Positions 1 through 64,000 of a stretch of DNA of 64,000 nt are shown piece after piece; the first letter of the stretch is position 1; every line of letters starts with the position of its first letter. Location of the stretch: contig NZ_SLZG01000007.1 of NCBI RefSeq assembly GCF_004341625.1, positions 62,001 through 126,000 on the forward strand. Direction: 5' to 3'. The translations under genes and the position numbers were made by a program. Source of the DNA: Rhizobium sp. BK376 (GTDB lineage: Bacteria; Pseudomonadota; Alphaproteobacteria; Rhizobiales; Rhizobiaceae). The notes beneath the pieces were generated by a model. It saw nothing but the letters and a program-made list of their open reading frames with translations. It was not told where the DNA came from and did no database searches.

Positions 1-312
1 CTCGAATGGCTTTGTCATGTAGTCGTCGGCGCCAACCGTCAGCCCTTCGACTCGGGTGCTCAGCTTGTCATCAGCGGTCAAAATCATGATTGGCATGGAA
101 AGCTGCTTCGCCCGCAACTGGCGGATCAATTCTTGTCCGGTGATACCAGGAAGGCCCAGGTCGACGATCGCAAGATCGTAGGTGCCAAGGTCGGTGCCCT
201 GGATGGCAGTCTCTCCGTCAGCTACGCAGTCGACGACATAGTGGTCGCTACGCAGAAGCTTCGCGAGCCAGGTCGACAGACCCGGATTATCCTCCACCAA
301 AAGCAACCTCAT
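1..312 (-). CDS. OmpR-type response regulator, receiver part only (cut by window edge)
   Basis: Reading the minus strand from the ATG at 312 gives a receiver domain starting MRLLLVEDN, with the acidic pair at residues 7-8, the phosphoacceptor Asp in the stretch LAIVDLGLPG (about residue 53) and the conserved Lys in YMTKPFE. The frame is open to the left edge, so the C-terminal part, expected to be a winged-helix DNA-binding domain, is outside. The wording of the receiver resembles the QseB/TctD/PmrA group. About 100 nt separate it from the receiver-only gene upstream, so it may have its own promoter or be the distal gene of the cluster. No kinase for it is seen here unless it shares the one at 867-2171. 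Confidence 0.85.
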   Translation of the reverse strand, partial: MRLLLVEDNPGLSTWLAKLLRSDHYVVDCVADGETAIQGTDLGTYDLAIVDLGLPGITGQELIRQLRAKQLSMPIMILTADDKLSTRVEGLTVGADDYMTKPFE

Positions 313-412
313 AGGCTTGGTTCTCCTCCCCGAACTTGTCCTGAAAAATCCCCTAGCGACACGCCCGACCAACCGGGCAGTGCAAAGTCACTTCGGTGGG
401 GAAAACTGGTGC

Positions 413-781
413 TCATGCGCGCCGCACTTTGCCGGGCCTTTCCACGAGCTCCTCCAGCCGATGAACGACCGAATCGAGATTGAAAGGCTTTACCAGATAG
501 TCCGATGCACCCAGCCGCTCGCCCTCAAGGCGGTCGGACAACTGATCGAAAGCCGAAAGGACAAGCGTAGGGCACCTCGGCAACCCTTGACGCAGAATAT
601 CGAAGCCGTCGCCATCCGGGAGCCGCCGATCAAGGCAAATGAGATCGAACGTCGACCGCTTCAAGATATCAACGGCGGCCTTGAACCCGGTTGCCCATGT
701 GACGTCCCAGCCTGAAGAGACCAGATGCTCCCTCAAGGCGTCGCCAAACAGAACGTTGTCTTCCACGAGCAGTATTCGCAA
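413..781 (-). CDS. single-domain response regulator (receiver only)
   Basis: 122 residues starting MRILLVEDN. All receiver landmarks are present: acidic pair at 7-8, phosphoacceptor Asp in LICLDRRLPDGDG, Thr/Ser in LVLSAF and Lys in YLVKPFN. The protein stops about 10 residues after the receiver, and only 100 nt remain before the next regulator start, so there is no room for an output domain. It lies 85 nt downstream of the sensor kinase in the same orientation and is probably part of its transcript. A CheY-like role (phosphate sink, or protein-protein output) is inferred. It could also be a truncated OmpR-type regulator. Confidence 0.85.
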   Translation of the reverse strand: MRILLVEDNVLFGDALREHLVSSGWDVTWATGFKAAVDILKRSTFDLICLDRRLPDGDGFDILRQGLPRCPTLVLSAFDQLSDRLEGERLGASDYLVKPFNLDSVVHRLEELVERPGKVRRA

Positions 782-866
782 CTCAATTCTCCGTTGATGC
801 GAACACCAATGCTCCTATTTGCTGACAACCATCTGAAGCACGCCGATCGCCTCCGGCGGCAGGATG

Positions 867-2171
867 CTAGTCCTTCGGACGGGGAAAGCCGACCTGGACC
901 AGAAAGCCGCCTTCCGCGCGATTTTGCAATTGTAGAGACAGCCCTTGCCTGACGCATATGGCGTGGACGATCGCGAGCCCGAGACCCGTCCCCTCGCCGC
1001 CCGACGAGCCACGAAAGAAGCGCTCGGTCAATCGGGGCAATTCCTCGGCCGCGACACCAGGACCGTTGTCGGCAACGATGAGCAACGGATATGGGCCTCC
1101 TGTGACCGTCACGTCCACGGCGCCACCATTCGGCGTGTAGCGAACAGCATTGTCGACAAGGGTCTCGCACAATGTTTGCAAGTCGTCGAGATCGACACGC
1201 ACTCGGGCGTTCTCGGCGAGGCCCGAGAAGCCCAGGTCGACCTGCTTCTCTTCGGCAGATACCAGAAGTCCGGACACCACGTCTTTCACGACTTCGGAAA
1301 GGTCCAGCCACGCCGGTGTCGAGGCCGGATTCTGCCCTTCGTATCGGCTGATCTTCAAGAGCTTGTCGGTAAGAGCCGATACCCGTCGTGCACCTGCGCG
1401 AAGGTCTGTCAGGCGCTCTTCGAGATCGGCGCCGCGGTGCTGGGAAAGATTGCCGATCTGCAGGGTTAGCGCCGACAACGGCGTCCGCAGCTCGTGTGCC
1501 GCGTCCGACAAGAACATTTGCTGGCGGCGCAAGGCGACCCCCAGGCGTGAGATGAGCTCGTTCATGGAACGCACGAACGGCCAGACCTCTCTTGGCATTG
1601 TGCTGAGATCGAGCGGCTCGACATCGGTCGTCGCCTTGCGCGAAATCTCGTCGCCGAGGCGTTCGAGGCTCCGGAAGATCCGACCTGCTACCAAGGCCAC
1701 CAGCAGCCAAGAAAGAGGTATCGCGACAAGAAACGGAACTATCGCTCTTGCGGCAGCGTCTGCCGCAAGTTCCCGACGGACAACGACCTGCTGGGCGACC
1801 TGTACCGTCCGACCGGGTGTCACCAGGGAGAACACCCGCCATTGCCCGTTTCGGTCGGAGAACTCGGAAAAGCCGGTAGCCGGCTGATCGGGAATGACGA
1901 CCGATGGGTCTGACGTCTTTGCCGGGCGTCCATCGGCATAGGTCACCTCGATGACGTAGTCGTCCTCGCTGTCATGCGGCGGCAGCGCCGCCTCGCCCGA
2001 CGCGATGAAGGTGAGGTCGCCGACATAGCGGGCGATCTGGCGTTGCTGCAGGTCGAGGAAGTCTCCGCTCTCTCGCATCGTCGACAGATAGGACGTGGCA
2101 CCGACCACGACCGCGATCCCGGTAAAGAGGATCGCCAGCGAACTGGCGGTAGCGGTTCTGAGCGAGATCAT
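867..2171 (-). CDS. membrane sensor histidine kinase
   Basis: 434 residues. An N-terminal membrane segment (about 7-29) is followed by a periplasmic region, a second membrane segment around 145-168, a HAMP-like linker, and a HisKA domain with the phosphoacceptor His in SDAAHELRTPL (about residue 224). The HATPase_c domain shows the N box DNAVRYTPNGG, G1 DNGPGV and G2 GEGTGLGLA. The start codon overlaps the stop of the upstream response regulator by 4 nt, so the two are a translationally coupled pair of the QseC/TctE/PmrB style. The stimulus is unknown. The periplasmic part (about 110 residues) is the size of a small sensing fold. Confidence 0.93.
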   Translation of the reverse strand: MISLRTATASSLAILFTGIAVVVGATSYLSTMRESGDFLDLQQRQIARYVGDLTFIASGEAALPPHDSEDDYVIEVTYADGRPAKTSDPSVVIPDQPATGFSEFSDRNGQWRVFSLVTPGRTVQVAQQVVVRRELAADAAARAIVPFLVAIPLSWLLVALVAGRIFRSLERLGDEISRKATTDVEPLDLSTMPREVWPFVRSMNELISRLGVALRRQQMFLSDAAHELRTPLSALTLQIGNLSQHRGADLEERLTDLRAGARRVSALTDKLLKISRYEGQNPASTPAWLDLSEVVKDVVSGLLVSAEEKQVDLGFSGLAENARVRVDLDDLQTLCETLVDNAVRYTPNGGAVDVTVTGGPYPLLIVADNGPGVAAEELPRLTERFFRGSSGGEGTGLGLAIVHAICVRQGLSLQLQNRAEGGFLVQVGFPRPKD

Positions 2172-2827
2172 GTCTTTGGAATCATCCAGCCGGCCCCGCG
2201 CACATTGCGGATGACCTGCTTGTCGAAGCGACGCCGGATATAAAAGATCAGGACCTCCACAGCGTTGCTTTCGACTTCCTCTCCCCAGCCATAGATTTTC
2301 TCTTCGAGCTGGGACCGGGACAGGATGATGCCAGGACGCTCAAGAAGAGCCCGCATCAACGCGAACTCCCGATGCGGAAGAACCTCCGTGATCCCGCCGT
2401 ACGAAAGCTCATGGGACGCCAGATCGAGAGCGATGTTCGACGTTCCGATCTTGGAGGTCGCGTGACCGGAATGGCGCCGGATCACGGCCCGCAGTCGTGC
2501 GATAATCTCGGAGGGTTCGAAAGGCTTCAGCACGAAATCGTCGGCGCCGAGATCCAGGCCGTTCAGGCGTGTATCGAGATCGTCGCGAGCCGTGATGATC
2601 ACTACGGGCACGCTGGCTCCTCGGGAACGAGCCTCCCGAAGCAAGGTCAATCCATCGGGAGCAGGCAGAGACAGATCCAGCAGGACAGCGGCATAGCTGT
2701 CGCTCTTCATCGCTTCTTCGGCGAGTTTGCCATCGGCAATCCAGTCCACCGACATGCCGACGTCGGAGAGCGCCCGCTGCAGCCCGAGCGCCAGCATCGT
2801 GTCGTCTTCCACAACAAGGATTCTCAT
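2168..2827 (-). CDS. OmpR/QseB-family response regulator
   Basis: 219 residues from the ATG at 2827 (a longer frame to 2863 lacks a better start). The receiver begins MRILVVEDD, has the phosphoacceptor Asp in VLLDLSLPAPD (about residue 51) and Lys in FVLKPFE. The C-terminal half is a Trans_reg_C winged helix ending RRFDKQVIRNVRGAGWM. It is the cognate partner of the kinase it overlaps. An 11-bp-period direct repeat (CTAAG-N6-CTAAG) lies 82-97 bp upstream of the start and recurs at two neighbouring promoters, which suggests autoregulation. Confidence 0.93.
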   Translation of the reverse strand: MRILVVEDDTMLALGLQRALSDVGMSVDWIADGKLAEEAMKSDSYAAVLLDLSLPAPDGLTLLREARSRGASVPVVIITARDDLDTRLNGLDLGADDFVLKPFEPSEIIARLRAVIRRHSGHATSKIGTSNIALDLASHELSYGGITEVLPHREFALMRALLERPGIILSRSQLEEKIYGWGEEVESNAVEVLIFYIRRRFDKQVIRNVRGAGWMIPKT

Positions 2828-2908
2828 CTGCACCAAGCTCCACGCCCGTTTATGATCAAGCATTACGCATCGAAAATTTAGCGTGGAATTAGGAGGACGA
2901 TAAAAACT

Positions 2909-2924
2909 CTAAGTCTCACCTAAG
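2909..2924. promoter_or_regulatory. putative response-regulator box (CTAAG-N6-CTAAG)
   Basis: The site reads CTAAGTCTCACCTAAG, two identical half-sites 11 bp apart on one face of the helix, as OmpR-type regulators bind. It stands in front of the regulator gene starting at 2827. A 14/15 match occurs at 3726-3740 and a half-match on the other strand at 3662-3677. That the adjacent regulator binds it is inferred. Confidence 0.5.
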
Positions 2925-3453
2925 AATACCGCGCCATTGTGCGAACCGTGAGCTGTTGTCCAAACCGCTTTAGACTGCAACGGATGGTACGCGGGCTTTT
3001 CTGTCCACCAGTGCATGATGCGCTGTCGGACACGCGGACCAACGACCACCACCCGTGGGACCAGCGAGGAGTTCGCGCGTCGCGCTGCCCCCATGAAACT
3101 CGACAGAGCGTCGCCCAACGCCATGTGGCCGCGCTCTGTCGAGCATGGGTTTGATTGGCTCGGTTTTGTTGTAGACGTCCGTCTCGCAGCCGACAGAATT
3201 TATGAAGCCATTATCCGGCGAGCGAGGTTCGGACGATCGCAATCGCGCGCGCGGCGGTCAGTCGCCAAGGTATCACAAGCGTTCTTGAATGCTCATTTTG
3301 CAATGACTTGCGGTTGTTCACCCGTGGAAAGACGAAGGCGAAGGCTGAGCGAATAGCAAGTGACTCTTTCACATAGCCCGCCGACTATTCGAATTGCGCC
3401 ACTGCTCGAAGGTCAATACTATAGGCAATCAGCACGCCCCAGCTATCGACGGA
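2925..3453. other. intergenic region with a strong inverted repeat
   Basis: About 530 bases without a gene I can support. The main feature is a perfect 12-bp inverted repeat, CTCGACAGAGCG at 3099-3110 with its complement at 3132-3143, extended by CCCATG (3090-3095) and CATGGG (3144-3149) with a three-base offset. There is no T-run on either side, so it is not a classical terminator. Several short overlapping frames on both strands show no recognisable protein. Confidence 0.5.
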
Positions 3454-3627
3454 TCATCCGGAAATCGACACCGTGACAAGAAACCAGGTGACAGCAAGTC
3501 CGATCGCCACTGCCAGCAGGACCTCCAACACCGGCATCATCCGGGTCCACCAACTGACGGCCGGGCGCACGGATTTCCGCGCGCTGCGCTTGACGACATC
3601 CCGTCTCTGCGACCATCCAACCGCCAT
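3454..3627 (-). CDS. small membrane protein (57 aa)
   Basis: A 57-residue frame starts MAVGWSQRRDVVK, is basic for its first 30 residues, then has one hydrophobic segment (VLEVLLAVAIGLAVTWFLVT) and ends SISG. A GAGGA Shine-Dalgarno sequence lies 8 nt before the ATG. The positive-inside rule would put the N-terminus in the cytoplasm. The gene lies about 35 bp from a copy of the CTAAG-type site, which suggests control by the neighbouring two-component system. No family was recognised. Confidence 0.5.
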   Translation of the reverse strand: MAVGWSQRRDVVKRSARKSVRPAVSWWTRMMPVLEVLLAVAIGLAVTWFLVTVSISG

Positions 3628-3661
3628 ACCAAAATCCTCATGAAGTTATTGAAGAGAGTAT

Positions 3662-3741
3662 GGAGCGTTAGACTTAGCCACGACTTATGGAATTGGGGAG
3701 GATTACTTCCCAAACACGGAGAGGGCTAAGTCTCTCCTAAT
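3662..3741. promoter_or_regulatory. two divergent CTAAG-type sites in a shared promoter region
   Basis: A perfect 10-bp inverted repeat (AGACTTAGCC at 3670-3679, its complement at 3724-3733) carries two copies of the CTAAGTCT motif found upstream of the response regulator. The right copy, 3726-3741, reads CTAAGTCTCTCCTAAT and points to the gene starting at 3782. The left copy, on the minus strand at 3662-3677, points to the small membrane protein ending at 3454. GGAGAG/CTCTCC around 3719-3737 forms a further short hairpin. Confidence 0.45.
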
Positions 3742-3781
3742 TGTCGCGGTTCACTATATTTGTTTCGACTGAGACTTGAAG

Positions 3782-4150
3782 ATGCGGTGCCGTAGGCTGC
3801 AGCCGATTGCGCCCCGGCATTATCCGTTGTGGCGCCGAAATGCTCGCGTCGGAATGAAGGCAATGCATCGATTGATTGAGAACAAACTTCCTTCGCACAA
3901 TTCAAGGCTACTCGACGACGAAGCCCTGGGGCGACAAATTGTTCTGCAGCTCATGTCAACCCCATCACAATGTCTCTTCGTGCGCGGAAACACCCTTACC
4001 GGATCAGGGACGTTTGCGGTAATGCACAAGCTCATCGACGCCCGTTGCGAGGAACTGGGCTTGTCCGACACCGTCCGTTCGTCAGCGCGGTCCTATTCGG
4101 CGTCCCTTCTGCACGCGGCTTTGGACTCCCTATTCAAGCAACGACAATAG
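3782..4150 (+). CDS. hypothetical protein
   Basis: About 122 residues from the ATG at 3782; a later in-frame ATG at 3854 would give 98 residues and is also possible because neither has a strong ribosome site. The C-terminal 95 residues look protein-like: a mixed helical stretch LLDDEALGRQIVLQLMSTPSQCLF and an amphipathic end SYSASLLHAALDSLFKQRQ. No domain was recognised and there is no signal peptide. A copy of the response-regulator-type site lies 40-56 bp upstream, the main support for a real gene. Confidence 0.45.
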   Translation: MRCRRLQPIAPRHYPLWRRNARVGMKAMHRLIENKLPSHNSRLLDDEALGRQIVLQLMSTPSQCLFVRGNTLTGSGTFAVMHKLIDARCEELGLSDTVRSSARSYSASLLHAALDSLFKQRQ

Positions 4151-4251
4151 AATCGCTCCGATGGCGGCCCGCGCGGATGTACTCCATGGCTGGAGTCGAA
4201 CTGTTCGTCGCCGCAATACGGGGGGCCGCGGCTTCCGGGCCGCTGGCGATC

Positions 4252-4788
4252 CTAAAACGGGCTCGTTGTCTCTTGATCAGGTTTGCTGATTGGCGTCGAC
4301 CTCAGTCGCGACATGCACTTCTCAACGGTCGCATGAATCGGGAATAGGCGCGATATGGGAACGGTCCAATCCGGTTCCGTGCCAGGAAACTTCAGTTGAA
4401 TGTCCGGTCCACCCCTGACAGCCTTGGTCAGGATCGCGCGGATCGAAGCTGCGCTATCGGTGTTGTCGGAAAGCAGCAGGCTGGTCGCTGACTGGGCCTT
4501 GCCATTGAACTTCCAATTTCGGTAGCGGCCTACAACGTCCACTTCCCCGCCGCCGGACCCGGCAAGCTTCCACGCGTCGTTGCTCACGAGCCACGCGATC
4601 GTGTCTCGACCCGCCTGGAACTCCACCTTCCGGCCCATCCCACTGTCCCAGGCAAGATTGCAATATTCGCCGCGGTTCGAGACATAAGTCACGGTCCACT
4701 GGCTTTGCGACCCCATTAATTCGTCGCCGAAGGTAACACCGGGTGCGAGCACCAGCGCGGAAAGCAAATACTGCAAATAGCGATACAT
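4252..4788 (-). CDS. secreted hypothetical protein
   Basis: 178 residues. The N-terminus MYRYLQYLLSALVLAPGVTF is a plausible Sec signal peptide, with cleavage likely near residue 21. The mature part is about 155 residues with two Cys (in EYCNLAW and VEKCMSRL), which could form one disulfide. The pattern suits a small beta-rich periplasmic protein, but no family was recognised. It is separated from its neighbours and reads towards the gene at 3782-4150 (convergent). Confidence 0.6.
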   Translation of the reverse strand: MYRYLQYLLSALVLAPGVTFGDELMGSQSQWTVTYVSNRGEYCNLAWDSGMGRKVEFQAGRDTIAWLVSNDAWKLAGSGGGEVDVVGRYRNWKFNGKAQSATSLLLSDNTDSAASIRAILTKAVRGGPDIQLKFPGTEPDWTVPISRLFPIHATVEKCMSRLRSTPISKPDQETTSPF

Positions 4789-5114
4789 GATGCGACCCAG
4801 CTGGCAAAACTGAGCCTGTCATTCATCACTGTTTACTGACTGGCACCTGAAGGAATTCGCCGTTAGCAGGTGCCGTGCAATTGGGCGCGTCATCATCAAC
4901 AAAACCCCTTCACTCCCGCCTCACAAATTGCCAGCACTGCAGATGTTGGACCTCTTCGACGGCTTGCCCTCGGCACAACTCGCTGAAAGTAACCTGAAGC
5001 GGTGCCGCAAACGACGAGAATAAACCGCCTCATCGTGCAAATAAAATTCTTGAATGCAATACTCAAGAATGGGATGTGTATTCCCGCAATTTGACACCAT
5101 GTGGGAATAAACCA
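4789..5114. other. intergenic region upstream of the iron-binding protein gene
   Basis: 326 bases between divergent genes. They contain a perfect 8-bp inverted repeat, GGCACCTG at 4842-4849 with its complement at 4867-4874, nearer the secreted-protein gene, and the IRO box described separately. No ORF in it looks real. Confidence 0.5.
5046..5070. promoter_or_regulatory. IRO box (RirA-type iron operator)
   Basis: A palindrome with arms ATTCTTGA and TCAAGAAT around nine bases gives exactly TGA-N9-TCA, the consensus reported for the RirA iron-responsive operator of rhizobia. It lies 45-69 bp before the start of the ferric-iron-binding protein gene, in position to overlap the promoter. Repression under iron sufficiency is inferred from that family knowledge. 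Confidence 0.7.
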
Positions 5115-6140
5115 ATGAAAAAGATGATTTTTTCAGCGCGAGCCGTGCTCGTTCTGGGTACGGCGCTCGTCGGTACGACAATCAATTTCACGACCGCATT
5201 CGCCGCTGATTCCGCCGGGATCGTCGTCTACAACGCCCAGCATGAATCGCTCGGCAAGGCCTGGATCGACGGCTTCACCAAGGAGACCGGCATCAAGGTG
5301 ACGATCCGCAACGGCGGCGACACCGAAATGGCCAACCAGATCATCCAGGAGGGCGCCAATTCACCCGCCGACGTCTTCCTCACGGAAAATTCGCCGGCCA
5401 TGACGCTCGTCGATACCAAGGGCCTCTTCGCGCCGATCGACACCGACACGCTTGCCCAGGTGCCGGAGACCTTCAAGTCGGCTGACGGCAAGTGGACAGG
5501 CGTTGCCGCCCGCTCGACCGTCTTTGCCTATGACAAGACCAAGCTCAAGGAAGCCGATCTCCCGAAGTCGATGCTCGATCTCGCCGATCCGAAATGGAAG
5601 GGCCGCTGGGCCGCATCCCCGACCGGCGCCGACTTCCAGGCGATCGTCAGCGCGCTTCTGGAACTGAAGGGCGAAGACGAGACGGCAAAGTGGCTGAAGG
5701 CGCTGAAGGAGAACGCGACCTTCTACAAGGGCAACAGCGTCGCCATGAAGGCCGTCAATGCCGGGCAGACCGAAGGCGCCGTCATCTACCACTACTACTG
5801 GTTCGGCGATCAGGCGAAGACTGGCGAGAACAGCAAGAACGTCGCGCTTCACTATTTCAAGAACCAGGACCCGGGCGCATTCGTCAGCATATCAGGCGGC
5901 GGCGTGCTCGCTTCCAGCAGGCACCAGAAGGAAGCCCAGGCCTTCCTCAAATACGTAACCGGCAAGGCCGGCCAGGCGATTCTGCGCGACGGTGATTCCT
6001 TCGAATATGGGGTTGGAACAGGCGACGCCTCCAACCCCAAGCTCGTACCGCTCGCCGATCTCCAGGCTCCGAAGGTCGAACCGTCCAAGCTGAACAGCGC
6101 CAAGGTGACGGATCTCATGACCGCGGCCGGCATCCTCTGA
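5115..6140 (+). CDS. periplasmic Fe(3+) ABC transporter substrate-binding protein (FbpA/FutA-like)
   Basis: 341 residues from ATG 5115. A signal peptide (MKKMIFSARAVLVLG..., cleavage near the AFA-AD site) is followed by VVYNAQHESLGKAWIDGF, the typical opening of FbpA/Idi/FutA proteins. A Tyr cluster in AVIYHYYWFGDQ matches the iron-coordinating tyrosines of that family. The family delivers ferric iron to an inner-membrane permease/ATPase pair. Neither fbpB nor fbpC is next to it here: the next gene downstream is a COG4705-like protein after a strong hairpin. It is therefore an orphan binding protein, controlled by the IRO box just upstream. The upstream in-frame start at 5076 would precede the signal peptide and is not preferred. 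Confidence 0.88.
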   Translation: MKKMIFSARAVLVLGTALVGTTINFTTAFAADSAGIVVYNAQHESLGKAWIDGFTKETGIKVTIRNGGDTEMANQIIQEGANSPADVFLTENSPAMTLVDTKGLFAPIDTDTLAQVPETFKSADGKWTGVAARSTVFAYDKTKLKEADLPKSMLDLADPKWKGRWAASPTGADFQAIVSALLELKGEDETAKWLKALKENATFYKGNSVAMKAVNAGQTEGAVIYHYYWFGDQAKTGENSKNVALHYFKNQDPGAFVSISGGGVLASSRHQKEAQAFLKYVTGKAGQAILRDGDSFEYGVGTGDASNPKLVPLADLQAPKVEPSKLNSAKVTDLMTAAGIL

Positions 6141-6167
6141 TTTGCTCGGCGCTGCTAACTAAAAAAT

Positions 6168-6196
6168 GGCGCGGCCGCCTGCTGGACGGCCGCGCC
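6168..6196. terminator. hairpin after fbpA-like gene
   Basis: A perfect 10-bp GC-rich inverted repeat (GGCGCGGCCG at 6168-6177, complement 6187-6196) with a 9-nt loop begins 28 nt after the fbpA-like stop. It has six A residues before it and no T-run after it, so it is a plausible but not perfect terminator for the plus strand. Confidence 0.55.
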
Positions 6197-6291
6197 CGAT
6201 GGTTCAGCGTCCTGTCAGGATTGTCGGGCAATCCATTCCGCCGAAGCCCACCAGTCCCTTCCTCGACATCTGGCACAAGCGGAGAAATCAC

Positions 6292-7029
6292 GTGCGGTCC
6301 CTCCCCAAAATCAACGCGGTCTACTGGATCACTCTCTGTGCTGCCAGCATCTTCGGAACGAATACAGGCGACTATGTCTCTGACGCCATGGGAATCGGAC
6401 ATCTCGCGGGACTGCCCTGGTTGCTGGTCGTGTTCCTGCTGCTGATCGGGGCCGATCTGGTCGCTGAGTTTTCGGCGCCGCTCCTGTTTTGGGCGGCAAT
6501 CATCACAGTGAGAACGGCCGCGACGAATTTCGGCGACGCCTTTCATGATTTTCACATCGGCTTTGAGATCTCTCTGCCGATCGTCTTGGTTCTGTTCGCC
6601 GTTTCGGTCCTGTGGTATCGGCGCAGCTGCGTGAGCCTAATGAAGAATCTTCCCACAGGGGGCGTTTATTGGCTCACGATGACGCTTGCCGGGATCGTCG
6701 GGACGATCGGAGGCGACGCAGCGTCCTTTCGTCTAAGATTGATGCCGCTCGGCACCGCGGCGCTTTTCTTTCTGCTTGCGGGCGTGGTCATAGCGGCGTC
6801 GAAACGGAAAGGCGGATGGACCAACCCATTGATCTACTGGCTTGCTCTGGTACTTATCCGGACGGCCGGAACGGGTGCGGGCGACGCCCTCGCACATGCC
6901 GCGGGGCTGCCATTTGCGACGCTGCTTTCCGGCGGCGTCTTTGTCGGCCTCGTCATTTGGTTCTACGCCGTGATTGGAACTAATGTCCGCACCGATCCGG
7001 AGCTTGTCGTGGAAGCTGAGCGCGGCTGA
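6292..7029 (+). CDS. COG4705-like integral membrane protein, four-repeat
   Basis: The frame is open from 6166, but the stretch before 6292 overlaps the terminator hairpin and is Pro/Arg-rich. The GTG at 6292 has a GGAGA Shine-Dalgarno six bases upstream and gives 245 residues. The protein is almost entirely membrane segments (about 8) arranged as four repeats, each with a helix ending in a Gly-Asp motif: FGTNTGDYVSDAMG, RTAATNFGDAF, GTIGGDAASF and RTAGTGAGDALAHAAG. The acidic residues buried in repeated helices suggest a transporter or ion-handling protein. The family has no established role. A second, diverged copy lies at 9187-9996. Confidence 0.75.
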   Translation: MRSLPKINAVYWITLCAASIFGTNTGDYVSDAMGIGHLAGLPWLLVVFLLLIGADLVAEFSAPLLFWAAIITVRTAATNFGDAFHDFHIGFEISLPIVLVLFAVSVLWYRRSCVSLMKNLPTGGVYWLTMTLAGIVGTIGGDAASFRLRLMPLGTAALFFLLAGVVIAASKRKGGWTNPLIYWLALVLIRTAGTGAGDALAHAAGLPFATLLSGGVFVGLVIWFYAVIGTNVRTDPELVVEAERG

Positions 7030-7034
7030 AATCT

Positions 7035-7694
7035 CTATCGTTCCAGCGTTTTCGACGCTGAAGGGTCCCGAAATATGACGCGCCGAACGAATATCGACGC
7101 CAGCTTGTAGACGATCCATGTGGCCACAAGCAGCAGGGCCGTGAGCACCAAGACGCGCCAGTTCGCGAAATCCTGCCCCTTGAGACCGAGGCCGATCGCC
7201 ATGCCTGGAAAAATATGCGCCGCCGCCCAGGCAATGGCTGAAGACACGTTGACAAGGTAGAAGCGGCCGCGTGACAGGCCCATCATTCCTGCGATGCCCG
7301 GAATGACCGACTTTATGCCCGGCACGAAGCGTCCCAGGAAAACGCTCGACGCCCCATATCGAGCAAAGAATCCTTCGCCTCTCCGGATAAGAGCCGGATA
7401 TTTTACAAACGGCCATATCTGGATCAGCCTGCTCCGATAGCGACGACCAAACCAAAACGACAGCGCATCGCCCGCGATTGCTCCTGCGGTGGTCAGTATA
7501 AACACGCAAAGAAAAGGCAGTTGTCCCGATCCAACCAGCGCGCCCGCGCCCAACAGCACAGCGGTGCTTGGCACGAAGAGGCCAAGTATGAAGACCGCCT
7601 CTCCAGCAGCAACCAGAAAAACAACGACGAATGCCGCTGCCGGGTGCCCGGCCATCAAGGCCGCGAGACTGCTCAACGCATTATTCAACCACAT
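7035..7694 (-). CDS. DedA family membrane protein (SNARE-associated/VTT domain)
   Basis: 219 residues from ATG 7694; an in-frame GTG at 7763 would add 23 polar residues and has no ribosome site. The order is that of DedA proteins: a re-entrant segment with GEAVFILGLFVPSTAVLLGAGALVG, the motif GDALSFWFGRRYR, then FFARYGASSVFLGRFVPGIKSVIPGIAGMMGL with the conserved FxRFxPG..R/K pattern, and two C-terminal membrane helices. DedA proteins act as inner-membrane lipid (undecaprenyl phosphate or phosphatidylethanolamine) transporters or help maintain proton motive force. The gene is convergent with the COG4705-like gene, 5 nt apart, so the two transcripts overlap. Confidence 0.85.
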   Translation of the reverse strand: MWLNNALSSLAALMAGHPAAAFVVVFLVAAGEAVFILGLFVPSTAVLLGAGALVGSGQLPFLCVFILTTAGAIAGDALSFWFGRRYRSRLIQIWPFVKYPALIRRGEGFFARYGASSVFLGRFVPGIKSVIPGIAGMMGLSRGRFYLVNVSSAIAWAAAHIFPGMAIGLGLKGQDFANWRVLVLTALLLVATWIVYKLASIFVRRVIFRDPSASKTLER

Positions 7695-8268
7695 CGCAGT
7701 TCTGAAGTTGGTTTCGTCCGGAGGGGTAGACTGGTTGCAGCGAGTAACGCCATCGTCGTTCACGGCGCGAATCCAACGTCATTCTCATCGCGTTACCTTG
7801 GGTCATGGCGATTGTCAGTCGCCGGGGAAGAGGTGTGATGAATCGCTTGCTGAGATTTCCGCAATATGTCGCGCACCATACCGTTTGGTAAGATTCGTTC
7901 CGCGACCGACCGAGCCATCCGTGTTCCGACCGTTGGGGACGCATTGTAAAGGCCCGCCGGCACCGACGCTTGACGGATAAAACAGGGGGCTCAGCAGGAA
8001 ATCGTGTGCAATCGATGGGCAACGGTCGCTGGCGCCTGTAGGTCCACCGACGAAGCCTGCACTTTGCCATCCGGTCCAGACGTGGGCGGGCGTGGCAAGG
8101 AAGCCGCATTTACCACAAAGTTGTCACGGCCATGTAGCAATCATTGCGTATCTCAAACGTCGTAGCATTCGCTACAGAGTGATTGCCATGCAACGCGAGT
8201 CAACTGTGACGGCGATGCAGCAGCTTCACACGTCAGACGCTAGCCCCAAGCGCTATGGAGAAATTATT
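7695..8268. other. intergenic region with nested inverted repeats
   Basis: 574 bases between divergent genes, presumably with promoters for both. At 8137-8186 GCAATCA and TGATTGC enclose an inner hairpin GTAGC-attc-GCTAC (8162-8175); a further GTAGC stands at 8134-8138. No convincing small gene was found in the remainder. Confidence 0.4.
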
Positions 8269-9057
8269 ATGTCGAGATATGCTTGCCTCGCGATCGCGAC
8301 GGCAGTGGCGGTCGGTACCGCCATGCCTTCCTTCGCACAGCCAGTGACTTTTCCCGCCGAGCCGGTCGCGCAGCCCGCGGCGCCGGTGGCCTTGCCGCAA
8401 ACGCCGACGCATGTTCTTAAGTATCTCTCTCCGGAGGATCTCGATCCGGTGACGCTTCTGGCACCGCCCCCGGCCGATGGGTCGGACCAGCAGAAGGCCG
8501 AAGTGGCGGAAGTGCTCCGTTTTCAGCAGACCGCCTCAAAGGAACGTCTGGATCAGGCCGTCTGGGACGACCGGCACGAGAGCTCAGAGCTCTGGATCCC
8601 GACACTGGGACCGATCGGCTTCGACCTTTCGAAACTTCCCGCGACCGCTGCAATGCTTGACGCAGTGCTGCATGAGCGCGACGCTGCAGCGGATGTGGTC
8701 AAGGTCTATTACGGCAGGCGCCGTCCCTGGACCTTCAACGACGACATCCAGGTCTGCGAAGCAGCTGGCAAGAACGGTTCGAAAGTCCGGGCCTATCCCA
8801 GCGGCCACGGCACTCTGTCCTATGCGCAGGGGGTCATCCTCGCCCATCTGATGCCCACCAAAGGCCAGCTCATCATGGCCCGCGCCGAAGACTTCGCCGA
8901 AAGCCGAATGTACTGTGGCGTCCATTCGCGCAGCGACATCAGAGCGAGCGCAATTCTCGGCACGACGCTCGGCATGCTTCTTTTGCATAACAGGAAGTTC
9001 CAGCCTCTGCTCGACGATGCCCGCGCGGAGCTCGCAGCCGCCTTTCTCACGCGGTAG
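8269..9057 (+). CDS. class A-type nonspecific acid phosphatase (PAP2 family), exported
   Basis: 262 residues from ATG 8269, which has GGAG 8 nt upstream and opens a clear signal peptide (MSRYACLAIATAVAVGTAMPSFAQ). A Pro/Ala-rich linker follows. The catalytic PAP2 signature is complete: K-VYYGRRRP-W, YPSGHGT and SRMYCGVHSRSD, giving the Lys/Arg, the PSGH His and the nucleophilic His of the KxxxxxxRP-PSGH-SRxxxxxHxxxD motif. The placement, length and export signal match PhoN-like class A acid phosphatases of the periplasm, which release phosphate from organic esters. It is monocistronic, closed by a strong terminator. Confidence 0.88.
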   Translation: MSRYACLAIATAVAVGTAMPSFAQPVTFPAEPVAQPAAPVALPQTPTHVLKYLSPEDLDPVTLLAPPPADGSDQQKAEVAEVLRFQQTASKERLDQAVWDDRHESSELWIPTLGPIGFDLSKLPATAAMLDAVLHERDAAADVVKVYYGRRRPWTFNDDIQVCEAAGKNGSKVRAYPSGHGTLSYAQGVILAHLMPTKGQLIMARAEDFAESRMYCGVHSRSDIRASAILGTTLGMLLLHNRKFQPLLDDARAELAAAFLTR

Positions 9058-9088
9058 GGGGCGACGCGTTCTCGCTTTGAGACAATAC

Positions 9089-9114
9089 GGGAAAGGCTCA
9101 GCCGAGCCTTTCCC
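9089..9114 (+). terminator. rho-independent-type hairpin after the acid phosphatase gene
   Basis: A perfect 11-bp stem GGGAAAGGCTC / GAGCCTTTCCC with an AGCC loop begins 32 nt after the stop codon. The following bases are pyrimidine-rich rather than a pure T-run. Confidence 0.7.
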
Positions 9115-9186
9115 TCCTGCGTTTGCACCCTCTCTCAAGTGCAGCATGGCGATCTTTGATCACGTTATCCTTCGGAGCTTTCGTAC

Positions 9187-9996
9187 ATGACCAAACCGCT
9201 TTTTCGGTTTCATCCGAACGCCATCTTGTCCGGCGGCACGCCGTCGAAGGTACCTGAGGTCACCGTATACTTCTGGATCATAAAAGTTCTGACGACCGGC
9301 ATGGGCGAAACCACGTCAGATTTTCTTGTGACGACCATCGATCCAATCATTGCGGTTGTGCTTGGTGGGCTTGCCTTTGGGGTCGCGCTGGTGCTGCAAT
9401 TTTCTGCGGGCCGTTACATCGCTTGGATCTACTGGCTGACGGTGGTGATGGTCTCGATCTTCGGAACGATGGCGGCAGACGTCGTTCATGTCGCGCTCGG
9501 CATACCATATTCGATCTCGACGCCGTTCTTCGCCATTAGCCTTGCCGCCATCCTCTACGCATGGCAGCGTGTGGAAGGAACACTGTCGATCCACAGCATT
9601 CACACGGCGAGGCGCGAGCTCTTTTACTGGGCGACAGTCTCCACGACCTTTGCGCTCGGTACAGCTGCTGGCGACATGACAGCTAGCTCGATGGGGCTGG
9701 GCTATCTCGAATCGGGCTTTCTCTTCCTGGCAATTTTCGCCGTGCCAGCCATAGCCTATTGGAAATTTGGCATGGGCGAGATCATGGCTTTCTGGTTCGC
9801 CTATGTGGTGACGCGGCCGCTAGGCGCGTCGTTCGCCGACTGGTTTGGCGTCTCGCACGAGCGCGGCGGACTGGGCTGGGGCACTGGACCAGTCAGCCTG
9901 GGAATGGCGATCGTCATTTTCGGCTTCGTCGGCTATGTAGCCCTCACACGGAAAGACGTTGAAGAAGCGGATCGCGACAGCCTTTTGGGCCGGTAG
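9187..9996 (+). CDS. COG4705-like integral membrane protein, second copy
   Basis: 269 residues from ATG 9187. The same architecture as the protein at 6292-7029, with about eight membrane segments in four repeats, but the acidic motif differs: TTGMGETTSDFLV, FGTMAADVVHVALG, LGTAAGDMTASSMG and RPLGASFADWFGVS. The first repeats of the two proteins differ in sequence, so the pair is not a recent duplication. Function unknown; a substrate-translocating pair or independent transporters are possible. It is convergent with the AAA+/protease gene, with 53 nt between stops and no clear terminator. Confidence 0.75.
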   Translation: MTKPLFRFHPNAILSGGTPSKVPEVTVYFWIIKVLTTGMGETTSDFLVTTIDPIIAVVLGGLAFGVALVLQFSAGRYIAWIYWLTVVMVSIFGTMAADVVHVALGIPYSISTPFFAISLAAILYAWQRVEGTLSIHSIHTARRELFYWATVSTTFALGTAAGDMTASSMGLGYLESGFLFLAIFAVPAIAYWKFGMGEIMAFWFAYVVTRPLGASFADWFGVSHERGGLGWGTGPVSLGMAIVIFGFVGYVALTRKDVEEADRDSLLGR

Positions 9997-10049
9997 GCTC
10001 CGGATTGCGCGACAGATCGATTCTAGCAGCTCTCCCATCACTCTGCCGA

Positions 10050-11966
10050 CTACGAACCGCGCCGCGCATAGGGTTTCCTGGAACGCTCGACGGGATCGCC
10101 AGGCTCGAACCCTAGGAGCGCCCTCACCTCCTCTGCATCGAGAATCTCACTGTCCGAAAGTGCCCTTACTAGACTTTCAATGTCGCCCTTCCGCCTCCGG
10201 ACAATCTCCTTCGCGCGTTCCAGCTCGGCATTCAACAGCTGTCCCACTCGTCTGCGCAACACTGGATCCGCGCGGCGAAGTTCCTCCAGATCTCTCGGCG
10301 ACGATACATCGCTGTAGGAAAGCCCCTGGCCCATGCCGAGCGTCGCCTCCATGACAGTCGCGAGATCAGTTGCTCGGTGGAGATCCGAACCCGGCGCTCC
10401 TCCAGATCCGTCTCTGATGTCGTCCAGCATTACCTCCTCGGCTGCCCTGCCTCCCAGTAACAGGGCTATCTCGTTCCGGTATGCCTCCTTCGATCTCTGG
10501 CGCGCCACCGGGCGAGACCATTCGACAAAACCGGACCAGGCTTCAGCCGAGCCGACCTCGCGAGGCACTACGATTGATCGCACCGTCGCCACACCTAGAT
10601 CTGTCCCAACGACGGCATGTCCCGCTTCATGAACGCAGACCGAGTGCCGGACAGCTGGATCCAGGACGACGGTCGCTGGTGTGACGGCTTTCAAGTCGTC
10701 CGGTGTCATCTCGCGTCGAGCACGCCTTGCCCGCATTCGAGCGTCCTTCGCAAGCTGCGCCAGCTTCGCACCGGACATGCCGCTGGTCGCTCTGGCCGTC
10801 GTCTCCAGAATTTCCGCCGGCATCTCGGCGCGGAGATGCATTACGAGAATCTTCTTGCGAGCGTCATAGTCGGGGAGTTCGATTTTCACGTGCCGGTCCA
10901 GACGGCCGGGTCGAGTCAGGGCGGGATCGATGGCGTCCGGATGGTTCGTGGCGGCGATCACGACAACGCCATTTCGGCGCGACGATCCGTCCAACGCTTC
11001 GAGGAGTGCGTTCACGACCTGGATATTGTAGCTCGCGTGGTCGGGACCGAAAGTCGATCTGTCTCCAAGGGAGTCAAACTCGTCCAGGAAGAGAATGCAT
11101 GGCGCTTTTTCAGCTGCATCTTTGAATGTTCGTCTCATAGCCTTTAATAGATCGCCGAGATGACCCATCGCCTGCCATTGAGCAAAGGAGCTGCTTATAA
11201 AGGCGGTCCCGCATGTTTTGGCGACGGCAGCAGCGAACATCGTCTTCCCTGTGCCCGGCGGGCCACTCAGAAGCAGACCGCAGTCCACGTCGCCCCAGTC
11301 GAGTGTGCCATCGTCCCAGGCGCGAATATCCTCCGCAAGACCGAGAGCCCATTCGCGCGCGTCGCCGAAGCCCGTCAAGTCCTCGACTCCGAGGGTCGAG
11401 ACCGAAGTCTCAGGCTTCCTTTCCGAGTGAAACACTGCTGCCAACCGCGCAAGCGCGTCGCCGACGCTCCTGCCTGGTCGTAGCGCCTGGAACATATGGA
11501 TCGGCGGGTACGAAAGCAGCTCCTTCGCGTCGTCCAGCGTAATCGCAATTCCACCGTACGCTTTCACGGCAGCGGCGAGATGCACTGGGCGAATTGCACC
11601 GACTTCGACAGTCTTGTCGAGTGCGAGCCCGACATCTGAGGGAATGGCTATCCCATTGGGAACGAGCAAAACGACCGCTGGTTTAACCCTCAGGATATCA
11701 ACGGCATCCGACCAATTGCCTCCGCCTCGGTACTCTTCGACGACATGCTTGGTGTAGATTTCGGCTCGCTGCGTGGCTTTCAATGTCACGCTGAGAGCGT
11801 CCGCGTACGACTGCTCGTTAGCGTTTGCGGGAAGGATCAAAGCGACACATGCGTCGTTGCGCTGAAATGCGCCTGCCCTTCGCAGTGCGTCCCTCACGAT
11901 CCGAGAGTAGACAGCGACTTCGAGTGTTGCCGCGCGCTCGGCAAAATTTATCCGACTCGGGTTCAT
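10050..11966 (-). CDS. soluble AAA+ ATPase with M41 (FtsH-type) metalloprotease domain
   Basis: 638 residues. An N-terminal region of about 200 residues has no recognised domain and no membrane helices. The AAA+ module has Walker A GPPGTGKT (about 234-241), Walker B CILFLDEFDS (about 290-297), sensor 1 IAATNHPD and the SRH TRPGRLDRHV. A peptidase M41 domain follows with the zinc site HEAGH (about 445-449) and the third-ligand region GSDLHRATDLA. Domain order matches FtsH, but FtsH proteins carry one or two N-terminal transmembrane helices and a periplasmic domain, all missing here, so the enzyme should be cytosolic. All catalytic residues I can see are intact. The start lies 9 nt after the stop of the TnsA-like gene, so the two form an operon. 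The N-terminal region probably recognises substrate or partner (inference). Confidence 0.9.
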   Translation of the reverse strand: MNPSRINFAERAATLEVAVYSRIVRDALRRAGAFQRNDACVALILPANANEQSYADALSVTLKATQRAEIYTKHVVEEYRGGGNWSDAVDILRVKPAVVLLVPNGIAIPSDVGLALDKTVEVGAIRPVHLAAAVKAYGGIAITLDDAKELLSYPPIHMFQALRPGRSVGDALARLAAVFHSERKPETSVSTLGVEDLTGFGDAREWALGLAEDIRAWDDGTLDWGDVDCGLLLSGPPGTGKTMFAAAVAKTCGTAFISSSFAQWQAMGHLGDLLKAMRRTFKDAAEKAPCILFLDEFDSLGDRSTFGPDHASYNIQVVNALLEALDGSSRRNGVVVIAATNHPDAIDPALTRPGRLDRHVKIELPDYDARKKILVMHLRAEMPAEILETTARATSGMSGAKLAQLAKDARMRARRARREMTPDDLKAVTPATVVLDPAVRHSVCVHEAGHAVVGTDLGVATVRSIVVPREVGSAEAWSGFVEWSRPVARQRSKEAYRNEIALLLGGRAAEEVMLDDIRDGSGGAPGSDLHRATDLATVMEATLGMGQGLSYSDVSSPRDLEELRRADPVLRRRVGQLLNAELERAKEIVRRRKGDIESLVRALSDSEILDAEEVRALLGFEPGDPVERSRKPYARRGS

Positions 11967-11975
11967 CGAAGGCTC

Positions 11976-12581
11976 CTATCGTTCAGCGCCACGGACGGTG
12001 CTGTCCGGATTGATCAGTTCATCATCAAGATCGACCGTAAGAATGCGTTGCAGAATAAGAGAAGCCAGTCCCGCCATTGGAGGAGCTTCACGGAACAATG
12101 TCAGGCCTTCGGCGACCGTGAACGAACCAAACTCGTCCAGTGCCGACATCACTCTGATGCGGTCGCCCAGCGGGCAACGGAAATTCCCATATCTCAGGAG
12201 ATCGCGGGCGTTGCGAAGCCGCCAGCCTGCCTCTCTTTCCGGCCGACTGACGAACTGATGAACCAATCCCATCCGCGCCGCTGCCGCGGCGATCTCCGGA
12301 TCGCCGGTCAATTCGCAAGCGTCAACGAGCCGGACTTCGCCGGTGAAGTATCTCGCCAGGAAATCGGGGATGTGACCTGCATCGCGCAGCCGCAGCTTGA
12401 GGGGTAGGCACTCCCAAGTTTCGATCTGCGGATCGACATCCAACAGGCAGCCCAAGTCGCGCGCGGCCCTACTGCGGAAGATTGGCTCGCCTGCGCAGCG
12501 CACTGTTGCTTTGGGGGAGAAGAAGACATTGTTGACGCGAGCGGCATTGCGGCCGCCGAGCAAGGGATTCTCGGAACTCAT
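11976..12581 (-). CDS. TnsA-like protein with degenerate nuclease centre
   Basis: 201 residues. The centre has the layout of a TnsA N-terminal endonuclease domain: FRSRAARDLGCLLDVDPQIETW, then LPLKLRLRDAGHIPDFLARY, then GEVRLVDAC; the C-terminal part (FGSFTVAEGLTLF...ILTVDLDDELINPDSTV) resembles the helical TnsA C-terminus. In active TnsA the three positions carry Glu, Asp and Lys (SxxE, PDF, VxVK). Here Glu is replaced by Ala (SRAA), the Asp of IPDF is kept and the Lys by Cys (VDAC). Strand cutting is therefore unlikely. The protein heads an operon with the AAA+/M41 protease. The TnsA assignment rests on motif spacing read by eye; a structure-based search would settle it. Confidence 0.55.
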   Translation of the reverse strand: MSSENPLLGGRNAARVNNVFFSPKATVRCAGEPIFRSRAARDLGCLLDVDPQIETWECLPLKLRLRDAGHIPDFLARYFTGEVRLVDACELTGDPEIAAAAARMGLVHQFVSRPEREAGWRLRNARDLLRYGNFRCPLGDRIRVMSALDEFGSFTVAEGLTLFREAPPMAGLASLILQRILTVDLDDELINPDSTVRGAER

Positions 12582-12589
12582 GACATCAC

Positions 12590-12649
12590 CAACAACAAAC
12601 GATTGAAGGACTGCCGCGCGGGCGGCGGTTCAATTCAGCGTTGTTGTTG
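12590..12649. promoter_or_regulatory. 60-bp multi-part inverted repeat before the TnsA-like gene
   Basis: Three nested complementary arms surround one centre: CAACAACAAACG (12590-12601) with CGTTGTTGTTG (12639-12649), ATTGAA (12602-12607) with TTCAAT (12629-12634), and GCCGC (12613-12617) with GCGGC (12622-12626). It starts 9 bp before the ATG at 12581. It could be a 5'-leader RNA hairpin that masks the ribosome site, or a cruciform operator. The rest of the gap to 12703 has no other feature. Confidence 0.55.
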
Positions 12650-12703
12650 TCGATGATCGAGCTTTTTCATGACGGGAACATATAGTGAACAATCTCCCGA
12701 CCG

Positions 12704-13087
12704 TCAATCGGTTTTTAATCCTTTGCTAAAGGAAGCCGTTATCTTGCCCCGCCTTGCCAGGCTGAGAATTTCATCGGCGAGGTCGCGGTACGCATTGTCA
12801 CCCCGGCCCGCCATTGTCGTAGATCGCGTCGCAGCACCAATTAAAGACTGCAGTTCCGCAAGGTGGCGCTGCGAAAAATGGGATTCCTCGGCTGCGCGAC
12901 AAGCTGCACCCGAAATCCGATCCGTTGATAGAATGTCTGCCAATGTTCCGCCCCTCATCCACCATGGTATATGATGTGGCGGAAACCCGGCGGCAGCAAT
13001 GAGGAAATTGTTTTGCCAAGCGGCAATCCGTGACCGGTCCACGAGTTCACAAACGTCGGGGTGGAAGGAGGAATTTTCGGAGGACAA
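12704..13087 (-). CDS. hypothetical protein
   Basis: 127 residues if the TTG at 13087 is used; no in-frame ATG lies near the 5' end, and the next Met is in HIPWWMRGG. The N-terminus would then read MSSENSSFHPDVCELVDRS, curiously the same first five residues as the TnsA-like protein downstream. Mixed alpha character, no membrane segment, no family recognised. It follows the Phd-like antitoxin gene by 29 nt on the same strand and may be co-transcribed. Confidence 0.45.
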   Translation of the reverse strand: MSSENSSFHPDVCELVDRSRIAAWQNNFLIAAAGFPPHHIPWWMRGGTLADILSTDRISGAACRAAEESHFSQRHLAELQSLIGAATRSTTMAGRGDNAYRDLADEILSLARRGKITASFSKGLKTD

Positions 13088-13116
13088 GAAGCCTGCTCGT
13101 CTGAACTGGGGGACAC

Positions 13117-13311
13117 TTATTCTTCAGGACCACCCTCAAGCAGGTATGCGGTCACACTGGGTTGCGAAGTTGGTTTCGAATACGTCACGGTGAAAACGCC
13201 CTTGCCGTCAGTATCTCTTACAGTCTGCGGGCCGCCACGTCTGGCAGTTTCCAGCAGCTGACGGACGTCAGCCTCCGCTTCTTCTAGCGTCCACTCCATC
13301 CGGGAAACCAT
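13117..13311 (-). CDS. Phd/YefM-type antitoxin
   Basis: 64 residues from ATG 13311, chosen because GGAGG lies 8 nt upstream; the frame extends further upstream but without a ribosome site. The segment MEWTLEEAEADVRQLLETARRGGPQTVRDTDGKGVFTV follows the Phd/YefM pattern (start, helix of the A-x-A-x-x-x-F/L-x-x-L type, then R-x-G-P-x-x-V-x-x-x-G). Phd antitoxins bind DNA by the N-terminus and the toxin by the C-terminus, here only about 25 residues. Unusually, the PIN toxin gene is divergent, with 114 bp between the starts, instead of downstream in an operon. Confidence 0.7.
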   Translation of the reverse strand: MVSRMEWTLEEAEADVRQLLETARRGGPQTVRDTDGKGVFTVTYSKPTSQPSVTAYLLEGGPEE

Positions 13312-13425
13312 GATCGAATCCTCCGTGTCGGCAGAGATTACGCGATTCAAAGGTGCACGACCACACGTTAATCCTTCGTAAACCGTGATCCGGGACCATC
13401 GTTCGACGTCCTCGGGGGAATGCGC

Positions 13426-13962
13426 ATGCACATTCTACTTGATACGAGCGTCTTAAGCGAAGCCAGACGACAGGAGCCGGTACAAGAAGTCCAACGCTTC
13501 CTCCGGTCGCTGCCTGACGAATCCATCGCAATTCCCGCTCCTGTCGTCTTCGAACTTGAACGCGGCGGGCAGATGCTGAGGACATCGAGGCCCGATCGAG
13601 CGGAACCGCTCCTATCGTGGCTCGGCGGCCTTCTGGCGACGAACGTTTTCATTCCTCCGATGGGCGCCGAAATATTTCGACTGATCGCAACAATGGCGAC
13701 CGTCCCGGCGCTACGGAGATTCTGGAGAGACGACAGGACGACGGGCGAACTTCGGTTTGGGTGCGATCCAGCAATCGCCGCCGTTGCGATCCACTACCAG
13801 ATGCCGGTAGCAACGCGGGACGTCAACGACTTCATGCTCATTCACAGACATTTTCGCATCCCGGGCGTCTATGAGCCGTTTCATCGACGATGGCATGTCG
13901 ACCCCTCGGAAGAATGGCAGTTCGTGCTCGACGACGAGAGGTCTAACTGTCTCATTTTCTAG
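13426..13962 (+). CDS. PIN-domain toxin (VapC/FitB-like)
   Basis: 178 residues from ATG 13426; the ATG at 13420 sits directly on the GGGGGA ribosome site, so the second start is preferred. The PIN acidic residues are visible: MHILLDTSVLSEAR (Asp 6), VVFELERGG (Glu), the CDPAIAAVAIHY Asp and ATRDVNDF. VapC toxins are Mg-dependent ribonucleases, usually about 130-145 residues; this one has an extra C-terminal stretch of about 35 residues (IPGVYEPFHRRWHVD...). The antitoxin candidate is the divergent Phd-like gene. No antitoxin frame was found directly upstream on the same strand. Confidence 0.82.
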   Translation: MHILLDTSVLSEARRQEPVQEVQRFLRSLPDESIAIPAPVVFELERGGQMLRTSRPDRAEPLLSWLGGLLATNVFIPPMGAEIFRLIATMATVPALRRFWRDDRTTGELRFGCDPAIAAVAIHYQMPVATRDVNDFMLIHRHFRIPGVYEPFHRRWHVDPSEEWQFVLDDERSNCLIF

Positions 13963-14719
13963 CAGGATGGGATCGGCCGAATTCGTGACGCAACAAAATC
14001 CGGGCAGCGCGCAAATTCTCCAATGCATCCTGTCCGTGGCACAAAAAATTGATTTCAGCTTTCAAAGGCGGCTCTGTGCGATGGCGGATCGAATTGAGAC
14101 AAGATGATCAATGAACTTTGGCCGAACCCGGCGCCGTCCAGGCTCTCTTGGTAAACCATGCATAAACGCGCCAATATTAACTATAAATTTAATTATAATT
14201 TACACATATAAAGCATTTATTCTAACAATTGCAACGAGCTAAAGGGCCAGCTTACGGATCTGTACTATAGACAACTTCGACTGATCCATGTATTTCCATC
14301 GCCGCTGATCCAATTTCGGGTCATCGCCAAGGAACCGTCCAACATGCAACAGGTCACATCGACATACGGTCAAAGGGCCCAACAAGCCAACTAGGCATCG
14401 ATGCGACTTCGGTGACCTCAGAGAGCTCACCTTCCCTCAGCGCGACGAGGAATAGCATGTACAATAAAACTCCCCACAGATACCCCCTCACGCGACAATG
14501 AAGTCGTTGAACCGTCACCGACGGTAACGACTTCGACCTCCGGCGAGACTTCGTCGCCTCGCCGGGAAGATCCGATCCAAGATCTTCATTGAGGGATGAG
14601 GAAGCCGCTCCGACCGGGTGCCTCCAAGTTCAAGCTCCCTCGTTTCGATGATTGCATCCGCATTCCATGACCGGACTGCGAAGCGCCTTCTCCAGACCCT
14701 GACACGAAAGGACCGCGCT
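13963..14719. other. intergenic region left of the transposition genes
   Basis: 757 bases without a supportable gene. From the left: a very AT-rich stretch at 14170-14230, clearly unlike its surroundings; two imperfect tandem repeats of 23-24 bp at 14281-14303 and 14305-14328 that share CTGATCCA at the start and CATCGCC at the end; GGTGA/TCACC at 14411-14431; and three consecutive hairpins at 14500-14587. It probably contains the left end of the transposon and the promoter of the transposition genes, but I could not fix a terminal TGT. Confidence 0.45.
14500..14587. repeat. three consecutive inverted repeats upstream of the transposition operon
   Basis: Hairpin 1: GAAGTCGTT plus ACCGTC (14500-14508, 14511-14516) pair with GACGGT plus AACGACTTC (14520-14534), a 15-bp stem with a two-base bulge and three-base loop. 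Hairpin 2: CCGGCGAG (14540-14547) with CTCGCCGG (14558-14565). Hairpin 3: GAAGATC (14566-14572) with GATCTTC (14581-14587). They end 132 bp before the first ORF, consistent with a structured leader RNA, operators, or transposase-binding repeats. Confidence 0.6.
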
Positions 14720-15112
14720 ATGACGCAGGCTGATGACTCACGCCTTTTCTTCGGCGACCGTATTCCCGACCTCTTCCTTCCCGAACTGCGCAAATGGTCG
14801 CGACAGAAGCACGGCGGCTACTACTTCACGCTGAGCGAGATCAATCTCTTCCGCGTTGTCGCGCTGTCGTATGCCGATGCCGCGCGCCCTAGTGTCACTC
14901 TGGTCTACCGCGTCCTCTGCGCGTTGATCGACGAAGACGCCGCGCTTAACAGCTCACCCGCCCGCAAGCCGTCCCTCACGACCTTCCGCCGCATCGTCAA
15001 GTCGTTGCCGGAAGAGTTCGTTCGCTACATGCGTTTCGGCCGCCTGCGTCGCGTCACGACCTTCGATCTCCTGTTCTCGGCCGCCGAAGTTCTTGAAATC
15101 GCTTTCAAATAG
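14720..15112 (+). CDS. unknown protein with putative helix-turn-helix, first gene of the transposon operon
   Basis: 130 residues from ATG 14720, with a GAAAGGA ribosome site 7 nt upstream. No family recognised. The segment ARKPSLTTFRRIVKSLPEEF (about 90-109) resembles the helix-turn-helix repeats of TniA/TnsB transposases, which contain similar P-S-x-x-T-x-x-R-x-I-x-x-L-P strings; the TnsB of this element has PKIRTVQRFIKSL. It may be a stand-alone DNA-binding accessory protein or regulator of the element. It is 65 nt from the next gene. Confidence 0.65.
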   Translation: MTQADDSRLFFGDRIPDLFLPELRKWSRQKHGGYYFTLSEINLFRVVALSYADAARPSVTLVYRVLCALIDEDAALNSSPARKPSLTTFRRIVKSLPEEFVRYMRFGRLRRVTTFDLLFSAAEVLEIAFK

Positions 15113-15177
15113 CCTGCCAAACCCAGTCACCCATCCCCTGACGGACGAAATCGTCATCAAACATAGGAGAGAAAAGA

Positions 15178-15614
15178 TGACCTTCCGAAACTCGATCGAA
15201 CGTCTTCAGGCGGCGATCACCAGCATGAGCAGCGCGCTCGAATCGCCCGAACTTCGCGAGTTGATCGGCTTCGAGAACCTGAAGGAGGACGCCCTACAGG
15301 ATTTCCTGAAATCCGCACAGAAGCGTCCGGATGCAACTCGCTACTGGTGGAAGAACCTCACTGGGCTGTTCGACGATTTCAATCGCCAGATCGCGCGGGC
15401 GAATGCGCCGGTCATCGACATCCCTGACTATGAGCGCTTCCTGGTGCTCCTCGACGGATATCACGCGGCCAAGCGCAGCCGCGCGGCTAAGTTGCCGGGG
15501 GGCCACGTCGTTCTGCCGGTTGTTCGCCATAGCGCGAAGAATTTACCTGAGATTGGCGCCTGGGGCGATCCCGCCTGGGATGTCCAGATCTCGTGTGGCA
15601 ACGAACAGCAGTGA
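15178..15614 (+). CDS. unknown protein, second gene of the transposon operon
   Basis: 145 residues from ATG 15178, preceded by AGGAGA; the frame extends upstream to 15093 but overlaps the previous gene and lacks a ribosome site. The sequence is soluble and helix-rich at first (SIERLQAAITSMSSALESPELRELIGF), then IPDYERFLVLLDGYHAAKRSRAAKLPGG. I do not recognise a domain. Its position between a possible DNA-binding protein and tnsA suggests an accessory role in transposition or its control. Confidence 0.6.
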
Positions 15615-15649
15615 CGGCGCCCATCACCGGAAAAGATTTGGAGGCATAG

Positions 15650-16482
15650 ATGAAGAAGGCACAGCTGGCTCTGCAGTATCTGCACTACAAGAACAACGGG
15701 TTCGATATCCTCAGCATCGAACACGGATACGAGACCAATTTTGCGAACTCCGACCGCCAGATCGGGAACGTGCGGAGCCGGAGCTTGCAAAGGGTGCTGA
15801 CGAAGAACCTTGTATCGAAGAAAAGCTTGGGTTCACGGTCGAGCCTGACCCCGTATCGCCGTACGACCGCGCCGTCTCGCTAAAATCGGGAAAGAACTGC
15901 CGTGTGTTCCTGAACAACCCGCTGGGAACGGGGCCGCTTCGTTGCGAGAGCTGGTTCGAAGCCCAGTGTGCTGTCTACCTGATGTCACGACGCGATGTCG
16001 TCGATGTCTCGTGCCAGTACGGTGTCGAATACGCGAAGGGCAAGTTTCACTACTTCGACTTCCGCGTGGTCTACAAAAGCGGGCTCGTCCGTCTGCTTGC
16101 CGCCCGCCCCGCGCAGCTCGATAACCACGGAAAACTTCTCGCTAAACTAGAACTCATTCGTAACCATAGCCTGCATCTGCATGCGGATGACTGCAAAATC
16201 ATGACCGATGAGCTGGTGACGAAAGCAGTTTTTTTACGATCGGCGGAGATTCTGCGGGCCCGCGAACTCAAGAACAATGAGAACTGCAATTGCATGCAGC
16301 GCCTGCTGTCCGGAATGAAAGAAACGTTCAAGGTTTGCGAACTCCTGCAGGAGTTTGCGGACCTCGGCGCCGCGCGCACCGCCATGTGGAACCTGATCGA
16401 CATTGGCGTTCTGGAGCATGCGTGCAGTCGTCCGGACTACATGACGATGACGGACATTTCTTATCTGCGCCAGTGCGCGTAA
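15650..16482 (+). pseudogene. tnsA: tnsA-like endonuclease gene, frameshifted
   Basis: The ATG at 15650 opens MKKAQLALQYLHYKNNGFDILSIEHGYETNF..., but this frame ends at 15883. The continuation is one frame back (-1) from about 15770: RAEPELAKGADEEPCIEEKLGF..., then the nuclease region ESWFEAQCAVYLMSRRDV, KFHYFDFRVVYK and LAARPA, ending at 16482. The overlap has no slippery heptamer of the X-XXY-YYZ kind and the second part has no good internal start, so a one-base deletion or an assembly error is likelier than programmed frameshifting. The Glu (ESWFE) and Asp (YFDF) of a TnsA centre can be placed; the VxVK Lys position reads Arg. TnsA makes the 5'-strand cuts that allow cut-and-paste transposition. 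If the frameshift is real, the element might only cointegrate. Confidence 0.65.
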
Positions 16483-16495
16483 AAAGGGAAATAAA

Positions 16496-18871
16496 ATGGG
16501 TCAGCACGCAAGGGAGACCGTATATACGAATTTCGCCGTCGGCGAGTGGGACCGGCTCCTTTACCAAGGCAACTATTACCAGGTCACCCACATTTCCGGC
16601 GGATACCAGCTTGAACAGGAAAATGGACCGCTCAAGCACCAGTTTGCAAAGGCGGAGTTGTCGCGATACATCTCGCTGGGCATCGTCGACATCGAACCCG
16701 AGTACTACACGCTCGCGCGCAAGAACGAACGCGAGCTTGAGTTTGCGCTTGATCCAGCCGATATGCCGCTTGACATCCGCGTCCGTATTCGCGCCGTCGC
16801 GGCATTTCTCCAGGGGGTGAAGGAAGGTAAATGGTCTCGCTCAAAGGCCAAGGTCACTGCATTCCTCGAGCATTTCACTGAAACGCAAGAAGCGATCCTG
16901 CACAAAGGAAACACCAAGAAGAAGGGGCGCGGCGGCTCGAAGAGGATAGACGTCAGTGACCGCAACCTGATTGAGTGGCGTCAGTTCATACGGATCGCGA
17001 ACCTCTACGAGGAGAATGCAAACTCCTCGAACGCCCTCATGAAGCGATACAAGGGCACAGTGCGCGGCACGAAGATGGCTCCAGCGACGCAGGAATTCCT
17101 GAGAACCGCGTACCTGAATAATAAACAAGCCTCCCCGTCGGCCGTCTTGGTGACGCTCGAAAAAAGGAACCTCGAACTTAGCCTGCAAGGCAAGCCGCAA
17201 ATTCCTGAACCAAAGATCCGAACAGTACAGCGTTTCATCAAATCACTCCGCGATCTCGACAAGACCGCAGCGCGGATTGACGCAAAGAAGGCTCGGCTCG
17301 ACCACGCCTTGAGTTACGGCGGCCCGACGGCCGACCTTCCTCTGGAGCGAGTGGAAATGGATGAAAAGCTTCTCGACCTTTTCGTCTTTCTCACGGAAAC
17401 CGGGTTGATCAATGAAATTCATCCTGACGCCATCGCCAGGCTCGAAGCTCTTTCGGTCGAGGTCGACGACGAAGACGAAGAGAGCGATACTAAAAATCCT
17501 AAGCGGAAGAAGAAGAGGAAAGACGCCGATAACCGAAAGCGTCTTTGGTGGTCGGTAGCGTTCGATGCGGCCTCGCGGTCCGTGCTCGGCATGAAGATCC
17601 TTCGCACCGCCCAGCCAACGCCCAGGGATGCGATCGAAGTTCTCGAAATGGCCGTTAGTTCGAAGGCGCACCTCGTCGAGGCCCTCAAGACAAATTCGCC
17701 TTGGCCGCAAGAGGGCAAGCCTTGGCTGGTGGTGGCGGACCACGGAAGTGCCTACGACAGCTTCGAATTTCAGGACTGCGTCGTCGCGCTCACAGGAAGC
17801 GTGCTAAGCCCTCCGGCCGATCACCCCAACATGCGAGGCGCCATCGAGCGCTTCTTCCGCACCATAGACAGCAAGTACATGCATATGTTTCCAGGCCAGA
17901 CGTTCGGCAACATCCTGGCCAAGGGAGAAGGATACGATCCCAAGAAACTGGCGGCACTCACGGACATCGAATTCGCGGAATGCCTCGCTCGCCTCATTAT
18001 CGATTGCTACCACAACACCCCGCAGGAGGGTGCGCTGAATGGCAGGACCCCGTTACAGATGTGGGGCTATCTCAACAAGATGCACCAGGTTCGACGCGTC
18101 GACGAGGATACCAGGTGGAAGGCTTTCGCGATTTCCGTGCCCAACAGACATATTTCTAACAACGGCCTTGTGTTCTTAGGTCTGACGTATGGTGACGAGC
18201 GTATGCAGGAACTTCGCGACAACAGCACCAAAACCACGTTCACGATCCGGGTCTGGCCCAAAAATCTTAGCAAGATCAGAGTCAAGACGCAGAATGGCCG
18301 TGGCTACATTACAGTCAAGTGCAACCTGCCCGGAACGGAACACCTCACCCTGAACCAGTGGAAGCACGCACTTCTTCACATGAACAAGACAGTGAAGAAG
18401 TCTCAGCCGCGCTCGTGGGACACTGTGCTCCGGACGCTCTCGCAGGTGCAGAGGCTTGTCAAGTCGGCCGAGGATCGCGCCGGTATCGCTGCTGACTCCT
18501 GGACACTTGAAAAAATAATAGCTCTGGATCGGGATGTCGTCCAGGGCGTGATCTACAAGCGTCAGTTTGAACACGACTACGCGCAGGAAATCAACGAGCT
18601 GCTCAACCCCGGCGACGGCAGCAAAAACGCCCCGATCGAGTCCCTGAGCACGCCAGCACCCACTCTCGACAGTGAATTCGGCGACACAGACGACGGTTTC
18701 AAACGCGATCCCAACCGTTTCGCAGCTCCCGAAGCCGGTAAACGCCGCGAGACGAAGGCGAAGGTCGGACAAGAGGCCGCGGAGCCACCTCGACCTGAGC
18801 CCAACTCCGCTCCGTCTCCCCGTCGCACCAAGAACCGCATCGGCGGGCCCAGGCCGTGGGAAGGCAAGTAG
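16496..18871 (+). CDS. tnsB: TnsB/TniA-family DDE transposase
   Basis: 791 residues; starts 13 nt after tnsA. The N-terminal third contains helix-turn-helix regions including PEPKIRTVQRFIKSL (about 240). The integrase core is clear: first Asp in WWSVAFDAASRSVLGMKIL (about 356), second Asp in WLVVADHGSAYDSF (about 415), Glu in HPNMRGAIERFFRTID (about 451), followed by the YHNTPQEGALNGRTPLQMW motif typical of TniA/TnsB. The C-terminal tail (about 690-791) is Pro/charge-rich and low in structure, as expected for a TnsC-interacting tail. A long acidic/basic insert (VEVDDEDEESDTKNPKRKKKRK) precedes the core. It joins the 3' ends of the element to target DNA. Confidence 0.93.
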   Translation: MGQHARETVYTNFAVGEWDRLLYQGNYYQVTHISGGYQLEQENGPLKHQFAKAELSRYISLGIVDIEPEYYTLARKNERELEFALDPADMPLDIRVRIRAVAAFLQGVKEGKWSRSKAKVTAFLEHFTETQEAILHKGNTKKKGRGGSKRIDVSDRNLIEWRQFIRIANLYEENANSSNALMKRYKGTVRGTKMAPATQEFLRTAYLNNKQASPSAVLVTLEKRNLELSLQGKPQIPEPKIRTVQRFIKSLRDLDKTAARIDAKKARLDHALSYGGPTADLPLERVEMDEKLLDLFVFLTETGLINEIHPDAIARLEALSVEVDDEDEESDTKNPKRKKKRKDADNRKRLWWSVAFDAASRSVLGMKILRTAQPTPRDAIEVLEMAVSSKAHLVEALKTNSPWPQEGKPWLVVADHGSAYDSFEFQDCVVALTGSVLSPPADHPNMRGAIERFFRTIDSKYMHMFPGQTFGNILAKGEGYDPKKLAALTDIEFAECLARLIIDCYHNTPQEGALNGRTPLQMWGYLNKMHQVRRVDEDTRWKAFAISVPNRHISNNGLVFLGLTYGDERMQELRDNSTKTTFTIRVWPKNLSKIRVKTQNGRGYITVKCNLPGTEHLTLNQWKHALLHMNKTVKKSQPRSWDTVLRTLSQVQRLVKSAEDRAGIAADSWTLEKIIALDRDVVQGVIYKRQFEHDYAQEINELLNPGDGSKNAPIESLSTPAPTLDSEFGDTDDGFKRDPNRFAAPEAGKRRETKAKVGQEAAEPPRPEPNSAPSPRRTKNRIGGPRPWEGK

Positions 18872-18887
18872 GTATAGGGAACTGGCC

Positions 18888-19931
18888 ATGTTCAGAGAAG
18901 ACAACGAAGTCACACGAACGATGCGCGACCGCCTGCCCGAGGAGCAGCGCCGCATCCGGGACATCATGGAAGCCGTCGAGAACTTCTACTTCACCACGCA
19001 CAACGACCAGGAAGTTAAACGCGAAATCGACGTCGTGGTCCGAGGCGCCACCCGCGCATCGAAGGACGGGCACATCCTGCTCATCACGGGTGAATCTCAC
19101 GCCGGAAAGTCGTTCATGGTGAACCACTATCTCGAAGAGAACACTTCGCTGGTTCCCTTCGCGATCGAGAACAACAACACCGCATATCCGCTATTCCGGG
19201 TCACTGCGCCGCCGGGCTGCACGATGGCCGGGCTCGGACGCGAAATGGCTATGCGCTTGGGGTACAAGCTCCACAGACAGCTGTCCGAAGATCTAGTGTT
19301 CCAGCGCGTTCGAGCCCAGCTCTACGTCCAGGGCACGCGGGTCGTCGTCATCAATGAGTTCCAGCACGTACTCGATGCACCCGCGAGAAAAGGGCTACGC
19401 CACCTGACGGACACGCTTAAGAACCTCCTGCAGGAAGACGATTGGCCGATCCATCTGATCCTCCTCGGCCTTCCTGAAAGCGTCAACTTGGTCAAGCGTG
19501 ACAGCAAGGAGCAGATGGAGGCCCGTGTCCTGCATCATCCGCTTGTGCCCCTCGTTGCCTCCGAACACGGCGCCGAGATCAACACCGTGATCGAGCAGGT
19601 CCTGGCAATCGCCGGGCTGAAGTCGGTGATGCCTTTCACGGATGAATTCTCGAGGAGGCTCTTTCACGGCGCCCGCTATCGACTGGGCCTCGTATTTAGG
19701 ATGCTGCATTTCGTTATCGAAGATGCGCTTGATTGCGGAGAAACCGAGGTCGGCATCGAGCATTGGGACGACGCCTACATGCGGCTCGCAAAGGGCGGCC
19801 GGAATGTCTTCACCGAGGCCAAATGGTGGACGATCGTTCGGGGGGTCCGCGATGATGGTACCCTCACTCCCGAGGAGGATGAAGATGACGATAGCGGATC
19901 GTCTGGTTATTCCGCGAGGGATGGCGGCTAG
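18888..19931 (+). CDS. tnsC: TnsC/TniB-family AAA+ ATPase
   Basis: 347 residues from ATG 18888 (frame open from 18672 inside tnsB, but the start after the tnsB stop is natural). Walker A GESHAGKS (about 68-75), Walker B RVVVINEFQHVLD (about 150-160), then LLGLPESVNL as a sensor region and DALDCGETEVGIEHWDDA near the end. It follows the TniB pattern and is shorter than E. coli Tn7 TnsC. It bridges target selector and transposase by ATP-dependent filament formation on DNA. It starts 16 nt after tnsB and its stop lies 2 nt before tniQ. The C-terminal tail is acidic (EEDEDDDSGSS). Confidence 0.9.
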   Translation: MFREDNEVTRTMRDRLPEEQRRIRDIMEAVENFYFTTHNDQEVKREIDVVVRGATRASKDGHILLITGESHAGKSFMVNHYLEENTSLVPFAIENNNTAYPLFRVTAPPGCTMAGLGREMAMRLGYKLHRQLSEDLVFQRVRAQLYVQGTRVVVINEFQHVLDAPARKGLRHLTDTLKNLLQEDDWPIHLILLGLPESVNLVKRDSKEQMEARVLHHPLVPLVASEHGAEINTVIEQVLAIAGLKSVMPFTDEFSRRLFHGARYRLGLVFRMLHFVIEDALDCGETEVGIEHWDDAYMRLAKGGRNVFTEAKWWTIVRGVRDDGTLTPEEDEDDDSGSSGYSARDGG

Positions 19932-19933
19932 CA

Positions 19934-21751
19934 ATGCGAGGGATTTATAAAGTTCCATTTCACGCCGACGAGACGACGACGAGTCTCGCAATCCGGCTGG
20001 CATCTGCGAATGGATTGTCGCCCTATCCGTTCTGCGAAGACATGGGGTTCTCGTTCGACTCCGTAATCCACGGACGTCGCGAAGCACTAATACGTCTGAG
20101 TGAGGTTGCACATGTTCCAGACGAGCAGGTCTTCCGGAACGCTTACATAAGTGCAAGACAAGGTGCCGGCGTTCTCCGAGGTGAACAGGTGCGCTCGCCA
20201 TGGATCACTCGCTACACGTCGAGGGTATGTCCTCACTGTCTCGAAGACGATTTCCGAAACGAGAGCGGCCCCCAGTCGGCACGAAGGTATTTCCGGGTTC
20301 ACTGGCATTTCACCGCGATCCGTTCTTGCCCAATCCACAATGCCCCGCTGTTCCAGCTTCCCGACATTGCGAGCGCCCGAGCCTTCGATCTTGATACCCG
20401 TGCCGCAATATCCGCACGAGAGCTTAGAAAGGCGGCAGGCCTCGTAGATACGACCCCATTCACCCCCTTCGAGCAGTTTATCCTAGATCGCCTCGAAGGT
20501 CGGAAACAGGCAGGGGCTTTCGTGGACAACATGTCGATGGTCGCCGGTATCGATGTTTCGGAATTGATGGGAATGTTTGCGACGTTTGGCAAACACGTGA
20601 ACCTTCATAACTTCACCGAAACAGAATGGCAGACTGGTGCTCAGGCGGGTTACGAAATCTTGAAGCGGGGCCGAGACGGTATACGTGCTTTTGGTCGGCT
20701 CATGACCTTACAGACAAATCCGCGACGATCCGCCTACGGCGGGCCTCATCTTCTGGGCGGCTTCGCGAGTATCATGGTTCCTGGAAAACGTGCTGGAGCC
20801 GATTACGATGCAGTTCGGCTTGAGCTGCTCGATTTCATCAAGGAAACTGTTGCCATCGCCGGAAAGTGCATCGTTTTCGGGGAGCGGTTGACGCAAACTC
20901 ACGTCGGCTTGTCGGAAGCGTCCAAGCGTTTGAAACGGAACCAAATACAGACTAAAAATATTCTCGCACACTTTGATTGTGATAAAGACAAGACCGTCAC
21001 TGTCTTTCCCTCGGATGTAGTCGAGCAGGCGAGACATTACCTTGAGGACCTGCTGCTCCCAATCGAGGCAAAAATAGTCCTCGGGGTTAGCCGGGCTGGT
21101 TTCGAACAACTCGTTGGTCAAGGTCTCATTGTACACGATCCGCTTTACCCTCAGCTGTTCCCCGGAAGTCTGCTCCGGTATTCTAAGGCGTCGCTGCAGC
21201 GGCTGCGTGACGCGGCGCTAGCCATACAGCCGGTGTCTTCGAGCGCCGGTCTGTTCTCCCTCTTCAAGGCAACCCAACGCGCCCGCGTGTTGTACGGCGA
21301 CATCGTTGCACTGTTGCTTGATGGAAAACTAAAGAACGTGTTCTACGACCAAAAATTGCAGGGGCTGGATTGCATTATGGTCGATCCAGCGGAAGTAGCC
21401 AGTCATTTCAAGATCGATTCGAAGTGGATGCTGAGCGAAGAAGTCGCAGCACTCGTTGGGCTTCCGGTGCAGCAGGTTCGCCTGATGGCGAGAGAAAACC
21501 TGCTCGGCGGTCACAAATTCAATCGCATTGGATACCCTCCCACCACTATGTTCTTCGACCGCGAGGAAGTGAACAGGTTCCACGGAGCATACGTTTCCGC
21601 CACTGAATTAGGAGAGCAGACGACGCTCGGAGCCTTGGCAGTGGCACAGCGTTTGAGGTGGACAGACACCCCAAAGCTTAGAGCGAAGAAGTTAGTCTTT
21701 TACGAGAGGGTCGCCGTCGAAGCTGAACTGGCCAGGTTCCAAAGCGATTAG
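19934..21751 (+). CDS. tniQ: TniQ/TnsD-family target-selection protein
   Basis: 605 residues. The N-terminal TniQ domain begins VPFHADETTTSLAIRLASANGL and carries zinc-binding Cys/His pairs in RVCPHCLEDDF (about 98) and HWHFTAIRSCPIHNAPLFQL (about 122-141). Its length is between short TniQ (about 400) and TnsD (about 500 or more), with a long C-terminal region in which helix-turn-helix-like stretches such as LSEEVAALVGLPVQQVRLMAREN are visible. TniQ/TnsD proteins recognise the target DNA or a partner complex and recruit TnsC. The preferred target of this one is unknown. Codon use is less GC-biased at the third position than in the core genes to the right. Confidence 0.9.
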   Translation: MRGIYKVPFHADETTTSLAIRLASANGLSPYPFCEDMGFSFDSVIHGRREALIRLSEVAHVPDEQVFRNAYISARQGAGVLRGEQVRSPWITRYTSRVCPHCLEDDFRNESGPQSARRYFRVHWHFTAIRSCPIHNAPLFQLPDIASARAFDLDTRAAISARELRKAAGLVDTTPFTPFEQFILDRLEGRKQAGAFVDNMSMVAGIDVSELMGMFATFGKHVNLHNFTETEWQTGAQAGYEILKRGRDGIRAFGRLMTLQTNPRRSAYGGPHLLGGFASIMVPGKRAGADYDAVRLELLDFIKETVAIAGKCIVFGERLTQTHVGLSEASKRLKRNQIQTKNILAHFDCDKDKTVTVFPSDVVEQARHYLEDLLLPIEAKIVLGVSRAGFEQLVGQGLIVHDPLYPQLFPGSLLRYSKASLQRLRDAALAIQPVSSSAGLFSLFKATQRARVLYGDIVALLLDGKLKNVFYDQKLQGLDCIMVDPAEVASHFKIDSKWMLSEEVAALVGLPVQQVRLMARENLLGGHKFNRIGYPPTTMFFDREEVNRFHGAYVSATELGEQTTLGALAVAQRLRWTDTPKLRAKKLVFYERVAVEAELARFQSD

Positions 21752-21880
21752 CCGGTCATAGCTTTCCATCCATTCTAGGGCCTCATCTTCGAAAGCAGAT
21801 GGGGCCATTTCTTTTGCTGCCCGCACTGCTATCCGACTGGCAAATTCAGCCGGTAGCCTGCTCGTCGGCCAGCGGTCCAC
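21692..21880 (-). CDS. possible small protein overlapping the tniQ end
   Basis: A 62-residue frame from a GTG at 21880 reads VDRWPTSRLPAEFASRIAVRAAKEMAPSAF..., amphipathic and plausible as a small helical protein, but it overlaps the tniQ 3' end by 60 nt in the opposite direction and has no strong ribosome site. It could be a remnant of flanking chromosomal sequence or a chance frame. Confidence 0.25.
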   Translation of the reverse strand: MDRWPTSRLPAEFASRIAVRAAKEMAPSAFEDEALEWMESYDRLIALEPGQFSFDGDPLVKD

Positions 21881-21889
21881 TAAAGCAGT

Positions 21890-21990
21890 GTCGCTTTCAC
21901 GTGACGTTTGTGTCAGGAATGGTGTCGCGAGGATTGCCTAAGCCTTTGAAATCCCGTTGTAGGGTGTGTCAAATCCCGTGACGCGCGACA
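21890..21990 (-). repeat. candidate transposon right-end repeats
   Basis: Read on the minus strand from 21990, the stretch begins TGTCGCGC and contains GTCACGGGATTTGACAC, then ACGGGATTT again 21 bp later, and further in GTCACGTGAAAGCGACAC, which matches the first motif in the GTCACG start and GACAC end. Terminal TGT with several spaced related motifs is the pattern of TnsB-binding ends in Tn7/Tn402 relatives. No counterpart was found at the left. Confidence 0.4.
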
Positions 21991-22081
21991 ACTTGACGCT
22001 ACCGATGGCGAGGCTGAAAAAGCATTAGATTATCGCTGCATGTAATTGATTTTATATCCAATATTTCTTCTTGCAATCCGC

Positions 22082-22110
22082 AAATCCCGCTCGCCGGCGT
22101 GGGATTTTTT
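22082..22110 (+). terminator. terminator-like hairpin before the HxlR gene
   Basis: AAATCCC (22082-22088) pairs with GGGATTT, followed by a T-run ending at 22110. It would stop transcription leaving the transposon side. Confidence 0.55.
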
Positions 22111-22133
22111 GCGTTCGCGATCCGCGAAAGATA

Positions 22134-22156
22134 GTAACTTGCATTTTGATAGTTAC
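22134..22156. promoter_or_regulatory. inverted repeat operator before hxlR-like gene
   Basis: GTAACT (22134-22139) and AGTTAC (22151-22156) separated by 11 bp stand 20 bp before the ATG. Each is preceded by GATA or AT, giving GATAGTAACT and GATAGTTACC also as direct repeats. A self-regulating winged-helix dimer is the likely ligand (inference). Confidence 0.5.
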
Positions 22157-22175
22157 CGGTGCTATCCACTGCGGC

Positions 22176-22682
22176 ATGCAACGCGCCTGCTCCACAGAAC
22201 TCAACTGCCCCGCCGCCCGCTCGCTTGAAAGCGTCGGCGACAGCTGGAGCATGCTTATCCTGCGGGACGCCTTTCAGGGCCTTACTCGCTTCGACGCATT
22301 TCAGAAGAGCCTCGGCGTTGCGCCGAATATCCTGACGCGGCGGCTCAAGCATCTGACAACAGAAGGCCTCTTCGAGCGCCGGCTCTATTGCGAGCGGCCG
22401 CCGCGCTACGAATATGTGCTGACCCAGAAAGGACGGGATTTCTTTCCGGTCATGATGGCGCTTTTTGCGTGGGGAAGCCAATACCTTCCGCCAGAAGAGA
22501 TCGCCATGCGCCTCGGCAATCCCGAGACCGGTGAAGACCGCGAACCCCTACTCATCGATCGTGTCACGGGACGCGCCTTCTCTCCGGAGGAAACCGTCAT
22601 CAAACCAGGCCCGGCGGCCGACGAGGTCGTCTACGAACGCATCGCGCATATGCGCGCATGGTTCCTGGGCTTCGACGCCTAG
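22176..22682 (+). CDS. HxlR-family transcriptional regulator
   Basis: 168 residues from ATG 22176; the frame is open further upstream, but the earlier part covers the operator and terminator. The N-terminus MQRACSTELNCPAARSLESVGDSWSMLILRDAFQGLTRFDAFQKSLGVAPNILTRRLKHL is the classic HxlR winged helix with the conserved early Cys and the W-S/T-M-L-I-L-R-D-A segment. The C-terminal 70 residues (GRAFSPEETVIKPGPAADEVV) extend beyond the usual 110-120 residues, as in a subset of the family. It likely represses itself and perhaps the KAS-like gene 81 nt downstream. Confidence 0.88.
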   Translation: MQRACSTELNCPAARSLESVGDSWSMLILRDAFQGLTRFDAFQKSLGVAPNILTRRLKHLTTEGLFERRLYCERPPRYEYVLTQKGRDFFPVMMALFAWGSQYLPPEEIAMRLGNPETGEDREPLLIDRVTGRAFSPEETVIKPGPAADEVVYERIAHMRAWFLGFDA

Positions 22683-22696
22683 AGTTTTGATTTAAC

Positions 22697-22740
22697 GCAA
22701 TTCCGGACGCCAAACTGCTTTGCGCTTTTGCCGGAATTGC
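22697..22740. terminator. long hairpin between hxlR-like and fabF-like genes
   Basis: A perfect 10-bp repeat GCAATTCCGG (22697-22706) and its complement (22731-22740) surround a 24-nt loop. No T-run follows; it could attenuate read-through or be an operator for the downstream gene. Confidence 0.4.
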
Positions 22741-22763
22741 AATGAACAGATAGGAGCAATCAT

Positions 22764-24029
22764 ATGGATCGCATCGTTGTAACCGGCATGGGCGTCGTAT
22801 CGCCGCTCGGCGTCCGGGTCGAGACTGCCTGGAAGCGACTGGTGTCGGGCGCGTCCGGCCTGCGCGTTCTGCCCGAAGACGTGGTCGGAGACCTGGCGGC
22901 CAAGGTTGGTGGCGTCGTCCCCGATATTGCCGAGGATGGAGAAGGTGGCTTCGATGTCGACCGTTACATTCCGGTCAAGGACCAAAAGAAGATGGACCGC
23001 TTCATCCTTTTCGCCATGGCCGCCGCCGAAGAGGCAATCAAGCAATCGGGCTGGCAGCCGTCAACCACAGCCGAATTCGAGCGTACCGCCACTATCGTCG
23101 CATCGGGCATCGGCGGCTTCCCGGCGATTGCCGACGCGGTTCGCACCGTCGAGACGCGTGGCCCCCGCCGTCTTTCGCCCTTCATCGTCCCCTCGTTCCT
23201 CGTCAATCTCGCGGCCGGCCAGATCAGCATCCGCTATGGCTACAAGGGCCCGCTCGGCGCGCCTGTCACGGCCTGCGCGGCAAGCGTTCAGGCCCTCGGC
23301 GACGCGGCCCGGCTGATCCGCTCCGGCGAGGCCGATGTCGCGATCTGCGGCGGCGCGGAAGCCTGCATCGAGAAGGTCAGTCTCGGCGGCTTTGCGGCGG
23401 CACGCGCCCTCTCGACCGGCTTCAGCAATCGGCCGGAAGAGGCATCCCGTCCCTTCGATACCGGCCGCGACGGCTTTGTCATGGGCGAAGGTGCAGGCAT
23501 TCTCGTCATCGAGACGCTGGAACATGCTCTTGCCCGCGGTGCGACCCCGCTTGCAGAACTCGTCGGCTACGGCACGGCTGCCGATGCCTATCACATGACC
23601 TCAGGTCCGGAAGACGGCGATGGTGCGCGACGCGCCATGCACGCGGCACTCTCGCAAGCGCGCATCACGCCGGCGGAAGTCCAGCATCTGAATGCGCATG
23701 CGACGTCGACCCAGGTTGGTGACCATGGCGAGATGGAAGCGATCAAGACGATCTTCGGGCGCGAAGGCGGCATTGCCGTCAGCGGCACGAAATCAGCAAC
23801 CGGGCACCTCCTCGGTGCCGCCGGCGGCCTCGAGGCAGTCTTCACCATTATGGCGCTGCGCGACCAGATTGCACCCCCTACCCGCAATCTGGTGGAACCG
23901 GATCCGGCAGCCGAAGGCATCGATCTCGTCGGTGCTACGGCGCGGCCAATGGCCATGGAATATGCCATCTCGAACGGCTTCGGTTTCGGCGGCGTGAACG
24001 CCAGCGCGCTATTCCGCCGCTGGCACTAA
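22764..24029 (+). CDS. beta-ketoacyl-ACP synthase II (FabF-like)
   Basis: 421 residues. The KAS fold signatures are complete: N-terminal RIVVTGMGVVSPLG, nucleophile Cys in [16 protein letters not shown] (about 170), His in LNAHATSTQVGD (about 310), His in SATGHLLGAAG (about 347) and the C-terminal SNGFGFGGVNAS. The C-H-H triad marks KAS I/II, which condense acyl-ACP with malonyl-ACP. Its placement with an HxlR regulator rather than with acpP suggests a specialised paralogue, not the housekeeping FabF; I cannot see a partner acyl carrier protein here. Confidence 0.9.
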   Translation: MDRIVVTGMGVVSPLGVRVETAWKRLVSGASGLRVLPEDVVGDLAAKVGGVVPDIAEDGEGGFDVDRYIPVKDQKKMDRFILFAMAAAEEAIKQSGWQPSTTAEFERTATIVASGIGGFPAIADAVRTVETRGPRRLSPFIVPSFLVNLAAGQISIRYGYKGPLGAPVTACAASVQALGDAARLIRSGEADVAICGGAEACIEKVSLGGFAAARALSTGFSNRPEEASRPFDTGRDGFVMGEGAGILVIETLEHALARGATPLAELVGYGTAADAYHMTSGPEDGDGARRAMHAALSQARITPAEVQHLNAHATSTQVGDHGEMEAIKTIFGREGGIAVSGTKSATGHLLGAAGGLEAVFTIMALRDQIAPPTRNLVEPDPAAEGIDLVGATARPMAMEYAISNGFGFGGVNASALFRRWH

Positions 24030-24096
24030 AACCGGCCCCTTTCCGGCAGGCAAAAACGCGCTATCATTTTCCGGATAGAGGCCGGAGACCGTTCCC

Positions 24097-24522
24097 ATGC
24101 GCGCATTGCCTGCCGTCTTCATGCTTGCCGGATATCTCACCATCGCTCCAGTCGCTCATGCGGAAGATCCGCTGCAGGCTACGCAAGCCATGATCCAGCA
24201 ACAGATCCAGGCCTTCCTGCACAACGACCCAGCGACTGCCTATTCCTTTGCAGCACCCGGCATCAAGGCGCTTTTCCCTGACAAGGACGCCTTTTTCGCC
24301 ATGGTGAAGAAGAGCTACGAGCCGGTCTACCACCCCGGAAACTATGCCTTCGGCCGCAACAAATCGATCGATGACGGCGCCGTGGTCTATCAGGAGGTGC
24401 TGATCACGGGCACCGACGGTAAGGACTGGTCGGCGATCTACCAGGTCACTCGACAGCCTGATGGAAGCTACAAGATCAACGGCGTGCAGATCGTGCCGAA
24501 CACGACGAGCCAGGGCATCTGA
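24097..24522 (+). CDS. exported DUF4864-like protein
   Basis: 141 residues. A signal peptide (MRALPAVFMLAGYLTIAPVAHA) precedes AMIQQQIQAFLHNDPATAYSFAAPGIKALFPDKDAFFAMVKKSYEPVYHP, the pattern of the DUF4864 family, a periplasmic protein of SnoaL/NTF2-like size with no known role. It follows the fabF-like gene by 67 nt and may be co-transcribed. Confidence 0.75.
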   Translation: MRALPAVFMLAGYLTIAPVAHAEDPLQATQAMIQQQIQAFLHNDPATAYSFAAPGIKALFPDKDAFFAMVKKSYEPVYHPGNYAFGRNKSIDDGAVVYQEVLITGTDGKDWSAIYQVTRQPDGSYKINGVQIVPNTTSQGI

Positions 24523-24706
24523 GGCGAGACATCCGAACCGCGCTTTTGTCTGGCAAACGCATTCGTTTCCCACATCCAATATCTCAGGATCTACTTGCAA
24601 CTGACTGATGGCGATATGTCATAATTAAATGAGACTCTATAGCCTTCAATCTAAGTTGCGCCCCAATTGCTCTTGTCCGGGTTGGGGAACGAATGTTTCG
24701 ATCGTC

Positions 24707-24958
24707 CTATTGGTCTCTATCAAGCCATTCGTTGTTGTATATCAGGCTCGCGACCGAAATCGTTCGGCCGGTCTCGTCACGCACCCTTACTGAAATTACC
24801 GTCCTGTCGCTCACCGGCAGTTCGTCGCGAGCGATGTCGAGAACAATCCGCGCGATCTCTCGGGGGACGGCTTCTCGGGATGGAAGCCTGGTGCCCTGTT
24901 CATCGCGTACGGGCCCGTCGCCATTATGCAAATCGAAAAAGTACCGGTTCATGAGCAT
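24707..24958 (-). CDS. DUF6894 family small protein
   Basis: 83 residues from ATG 24958, with AGGA seven bases upstream; ATG 24952 is also possible. The N-terminus NRYFFDLHNGDGPVRDEQGTRL is the signature of DUF6894 (xYFFDLHDGDxxxxDxxGxEL), followed by AREIARxxLDIARDEL-type helix. These small cytosolic proteins are abundant in rhizobia and have no assigned function. A GGAAC-N17-AGTT stretch at 25002-24976 on the minus strand resembles an EcfG promoter. Confidence 0.75.
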   Translation of the reverse strand: MLMNRYFFDLHNGDGPVRDEQGTRLPSREAVPREIARIVLDIARDELPVSDRTVISVRVRDETGRTISVASLIYNNEWLDRDQ

Positions 24959-25083
24959 CACCTGATCCTACCGGCTAACTAATCGGCATTAAATTTTGTT
25001 CCCAGTGGATGCGGCATTGATTTTAATAGAAAATACGGAAGCGCGCCTGCTCCGAACCCTTCCATCGGGCACCGGAGTCGATC

Positions 25084-25803
25084 GTGATTGAGCCGCTCCT
25101 CTTAAACCTGCGGAGCCACGATATTCTTTCGGAGGATGAAGTCAGGGATCTCACTTCGGTTATCGTGAAGGAACGGCGCTTCTCCGCCGGCGAGGACGTC
25201 GTCTCGGAGGGCGCACGCCCGACCTACAGCACGCTTCTGCTCGATGGCTTTTCGGGCCGATACAAGGTCCTGTCGGATGGCACGAGGCAGATAACGGCTC
25301 TGCATGTGCCCGGCGATTTCGTCGACCTGCACGCCTTCCTGTTGAAGCAGATGGACCACGGCATCATTGCAATGTCGGCATGCCATGTTGCCTTTGCCGA
25401 CCATGCGCAATTGAAGAGGATCACTGAGAAATCTCCTCACCTGACCCGGCTTCTCTGGCTGGGGACATTGGTGGACGGCGCTATCCATCGCGAATGGATC
25501 GTCGCGATGGGCCGCAGGTCGAAAAAGGCGCATCTTGCGCAGCTTATCTGCGAGCTGTTCGTCCGATTGCAGGTGGTGCAACGAACTAATGGCTCCAGCT
25601 TCCAGTTCCCGCTGACGCAGCTAGAAATGGCCGATGTGCTGGGCCTCTCCCTTGTCCATCTCAACAAGACGCTGCAGGCGCTTCGCAAGGAGGGCACTTT
25701 CACTTGGGAAAACCGCACCATCACCATCGTCGACTGGGAGCGCCTCCAGGAGATCGCTGAATTCGATCGGACCTATCTCAGTCTCACTGTCGAGCCACGA
25801 TAG
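25084..25803 (+). CDS. Crp/Fnr-family transcriptional regulator
   Basis: 239 residues from a GTG start at 25084. An N-terminal cyclic-nucleotide-binding-like beta roll (RRFSAGEDVVSEGARPTYSTLLLDGFSGRYKVLSDGTRQITALHVPGDFVDLHAF) is followed by the dimer helix and an Crp-type winged helix with recognition segment LTQLEMADVLGLSLVHLNKTLQALRKEG. The N-terminal Cys cluster of Fnr is missing, and the cAMP-binding Arg/Ser pattern is not complete, so the ligand is unknown. Such rhizobial regulators often respond to light, oxygen or stress. It stands alone. Confidence 0.88.
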   Translation: MIEPLLLNLRSHDILSEDEVRDLTSVIVKERRFSAGEDVVSEGARPTYSTLLLDGFSGRYKVLSDGTRQITALHVPGDFVDLHAFLLKQMDHGIIAMSACHVAFADHAQLKRITEKSPHLTRLLWLGTLVDGAIHREWIVAMGRRSKKAHLAQLICELFVRLQVVQRTNGSSFQFPLTQLEMADVLGLSLVHLNKTLQALRKEGTFTWENRTITIVDWERLQEIAEFDRTYLSLTVEPR

Positions 25804-25894
25804 TCCCTGTCGGATTACGGTCCGACCAGTCCTCAACAGCCGACTCCATCTGTCCATCCGCATAGCGGCCAACGCGACCTGCACAGATATTGCC

Positions 25895-25944
25895 TTGACA
25901 GGCAACCTTTTGGTTCCCTATATAATAGGCAACCAAAAGGTTCC
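25895..25944 (+). promoter_or_regulatory. arsR-type promoter with two palindromic operators
   Basis: TTGACA at 25895-25900 and TATATA at 25919-25924 (18-bp spacer) form a consensus promoter. Palindromic 17-bp sites GGCAACCTTTTGGTTCC (25901-25917, filling the spacer) and GGCAACCAAAAGGTTCC (25928-25944, just after the -10) flank the -10 box. Both have identical AACC/GGTT half-sites. Binding of the ArsR-type regulator encoded 10 bp downstream would block the promoter completely (inference). Confidence 0.75.
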
Positions 25945-25954
25945 GTATATCAAC

Positions 25955-26275
25955 ATGGATGATGATGCTGTCTTCAAGGCTCTGGCCGATGGAAGCCGCC
26001 GGAAATTGCTGGACCGGCTTTACGAAAGAAATGGCCAGACCCTGAGCGAGCTCTGCGTGGGCCTAGACATGACGCGGCAGGCAGTTGCAAAGCATCTCGG
26101 CCTGCTTGAGGAAGCCAACCTCGTTTCCTCGGAACGTCATGGGCGGGAGAAGCTGCATTTCATCAATCCTGTTCCGATCAACGAGATCGCGGAACGCTGG
26201 ATCGGCAAATTCGAACACCGGCGCCTGAGGGCGCTGGCCGATCTGAAGGAGATCCTTGAAGGCGGCAGTCAATAG
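25955..26275 (+). CDS. ArsR-family regulator (SRPBCC-linked type)
   Basis: 106 residues from ATG 25955. DDDAVFKALADGSRRKLLDRLYERNGQTLSELCVGLDMTRQAVAKHLGLLEEANLV is a full ArsR winged helix; the recognition helix is MTRQAVAKHLGLL. The metal-site motif ELCVGD is present only as ELCVGL, so metal sensing is not supported. This subtype is usually encoded next to an AHSA1/SRPBCC protein, as here. The ribosome site is not obvious, and the mRNA leader is very short (about 25 nt from the predicted start of transcription). Confidence 0.9.
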   Translation: MDDDAVFKALADGSRRKLLDRLYERNGQTLSELCVGLDMTRQAVAKHLGLLEEANLVSSERHGREKLHFINPVPINEIAERWIGKFEHRRLRALADLKEILEGGSQ

Positions 26276-26328
26276 TTCGCGCCTGCCGCCGGAACGTTCC
26301 GATACCTTGAACAAAGAGGAGTTGAATC

Positions 26329-26766
26329 ATGGCCGGCAGTAAATTCGTCTACGTCACATTCATCCGCACCACGCCGGAAGAACTTTGGTCTGCGATCGTG
26401 AACCCCGATTTCATGCGGAAATATTGGTTCAACATTCATTTCGATACGGATTGGAAGCTCGGCTCGTCCTGGAAGATGATGTTCCCCGACGGCCGCGTCG
26501 CAGATACCGGCGAAATCGTTGAGATCGAACCCGCTAAACGCCTCGTGCTCAAATGGCGAAACGAATTCAGGCCGGAGCTGAAGGCCGAGGGTTATTCGCA
26601 GTGCGTCTTCCAGATCGAGCCGGTGGGAAATGCGACGAAGCTGAGCATCACGCATACGATCGACGTTGAAAATGCCAAATTCATTGACGCCGTATCGGGC
26701 GGCTGGCCGCGCATACTTTCCAATCTCAAGTCCTTGCTCGAAACCGGCGAAGTGATGGAGATTTGA
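26329..26766 (+). CDS. SRPBCC (AHSA1-like) protein
   Basis: 145 residues. The N-terminus FVYVTFIRTTPEELWSAIVNPDFMRKYWF and the C-terminus GGWPRILSNLKSLLETGE are typical of the START/Bet v1-like AHSA1 family, with the central LVLKWRNEF strand. These proteins bind hydrophobic ligands in a deep pocket; the natural ligand is unknown. It follows arsR by 53 nt and is preceded by AAGAGGAG, so both are one operon under the twin operators. Confidence 0.88.
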   Translation: MAGSKFVYVTFIRTTPEELWSAIVNPDFMRKYWFNIHFDTDWKLGSSWKMMFPDGRVADTGEIVEIEPAKRLVLKWRNEFRPELKAEGYSQCVFQIEPVGNATKLSITHTIDVENAKFIDAVSGGWPRILSNLKSLLETGEVMEI

Positions 26767-26887
26767 GAAGACCGACGAGGGTTGCGTCTTAAGCCTTGCG
26801 CTATAAGAGAAGCCGCCCGAATTCTCGGACGGCTGAACTATTTGATAGCCTCCGGCGTCGCCGAAACTGCCCGATGAGCCGGTGTCG

Positions 26888-27781
26888 TTAGAAAACCGGG
26901 CGAGGCAATGGCACTGCTATCGGCATCGCCGGATCGGGACGGATGCTTGCCGTCACAGTCATATCAGGCGCTGAGGCCGGGATAGGCGGCGGCGTCAGGA
27001 TCGGAACAGGCACTTGCGCCGGAAGCAGCACCGGCGCTTGCGCTGCCATGGTGGTCGCAGGCACGGTCGCGGCAGCTGCAGACGCCATGACCGTCGGGGA
27101 TACCGCAGCCATAGTCGTTGCAGGCGCTGTGATTGCATTCGTTGCAGTCGACCCGGTGTCTACAGGAAAGTAACCCATCGTCGACATCGTCTGCATAGGC
27201 ACGTAGTTCATTGCAACTTCATAGCCCGGAAGCGGTGCGGGCGTTTCGAGCTGCCCGTATTCATCGCGCTTCTCGTAGAAGGCGTTTCCGCCTGCAACTG
27301 CAACATAATGCATGTTGTCGTAAGGGAATTTCAGGCCGTTGGTATGGAAGAACATTGCGTCCTTGACGCCGGGATGCCGTTCTCCGCGGAGCAAGGCGTT
27401 CGCAGCAAGATCAAGGTCCGGCTCGGCCTGGGGAAGAACCACCCTGGTCATGACGCCGGGCGCGAACTGCTTCTCCTGCGCGACGATCCCACAGATCGTG
27501 CTGGGGTAGGCGCCCGAAGTCAGCCGGTTCATCACCACCGTTCCCACCGCCATGTAGCCATCATGATCCGAGTGCTCCGACTCGAAATACATGACACGCT
27601 TCAGACAATCGCGGTCCTTGGCGGTGTAGTTGTAGGTGACTTTCCCTCCCCGGCTCAGCCGGGATTTGGAAGAATTCTGCGCGAGAGGTGTCATCGTGGA
27701 CGCAGTAGTGCAACCCGTTGCCGCCAACCCCACAAACAATAACCCAGAGATACAAGTACCCAAAGCACGTTGCGCCCTCAA
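26888..27781 (-). CDS. SleB-like cell wall hydrolase, lipoprotein
   Basis: 297 residues from a TTG at 27781 with a perfect AGGAGG ribosome site 9 nt upstream; no ATG start lies near. The N-terminus CISGLLFVGLAATGCTT has a lipobox-like AATGC, suggesting an outer- or inner-membrane lipoprotein. The hydrolase_2 (SleB) domain contains CLKRVMYFESEHSDHDGYMAVGTVVMNRL with the catalytic Glu, then CGIVAQEKQFAP and AMFFHTNGLKFPY. The C-terminal 90 residues are low-complexity Ala/Thr/Pro/Val, likely a wall-spanning or disordered tail. It acts on peptidoglycan, and in rhizobia such enzymes help remodel the wall. Confidence 0.85.
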   Translation of the reverse strand: MRAQRALGTCISGLLFVGLAATGCTTASTMTPLAQNSSKSRLSRGGKVTYNYTAKDRDCLKRVMYFESEHSDHDGYMAVGTVVMNRLTSGAYPSTICGIVAQEKQFAPGVMTRVVLPQAEPDLDLAANALLRGERHPGVKDAMFFHTNGLKFPYDNMHYVAVAGGNAFYEKRDEYGQLETPAPLPGYEVAMNYVPMQTMSTMGYFPVDTGSTATNAITAPATTMAAVSPTVMASAAAATVPATTMAAQAPVLLPAQVPVPILTPPPIPASAPDMTVTASIRPDPAMPIAVPLPRPVF

Positions 27782-28351
27782 CGTCAGGTGCCTCCTATTT
27801 GAATTCAGCCCTTATCGGTTAGGTGAAAACGTTTTAGCTGAAGTTAACAAAAACCCCAACCCCGTGACGTTCACAAAATACCCGCGCATTTTGAGGGAAT
27901 ATTTCATTTAAGAAACTTACGTAATTTATTGATATTAAAAGAAACTGCATGCGTGCGCATATTAAAATTCGTTAACATTCAGTCGGCGAAGGAAAATAAA
28001 AAAATATGATTTTCTTTTCGTGGCTCACGAAAGGAGAGCGTTTGCCGGCTATCGGACTGGCCAAAATCGCAGTCAAGGCCGGTAGATTCTCCCCTTGATG
28101 GGTGGCCCTCGCGCGCCCTCTTTCGATGCCTCAACGCTACAAATCATTGCTTGATTTTCACCGCCTCAACTCACGCTTGCTCTCGGATGCGCGCAATCGT
28201 CTTGCTGACTTCGTGATCGAAGGAACTCTCTGCGGCGTTCTAGAGATTCGTTAGTATTTTAGTGATTACAGATTGATCCCGGTGAATTGAGGTATACGGT
28301 TAGGTTGAAGGCCTGCCGGCGGCAGTAGGGAGCTGATCATCAAGGCACAGG
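27782..28351. other. intergenic region, AT-rich
   Basis: 570 bases between divergent genes, richer in A/T at 27830-28010 than the genes around it. A 7-bp hairpin TTTCGTG-gct-CACGAAA lies at 28016-28032. No tRNA, no terminator and no convincing small gene was found. Confidence 0.4.
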
Positions 28352-29236
28352 ATGGACAAGACCCACAAACACCTGTCAGTGGAACCGCCGACCGATCGGC
28401 TGGGTGAGCCCGACGACGGTGTTCGCAGGCTCTATCACTACACCACGATGTCCGGGCTATTGGGGATTGTCGAAAGCAAGAAGCTGCGCGCGACCGACAT
28501 CCATTACATGAACGACGCCAATGAATTTAAGCATGGGCTCGCGATATTGGGCGAGATCGTCAAGGTCCGTGCCCAAACCGCGGCGGGAACCACCAAGCTT
28601 TTTCTTGAAACATTGCCGACCCGGGTGGCGCAATTTTCAAATATAAATCTGTTCGCGGCCTCCTTCACCGAAGATGGAGATCTGCTAAGTCAATGGCGAG
28701 GCTATTCCCAGGGCGGCGGTGCATCCATCGGGTTTGACACAGCGCAACTCAAATATCTCGCCTCCCTCGCGGGCTTTGATCTCATCAAATGCATTTATAA
28801 TGACGAGCTAAAGAGGGAGATCGCGGGCGAATTTCTCGATCGCAAACTTGGCCATTTGGGAAAAGAAGCTGGCATCGACACGCGGGGCGCTTACTTTGCG
28901 GCCAATGGTCTGCTGTGGGAATACTACCAGTTGGCGGCTTGCTTCAAGGATAGCGCCTTTTCCGAGGAGAACGAGTGGCGTCTGGTCTCGAAAATTGCAG
29001 CAAACACCAACGGCGCGATTTCCTTTCGAGCAACGTCCAGCATGTTGATCCCCTATCTGGAGATCCCTCTCAGCCAGGAAGGTCAGGTGCAGCCATCTCT
29101 TGGATTTGACCGGATCACGATCGGTCCCAGCTCGCACAAGGAACTGATCGAGAATGCTTTCGTCATGCTATGCGAACGCGGCGGTATCCTGCCCAAGCAT
29201 ATTGGAAAATCGCAGAGCCCCTACAGACTTCTCTAG
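28352..29236 (+). CDS. DUF2971 domain protein
   Basis: 294 residues. Family hallmarks are RRLYHYTTMSGLLGIVESKKLRATDIHYMNDANEFKHGL at the N-terminus, then LFAASFTEDGDLLSQWRGYSQGGGASIGFDTAQL, and EENEWRLVSK near the C-terminus. The HYT...LR.T....MND pattern is reminiscent of ADP-ribosyltransferase-like folds, but no activity has been established for the family. DUF2971 genes are often found in variable regions of bacterial genomes. Here it is single and convergent with a methyltransferase gene, 17 nt apart. Confidence 0.85.
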   Translation: MDKTHKHLSVEPPTDRLGEPDDGVRRLYHYTTMSGLLGIVESKKLRATDIHYMNDANEFKHGLAILGEIVKVRAQTAAGTTKLFLETLPTRVAQFSNINLFAASFTEDGDLLSQWRGYSQGGGASIGFDTAQLKYLASLAGFDLIKCIYNDELKREIAGEFLDRKLGHLGKEAGIDTRGAYFAANGLLWEYYQLAACFKDSAFSEENEWRLVSKIAANTNGAISFRATSSMLIPYLEIPLSQEGQVQPSLGFDRITIGPSSHKELIENAFVMLCERGGILPKHIGKSQSPYRLL

Positions 29237-29253
29237 CGTTCTAGTGAAACCGC

Positions 29254-29889
29254 CTATCGAGGCAAGTGCTCCGGGAGCTTCTCGAAAGTGCTGAACTGGA
29301 AGTTCTGCACCGATCCCCAAGGGGTTGTGTGTTGATACCTCTCGCTCTTCAGCAGCTTGAATTGTTCTCCGAGAACTGCCTGCAGGCTTTCCGCATCGTA
29401 GCGGACGACGGGCAAGCCGCTGCACTTTTCCGGTCCGTCAGGCGCAAAGGCGCCGATGATCGCCCTGCCGCCGTCCTTCAGCGCTTCTGTCAGCACGCGA
29501 ACATAGGCCTGTTGATCCGCCTCGGCTGTCAGGAAGTGGAATGCGGCTCGGTCGTGCCAAAGATCGTACTGGCGATCGGGCGTCCACGTAGTCACATCGG
29601 AAACAATCCATTCTATCCGCGAAGCGTCTGCCAATCGCGCTTTTGCGGTATCGAGGGCCGCGTCAGATAAATCAAGCACGGCTATTCCGGCCTGGCCGGA
29701 TGCCTCCAAGGTGTCCACCAAGTGCGATGCGCCTCCGCCGATATCGATGACGGACATTTCGGGCATCAAACCGGCTTCGCTCAGGAGGCGCAGCGACAAG
29801 TCGGGGGTATCCTCATACCAGCTGACCTCGTTCTCCGCCTTGGTCGTGTACACATTTTGCCAATGTGCTTTTCGGTCAGTCGCAGCCAT
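29254..29889 (-). CDS. class I SAM-dependent methyltransferase
   Basis: 211 residues from ATG 29889, with a GGGGA site upstream. KAHWQNVYTTKAENEVSWYEDTPDLSLRLL precedes motif I SVIDIGGGASHLVDTL (about 50), then motif II ILDLSDAALDTAKARL-type and IVSDVTTWTPDRQYDLWHDRAAFHFL. This is the family annotated as thiopurine S-methyltransferase-like/methyltransferase domain 11-25. Substrate unknown. Confidence 0.85.
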   Translation of the reverse strand: MAATDRKAHWQNVYTTKAENEVSWYEDTPDLSLRLLSEAGLMPEMSVIDIGGGASHLVDTLEASGQAGIAVLDLSDAALDTAKARLADASRIEWIVSDVTTWTPDRQYDLWHDRAAFHFLTAEADQQAYVRVLTEALKDGGRAIIGAFAPDGPEKCSGLPVVRYDAESLQAVLGEQFKLLKSERYQHTTPWGSVQNFQFSTFEKLPEHLPR

Positions 29890-29993
29890 CAAATCATCCC
29901 CATTTGAAACCGACCTTAGCAGATATGGGGGTCGGTTCTCGGTAACGATTTTATGTACCGTGAGCGCTGTATCCGCTGACTGCGAACTTTACC

Positions 29994-31124
29994 TCAAACC
30001 GGCTCCAGATCGCCCTTCGCCCAGTTTTCCTGCGTTTCCGCCATGAAATCGGCGAAGCGTCCCTCGGCAATCGCCTTGCGGATTCCCTGCATCAGTTCCT
30101 GATAATAAGCGAGATTGTGCCAGGAGAGCAGCATGCCTCCGAGAGCCTCGTTCGAGCGAACAAGATGGTGGAGATAGGCGCGGGAATAGTCCCGCGAGGC
30201 GGGGCAATTCGACTGCTCGTCGAGCGGGCGCATATCCTCGGCGTGGCGGGCGTTGCGGATATTGACCTTGCCGCGGCGCGTGAAGGCGAGGCCGTGGCGG
30301 CCGGAGCGGGTCGGCATCACGCAATCGAACATGTCGATGCCGCGTGCCACCGACTTCAAGATATCGTCGGGCGTGCCGACGCCCATGAGATAGCGTGGCT
30401 TTTCCGATGGCAGCACCGGCAGCGTCGTCTCCAGCATGCTGAGCATGACATCCTGCGGCTCACCGACCGCGAGGCCGCCGACCGCATAACCCTTGAGGTC
30501 GAGCTGCTTCAATGCCTCGGCCGAGCGGATGCGCAGGTTCGGCTGGTCGCCGCCCTGGACGATGCCGAACATCGCCTTGCCGGGCTGATTACCGAAGGCG
30601 ACCTTGCAACGTTCGGCCCAGCGCAGCGACATTTCCATCGCGCGCTCGATTTCCCTGGGCTCGGCAGGAAGCGCCACGCATTCATCGAGCTGCATCTGGA
30701 TATCGCTGTCGAGCAGGCCCTGGATCTCGATTGACCGCTCCGGCGACATGTGATGCGTGGAACCATCGACATGCGACTTGAAGGTCACGCCCTTTTCGTC
30801 GAGCTTGCGCAGGCCGGAAAGCGACATGACCTGGAACCCGCCGGAATCCGTCAGGATCGGATGCTCCCAGCGGATCAGCTTGTGCAGGCCGCCGAGGCGG
30901 GCGACGCGCTCAGCCGTCGGGCGCAGCATCAGGTGATAGGTGTTGCCGAGGATGATGTCGGCGCCGGTCTCGCGCACTTGATCCAGATACATGGCCTTGA
31001 CGGTGCCAACCGTGCCGACCGGCATGAAGGCCGGCGTGCGGATCGCACCGCGCGGCATGGAGACCTCGCCGAGGCGTGCGCCGCCATCGGTCTTCTTCAG
31101 GGTGAACTGGAACGTCTCGCTCAT
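29994..31124 (-). CDS. tgt: queuine tRNA-ribosyltransferase
   Basis: 376 residues. TGT exchanges guanine-34 of GUN-anticodon tRNAs for a queuosine precursor. Visible are [11 protein letters not shown] with the general-acid Asp and [14 protein letters not shown] with the nucleophilic Asp, and [12 protein letters not shown]. The zinc site is odd: the family pattern C-x-C-x-x-C reads S-N-C-P-A-S, so two of the three Cys ligands are Ser, although the His of SWHN is kept. The queA stop is directly adjacent to the tgt ATG, so the two are one operon. The C-terminus ends [11 protein letters not shown]. Confidence 0.95.
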
Positions 31125-32207
31125 CTAGTCTTTCCGGAACAGGAGGCTGGCATCGCCATAGGAATAGAAGCGATAGCCCGTCTCGATAGCATGGTTGTAG
31201 GCCGCGCGCATCGTATCGAGGCCGGCAAAGGCCGAAACCAGCATGAACAGCGTCGAGCGCGGCAGGTGGAAATTGGTCATCAGGATGTCAACCGCCCTGA
31301 ACCGATAGCCGGGCGTGATGAAGATGCCTGTTGCATCCGACCACGCCTGGATCCTGCCGTCCTCGCCGGCGGCACTTTCGATCAGCCGCAGCGAGGTCGT
31401 GCCGACGCAGACGATGCGCCCGCCCCTCGCCTTCACGGCATTCAATGCAGCGGCCGTCTCGGCGCTGACATGGCCGATCTCGAAATGCATCTTGTGGTCT
31501 TCGGTATCGTCGGCCTTCACAGGCAGGAAGGTGCCGGCTCCGACATGCAAAGTCACGAAATGCCGTTCGACGCCCATAGCGTCCAGCTTGGCAAACAGAT
31601 CAGGCGTGAAATGCAGGCCTGCGGTCGGCGCGGCAACCGCACCCTCTTCACGGGCATAGATGGTCTGATAATCGGTGCGGTCGCGGTCGTCTTCCGGACG
31701 CTTGGCTGCGATATAGGGCGGCAGCGGGATATGGCCGACGGCAGCAATCGCCTCGTCCAGCGCCGGACCGGAAAGATCGAACAGCAGGGTTATCTCGCCT
31801 GCCTCACCCTTTTCCTCGACGGTCGCCTGCAAGCTGCCCAGCATGCAGACATTTTCACCATGGCCGAACTCGATGCGATCGCCGTCCTTGATGCGCTTGC
31901 CGGGCTTGGCAAAGGCTTTCCAGCGATCGGGTGCCGCACGCATGTGCAATGTCGCCGAAACCTGCTGGCCGGGCGCACCCTCGCGATGACGGATGCCCTC
32001 CAGCTGCGCCGGGATAACCTTGGTGTCGTTGAAGACGATTGCATCGCCTTCCCTAAGGTAAGATGGCAGATCGCGGACATTGTGGTCGGAAAGCTGCGGC
32101 TCGGCATTCGGTTCGACAACGAGCAGGCGCGCGCTGTCGCGCGGCTCGGCGGGCCTGAGCGCAATACGTTCCTCCGGCAGATCGAAATCGAAAAGGTCTA
32201 CGCGCAT
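31125..32207 (-). CDS. queA: S-adenosylmethionine:tRNA ribosyltransferase-isomerase
   Basis: 360 residues, the usual length. It opens [31 protein letters not shown] and contains [25 protein letters not shown] and [23 protein letters not shown], all strong QueA marks. QueA transfers the ribosyl part of SAM to preQ1-tRNA to give epoxyqueuosine, the step after TGT. Gene order queA-tgt and the abutting stop/start show co-transcription. Confidence 0.96.
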
Positions 32208-32231
32208 GTCAAACTCTCAGACAAAGCGAAA

Positions 32232-32262
32232 CCCGCCTCCGCGCCAAAAGCGCGAAGGCGGG
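32232..32262 (-). terminator. hairpin after ppi
   Basis: CCCGCCTCCGCGC pairs with GCGCGAAGGCGGG around a CAAAA loop, then TTTCG on the minus strand. It lies 18 nt after the ppi stop, between it and queA. Confidence 0.55.
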
Positions 32263-32279
32263 CTCAGGATCAATCACAA

Positions 32280-32789
32280 TCAGACGTCTGCGGCAACCCG
32301 CATGGAGACGATGGAGTCCGGATCGACGACCGGCTCGCCCTTCTTGATCTTGTCGACGTTGTCCATGCCTTCGATGACCTGGCCCCAGACGGAGTATTGC
32401 TTGTTCAGCCAGGGGCTATCGGTAAAGCAGATGAAGAACTGCGAGTTGGCGGAATTCGGGTTCTGCGAGCGCGCCATCGAGCAGGTGCCACGAACGTGGC
32501 TGAGCGCCGAGAACTCGGCCTTCAAATCTGGCTTTTCCGAACCGCCCATGCCGGCACGGCCCGGGTTGAAGCTCTCGCCATCCTTCTTGCCGAACTTCAC
32601 GTCGCCGGTCTGGGCCATGAAATCGTTGATGACGCGATGGAAGACCACGCCGTCATAGGCCTTCTCGCGCGCCAGTTCCTTGATGCGCGCAACATGCAGC
32701 GGCGCGACTTCCGGCAGAAGTTGGATGACAACCTTGCCCTTGGTGGTTTCGAGGATGATGGTGTTTTCGGGATCCTTGATTTCAGCCAT
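32280..32789 (-). CDS. ppi: cytosolic cyclophilin-type peptidyl-prolyl isomerase
   Basis: 169 residues without a signal peptide. The cyclophilin signature is complete: YDGVVFHRVINDFMAQTGDV with the catalytic Arg, SMARSQNPNSANSQFFICF and NKQYSVWGQVIEGMDNVD. It catalyses cis/trans isomerisation of prolyl bonds. A second, exported paralogue lies directly upstream, 20 nt away, on the same strand, so this is the downstream member of a cyclophilin pair. Confidence 0.93.
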   Translation of the reverse strand: MAEIKDPENTIILETTKGKVVIQLLPEVAPLHVARIKELAREKAYDGVVFHRVINDFMAQTGDVKFGKKDGESFNPGRAGMGGSEKPDLKAEFSALSHVRGTCSMARSQNPNSANSQFFICFTDSPWLNKQYSVWGQVIEGMDNVDKIKKGEPVVDPDSIVSMRVAADV

Positions 32790-32809
32790 TCTTCTTCTCC
32801 TTGGTTTGC

Positions 32810-33379
32810 TTACTTCTTACCGAGCGTAACTTTGATCATCTTGTCGGGGTTGCTGACTTCGCCGTTCTGGCCTTCGCCGCGCTTGATCTTGTCGACGAGT
32901 TCCATGCCGGAAACGACCTTGCCGACGACCGTGTACTGGCCGTTCAGGAAGGAGCCATCGCCGAACATGATGAAGAACTGCGAATTGGCGGAGTTCGGAT
33001 CCTGGGCGCGAGCCATGCCGACCGTACCACGGGTAAACGGTACCTTGGAAAATTCAGCCGGGATATCAGGCAGATCGGAGCTGCCGGTGCCGGCCTTCTG
33101 CGGGTCATAGCCCTTCGACATGTTGCCGAACTTCACGTCGCCGGTCTGGGCCATGAAGCCGTCGATGACGCGATGAAAGGCGACATTATCATATTCGCCC
33201 TTCTGGATGAGCGTCTTGATCTGCGCGACATGCTTCGGAGCTACCTCAGGCATGAGCTGAATGACAACGGGGCCGTCCTTCAGCTGAATGGTGATGAAGT
33301 TGTCGTCGGCAGCAACGGCGCTGACGGCGAAGGCGAACAGGCACAACAGCCCGGCAAACGCGATATGAATGAGTTTCAT
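32810..33379 (-). CDS. periplasmic cyclophilin-type peptidyl-prolyl isomerase
   Basis: 189 residues with a clear signal peptide (MKLIHIAFAGLLCLFAFAVSAVAA). The mature part is a cyclophilin: YDNVAFHRVIDGFMAQTGDV, GMARAQDPNSANSQFFIMF and NGQYTVVGKVVSGMELVD. It is about half identical by eye to the cytosolic copy, so the pair probably arose by duplication with gain of export. It should act on periplasmic or outer-membrane protein folding. It follows coaD by 30 nt. Confidence 0.92.
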   Translation of the reverse strand: MKLIHIAFAGLLCLFAFAVSAVAADDNFITIQLKDGPVVIQLMPEVAPKHVAQIKTLIQKGEYDNVAFHRVIDGFMAQTGDVKFGNMSKGYDPQKAGTGSSDLPDIPAEFSKVPFTRGTVGMARAQDPNSANSQFFIMFGDGSFLNGQYTVVGKVVSGMELVDKIKRGEGQNGEVSNPDKMIKVTLGKK

Positions 33380-33409
33380 GGGTGCTCCATCGGGAAATTT
33401 ATCTTCGGC

Positions 33410-33907
33410 CTAGTCTTTGAGCTTGGCCTTCAGGGCTTCAAGAACAGCTGCCGGCACGAAGGCGCTTACATCGCCGCCCATGGATGCGATCTGCCGCACC
33501 AATGTGGCCGTTATGGGCCGTGAGGCCGTGCCCGCCGGCAGAAAGATCGTCTGAACATCCGGCGCCATCTGGCGGTTCATGCCGGCCATCTGCATTTCAT
33601 AGTCCAGATCGGTGCCGTCGCGGAGGCCACGCACCAGAAGCTTGGCGCCATGCACTCTTGCCGCATCGACCACCAGATTGTCGAAGGCGATCACCTCAAT
33701 GTCGACCACCTGCCCCGGCAAGGCCTCGGTAAGCGAGCGGCGAATGAGATCGGCGCGCTCCTCGAAAGAAAAGAGCGGCTTCTTGCCTGGATGGATGCCG
33801 ATGGCGACAATGACCCTGGAAGCGACGTTCAACGCCTGCACGAGGACGTCGAGATGTCCGTTTGTCATCGGATCGAAGGATCCAGGATAAAAGGCTGTCG
33901 TCGTCAT
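33410..33907 (-). CDS. coaD: phosphopantetheine adenylyltransferase
   Basis: 165 residues. The N-terminus [19 protein letters not shown] carries the nucleotidyltransferase TxGHxxx-type motif (here TNGH), the centre [37 protein letters not shown] and the ISSTLVR-like stretch reads [15 protein letters not shown]. CoaD makes dephospho-CoA from phosphopantetheine and ATP. It heads the coaD-ppi-ppi-queA-tgt run on the minus strand. Confidence 0.95.
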
Positions 33908-33992
33908 GCTTTGCCGGCCGGTTGCTTTGCAGGCCTTTTGTCATGGATGGACCTGTATCGCAAGCAAATTGCGGATGCTCGGCCCGGCTGCG

Positions 33993-34327
33993 CTGAACCA
34001 CAGATGAACAGGCCATTCAAGCCCGTTTCAGCTCGGCAATGCTTTATTGCGGACGTTCCCGCAACCGCACTGCCCACGCGGTTCGAAAGTCTCCATCCAA
34101 AGGCAAATGACCATGCTGGTCCTCTACGTCGCAGTCGCAATTCTCGGCTCTTTCCTCGTTGAAATGCTGCTGCATCACTTCAGGCGCAACTACGAGATCG
34201 TCTGGGTCTCCGTGCCCGAACAGACCGGCCATGACATTGCCCTGGAGATCACAAGGAATTTGCGGAAAAACCAGGCGCGAATCTGAACGCCAGATGAACA
34301 GAGCATTCAAGGTCGCTTCAGATCGGC
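33993..34327. repeat. two copies of a 45-bp cis element before small membrane protein genes
   Basis: Copies at 33993-34037 and 34283-34327 agree at 37 of 45 positions by eye. Each contains CTGAAC then TGAACAG 11 bp further, and TTCAAG and TTCAG in the reverse sense. The first copy ends 70 bp before the gene at 34107 and the second 103 bp before the gene at 34430. Similar half-sites 11 bp apart suggest binding by an OmpR-type regulator (inference). Confidence 0.6.
34107..34286 (+). CDS. small membrane protein (59 aa)
   Basis: MTMLVLYVAVAILGSFLVEMLLHHFRRNYEIVWVSVPEQTGHDIALE... has one N-terminal membrane helix (about 2-22) followed by a basic linker and a short cytosolic tail. No family recognised. 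It is the first of three tandem tiny membrane proteins between coaD and gyrA and has a copy of the repeated cis element upstream. The ribosome site is AAAGG, 4 nt from the ATG. Confidence 0.55.
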   Translation: MTMLVLYVAVAILGSFLVEMLLHHFRRNYEIVWVSVPEQTGHDIALEITRNLRKNQARI

Positions 34328-34355
34328 CTTGGTAAACAGAGCCTCAACATCCGGC

Positions 34356-34380
34356 GGAACTATCTTGAAGCGGATGCGTT
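34356..34380 (+). promoter_or_regulatory. EcfG-type general stress promoter
   Basis: GGAAC (34356-34360), 16 bases, CGTT (34377-34380) matches the GGAAC-N16/17-CGTT consensus of alphaproteobacterial EcfG/RpoE2 sigma factors. It lies 50 bp before the start of the 51-residue membrane protein gene. Confidence 0.65.
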
Positions 34381-34429
34381 ACCAGATCGAACCATAGATA
34401 TGCTGATTATGACCCAAAGGAAAAAACTC

Positions 34430-34585
34430 ATGCTCGATAAGATGAATCTGATCAACCTCGTTTGGATGACCATGGTCACGGGCATGCTGGCAGCCACAAT
34501 CGCACTCTATGATCAGAAGGTGGACCAATCGAAAGTCTATGGCCCCTTCGCCTCTGCCCGGCCGTTCGTGACGAGCCAGTATTGA
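34430..34585 (+). CDS. small membrane protein (51 aa)
   Basis: From ATG 34430 (AAAGGA 8 nt upstream): MLDKMNLINLVWMTMVTGMLAATIALYDQKVDQSK..., a single membrane helix near residues 7-27 and a short polar tail ending FVTSQY. Upstream in-frame starts (34400, 34409) have no ribosome site. It is preceded by the second copy of the cis element and by an EcfG-type promoter, so it is probably a stress-induced membrane peptide (inference). Confidence 0.6.
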   Translation: MLDKMNLINLVWMTMVTGMLAATIALYDQKVDQSKVYGPFASARPFVTSQY

Positions 34586-34621
34586 GGATCTGAACGCAAC
34601 CCTTTTAGAGAAAGGACCGCC

Positions 34622-34756
34622 ATGTTCACGATTTTAACAATGCTTACTGCCCTTATCAGCATCATGTTCATCGTGTCCGTGGCGTCGACCATCTCCGCAT
34701 TGCGCCGCGAAACTGAAGAGATCAAGGAAATCGACAAGCATCACAAGGCTTTCTGA
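34622..34756 (+). CDS. small membrane protein (44 aa)
   Basis: A 44-residue frame, MFTILTMLTALISIMFIVSVASTISALRRETEEIKEIDKHHKAF, has AAAGGA 6 nt before the ATG, an N-terminal membrane helix and an amphipathic charged tail. It follows the 51-residue gene by 36 nt and is closed by a strong terminator, so the two are probably one transcript. Confidence 0.6.
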   Translation: MFTILTMLTALISIMFIVSVASTISALRRETEEIKEIDKHHKAF

Positions 34757-34806
34757 TTTTCCCCGACCCAATGCGCTCATGTCCCCGAGCGCTTGGGCCT
34801 TTCCCA

Positions 34807-34842
34807 CCGGACGCCGTCCCCCAACAGCGTCCGGTTTTTTTT
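34807..34842 (+). terminator. rho-independent terminator of the small-gene operon
   Basis: Stem CCGGACGC (34807-34814) / GCGTCCGG (34827-34834) with eight T residues directly after it. Confidence 0.85.
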
Positions 34843-34862
34843 GTCAAAATCGGCTCCAAACG

Positions 34863-34892
34863 AAAACCGGGCAGCAAATGCCGCCCGGTTTT
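34863..34892 (-). terminator. terminator of gyrA
   Basis: AAAACCGGGC (34863-34872) and GCCCGGTTTT (34883-34892) form a 10-bp stem with a 10-nt loop, giving T-runs in both directions; 25 nt after the gyrA stop. Confidence 0.8.
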
Positions 34893-34917
34893 TAAAGCTT
34901 GCCGATGGTAAAGCGAC

Positions 34918-37713
34918 CTATTCCTCGCTACCAGGCGCGGCTCCCTCTTCAGAAATACCTGCCTCAGGCGGTGTGCCTTCTGTAATCTCGGCTACATCGT
35001 CCTCGCCTTCCGGCTCGCTGATACGCTCGACCGAGACGACCTTCTCATCCTTGGCGGTCGAGAAGATGGTCACGCCCTTCGTGGCGCGGCTGGCGATACG
35101 GATGCCGCCGACCGGAACACGGATCAGCTGACCGCCATCGGACACCAGCATGATCTGGTCGGTGTCTTCAACCGGGAAGGCTGCGACGAGTTCGCCGATC
35201 TCGCCGGTCTTCGAGGTATCGGTGGCACGAATGCCCTTGCCGCCGCGGCCAGAGATACGGAAGTCGTAGGATGAAGAACGCTTGCCGAAGCCCTTCTCCG
35301 AGACCGTCAGCACGAATTGCTCGCGCGCCTTCAGTTCCTCGTAGCGTTCGTCGCTCAGCTGTCCCTCTTCGGTGACTTCCTCACCCACCAGTGCGATATC
35401 TTCCTCATCGACGCCTATTGCACGGCGTTCAGCGGCAGATCTCCGGAGATAGGCAGCACGCTCCCAAGGCTCGGCATCGACATGGCCGACGATCGTCATG
35501 GAAATAATGCTGTCACCCTCACCGAGGTTGATACCGCGTACGCCGATCGAATTGCGTCCGGCAAAGACGCGCACATCATCGACCGGGAAACGGATGCACT
35601 GGCCCAACGCCGTGGTGAGCAGGACGTCGTCATGCTCCATGCAGGTCTCGACGGAGAGGATTTCGTCGCCCTCTTCCTCGAGCTTCATGGCGATCTTGCC
35701 GTTGCGGTTGACCTGGACGAAGTCGCTGAGCTTGTTGCGGCGGACCGTGCCCCGGGTCGTCGAGAACATGACGTCGAGATTATCCCAGCTGTCCTCGTCC
35801 TCGGGCAGCGGCAGGATCGTCGTGATGCGTTCGCCGGGTTCCAGCGGCAGCATGTTGATGAGTGCCTTGCCGCGCGAGGTCGGCGTGCCGATCGGCAGGC
35901 GCCAGACCTTCTCCTTGTAGACGATGCCGCGCGACGAGAAGAAGAGAACGGGCGTATGCGTATTGACCACGAATAGCCGGCTAACGAAATCCTCGTCACG
36001 AGTGGTCATGCCGGAGCGACCCTTGCCGCCGCGACGCTGCGCGCGGTAGGTCGTGAGGGGCACGCGCTTGATATAGCCGAGGTGCGAAACCGTCACGACC
36101 ATATCTTCGCGGGCGATGAGATCCTCATCGTCCATTTCCAGACCGCCATCGACAATCTCGGTCCGGCGTGGCGTGCCGAATTCGTCGCGAACCGCCGTAA
36201 GCTCTTCTTTTACAATGGTTTGGATGCGAACGCGCGACGACAGAATTTCGAGGTAATCCTTGATCTCGATGCCGATCTTATTCAGTTCGTCGCCGATTTC
36301 GTCACGGCCGAGAGCGGTCAGGCGGGCGAGGCGCAATTCGAGAATGGCGCGCGCCTGTTCTTCGGAGAGGTTATATGTGCCGTCCTCGTTGATGCGATGA
36401 CGCGGATCGTCGATTAGCCGGATAAGAGATTCAACGTCCGCAGCCGGCCAGCGGCGCGTCATCAGCTCTTCGCGGGCAGAACCCGGATCCGGCGCCTGGC
36501 GAATGACGCGGATGACTTCGTCGATATTGGCGACGGCGATTGCGAGACCGACCAAGACGTGGGCGCGCTCGCGCGCCTTGCGCAGCAGGTATTTCGTGCG
36601 GCGGCTGACGACTTCCTCGCGGAAGGAAACGAAGGCGCGAAGCATGTCGAGCAGCGTCAACTGCTCCGGCTTGCCGCCATTCAACGCCACCATGTTGCAG
36701 CCGAAGGAGGTCTGCAGCGGCGTATAGCGATAAAGCTGGTTCAGGATGACATCCGCATTCGCATCGCGCTTCAGCTCGATGACGACGCGGTAGCCCTGAC
36801 GGTCGGACTCGTCGCGCAGATCGGAGATGCCTTCGATGCGCTTTTCGCGCACCAGTTCGGCCATCTTTTCGATCATCGTCGACTTGTTTACCTGATAGGG
36901 AATCTCGGTGATGATGATCTGCTCGCGGTCCCCGCGCATAGGCTCGATCGCGGCAACGCCGCGCATAATGACCGAACCGCGACCGGTCTCGTAGGCGGAG
37001 CGAATGCCGGCGCGGCCGAGGATCTTGGCGGCGGTCGGGAAGTCCGGGCCTGGAATGATCTGCATCATTTCCGGTAGTTCGATCGCCGGGTCGTTAATCA
37101 GCGCGATGCAGCCATCGATGACTTCGGACAGATTATGCGGCGGGATGTTTGTCGCCATCCCGACGGCGATACCGCCGGCGCCATTGACCAGCAGGTTCGG
37201 GAATTTGGCGGGAACGACAACCGGTTCGGAGAGCGTACCGTCATAGTTTTCACGGAAATCGACGGTTTCCTTGTCGAGGTCGTCCAGCAGCGAATGCGCG
37301 GCCTTCTGCAGACGGCACTCGGTGTAACGTTCGGCCGCCGGTGGGTCGCCATCGACAGAACCGAAATTGCCCTGACCGTCGATCAGCGGCAGCCGGAGCG
37401 ACCAGTCCTGCGCCATACGGGCAAGCGCATCGTAGATCGCCGCGTTGCCATGCGGATGGTATTTACCCATCACGTCACCGGTGACGCGGGCGCATTTCAC
37501 GTATTTCTTGTTCCAGTCGATGCCGAGCTCGGACATGCCGTAGAGGATGCGCCGGTGAACCGGTTTCAGCCCGTCGCGCACGTCGGGAAGCGCGCGGCTC
37601 ACGATGACGCTCATGGCGTAATCGAGATACGACCGCTGCATTTCCTCCATGATGGAAATTGGCTCGATGCCTGGCGGGAGCTTCCCGCCGCCGGGAGTGG
37701 ATTGCTCAGTCAA
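34918..37713 (-). CDS. gyrA: DNA gyrase subunit A
   Basis: 931 residues. Visible are the N-terminal winged-helix domain with [20 protein letters not shown], the catalytic Tyr in [11 protein letters not shown] (about residue 129), and the beta-pinwheel domain with the GyrA box QRRGGKG. The residue equivalent to E. coli Ser83 is Ala (HGNAAIYD), and Asp87 is kept, as in other alphaproteobacteria. The acidic C-terminus ([32 protein letters not shown]) is usual. With GyrB it introduces negative supercoils. It stands alone, between two terminators and a divergent marC-like gene. Confidence 0.97.
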
Positions 37714-37929
37714 AACGGATCACGATCTCTTTTAGAATCACTGCAGAATTTATATCCGAAACCATGCGCTTACGCCAATTTTGGCGGGTGCCTGGAACGG
37801 GCTTATCCCCTCTTTAAACGATGGAATCGCGCATTTCCGTGGCAGATTTTCGTCTCCTGCCTTGCGAATGCTGTTCCGTCGCATATCAATGGTCCAACAG
37901 GCAACAAAACGACCCTACGGGAACATGAT

Positions 37930-38577
37930 ATGGCGATTGCGGATACGCTGATCAATGCCTTCACGACGCTGCTCGTCACCGTCGATCCGCCGGGTCTCGC
38001 GCCGCTGTTTCTGGGGCTGACGACGGGCATGAACCGCTCGGAGCGCAGCCAGGTGGCGCTGCGCGGCTCTTTGATCGCATTCGGCATTCTGGCCGCTTTC
38101 GCCCTTTTCGGCTCCAGCGTGCTCGGCATCCTCGGAATTTCGATCGGCGCCTTCCGCATTGCCGGCGGCCTGCTGCTTTTCTGGATTGCCTTCGAGATGG
38201 TTTTCGAGAGGCGGCAGGACCGCAAGGAAAAGACGAAGGACGTCGCGATCACGCTGGACCAGATCCACAATATCGCAGTTTTTCCGCTGGCCCTTCCGCT
38301 GATCGCGGGCCCCGGCGCGATCTCGGCCACCATTCTGCTCGCGGGATCGCTGCAATCGTCCTTCGAGCGGGCGCAGCTGATCGGCGTGATCGCCATCAAC
38401 CTGCTGCTGCTCTTCGCGACCCTCTTGATTGCCGAACGCCTGGACCGCTTTCTTGGTGTCACCGGCCGCGCGATCCTCACCCGCCTCCTCGGCGTCATCC
38501 TGGCGGCGCTCGCGGCACAATTCGTCGTTGACGGGACCAAAGCGGCGTTGAGCCTCGCTGGCGGCGCACCGCATTGA
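37930..38577 (+). CDS. MarC family integral membrane protein
   Basis: 215 residues from ATG 37930. Six membrane helices; VTVDPPGLAPLFLGLTTGMNRSER is the conserved MarC (UPF0056) opening, with later PLALPLIAGPGAISATILLAG and LTRLLGVILAALAAQFVVDG. The family has no settled transport role, although it was once linked to multiple antibiotic resistance. It is divergent from gyrA with a 216-bp gap. Confidence 0.9.
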   Translation: MAIADTLINAFTTLLVTVDPPGLAPLFLGLTTGMNRSERSQVALRGSLIAFGILAAFALFGSSVLGILGISIGAFRIAGGLLLFWIAFEMVFERRQDRKEKTKDVAITLDQIHNIAVFPLALPLIAGPGAISATILLAGSLQSSFERAQLIGVIAINLLLLFATLLIAERLDRFLGVTGRAILTRLLGVILAALAAQFVVDGTKAALSLAGGAPH

Positions 38578-38585
38578 TCGAACGC

Positions 38586-38610
38586 GGAACCCTCGCCGGA
38601 TTTCAGCGTT
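38586..38610 (+). promoter_or_regulatory. EcfG-type promoter before the cupin gene
   Basis: GGAAC (38586-38590) and CGTT (38607-38610) with a 16-bp spacer match the general stress sigma consensus; the ATG is 28 bp downstream. Confidence 0.6.
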
Positions 38611-38637
38611 AGCTGTCCAGAAAACTGGAGAGACGAG

Positions 38638-39228
38638 ATGGCCGACCATTCCATTACGGCATCAGGCGACACCGGTCCGATCCCGGTGGACGATCCGCAG
38701 CGTGTTCTTACGATTTCAGCACCAACCGACCCGGATCTATCTGTCGTCAGTCTTGCGGGAGATACCTACACGATCCTCATTTCCAGCGCGCAGACGGAGG
38801 GTCGATACTGTCTTATCGACATGCTGGTTCCCGATGGCGGCGGGCCTCCGCTGCACAGGCATGATTTCGAAGAGATGTTCACGCTGCTTGAGGGCGAACT
38901 GGAATTCACCTTCCGCGGCAAAACGTTCACGGTGAAAGCACCGGCAAACATCAACATACCGGCGAATGCGCCGCATCGGTTTCAAAACAGGTCCGGACGC
39001 ATGACGCATATGCTGTGCATGTGTACGCCCGGCGGGCAGGACGAATTCTTTCTCTCGGTGGGAATGCCCATCGACAAAGGCGCGCCACCCTCTCCCAAAT
39101 TAAGCGAAGAGGAAGCCGAAAGCCGCCGAGCGCTGGCGCAGCGGCTTGCGCCCAAATATCGGACTGAAATGCTCGGCCATCCCCAGCAGCCGATCAGAGA
39201 CCGGCATTTGAAACAGCAGCCGCCATAG
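38638..39228 (+). CDS. cupin domain protein
   Basis: 196 residues. The cupin metal motif is readable: GGGPPLHRHDFEEMFTLLEGELEFTFRG (G..(X)5HxH(X)3-4E(X)6G) and the second motif APHRFQNRSGR. It is a single cupin fold with a helical C-terminal tail. Small cupins of this type are dioxygenase-like or ligand-binding; the substrate is unknown. The EcfG-type promoter suggests induction in the general stress response. Confidence 0.85.
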   Translation: MADHSITASGDTGPIPVDDPQRVLTISAPTDPDLSVVSLAGDTYTILISSAQTEGRYCLIDMLVPDGGGPPLHRHDFEEMFTLLEGELEFTFRGKTFTVKAPANINIPANAPHRFQNRSGRMTHMLCMCTPGGQDEFFLSVGMPIDKGAPPSPKLSEEEAESRRALAQRLAPKYRTEMLGHPQQPIRDRHLKQQPP

Positions 39229-39318
39229 GTTTGAATTCATCGAGGCGATCGAACGGCTTGCAAGTCTCGCGCGCCGCCGCGATAGACGAACGTCGGCGAG
39301 CGCGTTCGAAATTCCATC

Positions 39319-39852
39319 TCAAAACGGAATATCGTCGTCCAGATCCCGCGAGAAGTTGCTTCCACCACCACCGCTGCTGTTACCGCCGCGACCGGAGGAC
39401 GGGGACTGGCCGTAGTCGTCGCCATATCCACCACCGCCGCCGCCGTAATCATTGCCGCGACCACCGCGACTGCCACCTTCGCTGGCGCCGCCGCCTTCGC
39501 CGCGGCCATCCAGCATCGTAAGCGTCGAATTGAAGCCCTGCAGCACGATTTCGGTGGAATAGCGGTCCTGGCCGTTCTGGTCCTGCCATTTGCGGGTCTG
39601 GAGTGCGCCCTCGATATAGAGCTTGGCGCCCTTCTTCACATATTGCTCGACGACCTTGCAGAGGCCTTCGTTGAAGACGACGACAGTATGCCATTCGGTC
39701 TTTTCGCGGCGTTCGCCGGAATTGCGGTCGCGCCAGGTTTCCGACGTCGCAATCCGAAGATTGGCGATCGGCCGGCCGTCCTGCGTCCGCCGGATTTCGG
39801 GGTCAGCCCCCACGTTTCCGACCAGAATTACCTTGTTCACGCTACCAGCCAT
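39319..39852 (-). CDS. ssb: single-stranded DNA-binding protein
   Basis: 177 residues from ATG 39852 ([26 protein letters not shown]). The OB fold is followed by a Gly/Ser-rich linker and the conserved acidic tip DLDDDIPF, which docks repair proteins. It coats single-stranded DNA. It is divergent from uvrA with an SOS box between them, which may control both. Confidence 0.97.
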
Positions 39853-39963
39853 GCTTTTCACCCTGCTTGCCGCCCTGCCCGGCGGCGTTCTAACCAATCG
39901 ATATACTTTAAACCATCGCGCTGGCGAATGCGCTCGCCGCCGGTTTAATCCACAAGGAATTTT

Positions 39964-39978
39964 GTTCTTTATTTGTTC
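39964..39978. promoter_or_regulatory. LexA SOS box (alphaproteobacterial type)
   Basis: GTTC-TTTATTT-GTTC is an exact match to the direct-repeat SOS box GTTC-N7-GTTC of alphaproteobacteria. It lies 112 bp from the ssb start and 123 bp from the uvrA start. Confidence 0.85.
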
Positions 39979-40100
39979 TAGTTTATGTCTATGATCCTGT
40001 CAACAGAATCGAAAACCTGATCCCTCCGTTCATTTGAGCCTCGACTCGCCAGCCGGCATCACTAAATAAGGGCGGAGACCAAGGGACCAAGCTAAAGACG

Positions 40101-43022
40101 ATGAGTGAACTGAAAACAATTTCCATCCGCGGCGCACGCGAACATAATCTCAAGGGCATCGATCTTGAGCTTCCGCGCAACAAGCTGATCGTCATGACGG
40201 GGCTATCGGGCTCCGGCAAATCCTCGCTTGCCTTCGACACGATCTATGCCGAGGGTCAGCGGCGCTATGTCGAGAGCCTGTCGGCCTATGCGCGGCAATT
40301 TCTCGAGATGATGCAGAAGCCCGACGTCGACCAGATCGACGGGCTTTCTCCGGCCATTTCCATCGAGCAGAAGACGACGTCGCGCAATCCGCGCTCGACA
40401 GTCGGCACCGTCACCGAAATCCACGACTATATGCGACTGCTTTTCGCGCGTGTCGGCGTCCCCTACTCGCCGGCCACGGGTCTCCCGATCGAGAGCCAGA
40501 CCGTCAGCCAGATGGTCGACCGCATCCTTACCTTCGGCGAAGGCACGCGGCTCTATATATTGGCGCCTTTGGTCCGCGGCCGAAAGGGCGAGTACAAGAA
40601 GGAACTGGCGGAGCTCATGAAAAAGGGCTTCCAGCGCGTCAAGGTCGACGGCCAGTTCTACGAAATCGCCGAGGCGCCCGCGCTAGACAAGAAATACAAA
40701 CATGACATCGATGTTGTGGTCGACCGTATCGTCGTGCGTTCCGATGTGTCTGCTCGCCTGGCGGACAGCCTCGAGACCTGCCTGCGGCTTGCCGACGGGC
40801 TCGCCGTCGCCGAATTCGCCGACAAGCCGCTTCCGCCGGAGGAAACGGCGGCGGGCGGATCGGCCAACAAGTCCCTGAACGAAACCCACGAGCGCGTGCT
40901 CTTTTCGGAGAAGTTCGCCTGTCCAGTCTCCGGCTTCACCATTCCGGAAATCGAACCGCGGCTGTTTTCGTTCAACAATCCGACCGGCGCCTGCCCGACC
41001 TGCGACGGCCTCGGTTCGCAGCAGAAGATCGATCGGGACCTGATAGTACCGGAACATGAGCGAACATTGCGCGACGGGGCGATCTCACCCTGGGCCAAGT
41101 CGACCTCGCCCTATTACAATCAGACGCTGGAAGCGCTCGGCAAGCACTACGGTTTCAAGCTGAGCAACCGCTGGAGCGATCTGTCCGACGAGGCGAAGGA
41201 CGTCATCCTCAACGGCACGGAAGACAAGATCGAATTCCATTACGCCGACGGCGCGCGCTCCTATACGACGCACAAGAATTTCGAAGGTATCGTGCCGAAC
41301 CTCGAGCGCCGCTGGAAGGAAACGGATTCCGCCTGGGCGCGCGAGGAGATCGAGCGTTACATGTCGGCGGCCCCCTGCCCGGCCTGCAACGGCTTTCGCC
41401 TGAAGCCGGAAGCGCTCGCCGTCAAGATCGACAAGCTGCATATCGGACAGGTGTCCGACATGTCGATCCGGATCGCACGCGACTGGTTCGAAAAGCTGCC
41501 GCAGACGTTCAATGCCAAGCAGAATGAAATCGCCGTTCGCATCCTCAAGGAAATCCGTGATCGCCTTCGCTTCCTGAACGATGTCGGGCTCGAATATCTC
41601 AGCCTGTCGCGCAATTCAGGCACGCTGTCCGGTGGCGAGAGCCAGCGCATTCGCCTCGCATCACAGATCGGATCGGGGCTTACGGGCGTTCTCTACGTTC
41701 TGGACGAGCCGTCGATCGGCCTGCACCAGCGTGACAATGCGCGCCTGCTCGAAACGCTGAAACACCTGCGCGATATCGGCAATACTGTGATCGTGGTCGA
41801 GCATGACGAGGATGCGATCCTGACGGCCGACGACGTGGTGGACATAGGCCCGGCGGCCGGCGTCCATGGCGGCCAGGTCGTCGCCCACGGCACGCCGCAG
41901 GAGATCATGGCCAATCCGAAATCGCTGACGGGCAAGTATCTCTCCGGCGAACTCGGCGTTCCCGTGCCTTCCGAGCGGCGCAAGCCGAAGAAGGGCAAGG
42001 AAATCAAGGTTATCGGCGCCCGCGGCAACAACCTGAAGAACGTGACGGCTGCCATTCCGCTCGGCGTTTTCACGGCTGTGACGGGTGTTTCCGGTGGTGG
42101 CAAGTCCACCTTCCTGATCGAGACGCTCTACAAATCCGCGGCGCGGCGCGTCATGGGCGCTCGCGAAATCCCGGCCGATCACGACCGCATAGACGGCTTC
42201 GAGCATATCGACAAGGTGATCGACATCGACCAGTCCCCGATTGGTCGTACGCCGCGATCGAACCCCGCGACCTATACCGGCGCGTTCACGCCGATCCGTG
42301 ACTGGTTCGCAGGCCTGCCCGAAGCGAAGGCGCGCGGCTATCAGCCGGGGCGGTTCTCGTTCAACGTCAAGGGCGGACGCTGCGAGGCCTGCCAGGGCGA
42401 CGGCGTGATCAAGATCGAGATGCACTTCTTGCCTGACGTCTACGTCACCTGCGATGTCTGCCATGGCAAGCGCTATAACCGCGAGACGCTCGACGTCACC
42501 TTCAAGGGCAAGTCGATAGCCGACGTGCTCGACATGACGGTCGAGGAAGGCGTCGAATTCTTCGCGGCGGTCCCGGCGGTGCGCGACAAGCTGCAGTCGC
42601 TCTTCGATGTCGGCCTCGGCTATATCAAGGTCGGCCAGCAGGCGAATACGCTTTCGGGTGGCGAGGCGCAGCGCGTCAAGCTAGCCAAGGAACTGTCGAA
42701 GCGCTCGACCGGGCGCACGCTCTACATCCTCGACGAACCGACGACCGGCCTGCACTTCCACGACGTCGCCAAGCTCTTGGAGATGCTGCACGAGCTGGTG
42801 AACCAGGGCAATTCCGTTGTGGTCATCGAGCACAATCTCGAGGTCATCAAGACCGCCGATTGGGTTCTCGATTTTGGCCCTGAGGGAGGCGACGGCGGCG
42901 GCGAGATCGTGGCGACGGGCACGCCGGAGGCAATCGTCAAGGAGAAGCGATCCTATACTGGCCAGTTCCTCAGGGAACTGCTGGAGCGGCGGCCGGTGAA
43001 GAAGGTCGTGGCGGCGGAGTGA
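40101..43022 (+). CDS. uvrA: excinuclease ABC subunit A
   Basis: 973 residues. It has two ABC modules with Walker A motifs GLSGSGKSS (about 34) and GVSGGGKST (about 660), ABC signatures [19 protein letters not shown] and [15 protein letters not shown], and zinc Cys pairs CPTC and CEAC. UvrA scans DNA for bulky lesions and hands it to UvrB. The SOS box upstream fits LexA control. The frame is intact. Confidence 0.98.
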
Positions 43023-43026
43023 TCTT

Positions 43027-43419
43027 TTGGCAAACTCGGTCTTCCGATTTTATTCGGCGACGCCCCGAGACATTCAACGGGAGTTTTTTGGCGCCAACAA
43101 GACTCCACTTGTCCGCTTTCATGGACTTAAAATTGGAAGATCGCCGTTCTTCAAGATGACGGTCGTGACCGAAGAGGGTTTGGCGTCAACTGAGTTTCAG
43201 GGTTGGCTTGATCGAAATTGCAAGCTGGTGACAGGAAAATATCTTGGGTGGACAGGAAATGAGCGCTCATATTTGGTTCACCGACCCTCCAACTGGCGTT
43301 TGCGTTGTCTGATTTGGATGTTTCAGAGCAGACGGCGAGCAGCCAAGTATTGGAATCTGATAAAGTTCGCCCTTGGGACTGGACTTAAGAACAAGTCGAA
43401 CGATCAAAGAAAATTGTAA
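43027..43419 (+). CDS. hypothetical protein
   Basis: 130 residues if the TTG at 43027, 4 nt after the uvrA stop, is used; there is no ATG near the 5' end. The sequence (FRFYSATPRDIQREFFGANKTPLVRFHG...) is basic near the C-terminus and unlike known domains. Its codon use is less GC-rich than uvrA or the following gene, a sign of a recent arrival or a decayed gene. A membrane segment is not evident. Confidence 0.4.
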   Translation: MANSVFRFYSATPRDIQREFFGANKTPLVRFHGLKIGRSPFFKMTVVTEEGLASTEFQGWLDRNCKLVTGKYLGWTGNERSYLVHRPSNWRLRCLIWMFQSRRRAAKYWNLIKFALGTGLKNKSNDQRKL

Positions 43420-43458
43420 CGTCGAAGCGCTCATTCAAACTTCAACGAGGAGGACTTC

Positions 43459-44265
43459 ATGACCAAATCCGGAATAATCCGAACCGGTATCGGCGGCTGG
43501 ACCTTTGAACCGTGGCGCGGTCATTTCTTTCCGAAGGAGCTGAAGCAGAAGGACGAGCTCAACTTTGCCAGCCGGCAGCTGAAGGTGATCGAAGTCAACG
43601 GCACCTATTACAGCACACAAAAGCCTGCGGTCTTTGCAAAATGGGCGTCAGATGTGCCCGATGGCTTTATCTTTTCGCTGAAGGCAACGCGGTTCGTCAC
43701 CAATCGCAAGGTGCTGGCGGAGGCAGGTGAATCGATGGAACGATTTCTGCAGTCCGGTATCAGCGAACTTGGCGACCATCTGGGACCGCTGCTCTGGCAA
43801 TTCGCGCCGACGAAGAAGTTCGAGCCCGAGGATTTCGAGGCATTCCTGAAGCTGCTGCCGGCAAAGCAGGACGGGCTTCCGTTGCGTCATGTGGTGGAAG
43901 TCCGCCATGATTCCTTCAAGGTGGCGGAATTCGTTGCGCTCCTTGAGAAATATGGCGTGGCGCCGGTTCTCGCCGAGCATTTCGACTATCCGATGATCGC
44001 TGATGTCACCGCCGATTTCGTCTATGCCCGCCTTCAAAAGGGATCGGACGATATTCCGACCTGCTACCCGCCGAAGGATCTGAAGGCGTGGGCCGACCGG
44101 CTTGAAACCTGGGCGGAGGGCAAGATTCCCGACGATCTGCCGCTCATCGACCCCGACCGGAAGGTCAAGGTTGAACCAAGGGACGTCTTTGCCTTCATGA
44201 TCCACGAAGGCAAGGTCAATGCGCCGCATGGGGCGATCGCCTTGCAGAAATCCCTTTCGAAATAG
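43459..44265 (+). CDS. DUF72 (YecE) family protein
   Basis: 268 residues with an AGGAGG ribosome site. Family marks: RTGIGGWTFEPWRGHFFP, FASRQLKVIEVNGTYYSTQKPAVFAKWASDVPDGFIFSLKATRFVTN and HVVEVRHDSF. YecE-type proteins form a TIM-barrel-like fold; their function has not been established. It is convergent with the NAD(P)HX repair gene, 9 nt apart. Confidence 0.88.
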   Translation: MTKSGIIRTGIGGWTFEPWRGHFFPKELKQKDELNFASRQLKVIEVNGTYYSTQKPAVFAKWASDVPDGFIFSLKATRFVTNRKVLAEAGESMERFLQSGISELGDHLGPLLWQFAPTKKFEPEDFEAFLKLLPAKQDGLPLRHVVEVRHDSFKVAEFVALLEKYGVAPVLAEHFDYPMIADVTADFVYARLQKGSDDIPTCYPPKDLKAWADRLETWAEGKIPDDLPLIDPDRKVKVEPRDVFAFMIHEGKVNAPHGAIALQKSLSK

Positions 44266-44274
44266 AGTGTCGCG

Positions 44275-45750
44275 TCAGAGCGGTCTGACATGCGCCACGA
44301 GATCTTCGGCGGTGAGCCCTTTTCCGGCTCGCTGACCGGTCTCGCCATGCAGCCAGACGCCTGCGGCGGCCGCCTCGAAAGCGGGCATGCCCTGTGCCAA
44401 CAGGCCGGCGATTATGCCCGCAAGAACGTCGCCCGAGCCCGCGGTCGCGAGCCATGGCGGCGCATTTGCGTTGATCAAGGCGCGACCGTCCGGCGATGCT
44501 ATGACGCTGTCTGCACCTTTGTAGACGATGGCGGCGTTCGCCCGCTTCGCCGCAGCGCGCGCCTTTTCGACTTTGCCAAGACTGTCGTCCGCGGCGATAT
44601 CCGGAAACAGCCGGGCGAATTCGCCTTCGTGTGGCGTCAGGACAAGATGGGTGTCGCCGTGGGCGAACGCATCGAACAGCTGCTGTGGATTATCACGGAA
44701 CGAGGTGATGCCGTCAGCGTCCAGAACGAGATGGCGGTCGCTGAGGGCGAACGCAAAATGGCGCGCCTTTTCACCAATGCCGAATCCGGGACCGAGAACG
44801 AAGGTCGACAGCCGCTTGTCCTCAAGCCATTTCTTCAGTGTCGCGTCATCGTCGACCGGATGGACCATGACGGCCGTCAGCGCGCCGGCATTGACGCTGA
44901 GCGCTTGCGTTGGAGAGGCGATGGTCACAAGGCCTGCCCCTGCTTTCAAGGCGGCCATTGCCGACATGCGCGCAGCACCGGTCGCGTGGGCGCCGCCGGA
45001 GAAAACGACGACATGGCCGCGCTTGTATTTGTGGGTCTCGGTCATGGCCGCAGGAACGGTCCCCTGCCATTGCGTCGGTTCGTTCTCGGCGATCCCGTGG
45101 CCGGCATGCGCACGGACGATGCGTCCGGGAATACCGATGTCGAAGACTTCCATGACGCCGCACAGTTCCCGCCCCGGCATCAGCAGATGGCCCGGCTTGC
45201 GCGTCATGAAGGTAATCGTGTGGGTCGCCCGGAATGCGGTACCGAGAACATGGCCATTGCGACCATCGAGCCCCGAGGGAAGGTCGACGGCGATGACCGG
45301 AACGCCCGCCTGTGTGGTTCGCGCTATAACTGAGGCCACGGTATCCGGGACAGGTCTCGACAGGCCGGCGCCGAAGATGGCATCGACGACCACGTCACCC
45401 CTGCCCGGCTCATATTTCCCGATGTCATCTCCCATGATCTCACAGGCCTCGAAAGCGCGAGCGGCATCCCCCTTTAATGACGAGGGATCGCCTAGATGGA
45501 ACAGGGCTACATCCGCTCCACTCTGCCGCAAGGCGCGCGCCGCAATATAGCCGTCCCCTCCATTGTTTCCGGGACCGCAAAGGACGACGTATCTGGACGC
45601 CTGGGGGTAATGCCGCAGCGCTGCTGCAGCCACCGCCTGCCCCGCCTTTTCCATCAGGCCAAAGGAGTCAATTCCGGACGCTGCGGCGTCACGATCGACC
45701 GCGGCCATGTCACTGGGTGTAAGCAGGAGATCTGCGAGGGTTGAGGTCAT
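44275..45750 (-). CDS. nnr: bifunctional NAD(P)H-hydrate epimerase / ADP-dependent dehydratase
   Basis: 491 residues. The N-terminal YjeF_N epimerase domain (CGPGNNGGDGYIAARAL; DLPSGLDG) converts R- to S-NAD(P)HX. The C-terminal carbohydrate kinase-like domain (GGAHATGAARMSAMAALKAGAGLVTI; TPHEGEFARLFP; ATAGSGDVLAGIIAGLLAQG) removes water at the cost of ADP. The fusion is common in bacteria. It repairs damaged nicotinamide cofactors. Confidence 0.95.
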   Translation of the reverse strand: MTSTLADLLLTPSDMAAVDRDAAASGIDSFGLMEKAGQAVAAAALRHYPQASRYVVLCGPGNNGGDGYIAARALRQSGADVALFHLGDPSSLKGDAARAFEACEIMGDDIGKYEPGRGDVVVDAIFGAGLSRPVPDTVASVIARTTQAGVPVIAVDLPSGLDGRNGHVLGTAFRATHTITFMTRKPGHLLMPGRELCGVMEVFDIGIPGRIVRAHAGHGIAENEPTQWQGTVPAAMTETHKYKRGHVVVFSGGAHATGAARMSAMAALKAGAGLVTIASPTQALSVNAGALTAVMVHPVDDDATLKKWLEDKRLSTFVLGPGFGIGEKARHFAFALSDRHLVLDADGITSFRDNPQQLFDAFAHGDTHLVLTPHEGEFARLFPDIAADDSLGKVEKARAAAKRANAAIVYKGADSVIASPDGRALINANAPPWLATAGSGDVLAGIIAGLLAQGMPAFEAAAAGVWLHGETGQRAGKGLTAEDLVAHVRPL

Positions 45751-46436
<686 letters not shown>

Positions 46437-46493
46437 ACGCCCTTCGCGCCAAGCGAAGGGTTCATAATCGTCATCAAATAAGGGAAGCACTTA

Positions 46494-47903
46494 ATGACGA
46501 CCGCAAGCGAAATTCTTAAGCAGATCAAGGACAATGACGTAAAATTCGTTGACCTGCGCTTCACGGATCCCAAGGGTAAGCTGCAGCACGTGACAATGGA
46601 CATCGCTTGCGTCGACGAGGACATGTTTGCCGATGGCGTCATGTTCGACGGTTCGTCGATCGGCGGATGGAAGGCCATCAACGAGTCCGACATGGTGCTC
46701 ATGCCGGATACGGAAACGGTCCATATGGACCCGTTCTTCGCGCAGTCCACCATGGTCATTTTGTGCGATATTCTCGACCCAGTTTCGGGCGAAGCCTATA
46801 ACCGCGACCCGCGCGGCACCGCCAAGAAGGCTGAAGCCTATCTGAAGGCATCCGGCATCGGCGATACCGTATTCGTCGGACCTGAAGCCGAATTCTTCGT
46901 CTTCGACGACGTCAAGTACAAGGCCGATCCCTACAATACCGGCTTCAAGCTCGACTCCAGCGAACTGCCGTCGAACGACGACACCGATTACGAGACCGGC
47001 AACCTCGGCCATCGTCCGCGCGTCAAGGGCGGCTACTTCCCGGTTCCGCCGGTCGACAGCTGCCAGGACATGCGCTCGGAAATGCTGACCGTACTCTCCG
47101 AAATGGGCGTCGTCGTCGAAAAGCATCACCATGAAGTCGCTGCTGCCCAGCACGAACTCGGTATAAAGTTCGATACTCTGGTGCGCAACGCCGACAAGAT
47201 GCAGATCTACAAGTACGTGGTCCACCAGGTCGCCAATGCCTATGGCAAGACGGCAACCTTCATGCCGAAGCCGATCTTCGGCGACAACGGCTCGGGCATG
47301 CACGTTCACCAGTCGATCTGGAAGGGCGGCAAGCCGACCTTCGCCGGCGACGAATATGCGGGCCTTTCCGAAACCTGCCTCTACTATATCGGCGGCATCA
47401 TCAAGCATGCCAAGGCGATCAACGCCTTCACCAATCCGTCGACGAACTCCTACAAGCGTCTCGTCCCGGGCTATGAAGCACCGGTTCTGCTCGCCTACTC
47501 GGCTCGCAACCGTTCGGCTTCCTGCCGCATTCCCTTCGGCACGAACCCGAAGGCAAAGCGTGTCGAAGTCCGCTTCCCGGATCCGACCGCGAACCCCTAC
47601 CTCGCCTTCGCCGCCATGCTGATGGCCGGCCTCGACGGCATCAAGAACAAGATCCATCCCGGCAAGGCCATGGATAAGGATCTTTACGACCTGCCGCCGA
47701 AGGAGCTGAAGAAGATCCCGACCGTCTGCGGCTCGCTGCGCGAAGCGCTGGAAAGCCTCGACAAGGACCGCAAGTTCCTGACGGCTGGCGGCGTGTTCGA
47801 CGACGACCAGATCGACGCCTTCATCGAATTGAAGATGGTGGAAGTGATGCGCTTCGAAATGACGCCGCATCCTGTCGAATACGACATGTACTACTCGGCC
47901 TGA
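46494..47903 (+). CDS. glnA: glutamine synthetase type I
   Basis: 469 residues. [22 protein letters not shown], the metal-site stretch [13 protein letters not shown] and [17 protein letters not shown]-type (here [11 protein letters not shown]) are present, and near the C-terminus [33 protein letters not shown]. The adenylylation Tyr is in DKDLYDLPP (Tyr of the LYDLPP motif). GS I assimilates ammonium. It is co-transcribed with glnB and closed by a terminator. Confidence 0.97.
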
Positions 47904-47914
47904 TCACCAAATCG

Positions 47915-47940
47915 AAAGCCCCGGTTCGCCGGGGCTTTTT
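47915..47940 (+). terminator. rho-independent terminator of glnBA
   Basis: AAAGCCCCGG-TTCG-CCGGGGCTTT with TT following starts 12 nt after the glnA stop. Confidence 0.9.
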
Positions 47941-48114
47941 GCCAACGCAGATGCTTTGCGGGTGACTTGAACTAAAGTTGGTTACGACCAAAGAACCTCT
48001 ATTTTGTCAGGCAGTTCCGGCGACGAAATATGACGGCTATATGAAGCAACTGCGGAAAAACCTTGATTTGGCGAGCTGATAACACCACTTATTTCCTTGA
48101 AAGGAACTCGCGCC

Positions 48115-48444
48115 ATGAAACAAAGCAATGCAAAATTCAACATCGGCGAAGTGGTTCGACACAGGGTTTTCCCATTTCGTGGAGTCATCTTCGACGTCGA
48201 CCCCGAATTCGCAAATACGGAAGAGTGGTGGAACGCCATTCCGGCCGAGGTGAGGCCCAACAGGGATCAGCCGTTCTATCACCTGCTTGCTGAAAACGAG
48301 GAGACGGAATATGTCGCCTATGTTTCGGAACAGAATCTCGTCAGTGACGAAAGTGGTATTCCGCTGCGCAATCCGCAAGTCTACCAGATCTTCGACACGG
48401 CTCCGACAGGCCAGTTCAGACCCAAGATGAGCTTCGCCCACTAA
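48115..48444 (+). CDS. hspQ: heat shock protein HspQ
   Basis: 109 residues from ATG 48115 (AAAGGAA upstream). KFNIGEVVRHRVFPFRGVIFDVDPEFANTEEWW and PFYHLLAENEETEYVAYVSEQNLV are HspQ/YccV marks. HspQ binds hemimethylated DNA in E. coli and acts as an adaptor that stimulates the Lon protease; the same fold is seen in YccV-like domains. It stands alone with its own terminator. Confidence 0.93.
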   Translation: MKQSNAKFNIGEVVRHRVFPFRGVIFDVDPEFANTEEWWNAIPAEVRPNRDQPFYHLLAENEETEYVAYVSEQNLVSDESGIPLRNPQVYQIFDTAPTGQFRPKMSFAH

Positions 48445-48471
48445 GGCCAGTCGAAACAGTTCAGTGGTAGA

Positions 48472-48500
48472 GGAAGCTGCGTGCGCAGCTTCCTTTTTTT
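48472..48500 (+). terminator. rho-independent terminator of hspQ
   Basis: GGAAGCTGC (48472-48480) pairs with GCAGCTTCC (48485-48493) around GTGC, then seven T. Confidence 0.85.
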
Positions 48501-48525
48501 ATGCCCGTCATTCCTCCCGAATCAA

Positions 48526-48552
48526 AAAAGCCCGGCTTGAAACCGGGCTTTT
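48526..48552 (-). terminator. terminator of the IalB-like gene
   Basis: AAAAGCCCGG (48526-48535) and CCGGGCTTTT (48543-48552) form a stem ending in T/A runs on both sides, between the convergent hspQ and IalB-like genes. Confidence 0.75.
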
Positions 48553-48572
48553 CAATAGGATCGAAGCAGAAA

Positions 48573-49232
48573 TTACTGCTGCTTGGCAGCCTTCTGGGCG
48601 TCTTCAAGCTTCTTGCGGGCTTCTTCAGCCTTCTTCTGCATGCTGTCTTGAAGGCTCTTCTGGCTTTCGGCCAACTTGGAGTCCGAGATCGGCTGACCGT
48701 CATAGGCAGCGCCAAAACCGTCGAGGGAAATCTTGATCGGGTTCGGAGCGCGGCGGAAGTTGATCGAGGTGAAGGTCACGTCGGTGCCCTTCTTCATGCC
48801 TGCGATCATGGCGTCCGTGACCGGAATTTCGGCCGTGCACTTGTCGGGCAGGCAGACTGCGTAGTCGATCTTCTGACCCTTGCCGCCATCAACCTGCATC
48901 GTCACGCCAGGAGCAATCAGGCGAGCCGTGGGGACGGAAATCTGCAGGATCTTGCGGTTGACCTTGCCATCGATCGAGATGAGCCCGACAGCCGTCACGA
49001 GCTGGCCGTTATTGGCCATGATCAGATTCTGTGTGATGCAGATATCATTGTCGTCCTGCTTGGAGCAGGTCTTGTACCAGCCGAGACGCGGCTGAGCCGG
49101 GTTAGCGGCACCATCCGCAGGAGCTGCGTTAGACGCATCCTGGGCAAAAGAAGCAACCGGGGCAGCCGCGCCGATGATGAGAGCCAGAGCAGAAACGACT
49201 GCCCGGATTTTTTTGTCATTCTTGAACGTCAT
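48573..49232 (-). CDS. invasion-associated locus B (IalB) family protein
   Basis: 219 residues from ATG 49232, a signal peptide ending ...PVASFAQ and an IalB domain: PRLGWYKTCSKQDDNDICITQNLI, VMQVDGGKGQKIDYAVCLPDKCTAEIPV, with two Cys pairs. The C-terminal end is a charged helix (SQKSLQDSMQKKAEEARKKLEDAQKAAKQQ), a likely coiled coil beyond the usual domain. First described as a Bartonella invasion factor, the family is common in non-pathogenic rhizobia, where its role is not known. Confidence 0.88.
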   Translation of the reverse strand: MTFKNDKKIRAVVSALALIIGAAAPVASFAQDASNAAPADGAANPAQPRLGWYKTCSKQDDNDICITQNLIMANNGQLVTAVGLISIDGKVNRKILQISVPTARLIAPGVTMQVDGGKGQKIDYAVCLPDKCTAEIPVTDAMIAGMKKGTDVTFTSINFRRAPNPIKISLDGFGAAYDGQPISDSKLAESQKSLQDSMQKKAEEARKKLEDAQKAAKQQ

Positions 49233-49495
49233 AGCGAAATCCGCCTCCTGAAATCCGATGCTGAGCAGCTTTTTGCTACCCCATGCCAGTCGGGTCAAAC
49301 TGCCGTCCACCTGTCGAAAGATTGAGGCAAATGCATGACCCGGAACTCGGAACACCTGTTACATCGCACTGCGGCGGATATCCAGCATTTCTTTGGTGAT
49401 TTGACGACATGCAGCAAGAAATCCCTTCTGCGGATGTGGATTTTATATCCGCATGATAAGGTCCGTTCGAATCACGCCCTGCCGGAAAGGATGCC
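49233..49495. promoter_or_regulatory. intergenic region upstream of the peptide-binding protein gene
   Basis: 263 bases between divergent genes. The inverted repeat TGCGGAT (49429-49435) / ATCCGCA (49447-49453) sits 43-67 bp before the start, in promoter position; no known factor assigned. Confidence 0.4.
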
Positions 49496-51310
49496 ATGCA
49501 AGCGCTCCGGATCTTTACTTTCCTGATCTTTGCGATCTTCTCCAGTACTGCCGCCTTAGCACAACCGCTTTACGCGATCACCATGCATGGCGACCCTGCC
49601 CTTCCCGCCGACTACACGCATTTTCCTTACGTCAATCCGGATGTGAAAAAAGGCGGCCACATTACCTATGGCGTCGTCGGGACGTACGACAATCTCAACC
49701 CCTTCATCCTGAAGAGCATGCGCACAACGGCGCGCGGCATGTGGGATCCGGAATTCGGCAATCTGGTCTATGAATCGCTCATGCAGCGCTCCCGCGACGA
49801 GCCTTTCACCATGTATGGGCTGCTCGCCCAGACCGTTGAATGGGACGAAGACCGCACCTTCATCCAATTCAATCTGAACCCGGCGGCGAAATGGTCGGAC
49901 GGGCAGCCGCTCACCGCCGACGACGTCATCTTCAGCTTCAACCTCCTGCGCGAGAAGGGCCGCAGCCCCTTCAGCAACCGCCTCGATTCGGTGGAGAAGA
50001 TGGAGAAGGTCGGCGACAGCAGCGTCCGCTTCACCTTCAACAAGAAGGCCGATCGCGAAACGCCGATGATCCTCGCTCTCTCCGTGCCAATCTTGCCGAA
50101 GCATGCCATCAATCCCGACACATTCGACCAGACCTCGCTGACGCCGCCCATCGGTTCCGGCCCCTATCGGGTCAAGACCGTCAATCCCGGCGAAAGCATC
50201 ACCTTCGAACGGAACCCGGATTACTGGGCGAAAGACCTGCCCTCCAAGGTCGGCATGGACAATTACGACACGATATCGGTCGATTATTTCCTGCAGGAGA
50301 CGACGCTGTTCGAGGCCTTCAAGAAGGGCGACGTCGATGTCTACGAGGACGGCAGCCCCGGCCATTGGGCGGATGCCTATGATTTTCCGGCGGTCTCATC
50401 CGGCGAGGTTGTCAAGGACGTCTTCACGCCGAAGCTGCCGAGCGGCATGCTCGGCTTCGTCTTCAACACACGCCGGCCGATCTTTGCCAATCCGAAGGTC
50501 CGCGAGGGCCTGTCGCTTGCCTTCGATTTCGAATGGGTCAACAGGAACCTCTCCTCCAACGCCTATACGCGCACGGAAAGCTTCTGGCAGAATTCCGACC
50601 TCTCCTCTTATGGTGTGCCCGCCAATCAGCGCGAACTGGAAATGCTCGGGCCGATCAAGAACCGCATCGATCCGGCCGTGCTCGACGGCACCTATAAACT
50701 GCCCGTCAGCGACGGTTCCGGCCGCGACCGCACGGTTCTGAAACAGGCGGTCGATCTCCTAAGGGAGGGTGGGTACACGATCAGGGATGGCAAGATGGTC
50801 GACGCCAACGGCCGGCAGCTCTCCTTCGAGATCATGACGCAGAACATCGACCAAGAGCGCATCGCCATCGCCTATCGCCGCTCGCTGGAACTGCTCGGCA
50901 TCGCGGTGGCGATCCGCACGGTCGACGATTCGCAATATCAACGCCGGACGATCAGTTTCGACTACGACATGATCATGAAGGTCTATCCGTCGTCGCTGTC
51001 GCCGGGAATCGAGCAGATCTCCTACTGGTCGTCCCAGACCCGCAACAAGGAAGGCAGTTCGAATTTCGCTGGCGTCGCCGATCCCGACGTCGACACGCTG
51101 ATCTCGCATATCCTGACGGCCCGCAACGCCGACGATTTCCGCGCCGCCGTCCGCTCCTTCGATCGTCTGTTGATATCGGGGCATTATTTGGTGCCGCTCT
51201 ACCACATCGACGACCAATGGATCGCCCGCCACAAGCGCATCGGCCACCCCGAGACTTTGCCTCTCTACGGCTATCAGCTGCCGGTCTGGTGGGACGCGAC
51301 TGTGCAGTAG
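49496..51310 (+). CDS. ABC transporter substrate-binding protein, family 5 (YejA-like)
   Basis: 604 residues with a signal peptide (MQALRIFTFLIFAIFSSTAALA). The SBP_bac_5 pattern is present: GTYDNLNPFILK, WSDGQPLTADDVIFSFNLLREKG, PIGSGPYRVKTVNPGESITFERNPDYWAKDLP and FEAFKKGDVDVY. The closest general style is YejA, the binding subunit of the microcin C/oligopeptide uptake system. No yejBEF permease or ATPase genes follow; the next gene encodes an FrnE-like protein. Confidence 0.9.
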   Translation: MQALRIFTFLIFAIFSSTAALAQPLYAITMHGDPALPADYTHFPYVNPDVKKGGHITYGVVGTYDNLNPFILKSMRTTARGMWDPEFGNLVYESLMQRSRDEPFTMYGLLAQTVEWDEDRTFIQFNLNPAAKWSDGQPLTADDVIFSFNLLREKGRSPFSNRLDSVEKMEKVGDSSVRFTFNKKADRETPMILALSVPILPKHAINPDTFDQTSLTPPIGSGPYRVKTVNPGESITFERNPDYWAKDLPSKVGMDNYDTISVDYFLQETTLFEAFKKGDVDVYEDGSPGHWADAYDFPAVSSGEVVKDVFTPKLPSGMLGFVFNTRRPIFANPKVREGLSLAFDFEWVNRNLSSNAYTRTESFWQNSDLSSYGVPANQRELEMLGPIKNRIDPAVLDGTYKLPVSDGSGRDRTVLKQAVDLLREGGYTIRDGKMVDANGRQLSFEIMTQNIDQERIAIAYRRSLELLGIAVAIRTVDDSQYQRRTISFDYDMIMKVYPSSLSPGIEQISYWSSQTRNKEGSSNFAGVADPDVDTLISHILTARNADDFRAAVRSFDRLLISGHYLVPLYHIDDQWIARHKRIGHPETLPLYGYQLPVWWDATVQ

Positions 51311-51413
51311 GCCTATCGCAAATGTTACAGGTTCCCTTTTGGTAACCGGTTGAACCGGCGGAGCAAAGGGCATAGATGCAGGCAGACCCCACACCTGCCG
51401 AAAGGAAAAAGCC

Positions 51414-52085
51414 ATGGAACGCATTACGATCGACGTCGTCTCTGATGTCGTCTGCCCCTGGTGCTATCTCGGCAAGGCGCGGCTCGAATTGGCGATCGCC
51501 GAAGTGCAGGACGAGGTCGGTGTCGACATCAACTGGCGGCCTTATCGCCTCAATCCCGACTATCCGCCCGAGGGCGTCGACCAGAAAAGGTCGCTGGAAG
51601 AGAAGCTCGGCGGTCCTGAACGCGTCGCCAAGGGGCATGAAATGCTGACTGGCCTCGGACGCGAAGTCGGCATCAAGTTCAATTTCGAAGCCATCAAGAT
51701 CGGGCCGAATACGCTCGATGCCCATCGCCTGATCCACTGGGCGACGACAGAGAGCCGCGAGATACAGGAAAAGGTCGTCGCTGCCCTCTTCAAGGCGAAT
51801 TTCGAAGAAGGCCGCAATGTCGGCGACCATGCCGTGCTGCTCGACATCGCCGAGAAGTCGGGGCTCAACCGTTCCGTCATTGAGTCGCTGCTTTCCTCCG
51901 ACGCTGACAAGGATCTGATTGTCGCCGAAATCGAGGCCGCACAGAAAATCGGTGTCAGCGGCGTGCCGTTCTTCATCTTCGATCAGCAATATGCCGTGAG
52001 CGGCGCCCAGACGCCCGACGTGCTTGCCAATGCGCTCCGCGATATCGCCAAGGCAAAGAGCGAGGCCCGCGCCGGCATGAACTGA
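51414..52085 (+). CDS. DsbA/FrnE-family thiol oxidoreductase
   Basis: 223 residues, no signal peptide. VVSDVVCPWCYLGKARLE holds the CPWC redox motif near residue 13, and the C-terminal VSGVPFFIFDQQYAVSGAQ contains the cis-Pro loop (GVP). FrnE-like cytosolic DsbA proteins catalyse thiol exchange of unknown targets. AAAGGAAAA precedes the ATG. Confidence 0.92.
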   Translation: MERITIDVVSDVVCPWCYLGKARLELAIAEVQDEVGVDINWRPYRLNPDYPPEGVDQKRSLEEKLGGPERVAKGHEMLTGLGREVGIKFNFEAIKIGPNTLDAHRLIHWATTESREIQEKVVAALFKANFEEGRNVGDHAVLLDIAEKSGLNRSVIESLLSSDADKDLIVAEIEAAQKIGVSGVPFFIFDQQYAVSGAQTPDVLANALRDIAKAKSEARAGMN

Positions 52086-52127
52086 CCGGTGCGGTCCTAG
52101 GCGTGCGTTTGAATTGCACGCCAACTG

Positions 52128-52871
52128 CTACTTCGACAATTCCGAAAGAAGGAATCTTGCGGCGCTGCCGTAGGCTGCTTTGCTTTGGGATGTTTTCAAC
52201 TTCAAGAAGAAGTCGTGTGGACCTTCGTAAACGTCGAGCTTCGCCACTCCACCCAGCCCCTCGGCGATCTCGTGCAATTTTCGTCCCGTTGATAATGGGA
52301 AAGTCCGGTCTGCCCGACCCCAGATCAAAAGCAACGGCGGCAGCGAACTTACGGGCTTCGAATAGCCCTTGGGAAAGCCGCCATCCACCAGCACCAGAGC
52401 TCCGATGTCGGTTCTATTGGACGCGGCCGCGGCGATTTCCGCGCCCAAGGAAATGCCGACAACCCCTATTTTACCGACGCGGTGGGGTGCGCTGCGAAGA
52501 TAAGAGATGACATCCTGGACCGCCGCGATCCAAGCCAACTGGCGTGTTGCGTAATAGCCGATACGCGCATTTGGGCTGCCGGCGTTTGCGATGTTTTTCA
52601 AATCGATCGGCGAAAGCAGATGAACCAGGTAGGCATCCAGACCGGCTGCCTCAAAAGTTTTGCCGATATCATCGTAAGCAGGAGAACCGAAGCCGGCGCT
52701 GCCGCTCAGAATGATCACGGCTGGCCGCGACACGCCCGCGTCTTTCCACCTCTCGACTACGACAGCACCATTGCTCGTTGGCACCGTGATGGACAGGCGA
52801 TCAGCAGCGTTGACGTCCGCGAATAATGTCAAATGCAGGAACGCAGACACAACGGCAGCGAGCGAACGCAT
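52128..52871 (-). CDS. exported alpha/beta hydrolase (dienelactone hydrolase-like)
   Basis: 247 residues from ATG 52871 (AGAGGA 8 nt upstream). A signal peptide (RSLAAVVSAFLHLTLFADVNA) precedes VIILSGSAGFGSPAYDDIGKTFEAAGLDAYLVHLL, the nucleophile elbow GVVGISLGAEIA (Ser), the Asp region LLLIWGRADRTFPLSTG and the His in EGPHDFFLK. The complete Ser-Asp-His triad suits the family; the substrate is unknown. Confidence 0.88.
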   Translation of the reverse strand: MRSLAAVVSAFLHLTLFADVNAADRLSITVPTSNGAVVVERWKDAGVSRPAVIILSGSAGFGSPAYDDIGKTFEAAGLDAYLVHLLSPIDLKNIANAGSPNARIGYYATRQLAWIAAVQDVISYLRSAPHRVGKIGVVGISLGAEIAAAASNRTDIGALVLVDGGFPKGYSKPVSSLPPLLLIWGRADRTFPLSTGRKLHEIAEGLGGVAKLDVYEGPHDFFLKLKTSQSKAAYGSAARFLLSELSK

Positions 52872-52909
52872 CAAAATCCTCTGCCATGGCTCCTGCGGGT
52901 TCAGCCGGC

Positions 52910-55900
52910 TTATCCTTTCGCCAGCTCCGCCAACTGTGTCATGACGACGGCAGCACCCTGCAGCCGTTTTTCCGGCGTCGGCAGGTCGCGCGTCAGGAAG
53001 ACGCTGTGGTCGGGACGGATCTTCGCCATGGTGCCCTGCTTGGCGATATAGGCGACGAGATTGGCCGGGTTCGGGAATTCCTTGTTGCGGAACTGCACGA
53101 CGATGCCCTTCGGGCCGGCGTCCAGCTTCTCGACATTGGCGGTGCGGCAGAGCGACTTGATGTAGACGATCTTCAAGAGGTGCTGCACCTCTATCGGCAT
53201 CGGCCCGAAGCGGTCGATCATTTCAGCGCCAAAACTGTCGATCTCCTTCAATTCCGTGATCTCGCCGAGGCGACGGTAGAGCGCCATGCGCAGATGCAGG
53301 TCCGGCACGTAATTGTCCGGGATCATGACCGGCGTGCCGACCGAAATCTGCGGCGACCAGCCGGTGTCCTGGATCTCGTCGACGCCCTTCACCTCGGCCA
53401 CGGCCTCTTCGAGCATCTGCTGATAGAGCTCGAAGCCGACTTCCTTGATATGGCCCGATTGCTCCTCGCCGAGCAGGTTGCCGGCGCCTCTGATGTCGAG
53501 GTCGTGGCTTGCCAGCTGGAAGCCGGCGCCGAGCGTATCCAGCGACTGCAGCACCTTGAGCCGTCGCTCGGCAGTCGTCGTCAGCACCTTATTGACCGGC
53601 AGCGTGAAGAGCGCGAAGGCGCGGACCTTGGAGCGGCCGACACGGCCGCGGAGCTGATAGAGCTGCGCAAGGCCGAACATGTCGGCGCGGTGGACGATCA
53701 ACGTATTCGCCGTGGGGACATCGAGGCCTGACTCTACGATGGTCGTTGAGAGCAGGACATCGTAGCGGCCTTCGTAGAAGGCATTCATGATGTCTTCCAA
53801 CTCGCCGGCCGGCATCTGGCCGTGCGCAACTGCGACCTTCAGCTCCGGAACGTCCGACTGCAGGAAGGCCTGGATGTCGGCGAGATCGGCCAATCGCGGG
53901 CAAACGTAGAAACTCTGGCCGCCGCGATAGTGCTCGCGCATCAAGGTCTCGCGGATGACGAGACTGTCGAAAGGCGAAATGAAGGTACGCACCGCCATGC
54001 GGTCGACCGGCGGTGTGGTAATCAGCGACAATTCGCGGACGCCGGTCATGGCGAGCTGCAGCGTGCGCGGGATCGGTGTTGCGGAGAGCGTCAGCACGTG
54101 TACGTCGCTCTTCAGCTCCTTCAGCCGCTCTTTGTGCTTGACGCCGAAATGCTGCTCTTCGTCGATGATCAGCAGGCCGAGATTGGCGAAATTGATGCCT
54201 GCGCCGAGCAGCGCATGCGTGCCGACCACGATATCGGTCTTGCCGTCGGCGACTTCCTTCTTGGTCAGCGCCAGATCCTTCGAGCCGACGAGACGCGAGG
54301 CCTGCTGCACCCGGATCGGCAGGCCGCGGAAGCGCTCGGAAAAGGTCTTGAAATGCTGGCGGGAAAGCAGCGTCGTCGGCACGACTACTGCGACCTGCAC
54401 GCCGTTCATGGCCGCGACGAACGCGGCACGCAACGCAACTTCCGTCTTGCCGAAGCCGACGTCGCCGCAGACCAGGCGATCCATCGGCCGACCAGCACCG
54501 AGGTCGGTACGCACGGATTCAATAGCGGCGTCCTGATCTTCCGTTTCGTCGTAGGGGAAGCGAGCGGCGAATTCGTCGTAGAGACCTTCGGGTGTCGTGA
54601 GCACGGGCGCATGGCGCGTCAGGCGTTCGGCCGCGATACGGATCAAGGCATCCGCCATATCGAGCAGGCGCTTCTTGAGCTTGGCCTTGCGCATCTGCCA
54701 TGCGCCGCCGCCCAGCTTGTCGAGCATAGCCTCCGTGCCCTCGCCGCCGTAGCGTGACAGCAGATCGATGTTCTCGACCGGCAGGAAGAGCTTTGCGTCG
54801 TCGGCATATTGCAGCTCGAGGCAGGCATGCGGCGCGCCGGCAGCCTCGATGGTCTTCAGGCCGACGAAGCGGCCGATGCCGTGTTCCGCATGAACGACGA
54901 TCGAACCTTCGTCGAGGCCAGCGACTTCGGAGATGAAGTCGGCCGCGCGCTTGCGGCGCTTGGACCGGCGAACCATGCGGTCGCCGAGAATATCCTGCTC
55001 GCCGATGACGACGAGATCGCCGGCCTCAAAACCGGTTTCCAGGTTCAAGACGGCGGCGGCCGCCTCGCCCTTGGCAAGCCCGGCCATCTCCTTCATGGCG
55101 CCGATCGTCTTGATGCCACCGAGCCCGTGCTCCGCCAGAACCTGCAGCAGGCGGTCCAGCGATCCTTCCGTCCAGGCGGTGACCAGGACCTTGGCACCGC
55201 CGGAGCGGCGGTCTGCGATATGCTTGACGACGGAATCGAAGACGTTGACGCGTTCGCTATCGGCATTTTCGCCGGCAGTGCGCGCCCAGCGCTGACCCTG
55301 CCGCGCCTCGACATTGACGACGCGCCTCGCCTCGCCCTCATGCTCGTTGAACGGCGAGACGCGGATGGCGTTGAAGGCATCAAGTGCCGTGGCGAAACTC
55401 TTGCTGTCGAGATAGAGCTGGCCGGGCGTAACGGGCTTATAGGGCGTGCCCTGCGCCATTTGCCCCTTGGTTGGCTGGCCGGAATTCAGGCGGGCGTCGT
55501 AATAGTCCAGCACCAGCTTCGAGCGCTCTTCTGCGGCTTCACGAGCGGTATGGTCGGCGACCAGCCGGAAGCCCTTCAGATAATCAAAAACCGTCTCCAG
55601 CTTCTCGTAGAAGAGCGGCAGCCAATGTTCCATGCCGGCATAGCGGCGGCCCTCGGACACGGCGACGTAAAGCGCATCGTCGCGGGTGGCCGCGCCGAAA
55701 GATGAGAGATAGTTCTTGCGGAAACGGCTGATCGTATCCGGCGTCAGCGTCACCTCGCTCATCGGATTGAGATCGAGGGAACGCACTTGCCCCGTCGTGC
55801 GCTGGCTCGCCGGATCGAAGCTGCGGATGCTTTCGAGCGTATCGCCGAAAAAGTCGAGGCGAACCGGCTCTTCCGTTCCCGGCACAAAGACATCGAGGAT

Positions 55901-56413
55901 GCCGCCGCGCACGGCATATTCACCCACTTCGCGGACGGTGGCGACGCGGTCGAAGCCGTTGCGCTCCAGACGGCCCGCAATATCGTCCATGCGAAGCTGG
56001 TTGCCGGGTCTTGCCGAGAAAGCGAGGCTTTCGATCACATCCTGCGGCGCCACCTTCTGCAGCATGGCATTGACCGTAACGAGAACGATCGCGGGATGCG
56101 GCTTGTGATGATGCGCGATCAAACCACTCAACGCAGCAAGGCGGCGGGCGGATGTATCGGAGCTCGGCGACACCCGGTCATAGGGCAGGCAATCCCAGGC
56201 CGGCAGCGTCAGCACCGGAATTTCCGGCGCGATGAAACCGAGCATCTGCTCCATGTCACCCATGTGCTGGCCATCGGACATGACATAGGCGACCGCCTGC
56301 CCCGATTGTGCGAGTTCCGCCAGCAACAGGGCTTCCATGCCCGAGGGCACGTTGCCAATCGTCAGTGGCTCGGCGGCGGCCGCCAGTTTCTTGACGTCAA
56401 GACCGGGGATCAT
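52910..56413 (-). CDS. mfd: transcription-repair coupling factor
   Basis: 1167 residues. N-terminal UvrB-like part, the CarD-like RNA polymerase-interacting domain (VVHAEHGIGRFVGLKTIEA), and the RecG-like helicase with motif I MDRLVCGDVGFGKTEVALRAAF, motif II LLIIDEEQHFG (DEEQ), motif III TLSATPIPRTLQLAMTGVR, TIVESGLDVPTANTLIVHRAD and QLRGRVGRSKVRAFA. It removes stalled RNA polymerase and recruits UvrA. Its start overlaps the sdhE stop by 4 nt, so the pair is translationally coupled. Confidence 0.97.
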   Translation of the reverse strand: MIPGLDVKKLAAAAEPLTIGNVPSGMEALLLAELAQSGQAVAYVMSDGQHMGDMEQMLGFIAPEIPVLTLPAWDCLPYDRVSPSSDTSARRLAALSGLIAHHHKPHPAIVLVTVNAMLQKVAPQDVIESLAFSARPGNQLRMDDIAGRLERNGFDRVATVREVGEYAVRGGILDVFVPGTEEPVRLDFFGDTLESIRSFDPASQRTTGQVRSLDLNPMSEVTLTPDTISRFRKNYLSSFGAATRDDALYVAVSEGRRYAGMEHWLPLFYEKLETVFDYLKGFRLVADHTAREAAEERSKLVLDYYDARLNSGQPTKGQMAQGTPYKPVTPGQLYLDSKSFATALDAFNAIRVSPFNEHEGEARRVVNVEARQGQRWARTAGENADSERVNVFDSVVKHIADRRSGGAKVLVTAWTEGSLDRLLQVLAEHGLGGIKTIGAMKEMAGLAKGEAAAAVLNLETGFEAGDLVVIGEQDILGDRMVRRSKRRKRAADFISEVAGLDEGSIVVHAEHGIGRFVGLKTIEAAGAPHACLELQYADDAKLFLPVENIDLLSRYGGEGTEAMLDKLGGGAWQMRKAKLKKRLLDMADALIRIAAERLTRHAPVLTTPEGLYDEFAARFPYDETEDQDAAIESVRTDLGAGRPMDRLVCGDVGFGKTEVALRAAFVAAMNGVQVAVVVPTTLLSRQHFKTFSERFRGLPIRVQQASRLVGSKDLALTKKEVADGKTDIVVGTHALLGAGINFANLGLLIIDEEQHFGVKHKERLKELKSDVHVLTLSATPIPRTLQLAMTGVRELSLITTPPVDRMAVRTFISPFDSLVIRETLMREHYRGGQSFYVCPRLADLADIQAFLQSDVPELKVAVAHGQMPAGELEDIMNAFYEGRYDVLLSTTIVESGLDVPTANTLIVHRADMFGLAQLYQLRGRVGRSKVRAFALFTLPVNKVLTTTAERRLKVLQSLDTLGAGFQLASHDLDIRGAGNLLGEEQSGHIKEVGFELYQQMLEEAVAEVKGVDEIQDTGWSPQISVGTPVMIPDNYVPDLHLRMALYRRLGEITELKEIDSFGAEMIDRFGPMPIEVQHLLKIVYIKSLCRTANVEKLDAGPKGIVVQFRNKEFPNPANLVAYIAKQGTMAKIRPDHSVFLTRDLPTPEKRLQGAAVVMTQLAELAKG

Positions 56414-56727
56414 TCTGCCTTCCCAAGAAGAGCGGCCGTCACCTCCTCGAAATCCGGCTTGTAGGAAGCCAGGCGAGCAAAGAGCGGCGTATCAAGATGG
56501 GCCGGCACCGGCAACGTGCCCATGATCCAGCGGACGAGATCGTTGTCCTCTTCCGCCATGATGCGTTCGAACTCATCGAGATCGGCCTCTGGCAGCGTCG
56601 ACAATTCGTTGTCGGCGAACTGGCCGAAGACCAGATCCATTTCCCTGATACCGCGATGCCAGCAGCGAAAAAGAATGCGCCGGCGCCTGACATCAAGATC
56701 GGCACTGCTGAGGGTGACGCCCGTCAT
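56410..56727 (-). CDS. sdhE: succinate dehydrogenase assembly factor 2 (SdhE)
   Basis: 105 residues. DVRRRRILFRCWHRGIREMDLVFGQFADNELSTL carries the conserved RGxxE motif (HRGIREMD), and MAEEDNDLVRWIMG follows. SdhE attaches FAD to succinate dehydrogenase subunit A. The sdhE-mfd pairing is common in Rhizobiales. The downstream ATG of mfd overlaps its stop. Confidence 0.93.
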   Translation of the reverse strand: MTGVTLSSADLDVRRRRILFRCWHRGIREMDLVFGQFADNELSTLPEADLDEFERIMAEEDNDLVRWIMGTLPVPAHLDTPLFARLASYKPDFEEVTAALLGKAE

Positions 56728-56981
56728 GAAGAAACCTTCCCGTTGAAGCGCTCTCTATAAAACATTGCTTTGAAAGGTGGGAACCGCTTTTTCGGAAAAA
56801 AGTGTGCTGGGCGGGAAATTTGGGAAAGGCTGACACAGATCGAGATCTACCGGAATCGGACGAAAGGCCGCTACGGCGATTGTACTCGCCTATAAATTGC
56901 GTATTCTGCCTGAAGAAAACTACACGGTGAAATTTTACTTGTACTCCAGGTGTTTCAGCAATTTTAGATAGGTCAAATTTC

Positions 56982-57980
56982 ATGTCAGGCATTTTCCCGA
57001 AGCAGGCTTGGGACAAAGTCGATGCCCAGCAGCGCGGATGGTGCCGAGACCTTCTTTCACGGGCAGAGCAATCGGCGATGGAATTCGGCACGATCAGCGG
57101 CTTCATCATTCACAAGGGTACTGTGATCGCCAGCCACGGCGATCCGCAGCGGAAAATCCTTATCCGTTCCATGAGAAAGAGCTTTCTCAGCGCGCTTATC
57201 GGCATCGAGGTCGAACGTGGCAGAATACGTCGCGATGACACCCTGGCGGAACTTGGAATTGACGACGTCAATGGTCTTACCGCTTCGGAACAGCAGGCGA
57301 CGGTTAGACAACTCCTTCAAGCGCGATCAGGCATCTATCATCCCGCTCTTGCTGAATCAAAGGAGATGCTGGCCGCCAAACCTCCGCGCGGCAGCAGTCA
57401 GCCAGGCGATCGCTGGTACTACAACAACTGGGACTTCAACGCTCTCGGCACGATCTATGAAAACGCAACGGGGCAATCGGTCTTCGACGGGGTATACAGG
57501 GATATCGCGCTGCCGATCGGCATGCAGGATTTTCAGCCGTCGGATGGCGAATATCTGCGAGGCGATGCTTCCATTCACCCCGCCTATCACATGCTGATGA
57601 CAAGCAGAGACCTCGCGCGCTTCGGTTGGCTCTATCTCAACCGCGGCCGATGGCATGATGCTCAAGTCGTGCCGGAGACCTGGGTTCACGAAAGCGTCGC
57701 GGCTCATTCCTTCGATGGAACGAACGGATATGGCTATATGTGGTGGACGACAGGCCATGATGGCGAGGCGCAAAACACTGCGCCGTCTCCGTATCGAAAA
57801 CACATGCCGCCGTTTCGTTTTTTCGCTCAAGGACATTATGGCCAGATGATCGCCATCATGCCGGAGAAGGAAATCGTCATCGTGCATCTCGCACAATCCA
57901 TCGAGCGCTCCAGGGAGCAGAACGAGAAGCTCTGGGCCTTTGTCTCCTTGGTTCTGGAAGCCCAGCCTCCCGCGCCCTAA
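56982..57980 (+). CDS. serine hydrolase (beta-lactamase/class C-like fold)
   Basis: 332 residues. The catalytic SxxK motif is RSMRKSFLSALIGIE (Ser/Lys about residues 64-67), the YxN motif is RWYYNNWDFNALG, and the third box is likely FFAQGHYGQ (HYG in place of KTG). There is no signal peptide. The family includes esterases, DD-peptidases and 6-aminohexanoate-dimer hydrolases; the substrate cannot be told. It is unlinked to its neighbours. Confidence 0.85.
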   Translation: MSGIFPKQAWDKVDAQQRGWCRDLLSRAEQSAMEFGTISGFIIHKGTVIASHGDPQRKILIRSMRKSFLSALIGIEVERGRIRRDDTLAELGIDDVNGLTASEQQATVRQLLQARSGIYHPALAESKEMLAAKPPRGSSQPGDRWYYNNWDFNALGTIYENATGQSVFDGVYRDIALPIGMQDFQPSDGEYLRGDASIHPAYHMLMTSRDLARFGWLYLNRGRWHDAQVVPETWVHESVAAHSFDGTNGYGYMWWTTGHDGEAQNTAPSPYRKHMPPFRFFAQGHYGQMIAIMPEKEIVIVHLAQSIERSREQNEKLWAFVSLVLEAQPPAP

Positions 57981-58106
57981 CAAAACGTCTTCAACTTTTG
58001 AAAATTATTGGCATCAAGTTCGCCGCAGATTTTTCGGTGGTGTCAGATCGCCAGTATCCGCTGCGCCCCTTGCCAAGCCCCTGCTCGCCGTCGCATCTTG
58101 CCGGCT

Positions 58107-60212
58107 ATGCGGCCTGCCATTCTTGATCCCCTGTTTGCTTCTGTCTCTTCGCTGCCCGGTGTCGGGCCGAAGGTCGCCGAATTCCTTGCGAAGCTGCTCG
58201 ATCGCGAGGGCGTGGACGATACGAGGGTGATTGATCTCCTCTTCCATGCGCCATCCTCGCTGATCGACCGTCGCGAGCAGCCCGGCATCGCCCGGGCGCC
58301 GCAGGGCGCTATCGTCACGATCACGGGCCGTGTCGATCGGCACCAGCCGCCGCCACGCGGGCGAGGCAATGTGCCCTATCGCGTCTTCCTGCATGACGAG
58401 ACAGGGGAACTGGCGCTCACCTTCTTTCGCGGCAAGGCGCAGTGGCTGGAAAAGCAGCTGCCCATCGGCGAGACCGTGACCGTCAGCGGCAAGGTCGACT
58501 GGTTCAACGGCCGGCCTTCGATGGTTCACCCGGACTATATGGTGCGCGAAAGCGAAGGCGAGAACCTGCCGCTGATCGAGCCCGTCTATCCGCTGACTGC
58601 AGGGCTTTCGCCAAAATTCCTGCGCAAGACGATCGAGGCGGCGGTCACCCGGATGCCCGAATTGCCGGAATGGGACGATGCCGCACTTATTCAGAAGCAG
58701 GGCTTCGATGATATTGCAGAGAGCTTCCGCGCGCTTCATGAGCCGCGCGATACATCCGATATCGATCCCCAGGCGCCCGCCCGACGCAGGCTTGCCTATG
58801 ACGAATTCCTGGCAGGGCAGCTTTCGCTTTCGCTCGTCCGCCAGCGCCTGCGCAAGGTCGCTGGGCAAAGCGTAACTCCTACAGGAGAAATCAGCGGCAA
58901 AATATTGAATTCCCTTCCCTTCTCCCCAACGAGAAGCCAGACGGAAGCTATTGCCGATATTCTGAAAGACATGGCGGGCACCGAGCGTATGCTTCGTCTC
59001 CTGCAGGGCGATGTCGGCGCCGGCAAGACGCTCGTGGCGCTGATGGCGATTGCGGCTGTGATCGAGAGCGGCGGTCAGGCCGTGCTGATGGCGCCGACCG
59101 AAATTCTGGCGCGCCAGCACCATGCCACGATCTCGAAGTTCGCCGCCTCCGCCGGCCTCGGGATTGAAGTGCTCACCGGCCGCACGAAAGGTCGCGAACG
59201 CGATGCCATCCTTGAACGCATCGCTTCAGGCGAGGCACAGATCGTTATCGGCACGCATGCACTCTTCCAGGACAGCGTCGCTTACGCCAACCTCATGCTC
59301 GCCGTCGTCGACGAGCAGCATCGCTTTGGCGTTCACCAGCGCCTGCGGCTGACGGCCAAAGGCATTTCTCCGCATATGCTCGTCATGACAGCGACGCCTA
59401 TCCCGCGAACCCTGGTGCTTGCCGCCTTCGGCGACATGGATGTCTCCAAGCTCACGGAGAAGCCGGCCGGCCGCAAGCCGATCCAGACGATCACCATCCC
59501 GACAGAACGCACCGGCGACATCGTCAACCGCCTGAAGAGCGCGCTTGCCGAGGGCAAGAAGGCTTATTGGATCTGCCCTCTCATCGAGGAATCGGAGGAG
59601 TCCGACCTGATGTCGGCGGAGGAGCGTCACGAAACCCTGAGCAAGGCGCTCGGACCGGGAATCGGGCTCATTCACGGCCGCATGAGCGGGCCGGAGAAGG
59701 ACGCCGTGATGATGGCCTTCAAGAATGGCGAAATCAGGCTTCTCGTCGCCACCACTGTTGTCGAGGTCGGCGTCGACGTGCCCGACGCCACGATCATGGT
59801 CATCGAACATGCGGAGCGTTTCGGCCTCGCTCAGCTCCATCAGCTCCGTGGCCGCGTGGGACGTGGCGACGAGGCGTCGACCTGCATCCTGCTTTACAAG
59901 GGGCCGCTTGGCGAAACCGGTCACGCCAGGCTGTCGATTATGCGGGAAACCGAAGATGGGTTCCGTATTGCAGAAGAAGACCTGAAGCTGCGCGGTGAAG
60001 GGGAGCTTCTGGGAACCCGGCAATCGGGTACGCCAGGCTTTCGCATCGCGAGCCTGGAAGCCCATGCCGATCTTCTGGAAATCGCCCGCAAGGATGCAGC
60101 CTATCTCATCGAACGCGATCCGGATCTGACGAGCGAGCGGGGAGTAGCGATCCGTACCCTGCTCTACCTATTCCGGCGCGATGAGGCGATCCGCTTCCTT
60201 CGCGCTGGATAG
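58107..60212 (+). CDS. recG: ATP-dependent DNA helicase RecG
   Basis: 701 residues from ATG 58107 (the earlier in-frame start lacks a ribosome site). The wedge domain begins LPGVGPKVAEFLAKLL; helicase motifs MLRLLQGDVGAGKTLVALMA (I), LAVVDEQHRFGVHQR (II, DEQH), MTATPIPRTLVLAAFGDMD (III), VATTVVEVGVDVPDATIMVIEHAERFGLAQLHQLRGRVGRGD (V-VI). RecG remodels stalled replication forks and Holliday junctions. Its 3' end overlaps the convergent DUF502 gene by 45 nt. Confidence 0.97.
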   Translation: MRPAILDPLFASVSSLPGVGPKVAEFLAKLLDREGVDDTRVIDLLFHAPSSLIDRREQPGIARAPQGAIVTITGRVDRHQPPPRGRGNVPYRVFLHDETGELALTFFRGKAQWLEKQLPIGETVTVSGKVDWFNGRPSMVHPDYMVRESEGENLPLIEPVYPLTAGLSPKFLRKTIEAAVTRMPELPEWDDAALIQKQGFDDIAESFRALHEPRDTSDIDPQAPARRRLAYDEFLAGQLSLSLVRQRLRKVAGQSVTPTGEISGKILNSLPFSPTRSQTEAIADILKDMAGTERMLRLLQGDVGAGKTLVALMAIAAVIESGGQAVLMAPTEILARQHHATISKFAASAGLGIEVLTGRTKGRERDAILERIASGEAQIVIGTHALFQDSVAYANLMLAVVDEQHRFGVHQRLRLTAKGISPHMLVMTATPIPRTLVLAAFGDMDVSKLTEKPAGRKPIQTITIPTERTGDIVNRLKSALAEGKKAYWICPLIEESEESDLMSAEERHETLSKALGPGIGLIHGRMSGPEKDAVMMAFKNGEIRLLVATTVVEVGVDVPDATIMVIEHAERFGLAQLHQLRGRVGRGDEASTCILLYKGPLGETGHARLSIMRETEDGFRIAEEDLKLRGEGELLGTRQSGTPGFRIASLEAHADLLEIARKDAAYLIERDPDLTSERGVAIRTLLYLFRRDEAIRFLRAG

Positions 60213-60908
60213 AGCCTTCTTGCCGACAAAAGGGACTGGCGCTTCCTTGGGCGCGGTCAGCCTCTCCTTGTATTCGGGCGTGACGAGGCCACCGGAAATC
60301 AGAAGCTTGGCCCCATCCTCCGCACTCATGTCTAGTACGACGATTTTTTCGCGCGGCACGAAGATCAGGAAACCGGCGGTCGGTACCGGTGTCGGCGGCA
60401 GGAATACGCTGACCATGTCATGGCCCATCGCGTTGAATTTCGATGCTATCTCGCCTTTGGCATCCGTGGCGACAAAGACGAGAGACCACAAGCCGGGGCT
60501 CGGATATTCGATGAGGCCAACCTTCTTGAAGGAGTTGGACCGTTCCTTGAGCACCGTCTCGAAAATCTGCTTCACACTCTTATAAACCAGGCGCACGAGC
60601 GGTACGCGCTGGACCAACGACTCGCCAAAATTGACGATGCTCTGGCCGATGATATTCTTCGCCAGGAAGCCGATGATCGTGATGAAGATGATCGCGATGA
60701 TGAGGCCGGTACCCGGAACAGCAAAATCCAGGTAGCGCTCAGGGTCGTAACGCACCGGAATATAGGGGCGAACCCAGCTGTCGGCCCAATGCACGACAGA
60801 CCAGGTCAGCCACGTCGTGATCGCAATCGGCGCGCAAATGATCAATCCGGCAAGGAAATTGTTTCTGAGCCGTGCAGCCACGGACAATCTGGTGGTCTTT
60901 TCGGTCAT
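60168..60908 (-). CDS. DUF502 inner-membrane protein
   Basis: 246 residues from ATG 60908 (a TTG/GTG start at 60932 is possible). Two membrane helices (NFLAGLIICAPIAITTWLTW and FAVPGTGLIIAIIFITIIGF) flank WVRPYIPVRYDPERYL; the soluble part contains GHDMVSVFLPPTPVPTAGFLIFVPREKIVVLDM, the DUF502 signature. Function unknown in bacteria. The tail overlaps recG. Confidence 0.85.
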   Translation of the reverse strand: MTEKTTRLSVAARLRNNFLAGLIICAPIAITTWLTWSVVHWADSWVRPYIPVRYDPERYLDFAVPGTGLIIAIIFITIIGFLAKNIIGQSIVNFGESLVQRVPLVRLVYKSVKQIFETVLKERSNSFKKVGLIEYPSPGLWSLVFVATDAKGEIASKFNAMGHDMVSVFLPPTPVPTAGFLIFVPREKIVVLDMSAEDGAKLLISGGLVTPEYKERLTAPKEAPVPFVGKKALSSAKEADRLIAPE

Positions 60909-61070
60909 TCGCCGCTCATGAACTCCGTTCAATCGTCAACCGACTCCGGCAAATCCCCCGTCTGCAAAAATGGCAGAATTCCCCCGCATGCACAATCGGC
61001 AAATGGCGCATTCCCGGGCTTCCGCACTCATCTTACGACAAGTTTACAGAAGGCCCGGCAAAGCGCTCAA

Positions 61071-62897
61071 TCATTCCACCGTGACTGACTTTGCGAGATT
61101 GCGCGGCTGATCGACGTCGGTGCCCATGAAGACGGCCGTGTGATAGGCAAGCAGCTGAATTGGAAGGGAAAAAATCATCGGCGCGATGATTTCCTCGACG
61201 TTGGGCAAAGTTATTGTCGCCATGGTCGGCAGTGTCGAGGCAGCGGCGCCCGCTTCGTCGGTGATAAAGATAATGCGACCGCCACGGGCGGCGACCTCCT
61301 GCATGTTTGAGATCGTCTTTTCGAAGAAGCGATCATAGGGGGCGATGACGATAACGGGCATGTTTTCATCGATCAGCGCGATCGGACCATGCTTCAGTTC
61401 GCCGGCCGCGTAGCCTTCCGCATGGATGTAGGAAATTTCCTTGAGCTTCAGCGCGCCTTCCATGGCAAGCGGGAAACTGGTGCCGCGGCCGAGATAGAGC
61501 ACGTCCTTGTACTTCGAGAGTTCGCGCGCCAGGCTTTCCATCTGAGGCTGAATGAGGTTCAGCACACGCGCCATGATGCGCGGCATTTCGGCGAGATGGC
61601 GGACCATCGCCTTTTCTTCGTCAGAAGTTACGGTGCCGCGCGCCACGCCGGCACCGATCGCAAGCGAAGCCAGAACGGCAAGCTGGCAGGTGAACGCCTT
61701 GGTTGAGGCAACCCCGATTTCTGGCCCTGCCATGATCGGAAACACAGCGTCGGATTCGCGGGCGATCGTCGATTCCCGGACATTGACGACGGCGCCGATT
61801 TTCAGCCCGTTCTCCTTGCAATAGCGCAGCGAGGCGAGCGTATCGGCAGTTTCGCCCGACTGTGAGATGAAGAGTGCGGCCTGGGTGGGCGAAAGCGGCA
61901 TTTCGCGATAGCGGAACTCGGAAGCGACATCGATCTCGACAGGCAGGCGCGCATAGCGCTCGAACCAATATTTGCTGATGAGGCCGGCCAGATAGGCCGT
62001 GCCGCAGGCGGACAGTGCCAGGCCCGAAACATTCGAGAAATCAATCGCCGATGCGTCGCGGTTGACGCGGTTGCTGGCGAAGTCCACGTATTGGGACAGT
62101 GCGTGGGAGATCACTTCCGGCTGCTCGTAGATTTCCTTTTCCATGAAGTGGCGGTGGTTGCCCTTGTCGACAATAAACGCGGTTGCCTGCGAAATCTGGC
62201 GCGCACGCTCGACCGGATTTCCGGCAAAATCAAGGATGGTCGCGCTGTCTCTGGTGATGATCGCGAAGTCGCCGTCGACCAGATAGGTGATGTCGTTGGT
62301 GAAAGGCGCAAGAGCGATCGCATCCGATCCCAGGAACATCTCGCCGCGACCGAAGCCTATGGCAAGCGGCGGTCCGGAGCGGGCGGCCATCAGCATGTTG
62401 GGATCGCTCTGGAACATCACGACCAACGCATAGGCACCGGTGACACGATTGAGCATCTTGAGCATCGCGGCACGAGCATCGAGGCCCTCGCCCAGGTATT
62501 TCGCCAGCAGATGTGCGACGACTTCAGTATCCGTCTCGGTCTCGAAAATGGCACCCTCGGCCTTCAGCTCCTCGCGCAGTTCGGAAAAGTTCTCGATGAT
62601 GCCATTGTGGACGACCGCAACGCCCTTGACGAAATGTGGGTGCGCATTCGTCTCGTTGGGAACGCCATGCGTTGCCCAGCGGGTATGCGCAATGCCGGCA
62701 GTGCCTGGAAGCGGCTCGCTATCCAGTTTCTTTTCAAGATTGAAGAGTTTGCCCGGCGCCCGGCGACGGTCCATCACGCCTTCATGGATCGTCGCGATAC
62801 CTGCCGAATCATAGCCGCGATACTCGAGCCGCTTCAGCGCATCGACCAGCCGTTCGGCCACCGGCTTCGTTCCGACAATCCCCACGATCCCGCACAT
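61071..62897 (-). CDS. glmS: glucosamine-fructose-6-phosphate aminotransferase (isomerizing)
   Basis: 608 residues. The catalytic Cys 2 follows Met (MCGIVGIVGTKPVAERLV). The amidotransferase part has IAHTRWATHGVPNETNAHPH, and the isomerase has two SIS domains with ISQSGETADTLASLRYCK and GRGTSFPLAMEGALKLKEISYIHAEGYAAGELKHG. It ends DQPRNLAKSVTVE, the conserved terminus. GlmS makes glucosamine-6-phosphate for cell wall and lipid A. This 3' end is the classic attTn7 in many bacteria; no Tn7-like element is inserted here. glmU lies 200 nt upstream on the same strand. Confidence 0.97.
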   Translation of the reverse strand: MCGIVGIVGTKPVAERLVDALKRLEYRGYDSAGIATIHEGVMDRRRAPGKLFNLEKKLDSEPLPGTAGIAHTRWATHGVPNETNAHPHFVKGVAVVHNGIIENFSELREELKAEGAIFETETDTEVVAHLLAKYLGEGLDARAAMLKMLNRVTGAYALVVMFQSDPNMLMAARSGPPLAIGFGRGEMFLGSDAIALAPFTNDITYLVDGDFAIITRDSATILDFAGNPVERARQISQATAFIVDKGNHRHFMEKEIYEQPEVISHALSQYVDFASNRVNRDASAIDFSNVSGLALSACGTAYLAGLISKYWFERYARLPVEIDVASEFRYREMPLSPTQAALFISQSGETADTLASLRYCKENGLKIGAVVNVRESTIARESDAVFPIMAGPEIGVASTKAFTCQLAVLASLAIGAGVARGTVTSDEEKAMVRHLAEMPRIMARVLNLIQPQMESLARELSKYKDVLYLGRGTSFPLAMEGALKLKEISYIHAEGYAAGELKHGPIALIDENMPVIVIAPYDRFFEKTISNMQEVAARGGRIIFITDEAGAAASTLPTMATITLPNVEEIIAPMIFSLPIQLLAYHTAVFMGTDVDQPRNLAKSVTVE

Positions 62898-63099
62898 AGA
62901 ACTCTCCGTCTTGCTCTGCCAAAACGCCGCGCCGACAGAAGTCGAGGCGCAGTTTAGAAATGGCGCATAATCCCGCGCGAAAGTCGACCCCGGTCCCTGA
63001 GTTCTTTCGCATTACGACGGGAGTACTATCGATTTGTGGAATTCTCTCAATGGCGTAGCCGGTCACTTTCAGTTTCCGACCGTTACGCAAGTCCAGGGA
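62898..63099. other. glmU-glmS spacer
   Basis: 202 bases between the glmU stop and the glmS start. No strong hairpin or known control element seen. Confidence 0.5.
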
Positions 63100-64000
63100 T
63101 CAATCCTTGGGCTTTTTGGCCGCCTTGAACGCAAGGGCGCGTTCCCGAATGAAGGTCGCGCGTTCGAGCTTCATCTCCTGCCTCGCCCTTCCCAGCGCCA
63201 AGGCATTGGCGGGGACATCCTTGGTGATGACACTGCCGGAAGCGATGTAGGCGCCGTCGCCGATACTGACCGGCGCAACGAGCGACGTATTGGAGCCGAT
63301 AAACGCGTGCTCGCCGATATGGGTCTCGTATTTGTTGACACCATCATAGTTGCAGGTGATCGCGCCGGCTCCGATGTTGCTGCCGGCACCTACGGTCGAA
63401 TCTCCAATATAGGTCAGGTGATTGACCTTCGTGCCCTTCCCGATCTTGCTGTTCTTGACCTCACAGAAATTGCCGACCTTCGCGTCTTCTGCAAGATCAG
63501 CGCCCGGACGCAGCCGGGCGAACGGTCCGATCTCAGCACCTGCGCCGACATGCGCTCCCTCGATATGCGAAAAGGAGTGAATGATCGCGTCCGTCTCCAC
63601 GACAGTTTTCGGGCCGAAGAAGACATTGGGTTCGATGACAGTGTCCCGGCCAATGACGGTGTCATAAGCCAGGAAGACGGTTTCCGGCGCGATCATGGTC
63701 ACACCCGAAAGCATCAGCTCGTTGCGACGCCGCTCCTGCCAAAGGCGCTCGATAGCGGCCAGTTCCACGCGGTTGTTGCAGCCGGCAACCTCTGTCTCGG
63801 GTGCATCCACCGCGACGACCTTGCCGCCCAGCGAACGGGCGATCTCGACGAGATCCGTCAGATAATATTCACCCTTGGCATTGTCGTTGCGAATACGATC
63901 GAGCAGATCCAATGCCTTGCGGCCGTTGATCGCCATAAGGCCGCTGTTGCACCAGGTGACCATGCGCTCGGCGTCGCTTGCATCCTTTTCTTCACGGATC
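63100..64000 (-). CDS. glmU: bifunctional N-acetylglucosamine-1-phosphate uridyltransferase / glucosamine-1-phosphate acetyltransferase, 3' part
   Basis: The frame is open to the right edge (codons before the internal ATG at 63963 read [12 protein letters not shown]), so the 5' third of the gene is outside. The visible 300 residues hold the end of the pyrophosphorylase domain ([32 protein letters not shown]) and the left-handed beta-helix acetyltransferase with [47 protein letters not shown]. It makes UDP-GlcNAc from glucosamine-1-phosphate, the next steps after GlmS/GlmM. Confidence 0.95.

Follow-up and report, generated by a model that had tools for sequence, protein, structure and literature searches.

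What can a TnsA-like protein do once catalytic residues have been lost, and why is its gene found beside that of a protease? This question is raised by two genes of Rhizobium sp. BK376 that lie in the 64,000-nucleotide stretch of DNA analysed here (contig NZ_SLZG01000007.1, positions 62,001 to 126,000; hereafter the window, whose own numbering is used throughout). An earlier note, made from the sequence alone, described a 201-residue protein with the layout of TnsA followed by an AAA+/M41 protease, and suggested a module for defence or for the control of transposition. The natural partners of TnsA are TnsB, TnsC and transposon-end DNA, and no account of a pairing between a TnsA-like protein of this kind, here called TnsA*, and an M41 protease was found in the literature searched. 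Together, the two genes may constitute a system not described before, with a dead cutter picking targets for destruction.

Results

The gene pair and its surroundings

Both open reading frames are present as the earlier note described them. The gene for TnsA*, a TnsA-like protein that has lost the catalytic Glu and Lys, occupies positions 11976..12581 on the minus strand (201 aa; assigned from the open reading frame, the NCBIfam family NF033179, a predicted model and structure matches). It is followed, after a gap of 9 nt (11967..11975), by the second gene of the pair at 10050..11966 on the minus strand, encoding a predicted soluble AAA+/M41 (FtsH-like) protease of 638 aa (open reading frame, Pfam, model and hydropathy). 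The called genes of the pair overlap by 4 nt in Rhizobium johnstonii 3841 (L250). The studied stretch (10050-12649) extends 68 nt beyond the TnsA* start codon.

A divergent neighbour at 13420..13962 on the plus strand encodes a PIN-domain protein (Pfam PIN, 1.6e-5), whose family recurs at 25 of 80 related loci and which we treat as context and not as core. The adjoining Tn7-like element, also on the plus strand, comprises a TnsA in which the usual Lys is Arg (15904..16482; ORF-list start 15331), a TnsB transposase (16496..18871; Mu-transpos_C at 0.0024, below the cut-off, with a family that is homologous across loci), a TnsC/TniB ATPase (18888..19931; TniB 9.5e-15; ORF-list start 18672) and a TniQ/TnsD target selector (19934..21751; TniQ 1.8e-19). 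TnsA* is thus encoded 5' of the M41 gene and not directly before tnsB, which is preceded by a distinct TnsA.

TnsA* retains the TnsA fold and has lost two catalytic residues

The window's TnsA* protein matched no Pfam family, and it reached the TnsA-like NCBIfam family NF033179 at E 4.6e-8 and 32.8 bits, below the curated cut-off of 110; NF033179, the sole NCBIfam match among TnsA* family members, was reached by 24 of 39 of them at E <= 0.001. The profile of the TnsA* family also retrieves typical TnsA proteins that retain E, D and K. In the predicted model (pLDDT 93.3), folded from an alignment (A4) without the plasmid rows and without L068 and L077, a restriction-endonuclease-like domain is joined to a winged-helix C-terminal domain. 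The best PDB matches of this model in Foldseek were to Tn7 TnsA (9bw1_M at E 6.7e-7, also 1t0f and 1f1z), and VIA-align likewise placed Tn7 TnsA first (Z 9.7, rmsd 5.3, 193 residues), as is expected of the two-domain TnsA fold. Because a PDB sequence search with the TnsA* profile gave only a weak match to Cdc48 (E 0.18), it is the fold that ties TnsA* to solved structures. The TnsA layout proposed in the earlier note is borne out by the family match, the reach of the profile and the predicted fold; a lack of similarity to the TnsA/restriction-endonuclease fold, which would have spoken against it, was not what the profile and structure searches returned.

The substitutions reported earlier, of Glu by Ala and of Lys by Cys, are found in the window at A40 and C89, and they extend through the family: the helix-1 Glu is retained in 0 of 81 and the Lys in 1 of 81 rows of the TnsA* alignment, and TnsA* is therefore not a local pseudogene. 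The acids at positions 73 and 87, absent from the earlier note, are mostly kept (D73 in 79/81, D87 in 76/81). In a more diverse alignment of 43 rows, Asp is found at position 87 in 33, Lys at column 89 in two and Glu at the adjoining column 39 in two. The two conserved acids, of which D87 is less constant in the diverse set, could be taken to mean that nuclease activity persists in TnsA* through a rearranged active site and that the protease has a regulatory role only, given that some PD-(D/E)xK enzymes relocate or substitute their Lys. With the helix-1 Glu and the Lys gone from nearly every sequence, and with no conserved Lys across the six columns examined (87-92), we consider such a retained activity very improbable, and infer from the aligned residues that TnsA* is a dead nuclease in which two acidic positions persist.

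In a tree built from every second row of alignment A1 together with L093, TnsA* groups apart from the local TnsA proteins as a separate lineage. The 'canonical' group of this tree also contains TnsA-like proteins that are degenerate (L097, L102 and L113 among them), and the tree leaves out L088, L092, L094, L095, L098, L099 and L112; of these, L098 and L099 are TnsA*-like and have an M41 gene close by (L310, L311). As judged from sequence and from the predicted model, TnsA* forms a lineage of its own among the relatives of TnsA, with the two-domain fold kept and the helix-1 Glu and the Lys gone.

An FtsH-like protease without a clear membrane segment

The protease (model pLDDT 87.1) consists of an alpha/beta N-domain (approximately residues 15-182), an AAA+ domain (231-363; Pfam AAA 2.4e-34) and an M41 domain (434-616; Peptidase_M41 3e-19). 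In the 38 and 32 aligned rows, the key AAA+/M41 residues G235, G238, G240, K241, T242, D295, E296, R352, R355, H446, E447, H450 and D528 are invariant; by analogy with FtsH, R352 and R355 would act as Arg fingers and D528 would be the third ligand of the zinc ion. This invariance of Walker, Arg-finger and zinc residues agrees with the earlier description of the protease as intact, and to the extent that residues predict function it carries what is expected for AAA+ and zinc-protease activity.

The best PDB matches of the protease are FtsH, and it scores 224.8 bits against an FtsH equivalog cut-off of 600. Its highest 19-residue hydropathy, 1.73, falls in a stretch modelled as strand and loop, so that no clear membrane segment is apparent; the maxima of all 38 family members are at or below 1.87, compared with 2.36 and 1.95 for FtsH controls, a small margin to the second. 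Phage records matching the protease number 156, and in no record does the match extend over 80% of the query; the best ten have 61-72% coverage at approximately 30-35% identity, and those with an annotation bear the name FtsH or metalloprotease.

The two genes are inherited as a unit

A same-strand AAA+/M41 gene directly follows TnsA* at 44 of 53 loci in a first survey and at 75 of 80 named loci from several genera; the adjacent protease is missing at 9/53 and 5/80 loci, some of them broken or at contig ends. The motif HExGH or HEAAH is present in 67 of the 75 paired protease frames, and the other eight are short (162-316 aa) through contig ends or breaks. Among seven more distant TnsA*-like loci, the retrieved stretch contains no M41 gene in three cases, and in a fourth the M41 gene is on the opposite strand. 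The two proteins also co-diverge (Mantel r 0.64, p 0.0002). The possibility that the genes adjoin each other without being related in function is strongly disfavoured, and hardly credible, in view of this recurrence across genera and shared divergence. TnsA* and the protease are passed on together, in many cases along with Tn7-like elements, and the lack of conservation that would have undermined the earlier proposal was not encountered in the neighbourhood survey. Related proteases that adjoin DUF6634 proteins, without TnsA*, count against dependence of the protease on TnsA*.

Relatives occur in Rhizobium (including the laboratory strain R. johnstonii 3841), Mesorhizobium, Sinorhizobium/Ensifer and Agrobacterium, and 17 plasmid records contain them as hypothetical or unannotated genes. 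In genome contigs they were retrieved with a seven-row alignment as query, the single TnsA* sequence of the window having found none; the family profile, searched through one short pattern, had no match in viral contigs. A frame in L038 that joins TnsA* to the protease was discarded, since on reading the frames it looked like decayed sequence.

Association with Tn7-like elements

The link to Tn7-like elements, only suspected earlier, is statistically supported. TnsA* is present in 28 of 34 genomes with one TnsB group compared with 43 of 297 overall (p about 1e-22; 27/34 and 41/297 without two very weak matches), and 15 of these 43 have no TnsB at the strict threshold. TnsB homologues were found at 25 of 80 TnsA* loci and at 0 of 20 control regions, the latter being placed by the authors at arbitrary round-number positions of these genomes and not drawn at random; genes near TnsA* were the source of the profiles for TnsB, PIN, methylase and others, which favours their being found there. 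TnsB at E <= 1e-100 occurs in 35 of 46 named TnsA* genomes, counted from the 80 named loci with omissions mostly for short contigs or genomes already included.

With respect to distance, TnsA* lies within 45 kb on the contig at 21 of 41 strict TnsB places, and TnsB lies within 45 kb at 25 of 49 TnsA* places, three of the 25 resting on matches outside the strict set; the strict set alone gives 22/49 within 45 kb and 12/49 within 10 kb. The 49 are drawn from 52 TnsA* places (a second fragment in G128 and the two weakest were omitted) and were compared with a TnsB list hand-picked from the first TnsB survey, which scored at most three candidates per genome, so that the TnsB counts are lower bounds. 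One listing of TnsA*-TnsB distances used coordinates only and included weaker TnsB matches with long frames. No convincing repeats that could be transposon ends were found near the window's element or in five gaps between M41 and TnsA genes at other loci. Core synteny resumes at 22132, to the right of the element, and an empty-site comparison did not find the left boundary of the insertion.

Such a close association could mean that the pair controls its own transposon, with TnsA* docking on the element's TnsB or TnsC and the protease dismantling the transpososome after strand transfer, in the manner of ClpX with Mu, or limiting copy number. This is what the tie to one Tn7-like group would also lead one to expect, and to that extent the tie counts against a foreign target; in addition, TnsA*, protease, TnsA, TnsB and TnsC lie on one strand at L310 and L313, from two other families of the order, and at L059, L061 and L068, weak correlations join the protease to TnsC (r 0.30, p 0.0008), the protease to TnsB (r 0.16, p 0.048) and TnsA* to TnsA (r 0.18, p 0.024), and complexes of TnsA with its usual partners are among the Foldseek matches. 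However, TnsA* and TnsB show no co-divergence (r -0.02), whereas true TnsA and TnsB at the same loci reach r 0.64 (TnsB-TnsC, 0.84), which argues against a control device devoted to the transposase of the same element. The presence of TnsA* near only about half of the strict TnsB places and its position in the tree apart from the local TnsA weigh on the same side, and control of the own transposon appears to us rather unlikely. Also to be counted against the reading favoured below, the PIN protein correlates with TnsB at r 0.49 and with TnsA* at r 0.44, and the methylase with TnsB at r 0.29. Among the marks of a core component of a Tn7-like transposon, TnsA* shows co-occurrence with the transposase and lacks co-divergence with TnsB.

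Defence genes in the neighbourhood

Annotated neighbours include CBASS, Kiwa-like and IetA-like genes and methylases, and the neighbourhood agrees with a defence role of the pair. No PADLOC model matches TnsA*, and the protease has only partial AAA+ matches (to IetA, limited to residues 230-413, and to others), with no one system covering both proteins. Matches to 208 models were found for 145 of 443 neighbour genes, compared with 27 models for 145 of 334 control genes from 20 regions; as one methylase alone matches approximately 60 models and inflates the count, and as the control genes include an IetA match, this comparison gives weak support only. Defence genes are a general cargo of Tn7-like elements (PMC8649781), and the clustering could reflect this.

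The same cargo-carrying habit, together with the neighbours just named, would fit a pair that is ordinary anti-phage cargo, triggered by phage in a manner unrelated to transposition, whose protease brings about cell death or destroys a phage protein while the Tn7-like element is a carrier only. The PADLOC results, in which TnsA* has no model, the protease is matched in its AAA+ part only and the methylases distort the comparison, speak against this explanation, as does the tie to this Tn7-like group, which is close for a single item of a varied cargo, and we regard it as doubtful. Of the two roles suggested in the earlier note, defence thus finds agreement, short of proof, in the neighbourhood, while dedicated control of the own transposase is opposed by the absence of co-divergence with TnsB.

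Discussion

We tentatively favour, as a possible explanation, that the pair is a mobile adaptor-protease module acting on complexes of rival elements or of invading DNA, the adaptor role and the target both being inferred. The module would be transposon-borne, and its target is probably foreign DNA-bound complexes, less likely the element's own transposase. TnsA* would no longer cut and would still recognise a DNA-bound nucleoprotein complex, belonging to a rival element or other invading DNA and not to the element's own transposase; it would dock on the N-domain of the protease ring, which would then unfold and degrade the marked proteins. In a narrower version, which we think unlikely, TnsA* retains the surfaces through which TnsA enters transpososomes, and the dedicated soluble M41 ring destroys the transpososomes of competing elements, so that one element excludes another.

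Several known systems share parts of this arrangement. TnsA* resembles the TnsA of Tn7 and Tn7-like elements in its two-domain fold, profile relationship, PD(F) Asp and N-x-x-x-L hinge motif, and differs in lacking the helix-1 Glu and the Lys, in being paired with a protease and not with tnsB, and in the presence of a separate tnsA in many of the elements. The protease is like FtsH in its AAA+ and M41 domains, its HExxH motif and the acid at the third-ligand position, and unlike it in having an alpha/beta N-domain of its own and no clear membrane segment or N-terminal anchor. IetAS, a defence system, combines an AAA+ ATPase with a subtilisin-like protease; it shares with our pair the logic of ATPase plus protease, and the pair's AAA+ domain matches IetA models, whereas here the protease is a zinc M41 domain in the same chain as the ATPase. 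The AAA+ unfoldase ClpX, whose substrates include the transposase MuA, with monomer and oligomer being read differently according to the passages cited (PMC5415555), offers a comparison at the level of function, an unfoldase with a possible transposase target; unlike the pair, ClpX is host-encoded, works with ClpP and has no TnsA-like adaptor. In TnsF of Tn6022-like elements, as far as the cited account goes (PMC10293859), an inactive recombinase derivative has been reused by a Tn7-like transposon; TnsA* would likewise be a dead derivative of a DNA enzyme in a Tn7-like context, TnsF selecting target sites and TnsA* being paired with a protease.

If TnsA* is a targeting subunit for the protease, a transposition protein would have been reused as a proteolytic adaptor, and an AAA+ zinc protease would join the means that mobile elements use to keep one another, or their hosts, in check.

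Results

A TnsA relative encoded beside an AAA+/M41 protease

The minus strand of the window carries two adjoining open reading frames, one of 201 aa (11976-12581) and, 9 nt downstream, one of 638 aa (10050-11966) whose product matches the Pfam families AAA (2.4e-34) and Peptidase_M41 (3e-19). The 201-aa protein, which together with its family we call TnsA*, matched no family in a Pfam search and reached 4.6e-8 against an NCBIfam model of TnsA-like transposase subunits, below that model's curated cut-off; 24 of 39 TnsA* members match this model, the sole family found at E <= 0.001. A search of the PDB with the TnsA* profile by sequence only found no solved TnsA. The structure predicted from 39 aligned sequences (pLDDT 93.3, pTM 0.88) has as its best PDB match chain 9bw1_M of the Tn7 transpososome (E 6.7e-7), and the four chains matching at E <= 0.001 all belong to 9bw1_M or to the TnsA entries 1t0f and 1f1z. 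A structural aligner placed the model on 1f1z with a Z of 9.7 (rmsd 5.3, 193 residues), the rows ranking after the TnsA entries having a Z of about 7 or less, and the family profile also recovers ordinary TnsA proteins whose E, D and K are intact. The TnsA layout ascribed to this protein in the earlier note is thus borne out by fold, profile and NCBIfam matches, and the protein is a TnsA relative. A tree of 56 proteins, built without two TnsA*-like proteins found in other families, gathers all 23 sampled TnsA* rows into a single group (support 99/99) and places the 13 TnsA proteins of neighbouring Tn7-like elements in another (100/98). TnsA* is therefore a separate lineage and did not arise by recent copying of the local tnsA.

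Judging from its residues, TnsA* is probably dead as a nuclease. Ala stands in place of the helix-1 Glu in the window protein (A40) and in 73 of 81 aligned proteins, none of which has Glu there; the Lys position (C89 in the window) holds Lys in one of the 81, and no conserved Lys was seen in columns 87 to 92 of this alignment. The Glu-to-Ala and Lys-to-Cys replacements first noticed in the window protein are therefore real, and the loss is family-wide. Of the 81 proteins, 79 keep the PD-motif residue D73 and 76 have Asp at position 87. Among 43 more diverse proteins, 42 keep the former and 33 the latter, and two have Lys at 89. Since both Asp positions are mostly kept, metal or DNA binding may persist. 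The domain linker (mean top-residue frequency 0.64) and the winged-helix part (0.62) are more strongly conserved than the nuclease-like part (0.51).

A protease with intact catalytic motifs and probably more than one small partner

The 638-aa protein is, on the strength of its motifs, an M41-type protease. Aligned sets of 38 and 32 proteases share without exception the Walker A and B residues, two Arg at Arg-finger positions, the HExxH residues H446, E447 and H450, and an Asp (D528) where the third ligand is expected, confirming that the catalytic motifs are intact. Among 75 protease frames called at the best 80 of 110 relatives in named genomes, 67 carry HExGH or HEAAH, the remaining eight being short. 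The predicted model (pLDDT 87.1) has an alpha/beta N-domain at about residues 15-182, and its best PDB matches are FtsH. Orthology to FtsH was rejected, the protein scoring 224.8 bits against an equivalog cut-off of 600. The first 200 residues show no clear membrane segment: hydropathy there peaks at 1.73, versus 2.36 for an FtsH control from the same genome, and all 38 family members lie at or below 1.87, although the margin to a second FtsH control, at 1.95, is small.

The same genome encodes a further soluble AAA+/M41 protease (G000:C11:184028-185263; 913-2802 in locus L002) and just upstream, with overlapping ends, a 106-aa DUF6634-like protein (596-916 in L002). Of 30 DUF6634 loci examined, 20 have in their 1.5-kb flanks a gene strongly matching the AAA+/M41 profile, which can match other AAA+ proteins as well, and some loci, L072 and L079 among them, have TnsA*, DUF6634 and M41 genes in a row. 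The protease therefore does not seem confined to a single small partner. We found no paper on DUF6634 in the open-access literature searched. A metallophosphoesterase gene is a frequent addition, present in 16 of a first set of 53 TnsA* loci, often directly after the protease (near it, for example, in L058, L030 and L029), and in just 5 of the best 80 of 110 named loci; in L311 it lies between the TnsA*-like and M41 genes.

Conservation of the pair

TnsA* is present in 43 of 297 genomes of the window's family, two of them weak matches. The neighbourhood survey found that the pair recurs: an AAA+/M41 gene is next on the same strand in 44 of the 53 loci (a DUF6634 gene intervenes in L072 and L079), and 75 of 80 named-genome loci, which are the best 80 of 110 relatives and partly overlap the first set, have one no more than 2.5 kb downstream in the same orientation. 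The gap to the first possible protease start is at most 150 nt in 72 of those 75; one of the five loci of this best 80 of 110 without a following AAA+/M41 gene is cut by a contig end. The genera represented include Rhizobium, Mesorhizobium, Ensifer, Agrobacterium, Shinella, Microvirga and Phyllobacterium, and R. johnstonii 3841 shows a 4-nt overlap between the two genes as called. TnsA* and protease distances correlate across 24 loci (Mantel r 0.64, p 0.0002), and the two genes are inherited jointly.

Association with Tn7-like elements

Past a PIN-domain gene that points away from the pair lies a Tn7-like set of TnsA (15904-16482), TnsB, TnsC/TniB and TniQ, which the earlier note had considered suggestive. 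An association was indeed found: under a strict definition of TnsB like the window's (E <= 1e-20 and a frame no shorter than 700 aa), it occurs in 34 of 297 genomes, and TnsA* in 28 of those 34 versus 43 of 297 overall (Fisher p ~1e-22). A same-contig TnsB lies within 45 kb of 25 of 49 TnsA* places and within 10 kb of 13 (22 and 12 for strict TnsB places only), and TnsA* within 45 kb of 21 of 41 strict TnsB places. TnsB homologues occur at 25 of the best 80 of 110 named loci (flanks of at most 6 kb) versus none of 20 control regions, each 20 kb long, and the PIN family at 25 of the same best 80 of 110 versus 1 of 20. A search of 46 named TnsA* genomes recovered TnsB in 43 at E <= 1e-15 and in 35 at E <= 1e-100, and in 32 of the 46 a TnsB falls within 45 kb of TnsA* by coordinate alone, irrespective of contig; in R. 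johnstonii the two are ~38 kb apart, provided that C1 is the chromosome. L310 and L313, which belong to two further families of the order, carry all five genes (TnsA*, protease, TnsA, TnsB and TnsC) on the same strand.

Several other features of these regions were observed. The window's Tn7-like TnsA has Arg at the expected catalytic-Lys site, as do 5 of 13 TnsA of related elements by alignment. Two overlapping genes between the PIN gene and tnsA (14648-15112 and 15093-15614) have no significant Pfam match, and a similar short frame (~50 aa or more), spotted by eye just upstream of tnsA in L059, L061 and L068, could be a small regulator or a coincidence. Left of the pair lie two DUF347 repeat proteins (6166-7029 and 9187-9996) and a solute-binding protein gene (~5192-6192), whose 95% identical copy in the same genome (G000:C2:347598) suggests recent duplication or transfer.

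Discussion

The main rival explanation is a ClpX-like dismantling of the element's own transpososome, and MuA is named as a ClpX substrate, with remodelling work cited, in a passage of PMC5415555. Across 24 loci TnsB co-diverges with TnsC (0.84), TniQ (0.78) and TnsA (0.64), the protease weakly with TnsB (r 0.16) and TnsC (0.30), and TnsA* not at all with TnsB (r -0.02, p 0.50), in a test made coarse by large and partly saturated distances. The pair is also less divergent, with a median distance across loci of ~1.3 versus 2.1 for TnsB. The simplest account is that the pair moved from one diverged element to another, which speaks for a transferable module over a subunit adapted to its own TnsB.

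The pair can also sit among defence genes. Annotated plasmid loci carry CBASS genes accompanied by a HORMA protein and, next to a Tn7-like set, a Kiwa-like gene, an S8 peptidase together with an ATP-binding protein, and also a CHAT protein. In a PADLOC scan, sampled neighbour genes matched 208 models, a figure inflated by methylases, versus 27 for control genes; a C5-methylase family occurs at 22 of the best 80 of 110 named loci versus 0 of 20 control regions. C5 DNA methylases lie downstream and opposite in R. johnstonii (L250:8730-10739, with a long N-terminal extension) and in L227:8887-10326.

Among the open-access matches listed, with most subscription literature outside this scope, there is no account of the TnsA*-M41 pair. 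Word searches did not find FtsH, M41 or protease in the searched text of a Tn7-like cargo survey (PMC8649781), or FtsH or peptidase in that of a target-selector survey (PMC10293859), which describes TnsF as an inactivated recombinase reused by Tn7-like elements.

We propose that TnsA* would act as a non-cutting recognition subunit that brings complexes bound to DNA to the ring of the soluble protease. The proposal starts from what the analysis shows, namely the TnsA fold, the lost catalytic residues, the intact protease and the joint inheritance of the two genes, and adds binding, delivery and target by inference. The targets would be foreign complexes, whether of rival elements or of other incoming DNA, a reading that we favour, if only moderately, over control of the element's own transposase, given that the pair's divergence does not follow that of its own TnsB and that defence genes can lie around it.
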